DNA from: Owenia fusiformis
Taxonomy: Eukaryota > Annelida > Polychaeta > Sabellida > Oweniidae
Assembly: GCA_903813345.2 (NCBI GenBank)
Contig: CAIIXF020000009.1
Coordinates: 37,133,759 to 37,197,758 of the forward strand
Length of the DNA stretch: 64,000 nucleotides
Direction: 5' to 3'
Shown here: positions 1 through 64,000 of the stretch, piece after piece
Layout of the letters: every line of letters begins with the position of its first letter
How positions within the stretch are numbered: the first letter of the stretch is position 1
The notes under the pieces: generated by a model
Told to the model about the DNA's origin: nothing
Database searches by the model: none
What the model saw: the letters and a program-made list of their open reading frames with translations, nothing else
Made by a program: the position numbers and the translations under genes

Positions 1-536
1 TTGTGCTACTTTTCTACAGGCAATGTTATGAAAGTTGAAGGTTGATGACATCACTTCCTTTTGAAATCTTAAAAGATGGCAGCTTACTGGAAATAAACAC
101 TACATTTTCAATTATCAATATTGGCGTTTATCGTATGATCTGTAAAATGAAGCACTCTGATTGGTCAGTTCTTGTGCTATACCAACCTGTATTGATACTG
201 AGATTGTCCCCGTTGATCATCTCCGTCGCAATACAGAAAATATTGGTACGGAGGGAACAATCTCAGTAGCAATACAGAGGATCACACGATAAAAACGTTA
301 TTGAATGATTTGAAATGCAATACAGGATTCGGTCTCGATTTTCTGTATTGGCACTCGACTTCATCTCGTTCCAATACGGAATTCTCGAGCAGAATATATC
401 CTGTATTGCACTTCAAATCATTCAATAACTTATAATATTAAAACATTTTCCCATGTTTTGCTAAATATGGAAAGCATTTATGTGATTATAGCTATCATAT
501 CAGAATAGAAATGGTCTGGCCAGGAATGTCCCTTTA
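1..536. mobile_element. Half of a foldback element, interrupted by a nested hairpin element
   Basis: Bases 1-124 and 433-536 match, in order, the right half of the TTAA-flanked element at 23665-24265 (shared blocks TTAAAAGATGGCAGCTTACT and GGCCAGGAATG). Between them about 305 bp is foreign and folds on itself: 187-207 pairs with 257-277, 126-141 with 280-297, and 297-327 with 399-429. The left half is outside the window. Confidence 0.75.
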
Positions 537-659
537 TTTAAGGACATCAGAAATAGTACAAATGAAGTTGCTGCATTATAGAATTTCCATACTCAAGTTT
601 CGCTTCAACACTTAGCAAGAAACCTGACTGTATGTTACAGATACATGTATGTTCATATA

Positions 660-1292
660 CAGGGTGTCAAATGGCGCTGTGCCCCCCTTCCACAGCATAA
701 ACTTAAAAAGGTACCTACACATTATGTATGTCATTGGAAAGAGCATTCAATTCTGGATAAAATAAACCCTTGATGACCTAGGTCAGATATTGCTACATAG
801 TGTCACATGCATTTGAAATGTACTAGTGTAGTGCTCTATTTCATTGATTTTTGAGAATCTGGCATAGACTTTTTTGGTATTGATGAATACCCAAGCAACA
901 GCCCTGACCTGAATGCTGCAGAGCACATGGGGTCCATATTAATGGGTAAAACAGAGCAACTTATTGACACTGAAGCTGCAGAGAACAGATATTCCAAAGA
1001 TGCCCTGCTCAAGAACCTCCGAAAAGTATTAAAATCTCTTGAGAAAGACACAGCCCTTTTCAATTCCCTTTTAGCTTCATATCCGGCTCGATTGGTAGCT
1101 ATTAAGGCTGCCCAAGGGGGTCATACTCACTTTTTAAAGTAAGTTAAAAACATATCTTATTTTCCATCATGCATCTTCATCTTTTCACATGTTAACAATA
1201 ACCAAATGCTCTTTCCAATGGTATATGGTATGTGTGTGTATCTTTCCTAGTTTATGCCGTGGAGGGGGGTCACAACGCCATTTGACACCCTG
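660..1292 (+). mobile_element. Tc1/mariner-type DNA transposon remnant with about 90-bp inverted ends
   Basis: The ends CAGGGTGTCAAATGGCG and its complement lie at 660 and 1292, flanked by TA at 658-659 and 1293-1294. The inverted similarity extends about 90 bp inward, to the TCATTGGAAAGAGCATT block. The TA duplication and the enclosed transposase C-terminal motif place it in the Tc1/mariner/pogo group. It is internally deleted and non-autonomous. Confidence 0.85.
855..1142 (+). pseudogene. Transposase C-terminal fragment
   Basis: An open frame between the inverted ends reads FFGIDEYPSNSPDLNAAEHM, matching the sPDLNPiEh block around the last catalytic acidic region of Tc1/mariner-type transposases. 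It continues to TAA at 1140-1142. An in-frame TGA at 852-854 and the absence of the DNA-binding part and earlier catalytic residues show it is a broken copy. Confidence 0.65.
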
Positions 1293-1548
1293 TATATATA
1301 TATATATATCATACATGTCTTCTGATTGGTTCAGTGGTAACTATGAAATACTACATCTATAGTATGTTAACTGAATGCTTTTGAATCATTTTTTAACTTT
1401 TAGGGTTGCCTATGTTATGGAAAATGTCCCATTTCTAAATACCATTATCAAACTAGGCATCCTATATACATGATATATCAGGAAGAATGGCAAAATATAG
1501 GTGTAATTAGTAGGAAAATATTACCTTATATGTGCTGTTTGAAGAGAG

Positions 1549-1602
1549 TATGGCTCACATTTTTGAGAAAAAAGTATGGCTCACATTTTTGAGAAAAAAG
1601 TA
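1549..1602. repeat. 26-bp direct duplication
   Basis: GTATGGCTCACATTTTTGAG plus a poly-A stretch occurs twice in succession. Confidence 0.85.
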
Positions 1603-2663
1603 GAATTCGGTCAAAATTTATTGACATGAACTTAAATCTTAGTGAAAACATCACAATTTGATGAAACATGGTTTTCTTGAAAAAGGGCAAGTTAAGATAT
1701 TTTGTGGAGGCAACTGAACCACTGCATCTTTGTGATTTTTCTTATAAATGAATGTTTTCTGCTTTAACATTTTATCATGTTCCATTTTTTAAGTGAATGA
1801 TACTACCAACTAAGTAATAAATCATGAAAAAGACAGCTGCCACCCAATATTTGTAATCCGGTATTATATTCTGAAATGCAATTATATGGTTACTTGTATA
1901 AATCAAGAGATGGTATTGATGTTAGTTTGACTACAAGTCATGTTGAATTATTACTGAATCTCGGGATCTGCTTTCCCTTTCCGTTGATATTTGTACAGTA
2001 TATTTCTGAATCCAATTCATATAAATAGGCACATGTTATAATTTGCATATAAAAAGGCATAATAGTATGTTGTAGTCTGTGACTGAAGCTATTTGTCTAG
2101 CTGTCATTTGTAACAATACACCATATTTTGTTCAGTATATAAAATAATATCCTATTTTTGATTTAAAACATAGGTAAGCTTATAATCTGATTCTATAGTT
2201 TGACCAATTGCTTGTTCTTGTCATTTCATTGACTGTCCAAGGTAAAACAACAAATAAAGATGTATTTTTATGTTCGCAACAAATTACTCATTGTTGTATT
2301 TTGTTTGAAATAAGATGACTTAATAGCTGTAAGTCTTTATAAACAATTAGATTTTCAACCCCCCCCCCCCCGCCCCATAATCCTATCCATGATGTGATTC
2401 TACGAGAAGTAGATGGGGGCAATGAGATTCTAGTAACAGAATAGTGATTGAGGAACTAGAAAATAATGTGTGGTCGCATTTTGGTTCAGTCTGTGGTTAT
2501 ACAATTATAATATTTTATCAATATCTTGATATATTTGTTTGTACTTGATGTCACTTTGTATTCTTTTACCTTGGATTCCTACATTTTATATGCTGTACAT
2601 GTATATACAAAAAATGAAGACATATTTTATGAAAATAATACATTTACAAAGTTTTCCTTTTTA
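1603..2663. other. Non-coding, nothing recognised
   Basis: AT-rich sequence without coding similarity. A C13 run lies at 2359-2371. It is probably upstream of, or inside, the first CK1 intron. Confidence 0.4.
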
Positions 2664-4285
2664 TGTCCCCACCACATAGTGTAGGGCCATATTGTCGGCC
2701 TAGGCGCGTCCGACTGTCTGACCGTCCGTATGTCTGGGAGTTTTCTCCAAAACCGCTACAGATATCACCTTCAAATTTTCAGGGATAACTTATGAGTGCC
2801 TATAGATGTGGATGAAAAAAATTTAACTCGAAACTTACTTCCTGTCGGCCATTTTGAAGTCAAACACTAAAATCCTTGTCTGCAAACTTTAAGAAAAACT
2901 GCTTCATAGTTGCTTTTAAAACTTTAACATCTTGTTCAGCTCACTTCATTCTAAATCTGATTAGGTTTTGGACCTGTTAGCTCAGTCGTGTCAGCCATTT
3001 TGAATGTCTTAAGAAAAGTTAGCGCGCGATAATACTTTGTATCATATTGAATGGTGTTTTTGAGTTTTCATACTTAAACTATTTAGCAGCTTTATAAATA
3101 ATTTCAGATGTACTTTGTTGTAAAAGCCTACTTTATTGTTAACACTAGTTATATGTGATAATTTTGTAAAAAGAAATCAGCAAAAACTCATAAGGACTTT
3201 TTTATTGTCGGCCATTTTGGATTTTTTGGTCCTAAAATCTTGTCTGTGAAGTCTTGTCTGCGCATTTTCAGGTGAACCGTTTGGTGGATCAATTTCAAAT
3301 TTTCAGGGATGATTCTTAGTATAAATATCTAGATCTCATTAGTTTTTTGGCATTCTGGGTAAATGTCAAGGCAGCCATTTTGGATTTTCCGTCCTAAAAT
3401 CTTGTCTGTAAAGTCTTGTCTACTCATTTTCAGGTGAACTGTTTGGTAGATCAATTTCAAATTTTCAGGGATGGTTCTTAGTATGAAAATCTAGAACTGA
3501 TTAGTTTTTTGGCATTCTGGGTAAATGTCAAGGCAGGCATTTTGGATTTTCTGTCCTTAAATCTTGCCCGGCTGTAAAGTCTTGTCTACGCATTTCCAGG
3601 TGAACCGTTCTGTAGATCAATTTCAAATTTTCAGGGATGATTCTTAGTATAAAAATCTAGATCTCATTAGTTTTTTGGCATTCTGGATAAATGTCAAGGC
3701 AGCCATTTTGGATTTTCCCTCTTAAAATCTTGCCTGTAAAGTCTTGTCTATTCATTTTTAGGTGAACCGTTTGATAGATCAATTTCAAATTTTCAGGGAT
3801 GCTTTTTTGTATGAAAATTTACATCTGATTAATTTTTTTGCATTCTGCGTAAATGTTAAGGCAGCCATTTTGGATTTTCTGACCTAAAATCTTGTCTGTA
3901 AAGTCTTGTCTACCCGTTTTCAGGTGAACCGTTTGGTAGATCAATTTCATATTTTCAGGGATGATTCTTAGTATGAAAATCTACAAAAAGATTAGTTTTT
4001 TGACATTCTGGGTAAATGTCAAGGCAGCCATTTTGGATTTTCCATCCTGAAATCTTGTCTGTAAAGTCTTGTTTACATGTTTTCTGGTTAACTGTGCGAC
4101 GGATCAATTTCAAATTTTCAGGGGTGGTTCTTAGTATGAAACTCTAGAACTGACTAAATTTTTGGCATTCTGGGTAAATTCTAAGGTGGCCATTTTGGAT
4201 TTTCCATCCTCAAATTGTGTTCGTAAAGTCTTGTCTACTCATTTTCAGGATAACCATTTGACAGGATCACCCATTGGTGGGGACA
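2664..4285. mobile_element. 1.6-kb repeat element with TGTCCCCACCA ends and an internal 162-bp tandem array
   Basis: The termini TGTCCCCACCA (2664) and TGGTGGGGACA (ending 4285) are inverted copies. The left part holds imperfect GTCCG/GTCTG repeats and TTTTCTCCAAAACCGCTACA. The inside is a tandem array (next entry). A fragment of the left end occurs in reverse at 59929-59965. No transposase frame is seen, so it is non-autonomous and unclassified. Confidence 0.75.
3208..4270. repeat. Tandem array of about 162-bp units (roughly 6.5 copies)
   Basis: The GGCCATTTTGGATTTT block recurs at about 3208, 3371, 3533, 3699, 3861, 4024 and 4186, a spacing of 162-166 bp. Units also share TCTTGTCTGTAAAGTCTTGT and TTTCAAATTTTCAGGGAT. 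Divergence among units is visible, so the array is not recent. Confidence 0.9.
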
Positions 4286-7158
4286 TTTTGTACACATTTG
4301 TGTTCTTGTATATGTTCTGTATTCATTATTGTCTTTAAGTTAAACTTTACCAAGAAGTTGAAATTTGCTTTTACCATTGTTGGTCAACTAAAGATTGTGG
4401 TAATTATGTTTCCTATTTTTCTTGTTGATTAATGATCTATTAATTATTCTATACTAAAGTACATCTCCACATGTACATTCCGTTATATATCAATCTCTAT
4501 ATGAGACGGCACATGTTTAGCAATATTTTCACCAGATCAAGAATTGAGCTTGATTCATTGTCATTCTGGCATATTGTATTATAAATCTACTGTATTAAAT
4601 TGATTGCCTGAGATGAAATTCAAGTCACAAAATTGACTCCCCCCCCCCCCCCCCCCCTCCCTCCTGTAGCCTTATGGTATATGTACCTATGTGGAATATT
4701 CACTCATTTAATGTTTTATATAATCAGATAATTTTTTAATTTTGTTACCATTGGTTTTTTAAATCACTTCAGATTTGTTAATAAGTAACTCAACATACAG
4801 ATCAGAAATGTTGATCAAACTGATTAACATGACGTCATTTAAGTTAGTTGGTTTGGTATTACTGTATATTGAGCTCTGTCGTATTATTATAAATTCTTAG
4901 AAAGTAAAGTATCTCATTTCCTGAATTTATCCATGGGCTTTCAAGAGAATTTTTCCGCAGTGAGTTATAGACCTAAAACAAAACCTGGCTTTGTGAATAA
5001 AGATTGAATTTTATTGTATGAAATTCTGAATTCCCCTCCAATAATGGTTAAAATGAGAGTCTAAAACACAACTATCCAAATATATTGAGGTCAGTAAAAC
5101 CAGGAAAAGATTAGCATGCTGTCTACACACACTTTCTATTATCTCCCATCAGCCGTTCCATCCTATTCTCCTATTGAGCTTTTATATCTCTAAGTATACA
5201 CTGATTGGTCAGTCTTAGTCATGTGATCAGTTTGTTGGTAGATGGTATATTACCTCCTTTGGGAGGATCATCAAGCAGCATCATAGAAGTTCTTCAGTAT
5301 CCTTTGATGTTGCGACATGTACTTTATTCTAGGTAGAGAATCTATTTATCTTGTCATGATTGTGTGTTATATTTTGTGCATGTAAATTCTTATCAAGATG
5401 AAGGCATCTAGCGGTTTTACTGAAAGTTTAAGATTTGTACAAAATCCTGTTATAAATGAAATACATGTTTGACAAAAATTCAGTTTCCAAAGGTAATATC
5501 TGACAGTTCAGAGAATTATTCCATTTCTACATGTTCTATGCCAGCACTATACAGGAGACCATATCTATAGTAATCCTGATGGCCTGGAGTGTCAGATTTG
5601 CTCTAATTCATATGTGCTAATTTTCGAAATAATTTGGAAACATTTCTCATAATATCGCAACATGGACAGACCTTATTTGGTAGGATAATTACAATATTAA
5701 CTTGTTCTCATACTCAGGACTTATCATTTTATGCATTAACACTTTATACTAGTGATTTAGCAACATTGATAAGTAAGTAGTGAGGAAGGAGGCCCGGGAA
5801 CCTGGTCTTAAAGCTCTAGTCTGATATGACAATCAATCCAAACTAATCAAAACTAATGCTAGTTTATGCCAGATAACTCCAAACTACAGATAAGTAAAGG
5901 GAAATTCCTGATAACTTCCGCTCAATTTAGTAATTACCAATATGTATGGCTCATATGATGTAGAACTGGAATATTTAATACAGTTATCTCTTACACATTG
6001 CTATAGAATCCAAATGAATAATTAAAGATTTCGGAAACTGTTATGAACAATCTACTCAGTTCTTTGATAAATGTATTTTCTTAAGTCTGTTAGGTTCGAA
6101 TTTGTTTGGGTTACTCATTTTGACACATTCATTTTTGATGTAGCTACTAGAACAGATGGCCTAGCACCTTTCTTCTATATTTCAATGATTCAACCAAAAT
6201 AAAGCTACTGGATGGTGTTCCCTGTTGAGGCCTTATTTGCACATCTCGAAAATTTGAGTCATTGACTTTGTAATCTCTTTGTCAATATGTGGCTATGTGC
6301 AGTTACACAATTAAAGAATTTATGAAAAAATAATTTGCGAAAGAAAAATGTTTCACAAATTATATAGAATAAATATATAACTTATGATTTGAGGCATATT
6401 TTATTGAAAAACTAGATTATGTCCATCTTTTCTATTGTTGCTACAAATATTCTATTCCACACTGTCACTCATGTTTCACGAGAAACATGATTATATACAT
6501 GCAGTTGAGTTGAAATGAGTTGTCATGGTTAATCATGCTAATTCTGTTCTGTCATAGGAGGTACTTTGGTATAACTAACCAGATGGTACAGCTAAGATGG
6601 ATCTTATTGTCCATAGTGAGATGCTTATAACTAACCAGTGTCCCTTCATTCCCATACTACATAATCAATACTATATAGTACATACATGATTCTCATTAAC
6701 TCTATTTATTATACTCCTCTTAAGCATGTTCCCTTTGGTTATGTTGTATGAAATATGAATTATGATAACAACAACTAGTTCAGTCTGCTCTGTTATATTA
6801 AAGTACACTTTGTATAAGTAGATTGTGATCTCTGTATTCATTTATGATATACATCTTACCTATAAACTTATCCAATGATGTCCTTGTTTTAACTGGTATA
6901 GTTTATATTAGATTTGACCTATACTAATATAAGATTGACCAAGTACATTGGAAATAAAGGGGCTAGGGTGTACATGAAATTCTCCCGCTTGTGTTATTAG
7001 CTTACTATAAAGTTTGTAGGAGGGTATAAAGGAAGTGTCCAACTGCCCATCCATCATAAGCTGGTGTCTTGTGGGCATGTAACATTCTGGTCATCATATT
7101 GGACAAACTATAAAATATTATACAGTTTATGAGATGTGTTTTGTATTTTGTATTGCAG
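4286..7158. other. Non-coding; likely CK1 upstream region or first intron
   Basis: No coding similarity was found, including to the conserved first CK1 exon (glycine loop, GSGSFGDIYLG-type). A C19 run lies at 4639-4657. An imperfect palindrome of GTTTC/GAAAC type lies at 6470-6489. Confidence 0.4.
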
Positions 7159-7269
7159 GTACAGATATAACAAATGCTGAAGAAGTTGCTATTAAGTTAG
7201 AATGTGTGAAAACCAAACACCCACAGCTCCACATAGAGAGCAAGATATACAAAATGATGCAAGGTGGAG
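7159..7269 (+). CDS. CSNK1D/E: CK1 coding exon 2
   Basis: The exon follows a TTGCAG acceptor and ends at G|GTAAG. It encodes [20 protein letters not shown] and then the helix C region through KMMQGG. It contains the ATP-anchoring lysine (VAIK) and the helix C glutamate region. It enters with one base of a glycine codon supplied by the missing first exon, and leaves one base that joins the next exon to make valine. Confidence 0.93.
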
Positions 7270-10200
7270 GTAAGTGAATCTTGAATCTAATATATTTGTC
7301 ACGTTTCCTATCATACTGAGACCATATTAATGAGATGTGACTATTACGTATCATATCATTTGACACATTGTCATCTCACACTGAAATATTTACAGTTGTA
7401 GTTCACAGACTTGACTCATTGGTCAAATTTGAAACTGAAAAATGCTGACACTATTTTATATGAGCTGGTAACAATAAATAAATAAATGAGTGTTTTTAAT
7501 CGGTGAACATTATCATCAGTATCTGCATTCATAGTTCATATCTCTTGGTCAGCTATCCAGTTATTGTATAGGCTTGCTATTTATCTCTGACTTGATGGGA
7601 AGCTTTGTTCCATAAATCAATCAGTCTATCATCCCTAGAGCCTTACTTGTAACAAGCAATTGATAACCTGCCTAGATTGACCTATGGTCAGTTTTCTACA
7701 TTTGTATTACAAGGAAACATTTCATCCAGAGATGTTGAACGCGTGTTGTTTTGGTCATCTTTTTAAGGGGTTGAAATCATTGTTCTGTTTTCTGTAAAAT
7801 ACTCAGATATGCAACAATCAACAACTTGAGGTTTCACTTAAATTGTGAAACACAATAGTATATCAGCTGCAGTTCTCTTAGAGTTTGATTTTGACCTTAA
7901 AAGAGAGCTTCATCTGTGCTCTTTGAGTTTGAGATAAACCTTTGATCTAGCCTTAACCAATCAGAATACTGAGAATATTGATGAAATTGTATACGGTGGA
8001 TAAAAATTCAGCTACCCAATGAAAATAGCAGTAGGGTATACATCGATGAAAAACTACAAAGGCCAAAATGAATGATTTAAAAAATAACAAGCAAAATATA
8101 TTGACCTACCAATGAACCTACCAATCTATTCCTTACAATGTCAAATATAATATCTCCCAAAAGATTCACGATATGTTATAATTGGTGAAGTTATTATGGA
8201 TTCAAAGTGCAAAAATGGGTGAGAAATGTTGAAATTCTCCCAAATAATATGAATGGTATTCACTCTTATAGAACAATAATATATTTTTGTAAAAATCTTT
8301 AGTTTTCTTGAAATAGTGTGCACTTTGGAAATAGACATGACATGAGCCAGAAATATTCTAAAATTGAAACAATTTTTGTTGGTCTGCTCGCTAGATCTGA
8401 TTCTCTCTTTAATTTGATATTAACTTATATTTTCAGTGGGTATTCCTACAATCAAGTGGTGCGGTGCCGAAGGGGACTACAATGTCATGGTGATGGAACT
8501 ATTGGGGCCCAGTCTAGAAGATCTCTTTAACTTTTGCTCTAGGAAATTCAGTTTAAAAACAGTCTTACTGTTGGCTGATCAACTTGTAAGTTTGTTAGGC
8601 CAATATAAAAAATATCTGTCACTTTCCGAATCAGTTGAAAGCTATGGCCTGTCGGCAATAGAAGTTTTATTTTCTTATATTGTACTAGATGATAGATATA
8701 TCTTTGTGTATCAACCTCCAGTTCTGCATGTAGAATCAATATGAAATCTGTATCGTTGTAAGATATAATATTCATATGTGCAGTTTTGTGTATGTTGAAG
8801 TCCTATGTACTAGATATCTTTGCAAGTATCCGCTGACATACAAATGTAATGATTCTAACACGCCTTCTATGTTAAGTATGTTGTATATGAAGATATATTT
8901 TTAAAAACTAACCTCTAGCATTTCTAGAATATATGCATCTAGCATGCATCTAGACCTTTATGTAGTTACAAACTTGCACAAAAGAAGTTGAAGAAGTTGA
9001 AAACAAATTTTGTTGTGGAAATATCATTTAATCGAAATATTTTGAAATGTATCTGGAACTAGTTATTCTATCATAATTTGTAAATATCTACATGACAAAT
9101 GTGAAAATTATGACCTATTTAATTAATTAATGGTTATTCCAATCATAAAATATAGCATTCTATGGATATACCTTAAAATGGTAGAAGATAAATCATAGTA
9201 TTTTTCTCTATATCGAGGGTCAGCGTGACATAACTTCTCTTTCTGTAAAGTTGGTTGGTTAAAAAGTGTTTTTCATTGATAAACATCACTTAAAACTGCA
9301 AATATTCTATAATTGTATGTTTTATTGTTGAAATACTGTTTTCTCTTTTTCAGATAAGTCGTATTGAATATATTCATTCAAAAAATTTTATTCACCGAGA
9401 TGTCAAACCTGATAACTTCCTCATGGGACTTGGCAAAAAAGGAAACTTAGTATATATCATAGACTTTGGATTAGCCAAAAAGTATCGAGATGCAAGGACA
9501 CATCAGCATATACCTTATAGAGAAAACAAGAATCTCACTGGAACAGCCAGATATGCTAGCATCAATACACACTTAGGAATAGGTGAGTAGAGATTGGGCT
9601 TCAGAATCACTGGACATATTTGAAAATGCAAGCATGCATACCAATCCGTGATAGGGGGTCAGATCAGTTGAAAAATACATTTTATAAATTTTAATGACCT
9701 AAATACCACCCCATTCAACCCGTAAGACCACACATTGGTGGTTTGCTTTCCACATAGGAATGGGAATTTAAGATGTTGATGCTTAGTATCAAATATGAAT
9801 GCACGATTCCCCCAGCCCTGCCCTCCCCCAGGCACTCATATTAAGTATGTTTATAAGTTGATGGATGTTTCAACCTGACCCTGAATACATAATTTATTCA
9901 ATTGGATTTGCTACGCATTGGTGTTGCTGTTGTCTAGTTATATGATTGATACTTTGCGATAATAATTCATATGAGAAACTTGAATAACTTCCATTGGTTA
10001 AAATTGCATATTGCAACCTCTCTTGAATGTGGTTGATCGGGTTAACAACCTTAGTATATCAATCAGACAGCTGTCTATGATTTTGATGGATTTATTACTG
10101 TAAGATTGATCAAGGCCTTTCTGTTCATTTAGTCATGCTAACCTATTACATTTACAGTTAAAACTAAAGTGTAACCTCTCTAAGCGAATAGATTGCAAGT

Positions 10201-13200
10201 GGAACAGTTAGTGATAGTACCGTCCATTTGCTTATTATGTCATCACCACAAGTGCTGACATTGTTATAGTCTCCAACTTTTTTCTGGACCGTGTCCGGTG
10301 TCCGTAACAAATGGTATCTGTAAGAAATGGCAAGTGGTGACATTTTGCATGTTTATGTCTTGTTACCTGCATGTTAAGATACCAATATGAGTTGAACATC
10401 TTAACATGTTTTTATGGTCATGAAGGTCCACATATAGAACTGGATTTTCCTCAAGATTTAGTTATTGTTCAAGGAAACTAGGTCTAAATTTTAATAGATA
10501 ACTGTGTCCGATATTACAGTTTTTCGACCAGCATTTTAGCCTGGTTCCCCAGTGATGAATGACCTTCGATGTGTATTCATCATTACTTTTGTAAGGAAAC
10601 TTCAGATTGATTTTAAACAGTAAATATGTTCCAGATAAAAATATCTGTTTAATAAAGAATCATTTTTGTCTATTTTACGTTAAATGAAATTTGATTACTC
10701 AGATGGGAGGAAAAGCATTCACATTTCCTATGTAATTTGAGAACCTGGTGATCGAAAATGGAACTATACTTAAAAATCATGACATAAGCAAACAAACCAT
10801 ATGCTCAACTATTCTACTGAACACCAATTAATCTCCAATGGCATTTTGATGGATTGCGCTCAGGTTATGTGACATGTTTCCGGGGTATTTGACTTAACAA
10901 GAAAAGCTACATCGCAACACATTTTTTCTACCTGTTGCGACAACTTGTTGAGTCTGTCTAGCCTTATGTACAGTTGACTTATTAACTATCATGTATATTT
11001 TTACATAATGTTTGTTTTAAAATGTTTGTGTTTGTCATGTCATGTTGACCCATAGTGTTGTATAATCAATTCATGCTGGGTCAACGACCGATATTTTGCA
11101 CTGCATGTTTGAAGATCAAGGATTGTGATAATTATATCATACTATATCATATCAATTTATCATTTTCGAAGTAATTTGTCTCTGCGAAAGGATGTGTTAC
11201 GCACCAGGATTCGCAAAGGGATTCATTTTCGTAGTAGATCGGAAATCATATTTGACCTCTGGTTAAATAGCATTCGATACTTTCCGCTTCCCTTGTTTGT
11301 ATATATTCGGACATTTCCGTGCTACTGATAGAAATTATGTATGTAGTGACTTATATTCACTACTTCTCAACTAACGTATAAGGATATATTAGTTTTTTTC
11401 TATGATATTGTGCAGGCTGATTTATTAAAAACATTAACCCTTGCGGATCATCGTCAAACAGCAAACAAACATAGGTTCCATTAATTAATATCAAATTAGA
11501 TATTAGGGAGTCATAGAGATCAATAACCATTCACAGTCACTCTATGTTTAGAGGCTCACGTCAATATATCGGTCAGTATGTTCGACAGATTTTGAATTAT
11601 TGTCCGTCCCATCAATAATCTTCCAGACATAACTAGCAGTCCAACGCTTAGGTAGCCTCCCCTGGCAGGGCCTCAAGGCAAACTCACAATATTATCACAA
11701 TGTCATTCACTTTTATGCTTACAGAACAAAGCAGGCGAGATGACATGGAGTCGCTAGGATATGTGTTTATGTACTTTCTCCGTGGCAGCCTCCCCTGGCA
11801 GGGCCTCAAGGCAAACTCACAATATTATCACAATGTTATTCACATTTATGCTTACAGAACAAAGTAGGCGAGATGACATGGAGTCGCTAGGATATGTGTT
11901 TATGTACTTTCTCCGTGGTAGCCTCCCCTGGCAGGGCCTCAAGGCTGCAACTAAGAGACAAAAATATGAACGAATAAGTGAGAAGAAAATGTCCACCCCA
12001 ATTGAAGAATTGTGCAAGGGTTTTCAAGGTAAGTCCATATCAGTTGTCCCATTGACGCTACGTACAGAGAAATCAGGATAATGATATCAAGTGTTCTTGG
12101 CAAGACGGTTGATAGACCTACATAAAAATCATATCCCTTAAAATCATAGGATATCCTCTTTTGTACCAAACGTTATAGAATTTGAACACATATCAAGTTT
12201 GCCAAAATGTTTTATAAATATCCTGCATCAGAATGTATGAAGTAGTTATCCCATCCATGAGTTCAGGATATTTGTTCACTTATTCTTGGTTCAAATATGA
12301 AAAAATAAAATAAGAAAATAGTTATTTCAAATAATTCTGCCTGTTTTAAATCATTTTTCCAGTGTTAGAAATTCTGGTGAAACTCATATTTTTTTCAAAA
12401 CAAATTAGATATTTGTACGTTTTATTTTAGGATTGTACCATTATTTTCTCTGTTTCAGCTGAATTTGCCACATATCTCAATTTCTGCAGATCACTAAGGT
12501 TTGACGACAAACCTGATTATTCCTATCTACGTCAACTTTTCCGCAATTTGTTCCATCGGCAGGGATTTACTTACGACTACGTCTTTGATTGGAACATGTT
12601 AAAGTTTGTAAGTGTCAATTTTTAAGAAATCTTGAATAAGAAATGTAAATGAAAAAATTAAAATAGGGCTACAGTTTTATGAAATTGAACAAAGTAACAC
12701 AATATTTTTACAACATATTATTGGAGTTAAAGTAGGGAAATAATCCAGAATGAAAGTATGTTTAAAGTGCTGTGAATAATGTCATTCTCATAGTATATCT
12801 GTGTCACACACTTTAGCGAATAAATTATTTCATTTGTCGTTCAGTAAACAAGAAAAGTGATGTACATAATACAATGACCTGTATTTAAAACATTCAACCT
12901 CCTATTATATGCTTGATACTCTGAATCAATGGAACTTTCAATGTGCCTGTCAATGAACAGTTTCATAGTTTAGTTTAGTTTATTTCAAACAAATAAAAGG
13001 CCTTGGGCCTATATTTTACAGAAATAATACAATACAAGTTTATATCAATTTAGCAGCCCTTGTCATGTCTTCAATGTTTTATAGCAGAAAGTTGCGAAGT
13101 TACATAAATCATTAACTGCTTTTTGATCAGTTTAATAAAGTTTTGTTGTGTTGGTAAAGTGCATAATTTATATGTGATTAGACTTAATCACCTCTATAAT

Positions 13201-14254
13201 GTTGTACTATAGTGTATAATGCTGGAGGCCTAACTAAGACCAGTTCTTTATGTGCATAGTTTTCTATAGTCAACTTCCAGGTAAAGTTCTCAAATCACCA
13301 TTCTGAACAAAACTTAAAAAGGTTCTTTAATCATCATTCTGACAAAATTTGAACCAAAGAGATGTCTTAAAGCCTGTTTCCATGTAACTTTCTTATTTTA
13401 TGTTTTTTGTTGTATTTAAGTTGTACTTCATATCTGTACGTGAGTAGTTTGAATAGAAGCAGGTAAACATTGCCTGTATTAGGAATTTTACAACTGTTAC
13501 ATTAATTGTAATAGCCCCCCCCCCTTGAGCTCTACTGCCTTGTATATTGTGTTTTTATGATGTGCATTTTATTAACTGTAACATGTTGTACTTCAGGGAG
13601 GAAACAAAAGCTCCGATGATTCAGAGAGGGATCGTAAGGATAGGGGTCCCCATACGTCCACCACAAGGGCTCTGCCAGGTACTGCTAATGCCAGCAGGAT
13701 GAGAAGTTTGGAACAAGTTGGTGTAGGAGTCGGGGCTGCTAGTCCTGTAGATTATGCTGGTAAGTTTTCATTGCTCCATCAATTATGTTTAAGGCTGAAT
13801 TTCAAAGTAGCCACTGAATTGAGGATCTTGCAAGATTTTATCTCACTATGAATTAACAATAAAGTTGTTCCTTAATACAAATGCAATTAAAAGTTGTGAG
13901 CCATCTATCGAGTGTAGAATTTCACAGGAATTGCAAACTCAGCTTCCTTCGATCAACTGTTGTAGCCTTTATTTGTCAGTTTATCTTTATACCATAGCCA
14001 TATATAATTGCCATCCACCGTTTCTCTAAATATAAAACATGTATGTTCAATGTATATCTATTTCAGAACGTGAACGTCGAGTAAGCATGAGGCTTCACAG
14101 GGGTGCCCCACCGAACATGTCAAACAGCGACTTACGTGATGGCCGCCACTCGGCTCAACATATTGGCCAACAGGGCATGATGGTCGGCTCAGCAGTCAGG
14201 CGTGCTAGTGCAAAAGATGATCAGGGTCGCTCATCAAGGCATATGAAAAAATAA
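7159..14254 (+). CDS. CSNK1D/E: Casein kinase 1 delta/epsilon-type Ser/Thr kinase (seven coding exons, first coding exon not found)
   Basis: This is a CK1 delta/epsilon (Doubletime-type) serine/threonine kinase. In animals the family phosphorylates PERIOD in the circadian clock and acts in Wnt and Hedgehog signalling. Coding exons are 7159-7269, 8437-8585, 9354-9582, 11858-12028, 12459-12607, 13597-13759 and 14067-14254. All junctions keep phase and have GT/AG ends. Visible kinase landmarks are the VAIK lysine, [10 protein letters not shown] catalytic loop, IDFGLAKKY metal-binding loop, and the CK1-specific [15 protein letters not shown] and SLPWQGLKA segments. The tail carries [15 protein letters not shown], typical of the delta/epsilon autoinhibitory tail, and not of alpha or gamma. 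About 26 N-terminal residues (first glycine-loop exon) are missing and probably lie upstream. Exon 5 is preceded by a partial tandem duplication. The gene is intact from exon 2 to the stop; delta and epsilon cannot be separated because they arose by vertebrate duplication. Confidence 0.95.
8437..8585 (+). CDS. CSNK1D/E: CK1 coding exon 3
   Basis: It encodes [20 protein letters not shown] followed by the hinge and [20 protein letters not shown], ending ..LLADQL before GTAAGT. The hinge and N-lobe/C-lobe junction are nearly identical to animal CK1 delta/epsilon. The reading frame stays open past the donor into the intron, but that extension has no similarity to the family. Confidence 0.94.
9354..9582 (+). 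CDS. CSNK1D/E: CK1 coding exon 4 (catalytic and activation segments)
   Basis: The exon follows CTTTTTCAG and ends at G|GTGAGT. It encodes [20 protein letters not shown], the [20 protein letters not shown] segment and [15 protein letters not shown]. It holds the catalytic aspartate (HRD), the DFG aspartate and the CK1 anion-binding region around [12 protein letters not shown]. Confidence 0.95.
10238..10378. repeat. Dispersed repeat copy (CACCACAAGTG family)
   Basis: Within CK1 intron 4. It shares TCACCACAAGTGCTGACAT, AGTCTCCAACTTTTTT and GTAACAAATGG with copies near 38475-38615 and 44181-44335. Ends and class are not determined. Confidence 0.6.
11651..11946 (+). repeat. 133-bp tandem duplication copying the CK1 exon 5 acceptor and exon start
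   Basis: Two full units (starts 11651 and 11784) and a partial third (11917) share a 133-bp period with only a few substitutions. Each unit holds about 88 bp of exon 5 coding sequence and about 45 bp of the preceding intron, including the CTTACAG acceptor. The first acceptor (exon-like start 11725) reads [18 protein letters not shown] and then continues into the intron piece, reaching an in-frame TAG at 11865-11867. The period is not a multiple of three. This is a pseudo-exon or an alternative 3' splice site. Confidence 0.9.
11858..12028 (+). CDS. CSNK1D/E: CK1 coding exon 5 (full-length copy of a duplicated exon start)
   Basis: It encodes [20 protein letters not shown], then [20 protein letters not shown] and [12 protein letters not shown], with a donor at G|GTAAGT. 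Its acceptor CTTACAG and first 88 coding bases are repeated 133 bp upstream, where the copy lacks the rest of the exon. Only this downstream copy continues into the conserved [15 protein letters not shown] segment, so it is the functional one. Confidence 0.93.
12459..12607 (+). CDS. CSNK1D/E: CK1 coding exon 6 (end of kinase domain)
   Basis: The exon follows TGTTTCAG and encodes [20 protein letters not shown], then [17 protein letters not shown] and [12 protein letters not shown], ending before GTAAGT. This is the C-lobe end of the CK1 domain, including the segment that contains the family's nuclear-localisation and dimer-contact region. Confidence 0.95.
13597..13759 (+). CDS. CSNK1D/E: CK1 coding exon 7 (regulatory tail, first part)
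   Basis: The exon follows ACTTCAG. It encodes a low-complexity Ser/Arg/Asp-rich tail starting [17 protein letters not shown] and ending AASPVDYA. A short region with TTRALPGTA resembles the TRGLPS block of vertebrate CK1 delta/epsilon tails. It is serine-rich and likely autophosphorylated, as known for the family. It leaves one base that joins the next exon to encode glutamate. Confidence 0.88.
14067..14254 (+). CDS. CSNK1D/E: CK1 last coding exon and stop codon
   Basis: The exon follows TATTTCAG. It begins [20 protein letters not shown], a block diagnostic of CK1 delta/epsilon, and ends ..GRSSRHMKK with TAA at 14252-14254. The remainder ([20 protein letters not shown]) is not alignable by eye to vertebrates, as expected for this fast-evolving tail. 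Confidence 0.92.
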
Positions 14255-16972
14255 CCAAGAATCAAACCTATTAGTGGTAGTATTTTGATGGTTTGGTTTT
14301 CCCTTCTGAGTCAGTGAAACACCAACGAGACACTGGATGAGACACCAATGAGACACTGGATGTGCAGTTGGTGAGAAATCGCTTCACTCAGTAGGTTATG
14401 TTGGAATATCAGCATTGGCATCAACTATGATTTCATGTCAGATTGCTACGTGCCGCTTGGAGTCCAGCAGGATCCTGGCTCCAACATGCAGTCTCAAAAC
14501 CCAGTCACAATTAAAGCGTAACACACGGACAAACTAGCTTGTGTGGGCTGTATATGTTGGGTGCATACTCTCAACACTGTTGAACCATCAGTCCACACAA
14601 TAAGTGTGCTATGTATGATGATGACCTAGAGACTAGAGTCATTGATATTCATTGTGTATATAAGACATTCAATTGTAAATTGGACCAAACGTGTATATAA
14701 TACTGCCTGTGTCACTGACTACATGACGTTGTATATAGATTGCATCCCTGTTTCAATCAACAGGATCAACATTCAAGTCTCAAGCTTAATAGATAATGCC
14801 ACATCGGCTATGACCTTATGGTACATCAAAAGCATTTCAGGCCTATGGGTCAAAACTGAAGTACAGACCCATTGTCATGTTTTTGGGGAGGTTAAGTTAG
14901 CATTGTTTTGAAGAACATCCATGTGACTTTATGATCCCCTATGGACTATTTTCATCTTACTGGGCTTTATTTTCCCGATTGAGTATGAAGATGTGAGGAA
15001 AATATTTGTAATATGGTCTCTGTTTAAACCAATTGGGAGGTTGATAACAATACCTGGTTGGTTGTAATATTACATGCTAACGTTTTTAAGTTCTCCAAAA
15101 TGCTTTTAACTCAACCTCTCTATTCTCTTTTACATGTTGATATAATCAGCTGGTCCTCAGTAAATTTCACTGAACACTTGCTATGGTTGCGACTTGTACC
15201 ACACCCAGATAGAATGGAAAGTCTGATTGATGATAAGATAAAGTAACTCTCAACAGCAAGTCTTGAGCCTTAGTTGTAAATCAATGTGTTAACTGCCTAT
15301 GTAATGAACAATCATCTGATTTCAAAGTTCGCCTTTGTGGTAACCTTTTTGAAATACTTTGCAACCAACTAAATTGAGCATTTTGAATGTTTTGTTCAGC
15401 AAAGGATAATGGTGAATTGTATTCCAAGAAGTGTTTCCAAATATTCAAGTGTACACATAATTTATGTGGTTACCTCATGGGAGCATAAGCAGTTGTGGGT
15501 TTCATTACAGATGATTGATTTATATGGTTATTATATCACGAGAGCATAAGCAGTCGTGACTTTCATGTAACAAACATCTGTGGAGTAACATTTTCTAACA
15601 GGTTGAAATAAAATGGGCAGAGGTGATGAACCGATCTATTTTCACATGATAAAGAGACAAGATGTCAAACAGTCTCCCTTATCACTCAAATCCATATAGC
15701 TTCAGGGAAAATACTTGGGACACTGGCAATGTATGCGGAATCACATGACAGGGGTTATATCAAAGTAGATTTTGTTAAAGATGAACAAATGGACAATTAC
15801 TTAATGATCTCATATTCTGTAGTGTGTGACATAAATGAGAAACATTTGTTATTTCATGTTAGCATTGTTACATCAGTTATGGATGATTGAATTGAAGATC
15901 TGGTATGTGTATGATATATTGAAAACAAGGAATTGTACCTTTCATTAGAGCTTTAAATGCTGCTGTGAAAAGTGACTCCCCTTGTGGGCCTTGACCAATG
16001 TAGTTAATCATAACAAGTTGTAGAGGTGAACTGTACTATGTCATTTACATTTATAGAACGATATATCATTTTTGAACATTCAAATATATTGAGGGTGTGT
16101 CTTATTCAACCAATAAGAATCTTCTTTTCTTGCATCAGCTTTTGTGGACATTTGATAGCACTTCTCTCCCGTGGTATTGTCAATAGTGCTTGTTTTGGAG
16201 GGATTTATATTTAGATATAATTTGGTGGATATCTACCTTATTATTCAGTTTGATAAAACATCTACTCAATTCACCTCACCTGTTACCATTAAAAAAATAT
16301 AGTGACAAGCATCAACTGTAACAAAACGGCCCTCCATATCCATAGTATCAATCCATACATGTACATGAGATAAGACATCAGAACTGCAAAATAATCTATA
16401 ATTGGCAGAGTGGCGATGAGTGACTAGCTAATGGGGATTCTGGGTACAACGAGAAAATTAAGTGCATAAAGTTGACTCTAGTCTTTGTCACATATAAGGT
16501 GATCGCCTGAGATGGATTGTTGCTTGATCTTTTGCCATTATCCATGTACTTTCAAGGATTGCTATCAATTATCCAGATCTGCTGATCAATCATTTCCAAT
16601 GAAGTCCTGCACAGAAGTTCATTTATCCCATGATTCAGTAGTCCTTCATCCTAAGCTGATGTAACCTTATTGGTTGAAAATGGTCACATGGTATTATTTC
16701 AAGGAATATCCTGAGGTATATGTTGCCACAATATATTGTGTTGTGACAGAAGTTAGCAAATTACTTAATAATGTTAACGTGAGTCTGAATACTTGTCGCG
16801 TATATATGTAGAAAATTGTGGGGTTTTGAGGGGAAAATTATTTTATTTTGGGACCAGGATATTTAGAATGGACAATTATTACCACCGGCACAACTTATTG
16901 TGTGAACTGTCACTTTTACTCGCTTGTTTTAGGTGGTATCAAAAATTGTTCATAATACTGGAATTAAATAAA
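14255..16972 (+). other. Probable CK1 3' untranslated region
   Basis: No coding similarity was seen after the CK1 stop. AATAAA polyadenylation-type hexamers occur at 15607-15612 and 16967-16972, and either could end a long 3' UTR of the kind CK1 delta/epsilon genes have. Short open frames here (for example 14642-14911 and 15058-15246) lack family similarity. The extent of the UTR is inferred, not shown. Confidence 0.4.
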
Positions 16973-19900
16973 TTAATGCCACAATCATAATACAACTGGG
17001 AAATAATTGGTTTTGAAATGAAACAATCATTAAAAAAATGTTTTTATCGTGTTGCATTCACATTTAAACAGACATCAATTTTTATCATTTTGTATATATT
17101 TCATATCTGTATTATAGCGAAACAATGAAAAAATGTACAAAAATATTTGTGGATGTCAAATTGTATTAATCTGTAATTGTACTGAATTACTGTATAACAA
17201 GCTATTTTAGCGTACACACATTTTATGGTCCTTGATTCTCCAAAGTGACAATTAAACCCGTTAAAAGTTATTGTAGCTAAAATATCCTTTTGTACAGTGA
17301 GCGTATATGCGTGCGTAACAATTCCCGTCGAGGCTTACATGAGCCAATGTAAGACTGAATATGACGTCACATAAATTGGCTTTATCATACATAATAATTT
17401 ACTTTTGAGGCACAAACTACCATCTTAGAAACTTCAAAGTAGATTCTGCAACTTTTAAAGTATTTACTGCATTCAATAATCTCTTCACGCATTCATTTAA
17501 AGGAGACTATTTTAATAGCTCCTTGGATGATTATTGGATGTACACTCCCTCCCAAAGGTTTGGCAATCACAAGTCCCTCATTGGCCCTTTGGATATGTTC
17601 GGCCTCTGTATCAATCAAATTTGTCATGAGATTCCAAGCTATTATTTGTAATTGAGTGAAGAATTGGAAAAGCAAACCTTAAGAGACTTTCACACACTAT
17701 CCAATAGAGAGTTGAAGTTGCTTATCTTTTGGAGGGGAGTGTATGTTAGCTATAAAATTGTAGGAAAGCATAACCAGGAAATAATTCTGTGAATATGCAT
17801 TAACTAGTATTAGTTCCAAAAGTTAACAATAGGTGGTATATTACTATATAAATACTTGACTGAGGCTACCATCTATTGTTAACTATTGGAACTACATGTA
17901 AAGGGTTGAGCAGTGGAAATGAGTACAGCTTAGTGAAGTTAGTGTCACATGTGGCGACAATGAGACCATGTGATTTCATCATCAGATCTTAGTTGAAGGA
18001 TCTGCCCAAGAGAAAATGAATATTTGTTGGTTGTAATAATGATATGATCATTCATGTTGTCTAAAATACAGACTGTTTTATGAAACAATAATTCAAAATG
18101 TTGATTATTTATTGTCAATGGGGAAAAATTGTTTTACGTTTTCTATCAACTTGAACCAAATTCTCCATTCCAATTCAGGGCCTGTTCTCGGGGCTTTGCA
18201 TCAGTTGGAATTAACAGTACTTTACATTGGTCGAAGTGATCCAGCATGTTCCTTGTCACTTGGAACTAGGCTAGAATTCTTTCATGTTTTTAAGGACAAT
18301 ACAAAGATCTACAAAGGAACTAATCTCCGCTCAGTTTCAAATGGTTTTGAATTCAATGTATCATTTATGGGTGACACCTATCATTTTGTTTTTACCTGAT
18401 CAATCGACAGTACATGTACTTTGTCTCGATATATTGTTCTTTAGGATTTGCTACAACCAAGGAGTTGCCAATTTTAGCTGTCTTTCTCAGCCAGACATAT
18501 TTTCTAATACCTTTTAACAAGAAGACAAACCCTTAGTGTGCAAACAGAACAAAAAGAGCCAATTATTAGAGTGATTTATCATCAATTTTGGCATAGATCT
18601 GAATTGGCAAAATTGTCAAATCACCTAAATAAAGCAGGAACAATATGTCATTTATGTTCAAGTATTTTTGTAAATTATCTGTTGCAATTAATGATGGCAA
18701 GCGGTTATCTTCTATTGTCAATTTAAAATGTCTGTCATCATATAATGTAGAGAGGTATAGAGCATATTAGCTGAATATAAACGGTTCATTCGACTTCATG
18801 ACTGCAGAGGCAGAGTTGTATTCTGGATGGAGTCATTATTAAACCTACATTAAAATAACATATCTCTGAACAAATATGCTGAAACGTAGATCATAGAATC
18901 TTCTATAGTGAGGATATCTCGCTAGCATAGATGCTGAATTACCCATTGTTACCTAGTTCAACAAGATACAAGTAAGATAATCTGCATTACTGCAAATAAA
19001 CAAAATACGATTTTGAGATAAAAGTATTTATTTTGTTCTTGTAAATGTTAATAAGTTAATATCTCCCCATAACCATCTGAATAAAAACATACAATATAAA
19101 ATGCATACAATATAAAATACAGAATGTTAAATACAGAAATAGTATGAGGGGTACACCATTTGAACTTGGGGGCTAAACTTCTTATCCAGGATTGATTTTC
19201 TGTTAAACAGGAATTATTTTGTGATAATTAATTTTTAGATCCAAACCGAATATCTGACCTACCAAGTGGCATTTACCTTATGCCTGTAATAACTGAAAAT
19301 GAAAGGTAGGCAGTTATTAGGCCCTCTTTCCCCCAAAGATCTAATGGATGCCCCCAATATAGCAAAATGATACAGCTGACCCAACTACAACATGGCATAT
19401 TGGGTAGGTCGATAATATAAATTCAAGTGAAATAACTTTATCACATAACTACATGTACATTGTACATGCACAGCAGACAAAAAAGTCTTCTGAAAATAAG
19501 TTATCTAAATATATAAAATATATAAATCTGAATAACAATATTATATGAGTGAATGAAGATCTAGCTAAGACTGACCATGAAGACTGAGATTTGGCCATTT
19601 GTTTCCAATTGGCCAAACTCCATATAAAAAAACATCCAATAATTAATACAAATACTGGATGATCAGGAGCTGGATATGGCAGAATACCTATTTGAGAAAA
19701 ACATATTTTAAGGCTTGGTATTCCGGCCATGTCCAGCCCCTGATCATGCAGTTTGGGTTTTATTATACACCTTCTCAAGCAATATTTTGAGTGTACTATT
19801 ACATTTTTAGAATTTCACGAATTTTACTAAGTACACGACATGCTTCACCTTAAACTTTATTACATCGTAATGTTAAGGTTTATTTGATCTAATAAGCCAC
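16973..19900. other. Intergenic, no gene recognised
   Basis: It contains open frames at 18112-18399 and 19449-19778 (minus) without family similarity. There are also inverted repeats at 17811-17894 and about 19657-19749, the latter pairing GGATGATCAGG with CCTGATCATGC. Confidence 0.4.
17811..17894. repeat. Near-perfect 26-bp inverted repeat (hairpin)
   Basis: The arms 17811-17836 and 17869-17894 (TAGTTCCAAAAGTTAACAAT and its complement) differ at two or three positions and enclose a 32-bp loop. This is probably a tiny foldback element. Confidence 0.85.
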
Positions 19901-19909
19901 TGTTATTAG

Positions 19910-20295
19910 AGGTTATACCACTATCGTTGCATATATGCCCGAGGGTTTCAGTGATATATGGCCCGACCTTGGGAGGGACATTGATCACTAAAAACCGAGG
20001 GCATATGTGCAACTATAGTGACATAAACGATTTATAACATACCTATGATGATCTAGTCTGGTCAGAGAGTGTCGTTTTCTAATTTAATTGACTAGCAATG
20101 GTTCGGAAATGATGATTTATTCCCATGTTTGTATCTTACGAATGTACGAGTCAATTTGACCTAGGCCCTAATGTATGACGTAGTCCCAGCGCTTGACCAA
20201 TCAGAAAGTTAGCGGACACAGGCTTTTCAAAAGTTATATTGGCCCGCTGTCTTGTGAACAGTTTACACTATACATTATCATAGGTATGTTATAAC
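19910..20295. repeat. Two adjacent hairpins (foldback element)
   Basis: Arms 19913-19954 and 19983-20024 pair (GTTGCATATATGCCCGAGGG type). Arms 20032-20049 and 20277-20294 (TTATAACATACCTATGAT and complement) enclose a second segment. No target duplication was resolved. Confidence 0.7.
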
Positions 20296-20345
20296 AGACA
20301 TTATTATCCCAACGAACGAAGTTCGGTAGGGATATAGTGAAGCCC

Positions 20346-20389
20346 TCCGTCCGTCCGTCCGTCTGTCCGTCCGTCCTTCTGTCCGTCCG
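20346..20389. repeat. CCGT microsatellite
   Basis: About eleven imperfect CCGT/CTGT units near the left end of the element at 20306. Confidence 0.9.
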
Positions 20390-20849
20390 GAAGATAACTC
20401 AAATACTAGTAGACGGATTTTCTTCATATTTAGTGGAAAGATGAATATTGGTGAATAGTTTAACGCAAAAAAAATTTTTTCAAGATGGCTGCCGCTTTAA
20501 AAATGACGGAACTTTTTCGCAAAAATCATAAATTTTTCATTCTAAACCAAAGTAATTAATATTATTCCATAGTTAGCATGATATTTATAGGATAACATGT
20601 GAAAATAAAAACGGTATTTTTGGAATCAGTGGTAAAATATGATATTTTTGACAAATTTTCACTTAACCATAGCATACGGTTTTTTAGCCATGACATACAA
20701 CATCGTATGCAATGGTTTATGGATTTTTGCTACTTCAGACTCAAAACGAGGCTAAGTGTCAACATCGCCGGATCGTTTGGAAAATTCGAATTTAATGACT
20801 TAATTTCCGACGATTATGATGATGACTTTAACTATGGAATAAAAAGAAC

Positions 20850-20983
20850 ATCCTATGATTTACTCGTGATATGATTTTAATCCACTCATGGTTATTGATA
20901 TCTGCACTCTCTCGCTACGCTCGCTCGTGCAGATATCATATCCATTCGTGGATAAAAATCATATCACTCATAAATCATAGGAT
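20850..20983. repeat. Nested long hairpin
   Basis: The arms 20850-20908 and 20928-20983 are inverted copies (GATATCTGCAC / GTGCAGATATC next to the loop), separated by a 19-bp loop rich in CTCGC. It appears to be inserted in the larger repeat at 20306-21474. Confidence 0.8.
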
Positions 20984-21474
20984 ATCCTCTATTTATTGTT
21001 TGAAATTTTGGCAGTATATTCACAACATTTATCTATTTCACATCTATTCCGTGTTTTTCATCCTGAGCCCCAGGGGCCGTGTATGGGGGGTCAGGAAAAC
21101 AGAAATTTTCGCTAATTTTTAGATCTTTCTGAAGTATAGCTTTATTATACTCAAATGAAAGGCAATTAAGAGTAGATTGCAAATATTGTATCTTTTTTCT
21201 GATTCGAGCCTCGTAAAATTCAAAATGGCCGTCTAATGTACGATTTCGCAATAATTTTTCGATCCCTTCAAAGTATGGCTATATTATACTCAAATTGAAG
21301 GATTTTTGGAGTAGATCACAATTATGGTATTATTTTTCAGATTTGTACCTCAGAAAATTCAAAATGGCTGCTTAGCAGGAATTCGCAATTCTAAAATCTA
21401 ATTTTTTCAATTTTAACCAAAGTAATGAGTATAATTGATTGGAATTCGGTAATTGATATTTTGTTCGTTGGGAT

Positions 21475-22042
21475 TTGCTACTCCGCGGAGTTGCCATTAT
21501 CTAGTTACTTAGTATCCCATCTATTGCCTAAAAACACCTGACAAACATTTTACAAAACACTAAATACAATGGAGTCCCAGGTAATAAAAAATTTCTCAAA
21601 TCCTCGGGGATTTAATTGACAATTTAGCGTTGACTAATTTTTGTGATTTTACTGCAATCACGAAAAGCGCGAAACTAAATCACATGCGAAAAATACTAGG
21701 GGTACAGTATTTTGAAGCAGATGCAAAAGTACATAGCAACACTGATATGACACCATTAACATGCAAAATATCAACACCTGCCATTTGTTACAGAGATACT
21801 GAATGATGTTCCCCAAAAAGTTGGAGATATATAACATTTACAATATGTCATCACTTGCGGTAAAAATATGATCACTCATAAAACGGCACCACATACTTTT
21901 AGAACTATTAGTACTGCAACATACTCGTATAATAATATTGAAGTTGTGTCATCAGAAATCCATCCCATGCTTTAATCAAGATCTAATTCAAATTAATGCT
22001 GTGTTAACAGGTGAAGATGAGTAGTCACTTGTCCAAAAAATC
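21475..22042. other. Probable 3' flank/UTR of the MFSD13A-like gene
   Basis: No coding similarity and no recognisable repeat. It lies directly downstream (minus strand) of the MFSD13A-like stop codon. Confidence 0.4.
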
Positions 22043-22325
22043 TTAATTTCCATTTGTTTTAGCAACAGCATCCTGCGTATTTCTCAATGTATACAATGAC
22101 CATACTGTTAACTGTAGAAACCCTGCTATGACAGGTATTAAACACATTACAGAAAACATCATATCGTGTAAATGGCTTATGTCCTTAGCGTCTGTTAAAG
22201 TTTTGTCCTTTAACTGCTCATATCCGTATCTGTTGAAAACAGCCACTGCAAACATCGGAGCAAATGAATGGGCTGGTTTTGTTATCAAAGCATTTGTTCC
22301 AAATATAGATGAAGAAATTGGCTCT
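22043..22325 (-). CDS. MFSD13A: MFSD13A-like last coding exon and stop
   Basis: The acceptor TATTCCAG precedes EPISSSIFGTNALITKPAHS, FAPMFAVAVFNRYGYEQLKD and a final helix around MMFSVMCLIPVIAGFLQL. The exon ends ..NTQDAVAKTNGN with TAA. The ITKP.HSFAP motif matches the last conserved block remembered for the family. Confidence 0.86.
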
Positions 22326-25300
22326 CTGGAATAGAAGAAAACAATCTAGTCATCGATCTAAAGTATTCAACATTACTGGGTATACAGAATAATGATTATG
22401 AACTAAGATAGATAACAGCAATGCCAAGGCGTAGCATATCCAATTGAAAATTAAAATGTAATTGAAATTGAACACTGAAATGTAAACAACAGCTCCCAAG
22501 TTCAACAGTCATACTTGAAAAAATATCTGGAAATGTAGGGAGGATTGGTGTAATGATACCGATGAAAATATTGAAAATGCTGTGCAATGTCTGTTTAATG
22601 TGTAGGCATAAATGACTTACTTGCGTTGGAACTGCTGCATATCTGTATCTATGATGTCCGACACAGTCATGTTGAAGAAACTAAAGGTGGATTTGGCAAG
22701 CCCCCTGAAGTAGATAATCAGATTATTGTTACTGGACAGTAGGCAATGTATTGAAATATAGAATATCATAATGCTGTACACTGGAGTTCATTATCACAAT
22801 CTCACCATGGATTAGACTGTAGCCAAAATATTAGCAAGCTATTACTAGTACCATGTCAAATCATTCAAAAAAGACGATGATTGCAAATAATGTTGAACAC
22901 CGAATACTGATTATAGAAAAATGGTTGCTATAGCAATATATCACAACTTCTTGCTGATGACATTGAAATGGTGCAGCAGACATAAAAATGGTGCAGCAGA
23001 CATTAAAATGGTGTAGCTGGATTAATCATATAGAGAAGATAACACAATAAAGAGTAATCAATGTGCGCAGTTCAGATATGATAACAGTAGTTCTTACTTG
23101 GCCAACAGGAAGTATATCAGCATGAGAATATAGTACCTCCTTCCAAGAAAAAACATGGTGATACCAGCTGCAATTCTCAGCCACATACTGCTTCTGATCA
23201 CATAATATGACCCTCCCATTCTGGCGGTGAAAGGAGTAAGGAAAATCACGGTAATCTGAAAAATCATTTAAATGTAAGATACAGTTCATATATGTACAAT
23301 CATAATATTTTAAATTTCAATTTTAGAAAAATCTTAAACCCCACCTAGATTCCAACACAACAGAATTAAATGCAGTCTATTTAAAGAATGCACAGCTGTA
23401 TCAAAGAGGAGTACTTTCTAATTCTATTGTTTTTAAAGAATGTACATTTGGCAAACCATAGTTGAAAGTGAATGATACCAACTGTAAAGTAACCTCTTGT
23501 AGTTTTGATTGCTAAGCAGAGGCTGTACAGCTGTTAGAAGGCAAGACCAATTTTAACAAATAAGAGTTTTGTTCAGATTTTGTCACTGTTTTGACAGACT
23601 GCACATATTTTCAGCAGGGTGGGGTGGCATATGATTTTTGAATTTTCAACAGTGTGCAGCTTAAAGGAACATTCCTGGCCAGACCATTTTTCTCCTAATA
23701 TGGTAGCTATAACCATATAATATACTCTCCATATTTAGCAAAACAGGGAAAAATGTTTTAATATAGTCAATATTGATCACTTGAAAATGTAGTGCTGAAT
23801 TCCAGTAGGCTGCCATCTTTTAGTGTTTCACTCAGGAAGTGATGTCATCGACTCTCAACTTTGCATATAACATTATAAGGAGCTATTAAGAATTACAAAA
23901 ACCAGCTGTGCATTCTTTTTCAATTTTGTCTATGATTTAATCCTTCTATAAGTCTCTTCTATTATTCTAAGCTGACAAACTCTGAAAATATGTTTGCACA
24001 TAAAGTAAGAACCACTTGTCTAGAAGTGATTTTGTGCTACTTCCCTATACTGTAATATGCAAGGTCATGGAAGTTGAGAGTCGATGACATCACTTCCTGA
24101 GTAAAATCTTAAAAGATGGCAGCTTACTGGAAATGAGCACTATATTTTTGAATTATCAATATTGACTATATTAAACATTTCCTGGTGTTTTGCTAAATAT
24201 GGAAAGTATATATATGATTATAGCTATCACATCAGGATAGAAAAGGTTTGGCCAGGAATGTTCCTTTAAGTTAGGTCTTATGATAGGGAGATCGCTGCAA
24301 TTCATTTCTTTGTGTCCATGTTTAACCACTATAAAAATACAGTGAAACTTGTATATCTGAACAGATCTGTAATCCAAACACCTCTCAATGTGAACACTTT
24401 TTCTCGGTCCCAAATTTGTTATCTCCCATTGAATTACATGTTTGTACAAGGTATTAACATGTGATATGTCACCACATGCCATTTGTTACAGAAAGCTGAA
24501 CTTTGTCCACATAATAAAACCTTGAGATCTGGATACCTGCTAACCTGGATAATTTTGGCTTGTCCCAGAGGTGTTTGGATTAGACAGGTTTTACTGTATT
24601 CTACTAATTTTATATACTATACCTGGGGTACAATGAAGAAAAGACCAAAATAGAAACTTCTAACATGGGATGGCAGATATTCTTGCGGAATCAAATTCTC
24701 AACCAAGATCACTACAAAGTTCGCCACAAATGTTGTCTCAAAGATTGTGCAAAAATTAACGAATACAAAACAGAGAAAGTTTCGTTGGGACACAATCTGC
24801 CATGTTAGTTTTAATATTGATGGTTTGTCACTGTCTTCTTTTTTGTCAATGATATCAGCTTGTGTTTTTGGGAGAGACGTCGCTTTTGGAATGTAATTTG
24901 TATCTGCATTTCTTCCAGTGTATGACATGAAGAAAAACGACAGCACCGCTATGATGACACAAGCAATTTGAAAGTTACCGAAATTGGTCAAGTTATCTGA
25001 TACATAGTCACAGAAGAACACTGATGTTGACCCAATCAGAGATGCGATTTGACAGTACTTTATTAACTGCACCCTATCAGACTGCTTGCTGGACATCTCC
25101 GTGAAAAGTGCTGACTGGGCAAGTAAAACAAATGTCAGTAAAGTGTCATAAAAGCACAGGGATATGATCAGGTGGATCCCGCATAACCAACTGCCAGGTT
25201 CATATGATCCCCATTTAAACCATGGCACTAGGAATGCAATTGAGTAAAAAACTGCACCATATAAGATGGAATGTCTCCTTGATTTCACACATGCCCACTT

Positions 25301-25510
25301 CCCATTGTCCTGCATGTATCCAAACAACGGATCATTCACAGCATTCCATACCATGTAGATTACTTGGGAAGCTTGGAACCAGGCTTCTGATATCTTGTAC
25401 ATGTTGAGAAAAACTTTTACATAGTAGAAGAAGAATACAGAGCCCATCATCCCACTACCAACACTGGTAGATGCGTATGCCACACTTGGCCAGTGAATGT
25501 TCAATTTCAT
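22043..25510 (-). CDS. MFSD13A: MFSD13A/TMEM180-like multi-pass membrane protein (complete, four coding exons)
   Basis: Read on the minus strand, the coding exons are 25510-24623, 23255-23098, 22704-22621 and 22325-22043. They total 1413 bp, in phase throughout, encoding 470 residues. The protein starts MKLNIHWPSVAYASTS. Near residues 59-68 is NDPLFGYMQD, the family's version of the MFS loop 2-3 motif. Many hydrophobic helices follow, then a charged central loop (DIIDKKEDSDK), then the second half with FTARMGGSYYVIRS, SDIIDTDMQQFQR and NALITKPAHSFAPM. The pattern matches animal TMEM180/MFSD13A (about 517 residues in human), a poorly characterised member of the major facilitator/glycoside-pentoside-hexuronide branch whose substrate is unknown. 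A 5' UTR exon part runs to an acceptor at 25552/25553. The family assignment is from remembered motifs, not a search. Confidence 0.85.
22621..22704 (-). CDS. MFSD13A: MFSD13A-like coding exon 3
   Basis: This short 84-bp exon follows CTTCAG and encodes GLAKSTFSFFNMTVSDIIDT and DMQQFQR, ending AA|GTAAG. The SDIIDTD-type acidic segment sits where TMEM180 relatives have a conserved Asp-rich loop. Its length is a multiple of three, so skipping it would keep the frame. Confidence 0.82.
22967..23018. repeat. Short tandem repeat, three copies of about 21 bp
   Basis: The AATGGTGCAGCAGACAT motif is repeated with small changes in MFSD13A-like intron 2. Confidence 0.75.
23098..23255 (-). CDS. MFSD13A: MFSD13A-like coding exon 2
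   Basis: The acceptor TTTTTCAG precedes ITVIFLTPFTARMGGSYYVI, then RSSMWLRIAAGITMFFLGRR and YYILMLIYFLLA. It ends AA|GTAAG. It encodes two probable membrane helices separated by a basic loop. It leaves two bases that become lysine with the next exon. Confidence 0.85.
23665..24265. mobile_element. TTAA-flanked foldback element (601 bp) in MFSD13A-like intron 1
   Basis: The ends AGGAACATTCCTGGCCAGAC and its complement are flanked by TTAA at 23661-23664 and 24266-24269. The inverted similarity covers most of each half. Blocks such as AGATGGCAGC and GATGTCATCGACTCTCAAC appear in both orientations. TTAA target duplication is typical of piggyBac and Kolobok elements. A related half-copy starts this window. 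Confidence 0.85.
24340..24596. mobile_element. TA-flanked CAGTGAAACTTG/CAGGTTTTACTG element
   Basis: Inverted ends with TA on both sides (24338-24339, 24597-24598). It lies 25 bp inside the donor of MFSD13A-like exon 1. Same family as 42121-42297; the left end recurs at 48810. Confidence 0.8.
24623..25510 (-). CDS. MFSD13A: MFSD13A-like coding exon 1 (start codon to first donor)
   Basis: This is a large exon of 296 codons beginning at an ATG that follows an in-frame UTR without upstream coding similarity. It holds the N-terminal six-helix half, the NDPLFGYMQD loop and the start of the second half. It ends ..FFIVPQ at CAG|GTATAG. The donor lies only 25 bp from the end of an inserted TA-flanked element. 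Confidence 0.88.
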
Positions 25511-26202
25511 AATGATGTCAGTATTATGTCAGCTAACAAGTAACTTCGAGACCTGCAAAACAAATAGTGGAATTTACATATGTGCCTGAGCTACATAGGA
25601 ATGCAGATGTGATACCCTCCAACTACCCTAAAACTTCTCCAAGACAATAAATTTTGTGTCGGAACTTGAATGACAACACTAAGGAGGATTAGCTCCCAGA
25701 ATGTAATCTCAATATTTTCCAATGATGAAAATATCAGAATGTCATTATTGTCTGACATTTAATTGGTTATAAATTCATAACCAGCAATCCAAAAGATTTG
25801 AGCTTATATCTTCATCAATTCTTGTGCGTTTTGAATTTTTTGTTACGAAAATCACAACATCTTTCAAGATTGGATTCATTGTTGGAAAATATCAAGATTG
25901 CATTCTGGGAGTCAATCCTCCTTCCATAACACTGTTTTGGATATTTTTTGAGCTGGGGATATTTGGACTAGCCTACCCCCATAAACTAGTTTTGTATTGA
26001 AATCTTGGGGTTGAAAAACGTCATTATTAGACTAGTTGTTTCAAAGCTGAAATTTATCTTAATAACCACTCATCAAGCTTAGTTTCTGTAAGATTTCAAT
26101 ACACAAGTAGTAGGGGTTGAAATCATCCCCTCATTCATGGGCATAGGCCCGGGAACATGTATAAAAAAGAGTCAAATAGTTTACACCAAGTAAAGAGTAG
26201 AC

Positions 26203-26761
26203 TTTATCGCATCCTACAACCCCTTTAGATTGTGGTCGTACGCCCGATTCATTGGTAAGCCTGTCTTTCTACAATGTCGGAGAATGAACTCCGCATTGCA
26301 CTATTAAATGACCTACCTTGATACATTCCAGAGTATTTTAGAATTCTTTTTATGTTGTTAGATCGCCAATTGTATGGGTTTATCGGCAGAACGAAGAGAT
26401 TTTAGTTTTTACATCGGAAACATGTCAGCAATTTTTAAAATGTCGGAAGGGGAATTCCCCAGGGATTTCCCTTATGACTGGTGCATGCCGGGAACTGAAT
26501 GGAGGAATTTGACAGTTGAAATAAGTTAAATATTACATGCAAATATTGCTATCAAAAACGAAAATATCTTCGTTCTGCCGATAAACCCATACAATCGGCG
26601 ATCTAACAACATAAAAAGAATTCTAAAATACTCTGGAATGTATCAAGGTAGGTCATTTAATAGTGCAATGCAGAGTTCATTTTCCGACATTGTAGAAAGA
26701 CAGGCTTACCAATGAATCGGGCGTACGACCACAATCTAAAGGGGTAGTAGGATACGATAAA
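26203..26761. mobile_element. 559-bp foldback element with about 197-bp arms and GTAGAC flanks
   Basis: The arms 26203-26400 and 26565-26761 are almost perfect inverted copies (for example CCCATACAAT with ATTGTATGGG). GTAGAC at 26197-26202 and 26762-26767 may be a 6-bp target duplication; if the ends are C..G, the flank would be TAGA. It lies between the divergent MFSD13A-like and AKR genes. No open frame; non-autonomous. Confidence 0.88.
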
Positions 26762-28566
26762 GTAGACTAAGAATAGCCTCACATTTATGGGATGAATAAT
26801 AGAATAATGTTACTGACTCATAATTACTTGTAGTGACTTTAATAAGACCTCTACGATCAATCAATGAGGCTATTGTATATGCCCATCAAGTATCACTTAT
26901 TTTACATTTTCAACTTTCAGTTTCACTTTCGTTTTTCAATTTTTTTAGAGAAATCATTGTTTCAACTTTGATATGACTGCATACGATATGCATTCAAATA
27001 TAGGACATTAATAGGTTAAAATTGAATTGAAGTTACTCTGTATATTTACTTACTTTTACATATATGTAAAAAGGTGATATTAACGTTTTAATCCTGTCAA
27101 AATAAATGTTTATCGCATTAACTTGGTCACAAAAGCTGCCACTCGTTATCTATATTTCAAGACCTACTATTTATACCTTATTTTCCCTCACTATCAAAAG
27201 GGTATAAAGCATGCAAAATATGAGAAAAAATCTTTAACATCACATTCAATATTTCCTTCATTTTAAGCAATTACTTTCAAAATCTTAATCGTTAAAAATG
27301 ATTGTAGTTGGTTTGTCTCATGAAAACAATTTTGTTATTCGCCGCAGGGAAACTGAGCCCTACATTACACTCGTTTAAATGCTGGTAGGTAAGTAGTTTT
27401 GGAACTTACTTGGTACCTTATCCCATTAATGATATGCCGTGTCACCACTTTGTCAGCTGATATAGGCTTTGATCTTTCTCACAGTCACAAGCCTTTGAAC
27501 GAGTTGAGAAAATTTAAAAATCAAATGATAGTTCTAAGATCTGATCAAATTTCGCTTAGTGTAAACAAATTCCCGGGGTTGAACAATCTTAATGTCTACA
27601 GACATTATTCCATGTCCTTGTTTTGGGTGATTATTAATATCTGTAGATTATAGATAAGCTATATTTCCAAACTACTTCCATCCATCCATATTGCATGCAG
27701 ATACTCTACACTTATCCTTTGTCAGTACTACAGTCTTATTGGCTCGTGCTGAGGCAAGAGCCATATCTCACTTAGGTTCAGTAGTAAGTGATAACGACAA
27801 TGGACTGAGGTTTAACGTTAGTTTACTAGTAGAAAACACGATGAGTTAATATTTATTGATGAAAATGAGTTAATTCCTCGAGCAAAAGTTTAACCCTAAG
27901 GTGTTAGTTTATCAGTAATAAAATTGCGTTAGAGAGGGTTTCAAAAGACATATACGCACATTTTACAACAACACCATGAAAACTGTGCACTGATTTTCGG
28001 CAACATGATTTCCTAAATACGACAGAAATACAAGCAACTTCTTGATTTAGAATTGTGAACAATTTACAGCATTAAAAAAACTCTGAACATTTAACTATTT
28101 TATTAATATCTTCGGAGAATGAGAATCAAATTCACCCATCTTCACTTTTTGATATGTTGTGTGTTTTCTAAGAGGTCCAGGTACTCACAATTTAAAGATC
28201 TTAATCAGTATAAAATGTTCGGATTTTTTCTACTTTTGCCTTTCGGTAACTTACAACCGCGTTAAAAGTAAGCATCCCTATCTATCAATACAATTCATTG
28301 CAACACTGCAAACATCTCCTTCACACGAGCCTTCAAGTGACACAAATTCCTAGCCCCCCCCCCCCCCCATATCCCATCTTTAATTTCTTCCTTCTATCTG
28401 CCTAACGCCTGCCTGCTCCCCAAACTCTTTACTTTTTTAAGTTTTGTATTTACTGATATCCTCATATCAGGAAATAATAAAAATTTATGATAAACTATGG
28501 CATCTCATTTCTTCTCAACCTGGTGCAACATAAAGATACCATGAGTATCAGAATGAATAAACAATG

Positions 28567-28752
28567 CAGTGATCTTCCCAGCATTAAAGCAAGTGGTGCA
28601 GCACCCACCTGAGATTTTAGAAACAGGCTTGCACCCACCTGAAAATTCATTTGCACCCACTTGAAAATAGGTATATTTTGACCAGTTTCAGTCAAAATTG
28701 TGAAAATGAGGATTTTGCACCAACTTGAGAAAAAATCCTGCAGAGAACACTG
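28567..28752. mobile_element. Short CAGTGATCT element, copy 1
   Basis: It carries AGCATTAAAGCAAGTGG, three CACCCACCTGA-type blocks and ends near AACACTG. It matches 49335-49539 in the opposite orientation, so the two define a dispersed family. Confidence 0.75.
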
Positions 28753-29054
28753 TAATATGAATAATGCATTAATTGTCTTGATGTTTGATATAATAAAATG
28801 TCAATCTCAATTCACATTGTCTTGTTATTTCACTTTTGCAAACCCTCATCATCTTAACATTTTTGACCCTTTCTTTCTAGTCCTGTTACATCTAACAACA
28901 TCGTTACTCCTGTAATCACAACAACTTATAGTAATATTCATGAACACTTGAACTTTAAGTACTGGTTGTAAAACTTGTAATAATAACACATACATGTTTG
29001 TAGTCTCAATATTCTTCTCTTCAAGGTTTATTTTAAATCTTCTTCCTCTTCCAG

Positions 29055-29174
29055 GTTAGTAGTAAATCTGAGTTCTAGTCGTTGTTCTCAATATGGCAAA
29101 TATCTCTGTCCCTCAGAGTCTTGATAGCACAGTTGAACTGAATGATGGCTTCAAGATGCCAATGTTTGGCTTAG
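29055..29174 (+). CDS. AKR exon 1 (5' UTR end, start codon at 29093)
   Basis: An acceptor CTCTTCCAG at 29054 implies an upstream non-coding exon. The ATG at 29093 begins MANISVPQSLDSTVELNDGF, followed by KMPMFGLG at a G|GTAAT donor. The ELNDGFKMPMFGLG block is the standard AKR N-terminal beta-hairpin and first barrel strand, which fixes this start within a few residues. Confidence 0.88.
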
Positions 29175-32100
29175 GTAATTATTACACAGTCTTTGTCCAA
29201 ATACTTTATATTTAAGAAATATAGACTGAAGAGCAGGTATTATATTGACGAATAAATACTGCAGGGATAGGCACAAACGTTTTCTGTTCAAAAGCTTTTG
29301 TCCCTAGACCTAAGGTATTTATTACTTATTATACAGTTATAACAGATTCGTTTCAATAACCAGTTTGAATAGTGCTACAGTAAACAGTGCTTGAATTATA
29401 TTTTATTATCACAGTTTTCCTCATCATCTGTACACCCCCTCATCAGCACACTTGGAGGAAATGTAAGTTGTCACTCCTTATTTTTTGTTACTGAAAAACA
29501 CTACAAATTTTCCCTGCTCATCACCATATTTCCTGATTTTGAGAGAATGTGTTTTAAGAAACAATAAAATATCAGTAGGGCAAATTAAAAGGTGGTGTCA
29601 AATCACTACAGAAGTTGATTTTGAACTGTGAAGTGCAGACATGACTTAAAATCACCAAAAAGTTGAGTGACATTCTACATTTCCTCCAAGCTAAATTGGG
29701 ACATTTATTGCATGTTTGTCTTTACTAAATCTTCACATGTTCTAGGTGTATACAAGATGGAAGATGATGCTGAATGTGCAGAGTGTGTTAATGTGGCATT
29801 ATCTAATGGCTACAAGATGATAGATACTGCTGAAATGTACAAGTGAGTCCTCTCTATCTCTATTTAATTATTCAATGTGTTAATGTGGCATTATCTAATG
29901 GCTACAAGATGATAGATACTGCTGAAATGTACAAGTGAGTCCTCTCTATCTCTATTTAATTATTCAATGTGTTAATGTGGCATTATCTAATGGCCACAAG
30001 ATGATAGATACTGCTGAAATGTACAAGTGAGTCCTCCCCATTTCTATTTAATTATCCAATGTGTTAATGTGGCATTATATAATGGCTACAAGATGATAGA
30101 TACTGCTGAAATGTACAAGTGAGTCCTCCCCATTTCTATTTAATTATCCAATGTGTTAATGTGGCATTATATAATGGCTACAAGATGATAGATACTGCTG
30201 AAATGTACAAGTGAGTCCTCTCTATCTCTATTTAATTATTCAATGTGTTAATGTGGCATTATCTAATGGCTACAAGATGATAGATACTGCTGAAATGTAC
30301 AAGTGAGTCCTCTCTATCTCTATTTAATTATTCAATGTGTTAATGTGGCATTATCTAATGGCCACAAGATGATAGATACTGCTGAAATGTACAAGTGAGT
30401 CCTCTCTATCTCTATTTAATTATTCAATGTGTTAATGTGGCATCATCTAATGGCTACAAGATGATAGATACTGCTGAAATGTACAAGTGAGTCCTCTCTA
30501 TCTCTATTTAATTATTCAATGTGTTAATGTGGCATTATCTAATGGCTACAAGATGATAGATACTGCTGAAATGTACAAGTGAGTCCTCCCCATTTCTATT
30601 TAATTATTCAATGTGTTAATGTGGCATTATCTAATGGCTACAAGATGATAGATACTGCTGAAATGTACAAGTGAGTCCTCCCCATTTCTATTTAATTATC
30701 CAATGTGTTAATGTGGCATTATATAATGGCTACAAGATGATAGATACTGCTGAAATGTACAAGTGAGTCCTCTCTATCTCTATTTAATTATTCAATGTGT
30801 TAATGTGGCATTATCTAATGGCTACAAGATGATAGATACTGCTGAAATGTACAAGTGAGTCCTCTCTATCTCTATTTAATTATTCAATGTGTTAATGTGG
30901 CATTATCTAATGGCTACAAGATGATAGATACTGCTGAAATGTACAAGTGAGTCCTCCCCATTTCTATTCAATTATTCAATGTGTTAATGTGGCATTATTT
31001 AATGGCTACAAGATGATAGATACTGCTGAAATGTACAAGTGAGTCCTCCCCATTTCTATTTAATTATCCAATGTGTTAATGTGGCATTATCTAATGGCTA
31101 CAAGATGATAGATACTGCTGAAATGTACAAGTGAGTCCTCCCCATTTCTATTTAATTATCCAATGTGTTAATGTGGCATTATCTAATGGCTACAAGATGA
31201 TAGATACTGCTGAAATATACAAGTGAGTCCTCCCCATTTCTATTTAATTATCCAATGTGTTAATTTGGCATTATCTAATGGCTACAAGATGATAGATACT
31301 GCTGAAATATACAAGTGAGTCCTCCCCATTTCTATTTAATTATTCAATGTGTTAATGTGGCATTATGTAATGGCTACAAGATGATAGATACTGCTGAAAT
31401 GTACAAGTGAGTCCTCCCCATTTCTATTTATTATTCAATATGTATCATATTGTATTTGAACATAAATGACAAGATGTTCAACAGGGAATTGTTCAAATAG
31501 ATTCCTGCATTAAAATTATGAATTCTACAACATAATCCAAATGAATATCTCAGTGTTTCTGACACATTTGGGCATTCGAGGGTGACAACCTTTAGGCTAG
31601 TGTTCTTTGAAGCCTGTGTGACCTCCTACCTCTCCAGCTCTTCCCTTTACAAGGAAGTGAAGCAAATGGAAGGCTACATATTTTCCAATACTGCATATTA
31701 TCTTGATGTAATTTATGTATGAATTGCAGAAAAGGACTTTCATGTTAGGGGGAAGCTGGGTAAATTAGCCATTTATGACAATTAGTATAACTTGTATAAT
31801 GTTCACTGTATACTTCATTTGAGAGTTATTTATTTATTTTCAACATTGTTTAGCATACAGTTTCACATCAAAAACAAGCCTATAAATGGATGATGTCCGG
31901 ATGTTGACAGTGAATAACCCCCCCCCCACAAATAAAACCATCTACCCCTTCATTCCCCCTTATGAAATTCAATTGTTCCTCAACTTCTGGCATTTGGACG
32001 CCATTCCTAATTATTGGTTCGTTATTGGCTTGTAGGTTTGCATAATACACATGTGGAAATTGTACATACATCTAGCCTTTTGTGTGATAAGTCCAACCAA

Positions 32101-35100
32101 TTAATATCCGGATATTAAATTATTTTCATGTATTATTTTATCACTCTTTAACATGTTTGTTGTGTATTTGCTCTTTTAGAAATGAAGAGGGAGTTGGCCG
32201 AGGTCTTAAGAAGTCTGGCCTGAAGCGAGAAGATTATTTTGTTGTCACGAAACTTATGACATTCGGTCACCAACCAGCTACAAATGCATTTAAGCAAAGT
32301 TTAAAAAAGTAAGCACATATTTTGATATTTAGAAATTAGTTAAACTTGTTAAAATTTTAAAAAGATGTAAGAATGAAATCAAATTCAAAAGATTAGACTT
32401 TTATTATAGCATTTCGAGAACCAAACCAAACTAACAAAGATAATCAAATTATGGTTTTTCCAATCTTGATAATGCACTGATATACCCCTCTATAGGTAGC
32501 TAGTGTGTAAATGTAACACTTGATAATAATTATATTACATGAATAAAAAAAATTAAATATGGTAGCAAGCCTTTACAGCATTGAATCATGGACTTTCTGA
32601 TTAAAAAAAGTAAAATTACCATGCATCTTTATTGAGCCACCATACATGAAATGAAATCTTCTTGAGACTAACATAAACAAAATATATAGTTGATATAAAG
32701 AATAAAGTAAGTTTTCACCCAACTTTAAAAAAATTCAAAATTTTAGAGATAATTTTGATGTAAGATTGAGGATATTTGGTGTGTTACTTGATCTACTTGT
32801 CTTACTTTAAGGATTTCTGTTTTAGGTTGGGTTTAGAGTTTGTCGATCTTTATTTAATCCACACACCTAGGTCTTCCAAAGCAAAGATATTAGACTCTTA
32901 CAGGGCAATGATAGAACTGCAGAAGAAGGGATTAATAAGGTAACCAAATTTATTGCTGGAAATAGAGAACGGCTCCAAAAATTCAGTTGGCTTGAAAGTT
33001 GATATTCAAAATGGTTGCTTTCAATAGGAGGAGGCTTCAAGGACATTGTGCCTAATGTTTTTAACCAAATCACTTGTACGAGTATTGATGAATTTTACAA
33101 TGTGCTTTCCATACTGAAATTTTCTAAAATATTGGCTGTTTTTCATCATTTTTTCCAATTGTCAGAAATTCTAGTGAAACCCCTGCATATATATTTCTAT
33201 GATGTGTCTGTTTAAAGTCCCCGTCTAAAGTTTGAAAATATTTTTTTATCATTCATTTACTATTTGTCAGGACTTAAAAAGTGATTTTAGAGATTTTTGA
33301 ACAAAAAAATTTTTTGAACAAAAAGTTGTGAGCATTTCATTTCTCAAATATTCAAATTTCCCGCCATTTTTCAAAAAAAGTTGAAATTTCTTAATCATCA
33401 AATATTTCTTAATGCATTTCAAAAAAGATTATCTTTGTAACACCAATGCAAAGATTGAACAAAAGACACACTATTTCAATAATAAAATTTCATATTTAAT
33501 GGGCCACTTCAATGTTTTAGCTTATCAAAAATATTTTGAAACATTAGTGATGTCACTAAGGTAACAAAAACTTTTTGAAAAAAATTGAATTTATTTTTTC
33601 GATGTCAATCTTTTCTAAATATGCTAGACTTTCATAAAAAACAATGTTGATTGTCTAACCAGGTTAAAAGGAAGAATAAATTATGTTTTAGATATCATTG
33701 TACCATTGGTTTCTATGAGAACTAAAATTTTGAAATGCATTTTTCTCAGAACCATTTTCATGCACTGATAAGTTCATTTCTCGCTTGTTTATCAACCGAT
33801 TTTCTTAATTTTTTCGGCAAAAAACATGGGAGGATGAATGCTATGCATTGGTATGAATTGTGGCTAATTAGAAGATATGAGTGACCTCTAAAAGTTGGTT
33901 TTAAATAAATTCACAAATTTTGGAACAAAAAGTCTATCAAAAACCACTTTTTGAAATTTAAAAAAAACGTTTCACATATCACACTTTGATAACATTGGGT
34001 AAGACTATAATATAAGCCAAAGTGGTTTAAACTTTACATGGGGCCTTTAAAGGATGTGTCCGGGTATATGCCCTTTTGGTCCCTCAGTCAAATGTATGTG
34101 AAATGTGTTTTTTATTACTGTCCTAGTTATATTTCATAAGTATATTTACTTTTTCACGAGTTTTGATGCATAATTAACCCCCTGCTGAGAGTCAGAATAT
34201 AAGTATCTTAATGAAAAAAAATAGTCATTATCATAGAAAAAACACCAATGGCAACATGTATGACTTACAAAGAAGAAATAAATTAAGACCCATAAAGAAT
34301 TTAAAAGAAAATCATATTTTTGAAATATATTTAATGATTAAATTTTTTTTCAAATTTTTGAATTTCCCGCCAGTTTAATTTGAGGGGGAAAAACAAGATG
34401 GCTGCCATTTGATGTAAGAAATATCAGAAAAAAAGTTGCTTCACTTTTAGTTTTCACAATGAGCACAGTTTTCCGGTTTAGGTTTTTTGACTGATTCTGA
34501 TTCTTCATCACCAGGGTCATGTATAGAGATTATAAAATTGAAACCAAAATGTTGTGCTCAGCATGAATTTGACTGAAATATGTGTAACTTCACCAACACA
34601 ATTGAAGTCTCAAAACTGGATGCTCAGTAACTTTGAGTGACTATTAATCCCTTGATTACCCAGATAAACAGCAATTCACTTATCCAGAAATACCATTCAA
34701 TGTCTATACAAAGAAAGTAAGCAATGTTTTGGAGGATATGTTTCAAACCTTTTGTATAAATAATTCATTTAATATTTGCCATTGATTTTTTTCAATTCTG
34801 ACAAAGTGAAATGCACTATCTTTGATGCCAATATTCTTCATTAATTGTGATACAAATTGATATTTTTGTACTCTCAGAAGAAGGATAAGATATTGAAGTT
34901 TAATAATATGTGTGATTGAGTTGCTTTTTCAGACATTACAATTTTCAATATTTTCTAAGTCGATACCCAGACTCATTCCCAGACTCATCCTTTTCAATAT
35001 TACTGCGCTATATTTGAGGTGATGCCTGAATTATTTTTTCAGATTAGGATCGAAATGAAAATGTTGGCATGAAAGGTTGTTTCCAAGCCATTTTACACTT

Positions 35101-38100
35101 TCTTTCTTTCTTTATAGGTCAATAGGGGTCTCTAATTTTGGAGTTAAACACCTTGAAATCTTGAAAGAAGAGGGACTTCCAACTCCAGCTGTCAATCAAA
35201 TAGAGCTCCACCCCTTTCAACACCACAAAGATATCGTGGAGTATTGTAGAGCAAATAATATAGCAGTTATGGGATATTCACCACTCGGGAAGGGTAAACG
35301 ATTGGATGACCCAGATTTATTGCAGATTGCCAACAAGTAGGGTTCTTATCCATTTATCTCTTCAACGCTGCAAACATCCTTTGATATTTTAAAATTAAAT
35401 ATTAGTTCAGACTTATAGTTTACTTTCAACCAGATGGAGCTCTAATCATTTTGGAGGGGCTCTCATTTCTCAGTTGAGCACAGAATTTTGCCAAAAATCA
35501 CAATTATGAATTTGAAAATGTCAGTTTGCCCAAACTTTAGTTACACCATTTACTTTTTTCAAGAAAAGATATGTTTTCTGGGAATCTAGCAGCAAATGTT
35601 ATACATGTTATTAGTATATACTAGTACAAGGGGAAAGAGACTCATTTTAAAAACTAATTTGATCTTTCTTTCCAGGTACCAAAAAACAGTTCCTGAGCTA
35701 TGCATTCGATGGAGTGTACAGAATGGCTTCATAACAATTCCAAAATCAGTCAACCATCAGCGCATCATTGACAACACACACTGCTTCGATTGGTCCATCA
35801 CAGATGATGACATGAGAATAATTGTAAGTATATGTGTCCTTTATATTTCAGTGCATCGTAAAAGTTCTTAAATTCACATTATTCCTTTAGGCCCCCTCTT
35901 TGAGGAATGTATTCCAAATTTAAATTGGACTGCTCAGTTTGGTTTGAAACTAGATTAAAGACCCTAAATGGCCTTACCTGATATTTTCAACAAGTTAAAA
36001 AAAATTGTATTTTGTCTTTTTTTTGTTTTGATTACCAACATAAGATAAAAATTCATATTTTGATTTATTGTGAAAGATGAAATTTTCAGTTGGAACTTCC
36101 TCAATGGTCATGTATGAGCAATGGACTCCGTAGAGTGGATTCAACCGTATTCATATGGGAATAAAAATCATGTGCAAGTTCGCTACATTACTAATAATGT
36201 AGACAGGACTTGGCAAATCGAAAGCAGTGTTGTCGCAATAATCATTGCCAAAATGATCCTTGCTATGTACGGGTGTACAAGAAAAAACATCAATATTTTG
36301 AAAGTTTTCTATATAATCCATATTTTTCACATAAACCACACAATTTTCTTTACTCTTTTCCCATTCAATGATAATTTCACTTATTACATATTTAAACTAA
36401 TTGATATGACTCAATCAGTATCTTTTCAATCTGTACTCCATTGTATACCTAAAAAATTGCCAATTTATTGATGTTTAGTTATGGCACATTGCGACAGCAC
36501 TACTTGAAAGCAAAGATTGCCCTAGAAGGGATAGACAATCGCATGATCTCTGAACGAACATTCTGTGCCAAATATAATCAAGAATCTCCTGAATATATGA
36601 CTTATAATTAATCATATGAGTCAGGTAGACTAACACGTATACAGGATCACTCATCTGATAAAGAAATAGATTGCCCAGATGATGAGATGAAATGGACATA
36701 AAGCAAACCAATGCAATTTTGGTGAATAAACCGACTTGGGACCAACAGATTTGTAAGGGTGTATGTAAAATTAATAAATAAAACTTCAAACTTCATACAA
36801 ATAATCAGGCTCGTAGCCAGGAATTGCCAAGGGGGGTTCAGTTTTCAAAAATTTTCAGGGGGGGGTTCACATTTGATAATTTTGGCCCAAATATGGTGAA
36901 AATCACTTGAAAAGTGCTCAAAATGGTGAAAAACTGCATGATTTTGAAAAAAAAATTTGGCCCTGCGAACCCCCCTCCCCCTCCCCTGGCTACGGGCCTG
37001 ATAATGCACATGATTATTAGATACATTTGCAATGAGATATGCTGCTTTAAAATGATACATACTTGATTACCTGTAGTTTCTTTGGGATTGCATATACACA
37101 AAGTGTGTTCCATGGAGCGTTGAGAGTGCTACATAGATCCATGTCTTAAATACATGAGACATTGACAAATGCAATTTGTACATGTGCAATATTTATAGTT
37201 CTTAAAGGTAGAAGCAGACATAAAACACAACTTTATTTATAATTGTATCGCAATCAGCTATGTTTTGTCTTGGCATCATTCACACTTATGCTTATTCTCT
37301 ATAAAACCCCAAACTATATGTATTCAAGGAAATAATGAACATAGAATTTATTAAAATCTTGTAAATTGTATATTCTTTGGATTTTAAAGACATACCGGTT
37401 GGAAAATCATTAATGTTACTTGCAGTTTTGTCAGCGGATCTCGTGCAAATGTTTAAACAACACCTTTTTGAGAAATGATCAGCCCACAATGCACCGATTC
37501 CAGGGTTTAAATCCTTAAACATTTTAGTACACCTATCATGGTATTATGTAAATATGTACATGTATATATATCATATATTTATTTTAGACTATGTAACGTT
37601 AGTATATGTAATGAACATTAAAGGTCCAGTGTAAAGATTAAACCACTGGCTGATATTGTTTTCTTCTACAATGTAATAAAATTGAAGATGGGAAATAGAA
37701 TATTGTGACTTTTACACAATCTTCCAATGGTATTGAGAAAATAATGTTTTATGATGTTTAGTGGAGTATTTGATGATTTAAGAAAATTTGTTAAAATGGT
37801 TGTAAAATAAAAATGGTGAAAATCATATTTGTTACTTAATAACTAACATTCACTTTTGGAGTAAAAATGTAATAATTATTGGTTTTAGAATATTGCAACT
37901 CCTCATTTTGAATCTCAAATGAATACATACTAGTTAATTTGCATGCTTTCAGCAACAGCTGCCTCAAGCGACTTGTACATCATTCCCCTCTGATCCAACA
38001 AAGCATGTACTCAACTGACATACATCTAAAGTATTGACTGTCTCTAAAATGTCAGCGGATTCTCGAATCCTCTCAAAGGGCCTGAGTGATGTTTACACTA

Positions 38101-41100
38101 GAAGGATATGGAATGCACAAGATCACAAGAGCAATAACAATAGGACAATGTATTACACAGATATGCACATATGATTCCTTTATAGAGGAATCATGTAATA
38201 TTCATATTTTATGATAAATGTTTTTTTAATTAAATGTGTAATATTGAATTTATATCCATGTACATGTAGTTTAATAAAACATGTAATTATAAATATATGA
38301 AGTAGTTTCTTGTTAAACTGTGTACAAGCCCTGCTCGGGAATTCATTTCTCATACAAATATACAATATTATTATCAAACTGCCATGTGGTCAAATGGATC
38401 GCATGACATGAAATATTAAGTACATATTTCATTCTATGTTCGGGCAAATTACCTGTTCATCTTTCAATGATTTTTAGGTCACCACCAAAAGTGTTATGTC
38501 AACACCAAAAAGTGGTGACATATTGTTATGGTCTCCGTTTTTTGTGACGGCGGTTGGTCGTTGACAATTGGCGGTTGGTGGTTATCGATCGTTGGTTGGC
38601 ATCTGTAACAAATTCTTAAAACTACCATTAACTTAACAAAACTGTTTAGACTGATGTCAGTTTTTTCAAAATCATCTACAAGTTTTCAGAAGATCGAATT
38701 TGACTTTATAATTAAGATTTGACCTCTTTTCAAGGTAAAAATGGTAAAAAACATCTTTTTTCAAATTGACCAATTTTTTTAACCTGTGAACATTTATTTT
38801 AGTAATAAAAAATATATCATAGACCTAATAAGTTAACATAATTATGTACAAGTATAATTGTATAGTACACTTTTTTGTCCCGTGCAGTTGTCAGAATTCC
38901 TGGGCAGACAATGCACTGGGCGATATATCTTAATCCATATGGGAGTTCTGGAATATGCTATGGTATTTTTGATCACATGGTACTGAATCAGCCAATCAAA
39001 TCACACGATTTCTAGCAATGATATAATAATCTGTAGTATTTCCTCCTTGGGTTCATACTTCTCATTGGTAGATAAGTGAGCCTTGTTTGAAGAGTGAATG
39101 TATTCCTACACTATTTTAATACCCATCCTCCAGAACAAAGTCAATTCATCATGAGATACAATATTATTGCATAGTAAGAAACATGTTCACTTTCCACTTG
39201 AAATCTTTTCAAATATATATTCTGCATTTTCTCATAAAAAGGTTCAGTTATCGCATGATACTCTAAAAATAAGGGAGTATTTCAAAAGATTAATGTCAGA
39301 AAATTAACTTATTTGGGGAGGGGGTCAATAACCTAAATGTTAGCTTTCCAACATTAAATAATTATAAAAAGTTGACTGGATTACATATTATGTTAGATAT
39401 AGTGTGACCAACAAACGCATATCAACATTTCTCACACACATAAGGGGTGAAGGGGGGGGGGGGGGGGGGGGGGTTACAGATTAAAGTGGCAACAAGGCCA
39501 GTAGAGAGAAAATTGGAAAAATTTTTACTTTTTCTGAGCTATCAAGGCAACATTTGCCTTAACATCTTCTTTGACATAGCTATTTTCTTTAAATGTATGG
39601 ATAAACTATCAATTTCACCATTATGAAGTGTAAATTCAGTTCAAAGCTTCAAAAAGGGGAAATCCACTTCTACATTTTTAAGATCCACCATGTTTCAAGA
39701 GGAATATCAGCTGAAATAATGTTTATCTAGGAGGTTTCTTTGTAGATAATAAAAATAGATGTAAGTCTTGATGAAATATTCAAACTTAATATATTTTGAC
39801 ACTGGTTCATGATCGTTGAATGGCTCTATGCAACTTTAAACATTTCAAGATCTCTTGAAAGCCCATGTTATGAAGGAAATCAAATAACTCTGGCCTCTTA
39901 CAAAAGAAAATCTATTACACAATGGCAGAATATTTAAAAGAAAATGCCTGTTAAAGATTTCTTTAGGGTTTTTTAAAAAAATATTTCCATCTGTGCATTA
40001 AGGCCATAAAACAGTCAATCTTATACATTTTTATTTTCCTACTAATATATAGATGTCAGTATAGTCGTTGCACTGGAATCCCAAGGTCACGTGTGTAAAT
40101 AAACACTGACGTTTGGGGAATCCCCTCTTAGGCATGTGTGGGCAGATGAAGTCAGCGATATTTTCATAAAGCATGATTCATCACGACAAGCTAACGTTTG
40201 CATTTCATACCGGGAACTTGAATAGAGTGGACGTGTTGCTACGGATAGGATCGCTTCTGGCAAGGTAATATTTTCACTTTCATTCATGAAACTGATGTTG
40301 AAAAAATCTTGCAGAGCTGTCTGTATTTATTTTCGAAGATTGACATTGGCAGTTGTTCAATAATTCTTATTGTGAAATCATTTTGAAATTTTCGTCACTA
40401 CACACTCACAATCATGATGAAGCAATATTTGAAGTATTTTCTGGAACAATAACAAAATTATGTGACCAAATCTAGGATGTAGAAAAGAGAACAAGTCACC
40501 TAAAAACAAGTGCTGTTAAATTCGAAAGTAAATGAAAGCAAGTCCAGTGGTTTACTATTTTTTAGTCTACTACTTTTTTCAAGGCCTGACTTCGTCGCTA
40601 AGATGCTAAATATAAGAGTTGGTATATGGTTTCATTAAGATTCGGGTTCTAACCTTTAGAAGGTAAGTCAGACTCCCAAACGTCAGCTAACTCTTATATT
40701 TAGCATGTTAGCGACGAAGTCAGGCCTTGAAAAAAGTAGTAAAGTTACATGATGAGATTAGAGGTCCATTTGGGGGTCCATGGTGATGCAAAAACAAAAA
40801 TGAAACAAGATCATGAACGACATGAAGGACTTCCATCTTTATCTCACCATTCAAACAAAGAAAGTATTTCCTCTTCTAACCAAGAATCAACCAGCTAGCA
40901 CTCAGTGAGAAAAAGTCATCATTTTTAAAGTTGACTGCCACATTTTGGAGAATGTGCTGCGCATGTCATTTGCCAATTGACTGACTAAAGTTTTGCCTTT
41001 TATACATGTACATTCATCAATGGAGTCAAATTTGAACGAAAATTCACTCTAGAATGATTCCATAGATCTAGTAAGGATGATACATGTAGGCCTTCATGAT

Positions 41101-41820
41101 ATGGGATTCAGCTGATGGAGTTACAAAGCTTGAAGTTTACGGATGTATCACTAACTTTTGCAGTTTCATTTTGAAATTTCCAGGGGTTTCTCTCAGTATT
41201 AATTGCATGATTAGTTTTGGACATACATTTAAAGCAGGCTATATTCTTAATAGTGTGCTACCTACCCTGAGAGCAGAGGTTTGTTAAAGTAATCTCTGGA
41301 TAGTTTTGACACTTATACTGTTCAGTGGCTACACCCCACCACTGTTTTAATATTTGTCAATACTGATTCACTAATGACGTCAGAGGAAATGACCATATAT
41401 AGAAATTGTCCTTCTGGCAACAAGCTCTGATTGGCTTGGTGAGAGGAACTGCGAATCTCTCTTTATAGATGCAAAGTAAAACAATGGGTAACTGCATGCG
41501 TTTTTATTTTCAAGATGAAAAATGGTATAATATACGTTTAAGTCAAATTTAAATACTGTATGTTAATGAATGATGTAATTTGGTGATATGAATGAATCAT
41601 GGAATATACCAACGATCATGGAATATACCAATGGGATGGATTTGCTGATTGCGCAAAAATTCCCAATTCATCTTTAAGTTGATTGGACACAATTATGACA
41701 TCATTAGCCTTTTACATATACTTTGATTGAATAATATTTAATTGATTGTTTTTGCAGGGTTTAAACATAAGAAACAACCAGTTCAGTCATGCACACATCT
41801 TCATATCATCTGAAACGTAA
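29093..41820 (+). CDS. Aldo-keto reductase (six certain exons plus one candidate terminal exon)
   Basis: This is a cytosolic NADPH-dependent aldo-keto reductase that reduces carbonyl substrates. Exons are 29093-29174, 29746-29842, 32180-32308, 32826-32939, 35118-35336, 35676-35823 and a candidate at 41758-41820. They total 852 bp, in phase, encoding 283 residues, close to the length of short single-domain AKRs. The catalytic tetrad is visible: Asp54 and Tyr59 in MIDTAEMY, Lys84 in VVTKLMT, and His115 in LYLIHTP. Cofactor-site motifs GVSNFGVKHL, NQIELHPF, YSPLGKG and ITIPKSVN follow in the usual (beta/alpha)8 order. The best guess is a YtbE/prostaglandin-F-synthase-like AKR; its substrate cannot be read from sequence. 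Intron 2 carries an 18-copy tandem repeat of the end of exon 2. The terminal exon is less certain than the rest. Confidence 0.9.
29746..29842 (+). CDS. AKR exon 2 (Asp54/Tyr59); source of the 92-bp repeat
   Basis: The acceptor GTTCTAG precedes GVYKMEDDAECAECVNVALS and NGYKMIDTAEMYK. It ends AA|GTGAGT. It contains the catalytic aspartate and tyrosine. The last 59 bases plus 33 bases of intron form the first unit of an 18-copy tandem array. The first donor is the only one that keeps the frame directly into exon 3. Confidence 0.9.
29784..31439 (+). repeat. 18-copy 92-bp tandem array of AKR exon 2 end plus donor site
   Basis: Units begin at 29784 and every 92 bp to 31348; the spacing between first and last start is exactly 17 x 92. 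Each unit contains the 59-bp 3' end of exon 2 (VNVALSNGYKMIDTAEMYK), the donor AA|GTGAGT, and 33 bp of intron. Every copy keeps the donor intact. None has an acceptor of its own. Two sub-types differ in the intron part (CTCTCTATCTC and CTCCCCATTTC) and occur in blocks: copies 1-2, 5-8 and 11-12 of the first, the others of the second. Scattered substitutions such as Y to H, M to I and V to L show the copies are not under strong coding constraint. Confidence 0.97.
32180..32308 (+). CDS. AKR exon 3 (Lys84)
   Basis: The acceptor CTTTTAG precedes NEEGVGRGLKKSGLKREDYF and VVTKLMTFGHQPATNAFKQS. It ends AA|GTAAGC. The lysine in VVTKLMT is the tetrad lysine. NEEGVGRGLK is the AKR helix 2 segment directly after the catalytic tyrosine. 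Confidence 0.92.
32826..32939 (+). CDS. AKR exon 4 (His115)
   Basis: The acceptor GTTTTAG precedes LGLEFVDLYLIHTPRSSKAK and ILDSYRAMIELQKKGLI. It ends AG|GTAACC. The histidine in LYLIHTP completes the tetrad; most AKRs have HWP here and this protein has HTP. Confidence 0.92.
33216..34046. mobile_element. TTAA-flanked element (831 bp) in AKR intron 4
   Basis: The ends AGTCCCCGTCTAAAGTTT and the complement of AAACTTTACATGGGGCCT are flanked by TTAA at 33212-33215 and 34047-34050. There is no coding capacity. The TTAA preference suggests a piggyBac- or Kolobok-mobilised non-autonomous element. Confidence 0.72.
35118..35336 (+). CDS. AKR exon 5
   Basis: The acceptor TTTATAG precedes RSIGVSNFGVKHLEILKEEG, then AVNQIELHPFQHHKDIVEYC, ending YSPLGKGKRLDDPDLLQIAN at AA|GTAGGG. 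GVSNFG, NQIELHP and YSPLGKG are the core AKR signature and nicotinamide-contact segments. Confidence 0.93.
35676..35823 (+). CDS. AKR exon 6 (NADPH-binding IPKS block)
   Basis: The acceptor TTTCCAG precedes KYQKTVPELCIRWSVQNGFI, then TIPKSVNHQRIIDNTHCFDW and SITDDDMRII, ending at GTAAGT in phase 0. IPKSVN.QRI.DN is the AKR 2'-phosphate/adenine-binding motif. Confidence 0.93.
36806..37000. mobile_element. 195-bp element, CAGGCTCGTAGCCAGG ends, ATAAT target duplication
   Basis: The inverted ends CAGGCTCGTAGCCAGG and CCTGGCTACGGGCCTG are flanked by ATAAT at 36801-36805 and 37001-37005. It matches the element at 60277-60472. It lies in the long last AKR intron. Confidence 0.88.
39452..39473. repeat. 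G22 homopolymer run
   Basis: Uninterrupted run of 22 guanines; the longest homopolymer in the window. Confidence 0.95.
40568..40741. mobile_element. 174-bp foldback with 53-bp near-perfect arms
   Basis: The arms 40568-40620 and 40689-40741 (core CAAGGCCTGACTTCGTCGCT and complement) are nearly identical inverted copies around a 68-bp loop. No target duplication is certain. Confidence 0.85.
41758..41820 (+). CDS. Candidate AKR terminal exon (stop at 41818-41820)
   Basis: A TTTTTGCAG acceptor is followed, in exactly the phase exon 6 needs, by GLNIRNNQFSHAHIFISSET and TAA. AKRs usually have a GLN or ALN segment just after the DDM..I helix and then a short variable tail, so this fits by motif, phase and final length. 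The intron would be 5.9 kb. A closer alternative was not found between 35824 and 41757, but short exons are easy to miss. AATAAA hexamers at 42588 and 42650 could end the transcript. Confidence 0.55.
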   Translation, partial: GLNIRNNQFSHAHIFISSET

Positions 41821-42120
41821 GGATACTGCTAAACTTGGACAATCAGACAGAGATTGGATGGGAAGGGTAACTTTTTATTTTTATACCATCAAGAACAGCA
41901 CTCAGTAGAGGACCATCTTAGACTAACTCCATTTAAGTGACAATGTGGTAAGGTCCATTTTTACTTTTATTACTTTTATAAAAATGTGCTTATATTTCTT
42001 CTGCATAGATATAAAAATGGAAGTTACAGTACATTTGAGGAGAGGTGATCACTGTTTTACAGTACATATTGAACACATGCAGCCAGTGCCACTTAATGTT
42101 TGGTAGCTGTTTTGTACATA

Positions 42121-42297
42121 CAGTAAAACCTGTCTTAGTGAACACCTCTCTCTAGGGAACACCTATCTCCAGTAGACACCCTTTCTCTATGCATACTCTA
42201 TTGATTACTGTCTAAATTTCCATCTCTGTGGTGGACACCTAACAGCACTAAACGTTTTTTCTTGACAAAAAGTGTTCGATATAAACAGGTTTTACTG
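42121..42297. mobile_element. 177-bp TA-flanked CAGTAAAACCTG element
   Basis: The ends CAGTAAAACCTGTCTTAG and AACAGGTTTTACTG are flanked by TA at 42119-42120 and 42298-42299. Repeated GAACACCT/GACACC blocks fill it. Tc1/mariner/pogo-mobilised type is inferred from the TA flank. Confidence 0.82.
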
Positions 42298-44180
42298 TAC
42301 TCATTTGCCACTCTTATTGTATTCTTCAAACCTAGTATATCCAAGATGTGCTTTGTTTGCGTTCCTTAAAAACCAAGGTATGATTGTGTATAACATCACA
42401 ATGTTTCAGCTGTGTTAAAAAGGTTTATATAATCAGCAAGATCACTCATTCTACTTGGCATACTTATAAAAGCCATGAAAAGTGTATCTTTATATTGATG
42501 ACTGGGATAAATAGTTATAATATGATGTGAATAGCTTCTGTCTACCATAGTTTAACCAAGCATATTAAAGCAAAACAAATACAACCCAATAAAAATAGGT
42601 TAACTAAATGACATTAACACTGTAAAATTCTAAACACTTCCTGGTTGGCAATAAATAACTCCATATTAACTTATAAATTACACTTGTACATAAAAATTGA
42701 ACATTTATTTTTATAAAGGAGTTCAGATTTAGATATGTGTTGATTATATAATTTGTCGAAACACTCTGAATCTGAAATAATCTTATGATCTTCGTACATC
42801 CAATCAGAATAAGTAGTCAGATAGCACTGCTCCACATTTGCCTAAGCATCTCACTTATATTTTACATTTAAACTTTAATAGCTCCCAAAGGCTACAGGAT
42901 CTTATGAGTGTCAAATCAGTGAATTCATTTAAGTAGTCAGAGGATAGTTTCTGTACTAGCTGACGAGAATTCAGGGTAAATATACACCTTCACTCTTGTT
43001 CCATCTTCCGATTAGGCCTACACCAAACATAAACCTTCCTGAATGACATTCATGTTTAGCTGTCTTCAGTAAGCTTTATGTATTTGTGTGGTTAAAGTCT
43101 TCAGAAACATAGACGAGATGTCTCCAATGAAAGGTAGATTGACACATTTTTTAACTTCACTTATCATCAGGAATGGAACTTATAAGGGGTCATAAAACTA
43201 TAATAGGCACCTTTATAGTTTGGCATTTTAAAAATAAGGTATGATTTTATATCACTCATTCGTTGGTTGAATGGACTTTGAGGTTTCAAACCAGTGACAA
43301 AATATTATGACATTTTGATATTAACAGGCCCTAATAAAGAGGTGTTATGCTAGTATAGGTGGGGATACACAAGGATTTGATGCAAGGCTAAAATGGGCAG
43401 GTTTAAAAAATGTCAATTTATTTACTTGACCATCATGCTTCAATTCAATGTCATGCATTGCTATTTCATTGAAGTTACCTTGGAAACGAAGTTAAATGGA
43501 AATAACAGACACTTAGGCCTTGAATTCTTGAAATACCAGGGATACCAAAAAATGAATGTGAAGGTTGTTTAGATACTTTGTGTGGGGGTGGTATATGTAA
43601 CGTTATACTCCAAAAGACAGGAAATTCCATTAAGTCTCCCAGAAGCAAGTTTGTAGCATTAAAGTATTGGAATTTGTACACTTAATCTGGTATAATGCCT
43701 TTTACAGGTATTAGTGTTGAATCAGCTGAAATGCTTGTTAGAGGAATCATTTTATATGGAGGAAAACCAATAATCTGCTAAACTAGATTGAATTAATGTT
43801 CCTTTGTTTGAAATGACTATTGTTAAAACATCTACTATATTTCTGATATAACATGTAAATGAGGAATTGTGTAGTTTGAAGTCATGTTTAAACAATAACA
43901 GCATATAATTTTTATAATCCAGAGATTGGGATCACAACAACCCCTACTCAAACTTTGTGTCTTATAAGTTATTAACCCAACCACACTTTCCCAATTTCAA
44001 GATTGTGGTTCAATCAGTTTTGGAGTCATAAATCAACTCTAAATGAACAAAAAATAATTTTCACTATAAAAATTGATGTGGATCACTTACAGGGCAAAAA
44101 TCAAATAATGTAATGTAATCAAATAGCAATCATGGTTTGTAGGAATCAAAACATAACCCTGCATCGTATTTTTACGTTCA

Positions 44181-44335
44181 TCGCCACAAGTGTTGACATA
44201 TTGCTAAAGTCTCCAACTTTTTTGTGGATGATGTTCGTTGGTTGGTGTTTGGTGTTAGTCGGTTGCTGTCTGTAACAAATGGCAGGTGGTGAAATTTTGC
44301 ATGTTAATGCTTTGTTACCCTTTCCAGTTGTTCAA
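44181..44335. repeat. Dispersed repeat copy (CACAAGTGTTGACAT family)
   Basis: Shares CACAAGTGTTGACATATTG, AGTCTCCAACTTTTTT and GTAACAAATGGCAGGTGGTG with the copies at 10238-10378 and about 38475-38615. Confidence 0.6.
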
Positions 44336-45627
44336 TTTTGTTTCTTTAAAAGAAAACTTCAACCAGTGTACTAGCCTCTGCCACCTGGTGATCTTCAGTA
44401 GGTCTTTGTGAATCATTAGCATGTTGCCCTTCAGCATATATAGTCATGGTTGATAATATCTAAAATGAAAAAAGAATCAAATCTAAATCTGGTTTGTGTT
44501 TATGTTTATTTGCTTAGTTGATGTTTGGTTAAAGCCTTGAGGTAAGATTTGGCCCTGAATTAACCACAAACAAGTTGGAATCGATGAACACATAGAAGCC
44601 CAGGTTGTATACGTTTGTGGTCAGTGAGTCATCTAACGGAATTTAACCATCAACCATCGCAGAATCTTCCACCCATTGGCAATGAATATTGGATAGTACG
44701 ATGATACATAGGCTGTTGATTATAGCTTTCTAGAATGTTAATGTGAACTGCCAATCATCAGATAGCTGTTTTTACCATTATAAGCAAAGTAGCTTACATT
44801 TTGGCATCTTGAATTTGTAAAAATTTATGATGTGTTTTGGTTGATATATACATGTCTTAGGAAAGGTGGGACTGATTATGTTCAGTCTAATGCACTGCCC
44901 TAAAGAAATGTGACCCACTCTTTTACAGGAATTAGCCCATATGTTGATTTATTGTTGCTATGCACTAGACTTAGTTGACATATTTATTAAAGAAGAATTC
45001 CAAGAAATATTAGAAAAAGAGGCTAATTGATTGATTCATTCAGAGAATTAACTAAGATGCACTATGCTTGTGTATTTGAAATTACTCTGTGTAGATCCGT
45101 TATATTTTTATCAGTTGGCGGTTAAATTTTATGTAAATATGACATCAGGTATCAGTTAAGGGACATACCAACTGCATGTACATCATACTTAGATTCTTTT
45201 TAGATATTTTTTTTCGTTTTTTTTACAAAAAAATCCTGTGTTTTGTTGAACACGATTGGCAAGGAAACAGTTAAAGGGATTGATAAAAGAGAAAATAATA
45301 TTCTGGAAAATTCATCAGAAAAAATATTCTGGTCAAGGGTAAGGTAAGGTCATCTGAAGGTCTGCAAAATGAATAGAAGACCCAATCAAAATGAGTCATT
45401 CTACTTATATATTATGACTAAGGATTAAACAACAGTAGCCACTAGCCAGCATAGCATAGTGAAGGAAAGTGACTTGTGCAAATACTATTGAAGTGGTTAG
45501 AATAGCTTAACCTTATAATCACTTAACAAAAGACACTCCTTATTCTTTCATATAATGTCTCTATTTGTCATTGTCATGTTAAATACAATTAAACAGTGGA
45601 GCCATCTAGCAGTTTGTTTCAACACTC

Positions 45628-45782
45628 ATGGGCGTAGCCAGGGGGGGTGCAATAGGTGCCCCCACCCACTCAAAGAAAAAAGCAATTTTGTAAAATTTAA
45701 CTTACCCTGTATACCCCCCCCACCTTCTTTGCTCTCAACAGATAGTGCCCCCTTGACTATTGCTGGGTACACCCCTGATACT
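45628..45782. repeat. GGGCGTAGCCAGG-type repeat fragment
   Basis: Begins GGGCGTAGCCAGGGG. It is related at its end to the 195-bp elements but has a different interior. A similar fragment lies at about 46031-46290. Confidence 0.5.
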
Positions 45783-46935
45783 TTTAAGGATTCAAAAAAA
45801 CTATTTTTTATCGAAGCCATTTATGAAATCATACATTCAATATATTTGTATGTTAAGATAAAAAATGTTTGCTTCAGCATGAATTGATGCCTATGTAGCA
45901 TTGCCATCATTGAGAACTCTATGACTATTACTCTCCGTGTTTGTTGCCCTTCCTTTCCTTGAAGACATTATAGATAACTTGTCTTCAGTAAAGTGAGGTG
46001 CTGCCAAACACAGACCATATCACCAATATTAATCTACATGGGCGTAGCAGGTGCCATGGGTGTGATTGTGCCCACACCCCCGCAAAAAAGAAAAAAGCCA
46101 TTTTGTAAAATTTGTTGAAAAAACATTACAAATTATAATTTGAAATCCTTAAAATGCACCATATACAATGAAAGTTTTAAAAATTACCTGGGGTGACCCC
46201 CGTACCCCACTTTTTGGGGCCTGCTTCGCTCGCAGTGATGCAAACCAAAAAATATGCATATCCCTTGACAATTGCGGGCCACCCAGGGTTGTTCTCAAAA
46301 TGAGTAATGGAAAAAGTTTCCCAAAATTGTAATTGGTTCGACTTAAAATGAATAAGTGACGATTATCATAAAGAGTGAGGTATTGCTAAGCTAAGCTGCA
46401 AATGTGGGGGGGGCTGGGGCAAAATCCAGATAGGGTTCAAATTTCACAATTTTGACCCAAAACCATTTATAAGTGCTCAAAACTGTGAAAACTGCATGAT
46501 TTTGAAATAATTTTTGGTCTGGGGATTTTCTCGAAACCCCCTGGCTAGAAATAGAACACATGAACAGACCTTTGTATAGAAAAAAAATATGTGCAGAATA
46601 ATATGCAATAGATTCAAATGTACTGTTAATAGACCTGGGTATGTGTCAGAATAATAAGAATCATGTGGACATATAATTGTTTATATTATGGTCATGCTGC
46701 CTGTTCACATGACAGTCAGTGAAATAGGAGACAAGATAAATAAGTAGAAAAAACTTAAGGAAATAGGAATTGACTCTTGTGGCTAAAGCTCATTTGAAAA
46801 TATACTACATGTGTCTCATTCAGAAATAAAGACCAAGTATTGTAAATCTTGAATATTCTTTTGAAGGAGAATAATTATGACATTGATAAAATAGTCTTCA
46901 GTTTTGTTCTATGACAGAATACTGTAAATTATTAG

Positions 46936-47185
46936 TTTATGCTGTTTTATGTAATGTGCTATATTTACAGTTTATGCTGTTCCATTTATTATGGTATATT
47001 AGAAGTTTATGCTGTTCCATTGCATTTATTGCATTGTGCTGTATTATAAGTTTATGTTGTTTTATATAGTGAGATGTCTTAGAAGTTTATGCTGTTCCAT
47101 TGATTATATTGTATTGAGATGTTGAAGAAGTTTATGCTGTTTCAAGTATTCTGCTTTACTAGAAATTTATGCTGCTCAAGACATT
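46936..47185. repeat. Degenerate tandem repeat, GTTTATGCTGTT motif
   Basis: AGTTTATGCTGTTCCAT-like blocks recur about seven times at uneven 40-60-bp spacing. Old array with variable spacers. Confidence 0.75.
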
Positions 47186-49334
47186 AATGCTGTTTTAGTT
47201 TAGAGTCCATGGTATCTGAAATCAGGAATTGAATTGACTTCAGTACCATGAGGCCCTAATACTGAACAGTTCAACAACAATTGCTTACCAGGCAGCAAAA
47301 CAATCATTAGGTGGCTTTGAATGTATATTATTGTCTTATTCACTCTTTTTACAGTGCTGTGTCTTCTGGGAATGTGATTAAATTAGATATTACTCAATCA
47401 GACTCAATTACTCAATCAGACAATTATACAGTTACTGAGACAAACAAATTTTAACTCAGCTAACTGATATATAAATGGCAACACAAAATGAAACAAGTAA
47501 CAGTGTTTCACAGTGCTTTCAGCTTTGTTTATGACACAACAGATGATTGGAGATAAGTAAATTAGATTTTTGACTGATAGGCATTCACAGGTAGTATTAT
47601 AAAGAACTCTATGTATGATAAGTACCCTACCAGGACAAGGTCAACTTATATGGATGATTAGTACCATCTTCAGGATATAATGGAAAGCACCTTTGTATGA
47701 TTAGTACCCCCGTCCACTGATTTGTTATATTTTATCAACTCAGTTAACAGAGGTGCTGCTACTACAGGGTGATCACTAGAGGTCAAGGAAACTACAGGGT
47801 GAGAAGCATGCATTTTTATCTTGCTAATGAACCCAAATATATTATAGGCAATGATGTTCATGTTCAGCCCTTATAATGTGGCTAACACATCAAATTATAT
47901 GTTCAGTTGTACTTCATTCAACTCTATCAATATAACAGATAAAGTACAGCTGTCTCGTTTATCAATGTTAATAAAATAGAAATCATGAACATTAAAAAGT
48001 AGTTTTTGTTTGTCTAGTTTAATAATAACACAGTATTGAAGAGCATATTTGTGGCTTTCCTCTTGCATGACGCATTCATAGTGTGGCTGGCGTGGGTGAG
48101 ATCACTCAATTCCTAATATAGACTTGATTCATCTACTCTCATCACAGTCACATGAACGGCTGTGGAAATGTATATTAATAGATAACAGATGAAAATGATC
48201 TGCATCATAAATTTTCCGTGACAAATTCTAGGAAAGCCAAAGCAGTTTCTGATTGTTGATTGTATTGTTTGCTTTGAGTATTTTTTTCTCTTGGGGATAT
48301 ATCTTATATATGAAACTTGACGAAGTATGGTCAAATAGGAATGTATATCTCCATGGCTGGACACTGGAATATTCCTTGCCATAATAATTGTTCTCATCCT
48401 GAATTACTTATTTTCTTCTTAAATTCACATAATGAAAATGTAATAACCAAAGATGTTTTTGTAGTTGTCTGAATTTTATTATACATGTACCATATAATTG
48501 TACAGGATTCTTACAATTTGGAAAAAGCCTGGTTCTACAGCAGTTAAGCTGAGAGAATGAATAGAGGTTATTTAATGGGAGGGATGGGATATGAAATTTA
48601 TTCCCAGGGAAAATAGGATATTGGCCTATGAAAATATCATATTGACTGAGGGCTATAGCGCGGGTGGCATATAGAGGATATTTGCTGTGAGGGGTGGAAT
48701 GTGAGTTTTATACACCAATAAATATGATATTCAATTTCCAACCAGGAAATAAGTGTTTTATACCATGATATTTAATAATTTAAGTTGTGTCACTATTAAC
48801 AGTAAAAGTTACAGTAAAACCTGTATACAGGGAACACTTTTTGTACTAGCCAAAACAATTCCTTTTAGAGAGTTGTTCCTTTAAACAGAGAGAGTTCATG
48901 TTTTACCTTATTTAGTGATTACCAAAACAGAATGAATAAAAGAAGAATGAAAGAAAAAGAAGAGTGAATGTGAATTAATATTTAACTCATTCCTTTGATA
49001 AGTCTGACTGGAAAACTATCTTTTTTGGTCACCATAAGCATTTAAAGTTTAATTTGCCTTTTTGATGCCCCACTGAACAATAGGATCATCCTAAATTGCA
49101 TTTAGATCAATCTGAATCTTTCATGGTGAGATATTGGCTTATAAGTTATTCATGTCTCAAAAAACTATAGGATGTGCAGTTTTCATATGCCCCTTGGTCA
49201 GGTAATTTATCAAAATTTCCCTTGAAACACTGTCTTGTTCAATGGGAAAAATTGATTCTTTTGAAATATGTTCCTTGTACAGAGGTATTCCTTACAGAGA
49301 GGAGTTCTCCTGAACGGGTTTAACCAAATGAATA

Positions 49335-49539
49335 CAGTGATCTCCCTAGGAATTTTTCTCAAGTGGGTGCAAAATTCTCATTTTCACATTTCAGACCAAA
49401 ATTGGTCAAAATATGGCCATTTTTCATGATTTTTTCATTTTCAAGTGGGTGCAAATGGATTCTCAGGTGGGTGCAAGCCTATTTTCAAAATCTCAGGTGG
49501 GTGCTGCACCCACTTGCTTTAATGCTGGGGAGATCACTG
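49335..49539. mobile_element. Short CAGTGATCT element, copy 2
   Basis: The ends CAGTGATCTCCC and GGGGAGATCACTG are inverted. The interior has three GTGGGTGCA-type blocks. It is homologous, inverted, to 28567-28752. Confidence 0.8.
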
Positions 49540-49598
49540 GAATATTATACAAATATTTACTTCTATTGATGTGAATGCCTTTGGATCTTTAACAAATG

Positions 49599-49830
49599 AT
49601 ATTCCACGAAGCACGAAGGGCTAGTGGAATATCATCTTGTGAAAGTATAACAGGTATTCACTGAAAATAGAATTAAATATTTGTTTTATTATTCACTGTT
49701 ATATTCCTCACTTACAAGAATGGAATAACAAACCATTGATGTTTAAACTCCTGGGAATACGTATATATAAAATTAGACACTGGACTAAGTTGTGACTGGT
49801 GAATATCATTTGATATTCACCGGAAGTCAC
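49599..49830. repeat. Pair of GATATTCCAC / GTGACTGGTGAATATCA hairpins
   Basis: GATATTCCAC (49599-49608) pairs with GTGGAATATC (49624-49633). A second hairpin is formed by 49792-49808 and 49811-49830. Confidence 0.7.
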
Positions 49831-51535
49831 ATGACTTCAATTGAAAATCACGTACTGTTATTTTCAAGTTACATGTAGGATATGGACCAATGAGAGAGTG
49901 AGAAATATGACAGTGATATAATAATATCAAATATCAGGAATATGGTATAAATGTGGAAATCAATTAAATTAAATCTCTCTATGTCCTTGAATCAACCACA
50001 AAGTTTAGGGATTTTTAGAAAATAGGCATGACATGAAAAAAGATACTGGAGAATGAGAGAGATTTGAGAATGTTGCTCTCTATATCTGACTTATTAGTAA
50101 GAATGTTACTGTAGAGAGAGGAAGAAAATTGGACACCTGCTTTCTTCACATTTTTTTTGTTCACTTTAGCCAAATATCATCATAAACATCTAAACCCAAA
50201 AATATAAATATTTAATAGTTAGTTGAAGAATATAATTTGTTTGAAAATCAGTGTCAAATGTTGATTATTTTTATATTGTCTCGACTATTTCATGTTATTT
50301 TAAAACGAAAATAAATTCATGCTGATTTTATGTGCTTTAAAACTATCTTCCCACGCCAAAGAATTAACACACATATCTTATGTTTGTTTAATTGTGAACT
50401 TTGAAAACACTTCAAGAGCTATTACAAAAAGGTAGAACTTCGGAGAAGTTGAAATAGCATAAAACAATCTGATTGTTACAAAGGTACCTGTAGTTCAATA
50501 TGTCAATATAAAATAGAAATCCCAGGATGTTTAAAAATCTAAAATATTATTCTCAAGTTGTACAACAGTTATGCATATGTAAAATAAACATCTAAATAAT
50601 TTTAATTTGAAGAATTTTGAAAGTGCACTAAATAAACCATTAACATCTTTGAGAATCTAGCTACATATAAGACTAAATATATTTTCAGTTCATTTATTCG
50701 GAAATAAAACAATTATCTGTGTGGTTTTGTAATCTGATGCAGACATGTTTGTTTAAAAAATAAATAATAAGGAATTTGAGTCAAATGAAATATTTGGGGT
50801 GTAGTTGATATATGAGAAATACCATGCGGGAGTAATATGGTTAGGTCCCCCTTTAAGATCTACAATGACCCGCCCCTCATAGCATGTATTTGATAAAATG
50901 TTAACCTGACATTTTCCTTGTGAAAAACAGGGTAGATATACAATGCCATACATCTAAAAAAGAAAATAATGTAAAGTAAATAGAAATACATTTAAAAGAA
51001 GTGGCATTTAGTATAATACAATTTTATATGTTCAATAATTACTAAAACAATAATTATTATGTTCTCTATAGATTATATTTGTATAGTAGGTCAATAGTAA
51101 CGCCAATTTTATCAACTGACTAAGTTAAAGTTCCTGTTGACCTAATATTTTCAAATGCTTTTTCATAATATGAGATAATATGATACTTAAAACAGACACT
51201 GTTCAAACTATAACCCTTGGGCCTTGCTATACAATGGCTGTGACAGTTTTTGCTCATTATAAGTCAATGTGAAAGTCATTCATCTGTTATTGTTGAATGT
51301 GTTATTGTTGTGTGACACTCATTATGGCTAGATTAAATAGCATTTAAGATGATCAGGCAAGTGATATAAATTGACAAAAACTGGTACAATTCTGTCATTG
51401 TTATAATAAATAAATAAAGGATGCAAGGTGACATTTGAATGCTATAAAAACTAGATTTCCTTAATTGAGGTACATGTGCTTACAAAATGTGGTTTTGGCA
51501 TTATAAACTTCATTTCACCATTGAGATTTCAATAA

Positions 51536-51600
51536 ATGGTCCAAATAATTCTCAACTTTCTTAAAGTGGTCCAAATAATTTTTAACTCTCTTTAAAGTGG
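51536..51600. repeat. Direct repeat of about 32 bp
   Basis: GTGGTCCAAATAATT and TTAAAGTGG recur about 2.0 times in succession. Confidence 0.75.
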
Positions 51601-53576
51601 CAACAAAGACTGAAGATGAGTTTAGGGTGTTTGAAAAAATGTCACATTTTCCAATATTTTGCTTTCATCATTCTATGTCATGATCATTTTCTCAAAATTC
51701 AGTCAGTTTCAACTTATTTCAAGGTCATCCTTTTAACGGTCAAGGTCACATATGAATATGACATGGCTAAGTCAATGCTAATTCAATGTGATGCTTGAAG
51801 TAAAAATGCCAAAACATGCTCATCAGAAATAATCACTTACTAGGTCATAAATTGAAATGATATATGATAGCGTGAAAGTTGATGCGACCTTACAAACCAG
51901 GATGTAGCTGAACTAAAAAAGAAAGGATGGTGGCTGATCACATGTTTCATGACTGACTGGCATGGCACTAATTGCGTCCTATGATGTTAAAGCACTTTCT
52001 AATTAGTGATTAAATGACAAGATCTCCTATCTTGTTCTCTCTAAGTAGTCTGAAAACACAAGTGTTTCTCTGGTTACCATATTTACCGACTACAGTTTTT
52101 ATTATACATGGTGGGCATGAACTCTGTAATAATTGGTAAATGTTGGTCTTTTTAAAGCGCTTTCAAATTAGCTCTTGTGTCTTTTTTACAAGAGAAAATG
52201 AAGGATAAGGCCTCACTATAGATTAAGGCCACAAGGCCTCAAGATTAAGGCCTCAAGAGCAAATCCATATTCACTTTTCTTTGATGTTGCCTTATCTCTA
52301 TTCTGTCATCAATGCCATTCAATGAAGTGAAGTTTATCTAATTGGATAATCCATTGTATTATTTTATGTACTATGTACTATGTGGATTTTTCATTTTTTA
52401 GGTTTTTCAAAATAAGTTGTAAGCCAGGCCCTCTCATATTTATCACTTGTAAGACAAGAGGGATTGGCTCTCTCATATACCCTGAGCGAGAGATTTAAGT
52501 TCAGAAGTAAGAAAAGACGAAGCTATCTTTTAAGAAACAAAGTCAAACAACTAGAAAGGTTGTCTTTTATAGGAAAGTGAAACCAAACTGCATCGATGCA
52601 TAAAGAGAGCCAATCTGGTGGATCTGTCAAGAGAATAAGATCGAAGAAAATGAGAGTGAGGAGGGAAACCTAGATATGGAGTAATAGGAAAGACTAGGTA
52701 TGGCAGGAACAACAGGAAAATCCCAAAATTCTGAATCTCTTACAGGATAATCTCCTTATAGCTCCTCCACTCAATATTCAAAATTTAATCATGGAAATGC
52801 ATAAATTCCCCTCCTATACATATATTTTATATCAGTTCTAATAAAATAAACTCAACACCTTTTGTAAATCACAAGATCAGATATGCTTATCACTCTCCCC
52901 ATCACATGTGTATGAGCAACAAGTGGGATGAAGCCTACAGCTCCATAGTGACCTCATACTTTCATTTCAAATGTTCCTTTAAATACATTAAAACATTAAA
53001 CATATAAAAGCAATTGATGTTTATTAAAGACGTTTTGTGTTATTCCATTATGTGACATATTCTTTCAAATCAATTTTTTGTTCCACCCTTAGTGACAATG
53101 ACACAACACAATGGGCAACATTTGGAAACAACAACAACACTCATATACCATATCATGTGACATATTAAAGCACTTCTTGAAACTACATGAACACATAAAT
53201 TAGAACACCTGCAATATCATGTATATTAGGTACAATGATATGACTTTGGCGTTAGGTCATATCAGGATGGGAATTTTACTTGTGGCTTTTGAAGTGGTTA
53301 TAAAACGATATGTGAATTATGTACAGACCAACCTATCTGTAGAGAGATGAACAAAAGTGATTCTAACTTGAATTAGAAGTGATAATAACTGTATTATAAA
53401 ATAAATAAATCATTCTAAACACTATCTTCTTTTCCTTATTTGATTGTCAGCCTTAATAACATAAATTCAACAATAACTCAAATAATTTCCTGGTTGTAAT
53501 ATAATAACATAAATGATTACTTCAACGGCCATTGAATCACTTTAGCATTGTCTCGTTCAGAACCAAAAGTAGACTG

Positions 53577-53690
53577 TCAAGGGGGGGGGGGGGTAGAAGA
53601 GGAAAAAAAATTGGTTGTCAAGGGGGGCAGAAGAGGAAAATATTGGTTGTCAAGGGAGGTAGAAGAGGAAAGCAGATTGGTTGTCTAGTT
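53577..53690. repeat. Tandem repeat, GTCAAGGGG..GTAGAAGAGGAAA, three copies
   Basis: Units of about 35-45 bp with variable G runs, including G13 at 53581-53593, and a TTGGTTGTC spacer. Confidence 0.85.
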
Positions 53691-54429
53691 ATTTGTTGTG
53701 TGACTTGATGCCACAACTATTTTGATTAAAAAAAACTGTGTGTGATCTTCTAAAGGAATAAAGATAAATATTTGGAGATGTTCCTTCAGAATCATTCTGG
53801 TTATTAGTAAAAGGTATGTGCAGTCCCCTAAGTTCTGATGGTTTCAGTGCTACAGCCATGCCAAGGTATGGCAAATTAGGTCAAATGGAATTAAATCTTA
53901 CATGAGACAATTTGCTTTGTTTCAATTTAGATACCATGTGAGTGGATATTTTTGTGAGGCATTTGTGAGGCAATTACCTCATGTTTGACTTTATACCCCT
54001 GAGTTACACTTTCAAAATCTCAAGATTAATAATTGAATTATTTTACAAATATAGACAAAATAAATTGATCAAGATATGGTTATATCATTTATACACTGTA
54101 GTATTAACCAACAGGATATGACACTTCAAAGTTTGCCATTCAAAGCCCGCCAAATATCTGTATTATGTTTGCCAATCCTTTATTTCTTTATCTTGAAAAG
54201 GTCACAGAAATGAGTGTTTCAATGTCAAATATGTATAACTCAAGCGTAGGAGTGTTGATCTTTTGAACGAATATTTTGAAAACAACTTCATTCATAATAA
54301 ATTCAAATATATATATCATTATAATAATCAATGACCTTTCAGAGCTACTAATTAACCACATTTTAAAACTATTTTCAGGTTACATGCGTTCATGTAACAA
54401 CATGTATTGGATAGAATTATACAGTTTTA

Positions 54430-54843
54430 CAAGGTGACACCAAAAATGCGACCCTTTTATTTTTCAATAATTTTCTCAATTATAATGGAATCTTTTGAAA
54501 TTTCTGGTATTAATACAGTGTCCAATGCTTGAAACATTGGTTGATATATGAAGCATCAACAGCTCTCTGATTTAGGAAAATAACATTTTTTGTTGAGGCA
54601 TGCACCCATATTGGTTTATGAAAACACAGAATGAAATCCCATTCAAAAATGCCATTGAGACTTACTTATTATTTGAGTCATTTCTGGATTGTTTTCATAT
54701 ATTATCAATAATGTATCATATTGACAGTTTTGTAGAAAGGAGAATAGTATTTCAAAATGACCAGCTTGCATTTTTCAAACTGAAGTATGGTGTACCTATA
54801 TAATTCTGAACAGTGCATATTGTAACATTTCTGTGTCACCCTG
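54430..54843. mobile_element. 414-bp TA-flanked element
   Basis: The ends CAAGGTGACAC and GTGTCACCCTG are flanked by TA at 54428-54429 and 54844-54845. An open frame inside (54600-54803) has no recognised similarity to transposases. Confidence 0.65.
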
Positions 54844-57800
54844 TATTTATGAATTTTAAATGAGATTAAAGTACTGGTTTACAGAATGTTATCAGTTTGC
54901 CATGCTATCTATTATTGCTCATTGAATCCTACTTGAATAATTTTCTGTTTCGTTTTAATATAAGGAAGAAATAGCAAATTGTATAAAACATGATTTTGTT
55001 AATGGGATCTCAATTTCCCTTCATTAATAGCAGCACCAGAGTTCCAAGTCCCTGAATTACTTATTATTTGCATATATATCCTGGTTTTATGAATTATTAC
55101 CTTATATGAACATGAATGATGAAACCATCCATATGTTTTAATAGACTCTCTAAAGTACATTATATTTTAGAGGCCCATATTCTGAAAGCCCCCCCCCCCC
55201 CATAGAGAAATTAACCTTATTACAAAAAGAGTATTCATTGATCCAAGCAAATGTCTTTTCTTCCTTATTTAGGCTCAACTTGAATGAAGTCACGTCCCAA
55301 GTTCAAATGGTTGTTGGTATCTTGAGAACTTGAATGAAATATAATTTTTACTTAACAGCAATGGGCTAATTAAGATAAAAATTTGTAAAAGAACATCAAT
55401 GATAAGTGAATACAGTTTTATATCATATCTCTAGGTTGTTTTATTTGAATATCAGTTTGTAGCAGTTTACAATAGCTTCGTACATGTTAATGCAAACATA
55501 TATTGATTTACAGTACTTTATAGTCATGTGACATGTCATTCATTAACTTGAACTACTTATGAATCACCAATTCTTAGAATTAAAATACTGGATAACTGAA
55601 CTTTTAAGCGTCATATCAAAATTCAGCGAAAAACAAATTGAGATATTTTTAACACACTGTGTACGAGAATAAGGAAATCGGTAATCTAACTGAATATTAT
55701 ATGAATGTACAGTAAATATGGGAGTCACAAGACACCATGGTACAATTTTATAGTCATTTCAAATTACATGTATATAAATTATTGCAGAAGATGTGAGAAT
55801 GTTTAAGAACAACATATACATTCATTCAACATATACATAACATTCTTGCATTCTGCTATTATTGTGAATTATAATGTAGTTAATTTTGAAGATTTTGAAA
55901 GTAGACCTGCTAAACACAGCAGAGATAAATTTAATATCCTATGGGTGTATTTTCATACAAACTGGCCATTGCATATAAAGGAAACTGTAATGCACATGTT
56001 GTATAAAGTATAGATGTCAGGCTTAGCTATACACTTTTCAAATTCAATCCTAGCTGCCTTTCACCATACCAAATATCATGCCTCAAAATAACTGCACCAA
56101 AATGTGAAGTCATAATTCCTGGCCACATATTTTTCATTTAAAAAAACAATATACACTAAAGCATGGGGAATTATATACCATATTTTTCAAAAATGGTAAA
56201 TCTTCAAAAACAGAGAAGTCATAATCTTGAAAATTATCGTATATATCGATGATAATGGCAGAGACAGTCAACTTTTTTTTGACATAAGGAAACTTTCGTC
56301 AAATAAGCAAATATTCAGAATCATGGATTCACAACTCATTTATTTTACTCAGTTTGAGAAAGTTGATTTTATGACTCACATTAAGGTAGGCAGGATTATT
56401 TCAGAAGCTCCTTAAAGATGAGCTCAGTTAAAAGTCTTATTCGACTATGCCTTCCTTAATATGTCAAGGAAGTGAATCTATCAACAATAACTTACATCTC
56501 AAGGGCGTAGCCAGATTTTCAATAATAGGCGAGTTCAAAACACCTGCTGTGTATAATATTCCCATTGGAATAAATATCAATTCATTTCAGGTTGCTTCCT
56601 CAACCTCATACCCAACTAGTTCCTTGATTCTTAGAATGATTTCAATTTTCCTTTGTAATAATTTATCGTTACATTGTACAATGTAGGTGCAGTCAATGTT
56701 AACATGTAAATATACTAGGATTAATGATAACATACATCTACATCTATATAAATAATATTGCAACATAAGACAAGCTAAGCAAGCAATAAGTGCATGTATA
56801 AATATAACACTTATATTTACTATACAATAATACTACAATATACAACTTATTGTTCAAATACATCCCCTGTCATGGAAACATTTTTCAAAATAAACAAATA
56901 TTTCATTGCATGTTTAATGAGATTAGGTAGGTAAGGTAGTTTTTAAATATTAATTTTTATAAATAAAATAACAAAACATTAATGAATTGTCTTCATGGTT
57001 CTCACATTTTTATGCGGATATTTGCACAAAATTGTTTAATACAAAATTCAAAATCAAAATATTTGCTTGAACAGAATTGAAATCCCCACATTTTTTCAAT
57101 TTTTTGTAAAGTGTGGAACTACCTTAACATGGAATGTCTAAATTACACAAGCAGTTGCTAAACTCGTATAATATCATGTTGTTTTGTCATTGGTTTATGA
57201 GATCTACGCAAGCAGTGTAAAATAAATAAAACTTCAAAACAGAAACAAAATAACATGGAAGGTAATATAGAATGGGGGGGGGGATCGTATCTTGATGAGG
57301 GAAACTTGGTCAATGACATGGGATGTTATCTAGTTGAGAGATACATTTGGGAAACAATTGGATATAATTGATGTGGCTACTTTACTATGGCAGTAAATGG
57401 ATGGCATGACAGAAACCAAAAAAAAGCAATAAAATACATGAACATGGTCTGTGCTAATACACACAAGCAGTTCTTCAAATGTTAGCTAACATTTTTAAAA
57501 TTAACATTAAATATTGTAAAGAACATTTAGGGTTATAAATTGTTAGTGACAATAACATACATCGCTGCTTTCAGTTTTCAAATATAGTTTGTAACAGTAT
57601 TGCACATTTAAAACAAAACTAAACCACATACACCATAATAGGACATAATACATGTACATATTTGGCAGCAGGTTTTTCTTGAATACTTCACAATATCATA
57701 TAAAACATAATTTATTTTCATAATTTACATAGTCCAAGGTAAGTACACTGCGCGCAGATTTTTCCTAAATATTTGCTTTTACAATGTTCATCACATCAAA

Positions 57801-59045
57801 AATATCATACAAGTGAAGTTACTGACAAATACTGGCAACTAAAATATCATATATTACTGCACATACATATAGTAATATCATGAACAACAATGCATTATCA
57901 TATATTTACATATATATTAGCATAATGTACAATGTACAATATGAAACTGCATTTATGTTTCCACCATTTCAATTTCAATCTATTTGTATATTACTCAGAT
58001 ACAGATGTAATTGCACAATAGCATTGCACTAATTATTGTAATAAAGTCTGTTTCAAAGAGTCAACAAAATACTCATACAACCAAAAACATTTAAAAGTGG
58101 CACTCATATGGCCATTTATATTTCATTTTTCGAAAAAGTACCGTTCTTTTGGCCATCTACCTTCATTCCCTAGATTTACACAACTGTATAAGTCTTCTGA
58201 CTTATTCCTTGTTTTGGCTAAACCGACTACATGTAATTGACATCTTGATATCACAAACTAATTTTTCTTGAAGCTGAGCACATGTAGCTACACTACAAGG
58301 TAAATGTACAATTACATATTGAGTGTTATACAAGCATTGAATATCTTTCTTCAAAAACAAAAATTCACTTCATTACTTTAACCAGAAGTCAAATTTTTAC
58401 TATTCAGCAACATAAATGCCAAAAAACTGCAACAAAATATTTCTAAGATGACTGCCTATCAAGATTATATTGTTCCATCCACACAAACTATTACATATAC
58501 TATACTAAATAATGCTATATGCTACATGTACTGAGAAGCCTGCCTCAGTATCATGTACAATACGTACATATACAAAGCGCCATCTATAGGCCACTTGTTG
58601 ATCCAGACAAGATTATTCACTTTGATTTCTCACCAAAACTTATGTAACATCGTTTTTTTTTCAACGTTATTGCAGAAACAATGTAGAATGTCAGAAGAAT
58701 GTCATTTGAATAGTCAGGAGAATAGCCGCAATCTCAAGACGTGGTAAAATTTTAGGCAAATGAGATATACATGTGATACTACTATGTGATGTAATTTCAA
58801 CCTAAGTCGATTTTTCTGTAAAATTTTGAAAAAGTAGTCTCGCTTGCCTGCCTCATTGCTAGCTTTGCCGCCAATGACCATATATGGCAATTGTGTGTTT
58901 ATATGTGGACCTTTTATTCCCTGGTTTCTAAATCACTGGTTTAATTGCTGTTCTATGTATTGTTCTCACTCATTTTAGCTATCCTGTTAATCTATCTCAC
59001 TCCTCTACTGTTCTAATTCTCACTGATCTTAGCTGTTCTTTTAAT

Positions 59046-59216
59046 TTACTTTACTCCTCTAATTTTCAGTACGAATACTCCACTCAGGAAGAAGTAGAAA
59101 GAAGAGAGCAGGAAGAGAATAATATAACCCAAGCCCAGCTCACAGTCTATACGTTCAAACACATCTAACAGCACGCCACCTATTGGGGTAGCAAGGGCCT
59201 GTGGGAGGATCATGGC
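59046..59216 (-). CDS. MFS transporter last exon and stop
   Basis: The acceptor TTTTTTCAG precedes AMILPQALATPIGGVLLDVF, ERIDCELGLGY and a last helix, ending VFVLKIRGVK and TAA (complement of 59046-59048). Confidence 0.84.
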   Translation of the reverse strand, partial: AMILPQALATPIGGVLLDVFERIDCELGLGYIILFLLSSFYFFLSGVFVLKIRGVK

Positions 59217-62200
59217 CTGAAAAAATTAATATAACATGTCATAATATTGACAATATCTATAGTAATTCAATATTATTTAGTATCTATAGGGTTAATGATG
59301 ATATGATCCTGACAACCTGATGTGAATTTGCAAAGGATCTTGTTATGAAACATCATATATGATTAAAAGGAGTGGGATTTGGACCAATCGGAAACAAGAC
59401 ATCCACATGATTATACAGTCATAATCACTAAATCCCGTAAATAAGTAGCAACAGTTTACAATATAATTCTGATAGCACGTACTCCATGTCTGAAACATAT
59501 CCGGCTAAAATCCACGGACATAGCAGATAAGTTGTATTTTACATGACGATGCGTCAGATATTGCGAAATCCAAATAATACAAAATGATCTAATATTGCAC
59601 TACATGACTGGTATCAATGAACTCTCCATAGTTATAACACTAAAGATCTCAAGCCCAAATGTTAACCACAAAATCTACAATGATAGAAATAGTACCCAGC
59701 ACATAATATTTATAGCAAGATCTATTTATGAAGATTTTGTGAAATGAAAATGATTTGGTACAACTTTACTCATAAATATTTTATTTAATTGTAATAATGG
59801 TACAGCTTGCAGGGGCGTTGCCAGCAAATGTCAAGGGGTGGTGCAAATTTTTGGGTTTACTTCACTGCGAGCGAAGCAAGTCTCAAAAAGTCTCAGAAAT
59901 TGTGTATGGTGCATGCTAAGCATTTCAAACTACAATATGGCCCCACACTATGTGGTGGGGACATAATAATTTGTTAATTTCCTTGCAACAACTTATCAAT
60001 GTGGGTTGAATACAGAAATAGTGATTAAAATCATTTTATGAATGGGGTACTAGAATATGACTCATTGAATCACAAGTAAAATAGTATGACTTAATATATT
60101 GCATTCTGGTTTTCACATTTTCATTTTACCACATGATGTAATGTACATAATGTGGTATTTCCAATCAGAATGTAAATAACAATGTTCACTGAGAGGGGGT
60201 GAGGATAATTAAATAAGAATAAGAAAATTGATGAAATTCATAATCAGTTTCAAATATTAAGAAATGCAGAATTCAACAGGCCCGTAGCCAGGGGGGGGGG
60301 GGGTTCGATGGGTTCCCCCTGGCCAAGAAATCTTTCAAAATCATGCAGTTTTTCACCATTCTGAGCACTTTTTAAGTGATTCTGGCCATTTTTGGACCAA
60401 GATTGTCACAAGTGAACCCCCCTGGAATTTTTCAAGAGTGAACCCCCTTGGCCAATCCTGGCTACGGGCCTGTTCAATGATGCAATTTATGACAATCTAA
60501 GATGATACATTTACCAATTCTATTAACAAACCATAAACAAACCAGCAACATGTATTTGATCACATACATTCAATTAGATTATTTGGTTATAAGATAAAAG
60601 TGATATCTCATACCTGAGACCAAACTGCAATATCCTTAGCTTTATCCTTGTCATCATCAAGTACATCCATTACCAAGGCAAAGTCCACAGCTTGGAAAGA
60701 CCCCAGACCCATACCTATAAAAGTTAAACAAAATATTTTAATCAGACGGTCTCTTCCTTTTCCACTGTGGGTATTACATGTACGTACAGGGTGAGCCAAA
60801 AGATTTCAAAGAACTTCATTTATGCTTAAATTCAGATATACATATATATAAATTCTTATCTACTTGTAAAATACCCTTGCAACAAGGATGGAGTGAACCA
60901 AAAAATTCATTTTTTTCAGTTTAAGACCTCCTAGACTTCCACATGCAGTCATACGTTCCTACCTTGTTGGCTATGTTCCTTTCACCCGAACCACATTCTC
61001 ACAACCCATATATTGACAATTTTCTCTCTCCCAAACTTATTTCTCCACTTGAGCATTGAGTTCCCAGATTGCGAATACGCAGCTTTGGAAGAGAGGAACT
61101 GGAGGTTCGCGACTAAAGAACTGATATTTGTGTTGTGAAAACATGGTCCGGGTGGAAGGAACCTGGTTATGATGACGTGAGAATGGGTTAACAATAGTAT
61201 ATGGGTGTGAGCAGATTAAAACCACTCACTCAAAACTTACCATAGATCACTGACAGGGCTATTGCAACATAGTATGCATACTCCCCCCTCATGAAGGACA
61301 ATATGCTCGTTGTTATGCACATCATTAATGCTGAAAATAACATCCAATAATGTATATCATCTCTTTTAACTGCGGTGGCATCTTTTAATTTAGTTTAAAA
61401 AGACAAAGTAATTTGAATTTTGCTTATATAGATGTCTCTGCTGTAAATTGAATAATGATGAATTCTGACATTTGAATTAAGGTACGTTCTTTCATTGGAA
61501 GCCATTATTCAAACTCGATATTCCATTGCCCGGCATGGACCAATTTGGTAACATTATTACTCATATTTTGAAGACAAGAACTGTCAACTAAACTTGAATA
61601 TAACCATATTTTTCATAATGTTCATTTCTAATGAAATTCTTGGTCCAAAGAGAATTTTATAGAAATATTTTTATTACTAAATTGTTCCATGCTGGGCAAT
61701 GGAGTATCAAGTTTGAGTAATGGCTACCAAACCTCCTTGGTAATCTCACGAACAATCTGAGTGTTTTTTAGTTGGTTTGCATATAGGTCTGCTAAAAGCA
61801 GTTCCACTTGACCAAAAATTGATGAAGAATGTATAGCAATTAAAATATCATTGTGTGATTGAAAAATGTTGCATTAAAAGAATAAAAAAAATATATAAGC
61901 TATACGAAATACATTTTTATGTTTAATAATAATCAATTCCTACCTGATGTAATAACTAAAGGTTTTCTTCGCCCAATTCTATCTGATACAATACCACAAG
62001 CTATGGAGCTGAAAAATAAAATTGAACCTCAAGTACATCTACTTTAAATTATAATGAAACATGGTCTCATTTTCTAACCAAGTATAATTCTAACATTTCA
62101 AAGATTTATGAAGTACGCTGTGTATTCAGTATTAACCATGGTAACCGTGGTTAAAAATACCGAGAGCTGTTTTTATTTCAAAAAGGTTAAAAAAAAAAAA

Positions 62201-63919
62201 CTTTCTTGATGCTCGATGCTACCAAACCATATGAGAATGGTGGAAATCATATTCCAATGTATAACTTCAATCCATTCTGAATGTACATTGTATTTGATGG
62301 TGTGACTCCTTACCTTATGGCTGCTGCACCAAGCAATGGAAGCAGCATTAGAGCAACAGAACGTTCAGGGGACCAGCAGTATGGAAGGTTGACCATATCA
62401 GACAACCAATATTCCAGAAATCTGAAATTATAAAAGTCATGATAATTATACATAAAGAACATCCCAAGCTAGGATGAGGTCATTGACACAGTTGTCTTGT
62501 CACTTTTCATGGAAAAAAATAAAAAGAGCATAGAGTCTTGCTTCACTTGTTGCAATTTACCTCATCACTAATTTAGACCTTGCTCTACACCATTCTAGCT
62601 AGGTCTAAATTGTAGCTAGGTCTAAATTGTAACTAGGTCTAAATTATAGCTAGGTCTAAATTGCAACTAGGTCTAAATTGTAGCTAGGTCAAAATTGTAA
62701 CTAGGTCTAAATTGTAGCTAGGTCTAAATTGTAACTAGGTCTAAATTGTAGCTAGGTCTAAATTGTAACTAGGTCTAAATTGTAGCTAGCTGCACACCGT
62801 ACACCATCAATCACCACTGTACATTATGAAATTACAATATGTACAGCTTTTCTTGGACCAACCTCTTGAGTTTGAGTTTTTAAAATAAGTATGACAATGG
62901 ATTTTCAGTAAATACAAACAAAGACCATATTCTGTCTCTCTGTCAGATACCATCTTGAAAATATGAACTCACCCTGTAACAGTGGAGACACCCTGCTGCA
63001 TCAGGAATCTGGTGAAAAACACCCACCTAAAGTCATGGTCTGAAAACAAAGCAACATTTAAACCAATGTAAAAAGCATATTTTAGAAAAATATGAAGGAT
63101 TTCATTTCAAGCAGAGATGCATATTTCTTTTTAAATGCCCCATTTTGAATTTAAAGGCCATTCAGAAATTCACTTTGAACAGAGATAAAGCATTTATCCT
63201 TTTTTAAAATTAAAGGCGCACTTTGGGAATTTTCAACATTTTTGGGCAAAATAAAGACATACATTTAAATTTCATAGTATGTCCAATGTGTTGATAAGAA
63301 CCTTATCTTTCATTTGACACCAACAACAGCTCAAATGGACCACAGCAAAGCTTATAATAAATGTCAAGCTTTATATACATGTATCAAGTTTTTATCAATG
63401 TCATTGAAAAGGATGGCAGAGTTGTTTGTATTACATGATACATTCATTTTTATAGAAGTTTCGCCATCTTTTAAATCGATAGTAATTTAAAACATGCTCT
63501 TTGTTTACATGTGCATGCATGTCTAATGATCTCTGAACTACAAATGCTTTTTTGACGTTTTTCTATGTGAGTTACTTTTTTCTTGGTTCAATATAAAAGC
63601 AAATCAAACTTTGTGTCACATTTGAGCTAGTGTATGAGTAACACGTTTCAATGACTACTTTTTTATTTTTCGTCTAAATTAAGTATAGTGCAGCTTTAAC
63701 CTAAGCTGGAATTCCTTTAGACTTTACAGTAGCCTAGACTGAGTTTAATTTCAATATTCTACCTTTTAAAGGCTCCCAATAGCCTTTTAAGATCTTCCTC
63801 CATTCTATGGGTTCGTGTATGGGTTTGGCTGGTTCCTCTGGTGTTGTGAACACTGTGATGAGTACAGTTATCACCACAACTCCTGTCACACACCCATAGA
63901 CACTGAATACACCCATTTG
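59046..63919 (-). CDS. MFS transporter, C-terminal half (seven exons; N-terminus beyond right edge)
   Basis: On the minus strand the exons are 63919-63763, 63039-62973, 62421-62314, 62008-61944, 61330-61241, 60714-60614 and 59216-59046. They total 759 bp, in phase at every junction, encoding 252 residues and TAA. The product has alternating hydrophobic helices and the major-facilitator loop motif GIVSDRIGRRKP, placed where the second-half motif falls in this superfamily. Other blocks are WVFFTRFLMQQGVSTVTGFL, YGMGLGSFQAVDFALVMDVL and ILPQALATPIGG. The acidic segment DVLDDDKDKAKDIAVWSQ followed by LPQALATP recalls an uncharacterised MFS group shared by bacteria, protists and some animals. No substrate is claimed. 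It is unrelated in detail to the MFSD13A-like gene. A minus-strand AATAAA at 58918-58913 lies about 130 bp after the stop. Confidence 0.85.
59929..59965. repeat. Terminal fragment of the TGTCCCCACCA element (reverse)
   Basis: The sequence CACTATGTGGTGGGGACAT and its flank match the left end of the element at 2664 in reverse complement. Only about 37 bp remain recognisable. Confidence 0.75.
60277..60472. mobile_element. 196-bp element, CAGGCCCGTAGCCAGG ends, TTCAA target duplication
   Basis: It lies in the last intron of the MFS transporter. The ends CAGGCCCGTAGCCAGG and CCTGGCTACGGGCCTG are perfect inverted repeats, flanked by TTCAA at 60272-60276 and 60473-60477. The interior matches 36806-37000 in reverse orientation, including TCATGCAGTTTTTCACCATT. 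Confidence 0.9.
60614..60714 (-). CDS. MFS transporter exon (AVDFALVMDVL segment)
   Basis: The acceptor TTTATAG precedes GMGLGSFQAVDFALVMDVLD and DDKDKAKDIAVWSQ, ending CAG|GTATGA. The acidic/lysine-rich loop after a polar-residue helix is the most distinctive part of the protein. Confidence 0.85.
61241..61330 (-). CDS. MFS transporter exon
   Basis: The acceptor TTTTCAG precedes ALMMCITTSILSFMRGEYAY and YVAIALSVIY, with donor G|GTAAG. It encodes two hydrophobic stretches joined by a short charged turn. At 90 bp it could be skipped without a frameshift. Confidence 0.82.
61497..61728. mobile_element. Foldback element with about 54-bp arms
   Basis: The arms 61497-61550 and about 61674-61728 (core CCATTGCCCGGCATGGACCA and complement) pair with a few mismatches around a 123-bp loop. 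It lies in an MFS transporter intron. Confidence 0.82.
61944..62008 (-). CDS. MFS transporter exon carrying the SDRIGRRKP loop motif
   Basis: This 65-bp exon follows TTTTTCAG and encodes SIACGIVSDRIGRRKPLVIT before G|GTAGGA. The G..SDR.GRRKP sequence is the major-facilitator motif A form and is the main evidence for the family call. Confidence 0.86.
62314..62421 (-). CDS. MFS transporter exon
   Basis: The acceptor ATTTCAG precedes GFLEYWLSDMVNLPYCWSPE and a helix around RSVALMLLPLLGAAAI, with donor AG|GTAAGG. It is in phase with both neighbours and is 108 bp long. Confidence 0.82.
62597..62790. repeat. 17-bp minisatellite, 11 copies (alternating 34-bp higher order)
   Basis: Units AGCTAGGTCTAAATTGT and AACTAGGTCTAAATTGT largely alternate, so the effective period is 34 bp over most of the array. 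It lies in an MFS transporter intron. Confidence 0.95.
62973..63039 (-). CDS. MFS transporter exon
   Basis: The acceptor GTTTTCAG precedes DHDFRWVFFTRFLMQQGVST and VT, with donor GG|GTGAGT. It encodes the first helix of the C-terminal half; the R..MQQGV pattern is typical of that helix in related MFS proteins. Confidence 0.82.
63214..63695. mobile_element. Candidate TTAA-flanked element (482 bp)
   Basis: The ends AGGCGCACTTTGG and the complement of AGTATAGTGCAGCT share about ten positions and are flanked by TTAA at 63210-63213 and 63696-63699. It is weaker than the other TTAA elements. Confidence 0.5.
63763..63919 (-). CDS. MFS transporter exon (first visible)
   Basis: The acceptor TTTCTAG precedes QMGVFSVYGCVTGVVVITVL, ITVFTTPEEP and the cytosolic loop ending WRKILKGYWEPLK. 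It is one membrane helix followed by the central hydrophilic loop expected between the two MFS halves. Phase-0 entry means the preceding exon, outside the window, ends on a codon boundary. Confidence 0.8.
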
Positions 63920-64000
63920 CTAGAAATACATGTACATCAATATACACTTGCACTATTTATCACAAACAAGTTACACTAAATGTTGTTCAAAAGAGAGTTT

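Follow-up and report, generated by a model that had tools for sequence, protein, structure and literature searches.

Eighteen copies of one 5' splice site in an aldo-keto reductase gene: a probable mirage-type minisatellite across an exon-intron boundary

Tandem repeats that lie over exon-intron boundaries have been described in the Adh3 and globin genes of amphioxus, where they were named "mirages" (PMC3087553). In that report, the repeat of BflGb6 sits on the acceptor side (units of 150-160 bp, 6 and 3 copies depending on haplotype) and that of BflGb9 on the donor side (157 bp), the Adh3 units measure 10-72 bp, and splice signals occur in many of the units. Beside these repeats the authentic exon remains intact, RT-PCR suggested that regular splicing is unaffected, and copy number is unstable both between haplotypes and somatically (PMC3087553). 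Tandem duplication across such a boundary is also one proposed source of new introns, and intron gain by tandem duplication has been treated as a general process (PMC3443670).

Here we describe a 92-bp tandem array over the exon 2/intron 2 boundary of an aldo-keto reductase (AKR) gene, found in a stretch of 64,000 nucleotides (hereafter the window). The array offers a natural experiment on donor choice by the spliceosome, with 18 equal sites as against the two of published minigenes: an intron-centric rule predicts use of donor 18 and hence a broken protein, whereas an exon-centric rule predicts use of donor 1 and a normal one. We consider it highly probable that the array is a boundary-spanning "mirage" minisatellite, expanded by duplication and tolerated by virtue of exon definition. 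The literature search, which covered few subscription papers, brought up no array with so large a number of identical donors. Searches of viral contigs, a non-eukaryote collection and as such uninformative on relatives of the array, gave no match to a 29-base pattern of the unit and, with the AKR protein as query, eight stretches that matched a pattern, none of which was confirmed.

The assignment of the host gene to the aldo-keto reductases, already made in the initial annotation, is well founded. Six exons were found, and when joined through donor 1 they form an open frame of 789 nt (coordinates in Table 1); the encoded protein matches Pfam PF00248 (E = 8.1e-51; 173.3 bits against a curated cut-off of 24), and its best solved relative is YvgN (E = 1.5e-72, alignment over residues 7-261). 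The segments IDTAEMYKN, VVTKL and LIHTP hold what we take to be the catalytic Asp-Tyr-Lys-His positions of the family. Two motif searches for a C-terminal exon after exon 6 returned no convincing candidate, and no AKR paralogue was seen in the window, where all tblastn matches beyond the exons and the array copies had E values of at least 0.075. The introns that flank exon 2 measure 571 nt and 2337 nt.

Table 1. Coordinates of the AKR gene, of selected elements of its array and of a second boundary-spanning repeat, numbered from the first letter of the window.
Feature	Position	Strand	Remarks
AKR exon 1	29093..29174	+	82 nt, begins at ATG
AKR exon 2	29746..29842	+	97 nt; final 59 nt supply the exonic stretch of copy 1; donor CAA/GTGAGT
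AKR intron 2	29843..32179	+	2337 nt; 773 nt minus 17 x 92
TGA stop	29844..29846	+	hit by every transcript reading past donor 1; 60-residue protein
Array copy 18	31348..31438	+	sole unit with an indel: 1-base deletion in intronic part, 1 substitution in exonic part
AKR exon 3	32180..32308	+	provides intron 2 acceptor
AKR exon 4	32826..32939	+	
AKR exon 5	35118..35336	+	
AKR exon 6	35676..35823	+	last exon found
Second boundary-spanning repeat	11654..11945	+	TRF, 133 bp x 2.2, over exon acceptor of kinase gene

The array occupies positions 29784-31438 of the plus strand and consists of 17 units of 92 bp followed by an 18th of 91 bp. The corresponding TRF row (29784-31443; period 92, 18.1 copies, 97% matches) has a score of 3012, the highest among the 21 TRF rows of the window; since copy 18 is only 91 bp long, the array proper ends at 31438, though the TRF row runs on to 31443. 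Every unit (18/18) straddles the exon 2/intron 2 boundary, joining 59 bp from the end of exon 2 to the first 33 bp of intron 2 (32 in copy 18), and every unit contains the donor 9-mer CAAGTGAGT (CAA/GTGAGT). The array accounts for 18 of the 26 plus-strand GTGAGT occurrences in the window. TRF and alignment thus agree with the initial annotation on the number of copies, on the make-up of the unit and on the integrity of all 18 donors.

With copy 18 aligned with a gap, the copies share a mean pairwise identity of 96.3% (minimum 93.5%); the ungapped figures of 95.8% and 88.0% underestimate the identity on account of the one-base deletion in this copy. For the same unit, 7 differences from the consensus when ungapped become 2 with a one-base gap, as compared with 0-4 in copies 1-17, and its candidacy as the most diverged unit was rejected. 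We likewise rejected the array as coding sequence, as neither strand holds an ORF of at least 40 aa wholly within it. Copies 1-2 gave a predicted RNA fold no better than that of shuffled sequences (z = -1.09).

The consequence of donor choice for the protein can be read from the frames. When each of the 18 donors is joined to exon 3, donor 1 alone gives an open frame, in agreement with the earlier claim that a normal protein comes from the first donor only; the products of donors 2-18, 17 in all, terminate after residue 60, since TAC AAG TGA is read in the exon frame at the first junction. The TGA that had been placed at the end of each unit in fact straddles the splice junction. Exon 2, 97 nt long with donor 1, would grow to between 189 and 1661 nt with donors 2-18, and the TGA would then precede the exon 2/3 junction by 88 to 1560 nt. 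Under the customary 50-55 nt rule of NMD, all 17 of these products should be decay substrates.

On the acceptor side, the best AG within the array is preceded by 10 pyrimidines among 17 positions and ends AAG, as compared with 11-16 of 17 for the gene's five acceptors by this crude measure. The notion of a lone downstream acceptor could not be established, as two further AGs in intron 2, ending at 31637 and 31653 downstream of the array, are matched in pyrimidine content (13 and 14 of 17, respectively) to the acceptor of exon 3 (13 of 17). These acceptor-like AGs, within 31600-31660 of the plus strand, may denote a cryptic or unannotated exon.

How a spliceosome might deal with near-equal donors has been addressed both in minigenes and genome-wide (PMC9225289). 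Under the classical intron-centric rule, as described there, the donor next to the downstream acceptor is the favoured one. Among near-equal donors with flanking introns of more than 250 nt, however, preference goes to the one that lies closest, across the exon, to the upstream acceptor, and five transfected minigenes with two identical strong donors (CAG/guaagu) used the upstream one exclusively, whereas short flanking introns favoured the downstream donor. According to the same source, the genome-wide preference extends to a majority only, the upstream donor being favoured in 60% of near-equal pairs over all classes, the downstream donor is preferred in all four intron classes if splice-site strength is left uncontrolled, and weakened donors led constructs with larger exons to skip the exon preferentially. 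The array donor, CAA/GTGAGT, differs from the donors of the minigenes (PMC9225289). Given introns of 571 and 2337 nt and an exon of 97 nt when donor 1 is used, donor 1 is therefore expected to win and should be used over donors 2-18. Normal AKR splicing, with donor 1 adjoining exon 2, is probably left intact.

We envisage the following history. A tandem duplication would have crossed the junction between exon 2 and intron 2, and the array would have grown to 18 units through unequal exchange or slippage. As the extra copies all lie downstream of an intact exon 2 and its donor 1, they are intronic; the spliceosome would pair the exon 2 acceptor with the nearest donor, that of copy 1, across the 97-nt exon, and copies 2-18 would leave as part of the excised intron 2. 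Infrequent use of these later donors would lead to the TGA after residue 60, at least 88 nt before the junction, and the RNA would presumably be degraded. Exon definition is thus what would render the array harmless. It should be added that, when a junction is duplicated in tandem, an intact exon remains beside one outermost site, so that the proximal position of the productive site is partly a matter of construction.

If the 10 variable columns among the 92 of copies 1-17 fall at random positions, a donor invariant in 18/18 units is expected by chance with P of about 0.34, and the 18 intact donors are no evidence of constraint. All seven distinct changes in the exonic part (7/7) are nonsynonymous (P = 0.24 under no selection), which is compatible with neutrality without proving it. 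Variable columns in copies 1-17 are spread over exonic (5/59) and intronic (5/33) parts without a clear difference (Fisher P = 0.49); a contrast that included copy 18 (5/59 vs 10/33, P = 0.016) was dropped as an artefact of its ungapped alignment. Neither the donor invariance test nor the test on exon-part substitutions gave a signal of selection on the array copies.

Regarding turnover, neighbouring units in copies 1-17 are more alike than in shuffled orders (lag 1, P = 0.016, among nine lags tested), lag 6 (P = 0.030) hints at a six-unit period, and lags 2, 8 and 9 tend to dissimilarity. The lag 1 and lag 6 signals both fail correction for nine lags, and local duplication is therefore suggested rather than demonstrated. 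The array would be expected to be unstable in length; length variation, the alternative raised in the initial annotation, is plausible in view of the amphioxus mirages, whose copy number differs between haplotypes and somatically (PMC3087553).

The initial annotation had proposed that the array tunes AKR level through nonproductive splicing. In such a scheme, some fraction of transcripts would be spliced at donors 2-18, hit the TGA and be degraded, with array length setting the fraction. That all 17 alternative donors lead to the same early stop, each far enough from its junction as detailed above, fits such a role, as do the intron-centric rule, which would favour donor 18 (PMC9225289), and the predicted U1 pairing of the array donor (-5.4 kcal/mol), which lies inside the range set by the other donors of the gene (five, -4.5 to -6.5 kcal/mol). 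Set against these are the five minigenes in which equal donors under exon definition were used upstream only (PMC9225289), the regular splicing left undisturbed by amphioxus mirages (PMC3087553) and the neutral appearance of the copies; the proposal has gained no positive support, and we judge it very unlikely that the array regulates AKR output. The related notion of a splicing rheostat that is inherited and may vary somatically, in which productive donor 1 of a length-variable array of identical donors competes with 17 nonproductive ones to fix AKR protein output, strikes us as similarly improbable.

It is also conceivable that the 17 extra donors go unspliced and act as U1-binding sites, which would strengthen the definition of exon 2 or block premature polyadenylation. 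U1 that binds shortly 3' of an authentic donor can promote exon definition, as reported in PMC5933811, and the poly(A)-type signals of intron 2 (one AATAAA, two ATTAAA) all lie 3' of the array. However, nothing indicates that exon 2 is weak, and any such effect would be a by-product of a repeat whose copies bear no sign of constraint; we regard this reading as very unlikely. Finally, mis-assembly might have inflated the copy number of a shorter array, and one comparable amphioxus array does appear aberrantly assembled in the genome draft (PMC3087553), but here 13 of the 18 units are distinct and their variants are interleaved, a pattern that simple duplicated contig ends would not produce, and we attach little credence to an artefact.

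The tolerated minisatellite that we favour has a counterpart on the acceptor side elsewhere in the window. The second boundary-spanning repeat (Table 1) belongs to a protein kinase gene, identified by a match to PF00069 and, judging from its motifs, presumably casein-kinase-1-like. It holds two near-identical acceptors, which place the exon start at 11725 or at 11858; the kinase frame runs open from 11858 to a donor at 12027, and from 11725 a stop is met in all three frames. The productive acceptor is the exon-proximal one, paralleling donor 1 of the AKR gene. Four loci of the window have TRF units of at least 90 bp (at 3211, 11654, 21113 and 29784), and at least two of the four, 11654 and 29784, span identifiable exon boundaries. 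Together with the AKR array, the acceptor-side case hints that tandem duplications over exon-intron boundaries may be common in the source genome.

Several other features of the window deserve mention. The array at 3211-4260 comprises 6.4 copies of a 162-bp unit (85% matches), and its unit holds an acceptor-like TTTTCAG/GTGAAC; a further minisatellite at 62592-62789 has a 17-bp unit repeated 11.6 times (TRF). An MFS_2 (MFS/sugar transport) gene is present in pieces on the minus strand at 22043-25528; the segment 24617-25528 matches PF13347 at E = 1.6e-11, and 22043-22345 gives a match that is weak and below cut-off. An ORF of 95 aa at 855-1142 of the plus strand has no Pfam match at E 0.01, and its sequence resembles what we take to be the end of a Tc1/mariner-type transposase.

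Taken together, the AKR array is a real, striking and largely explained structure, a big donor-side minisatellite of the mirage type. The G+C content of the window, near 34%, lies below the value of about 41% that we assume for Branchiostoma, and the array may therefore be a mirage outside that genus, which may amount to a modest extension of a known kind. Its 18 units of 92 bp on the donor side set it apart from the amphioxus mirages described above, and whereas the edge unit of BflGb6 is described as escaping homogenisation (PMC3087553), no diverged edge unit was seen here, copy 18 at the downstream edge lying within the range of copies 1-17 and being no more diverged than the others. An intron gain in potato (PMC4974935) likewise involved a duplication that crosses an intron-exon boundary and carries the parental splice signals; as reported, that duplication was on the acceptor side, in two copies, and a cryptic donor created the new intron, whereas the AKR array multiplies donors and shows no evident new intron because its best internal AG is weak. 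Minisatellite expansion can also sit at exon-intron boundaries in the internal tandem repeats of human segmental duplications, which differ in being put forward as a potential origin of new introns in primate paralogs (PMC2812944), and the VNTR in intron 6 of human TERT is similarly a minisatellite in an intron of a coding gene, one whose copy number affects splicing (PMC3948165). The closest likeness is nevertheless to the amphioxus mirages as a class (PMC3087553), with which the AKR array shares both its position across a boundary and an exon and reading frame left intact beside it.
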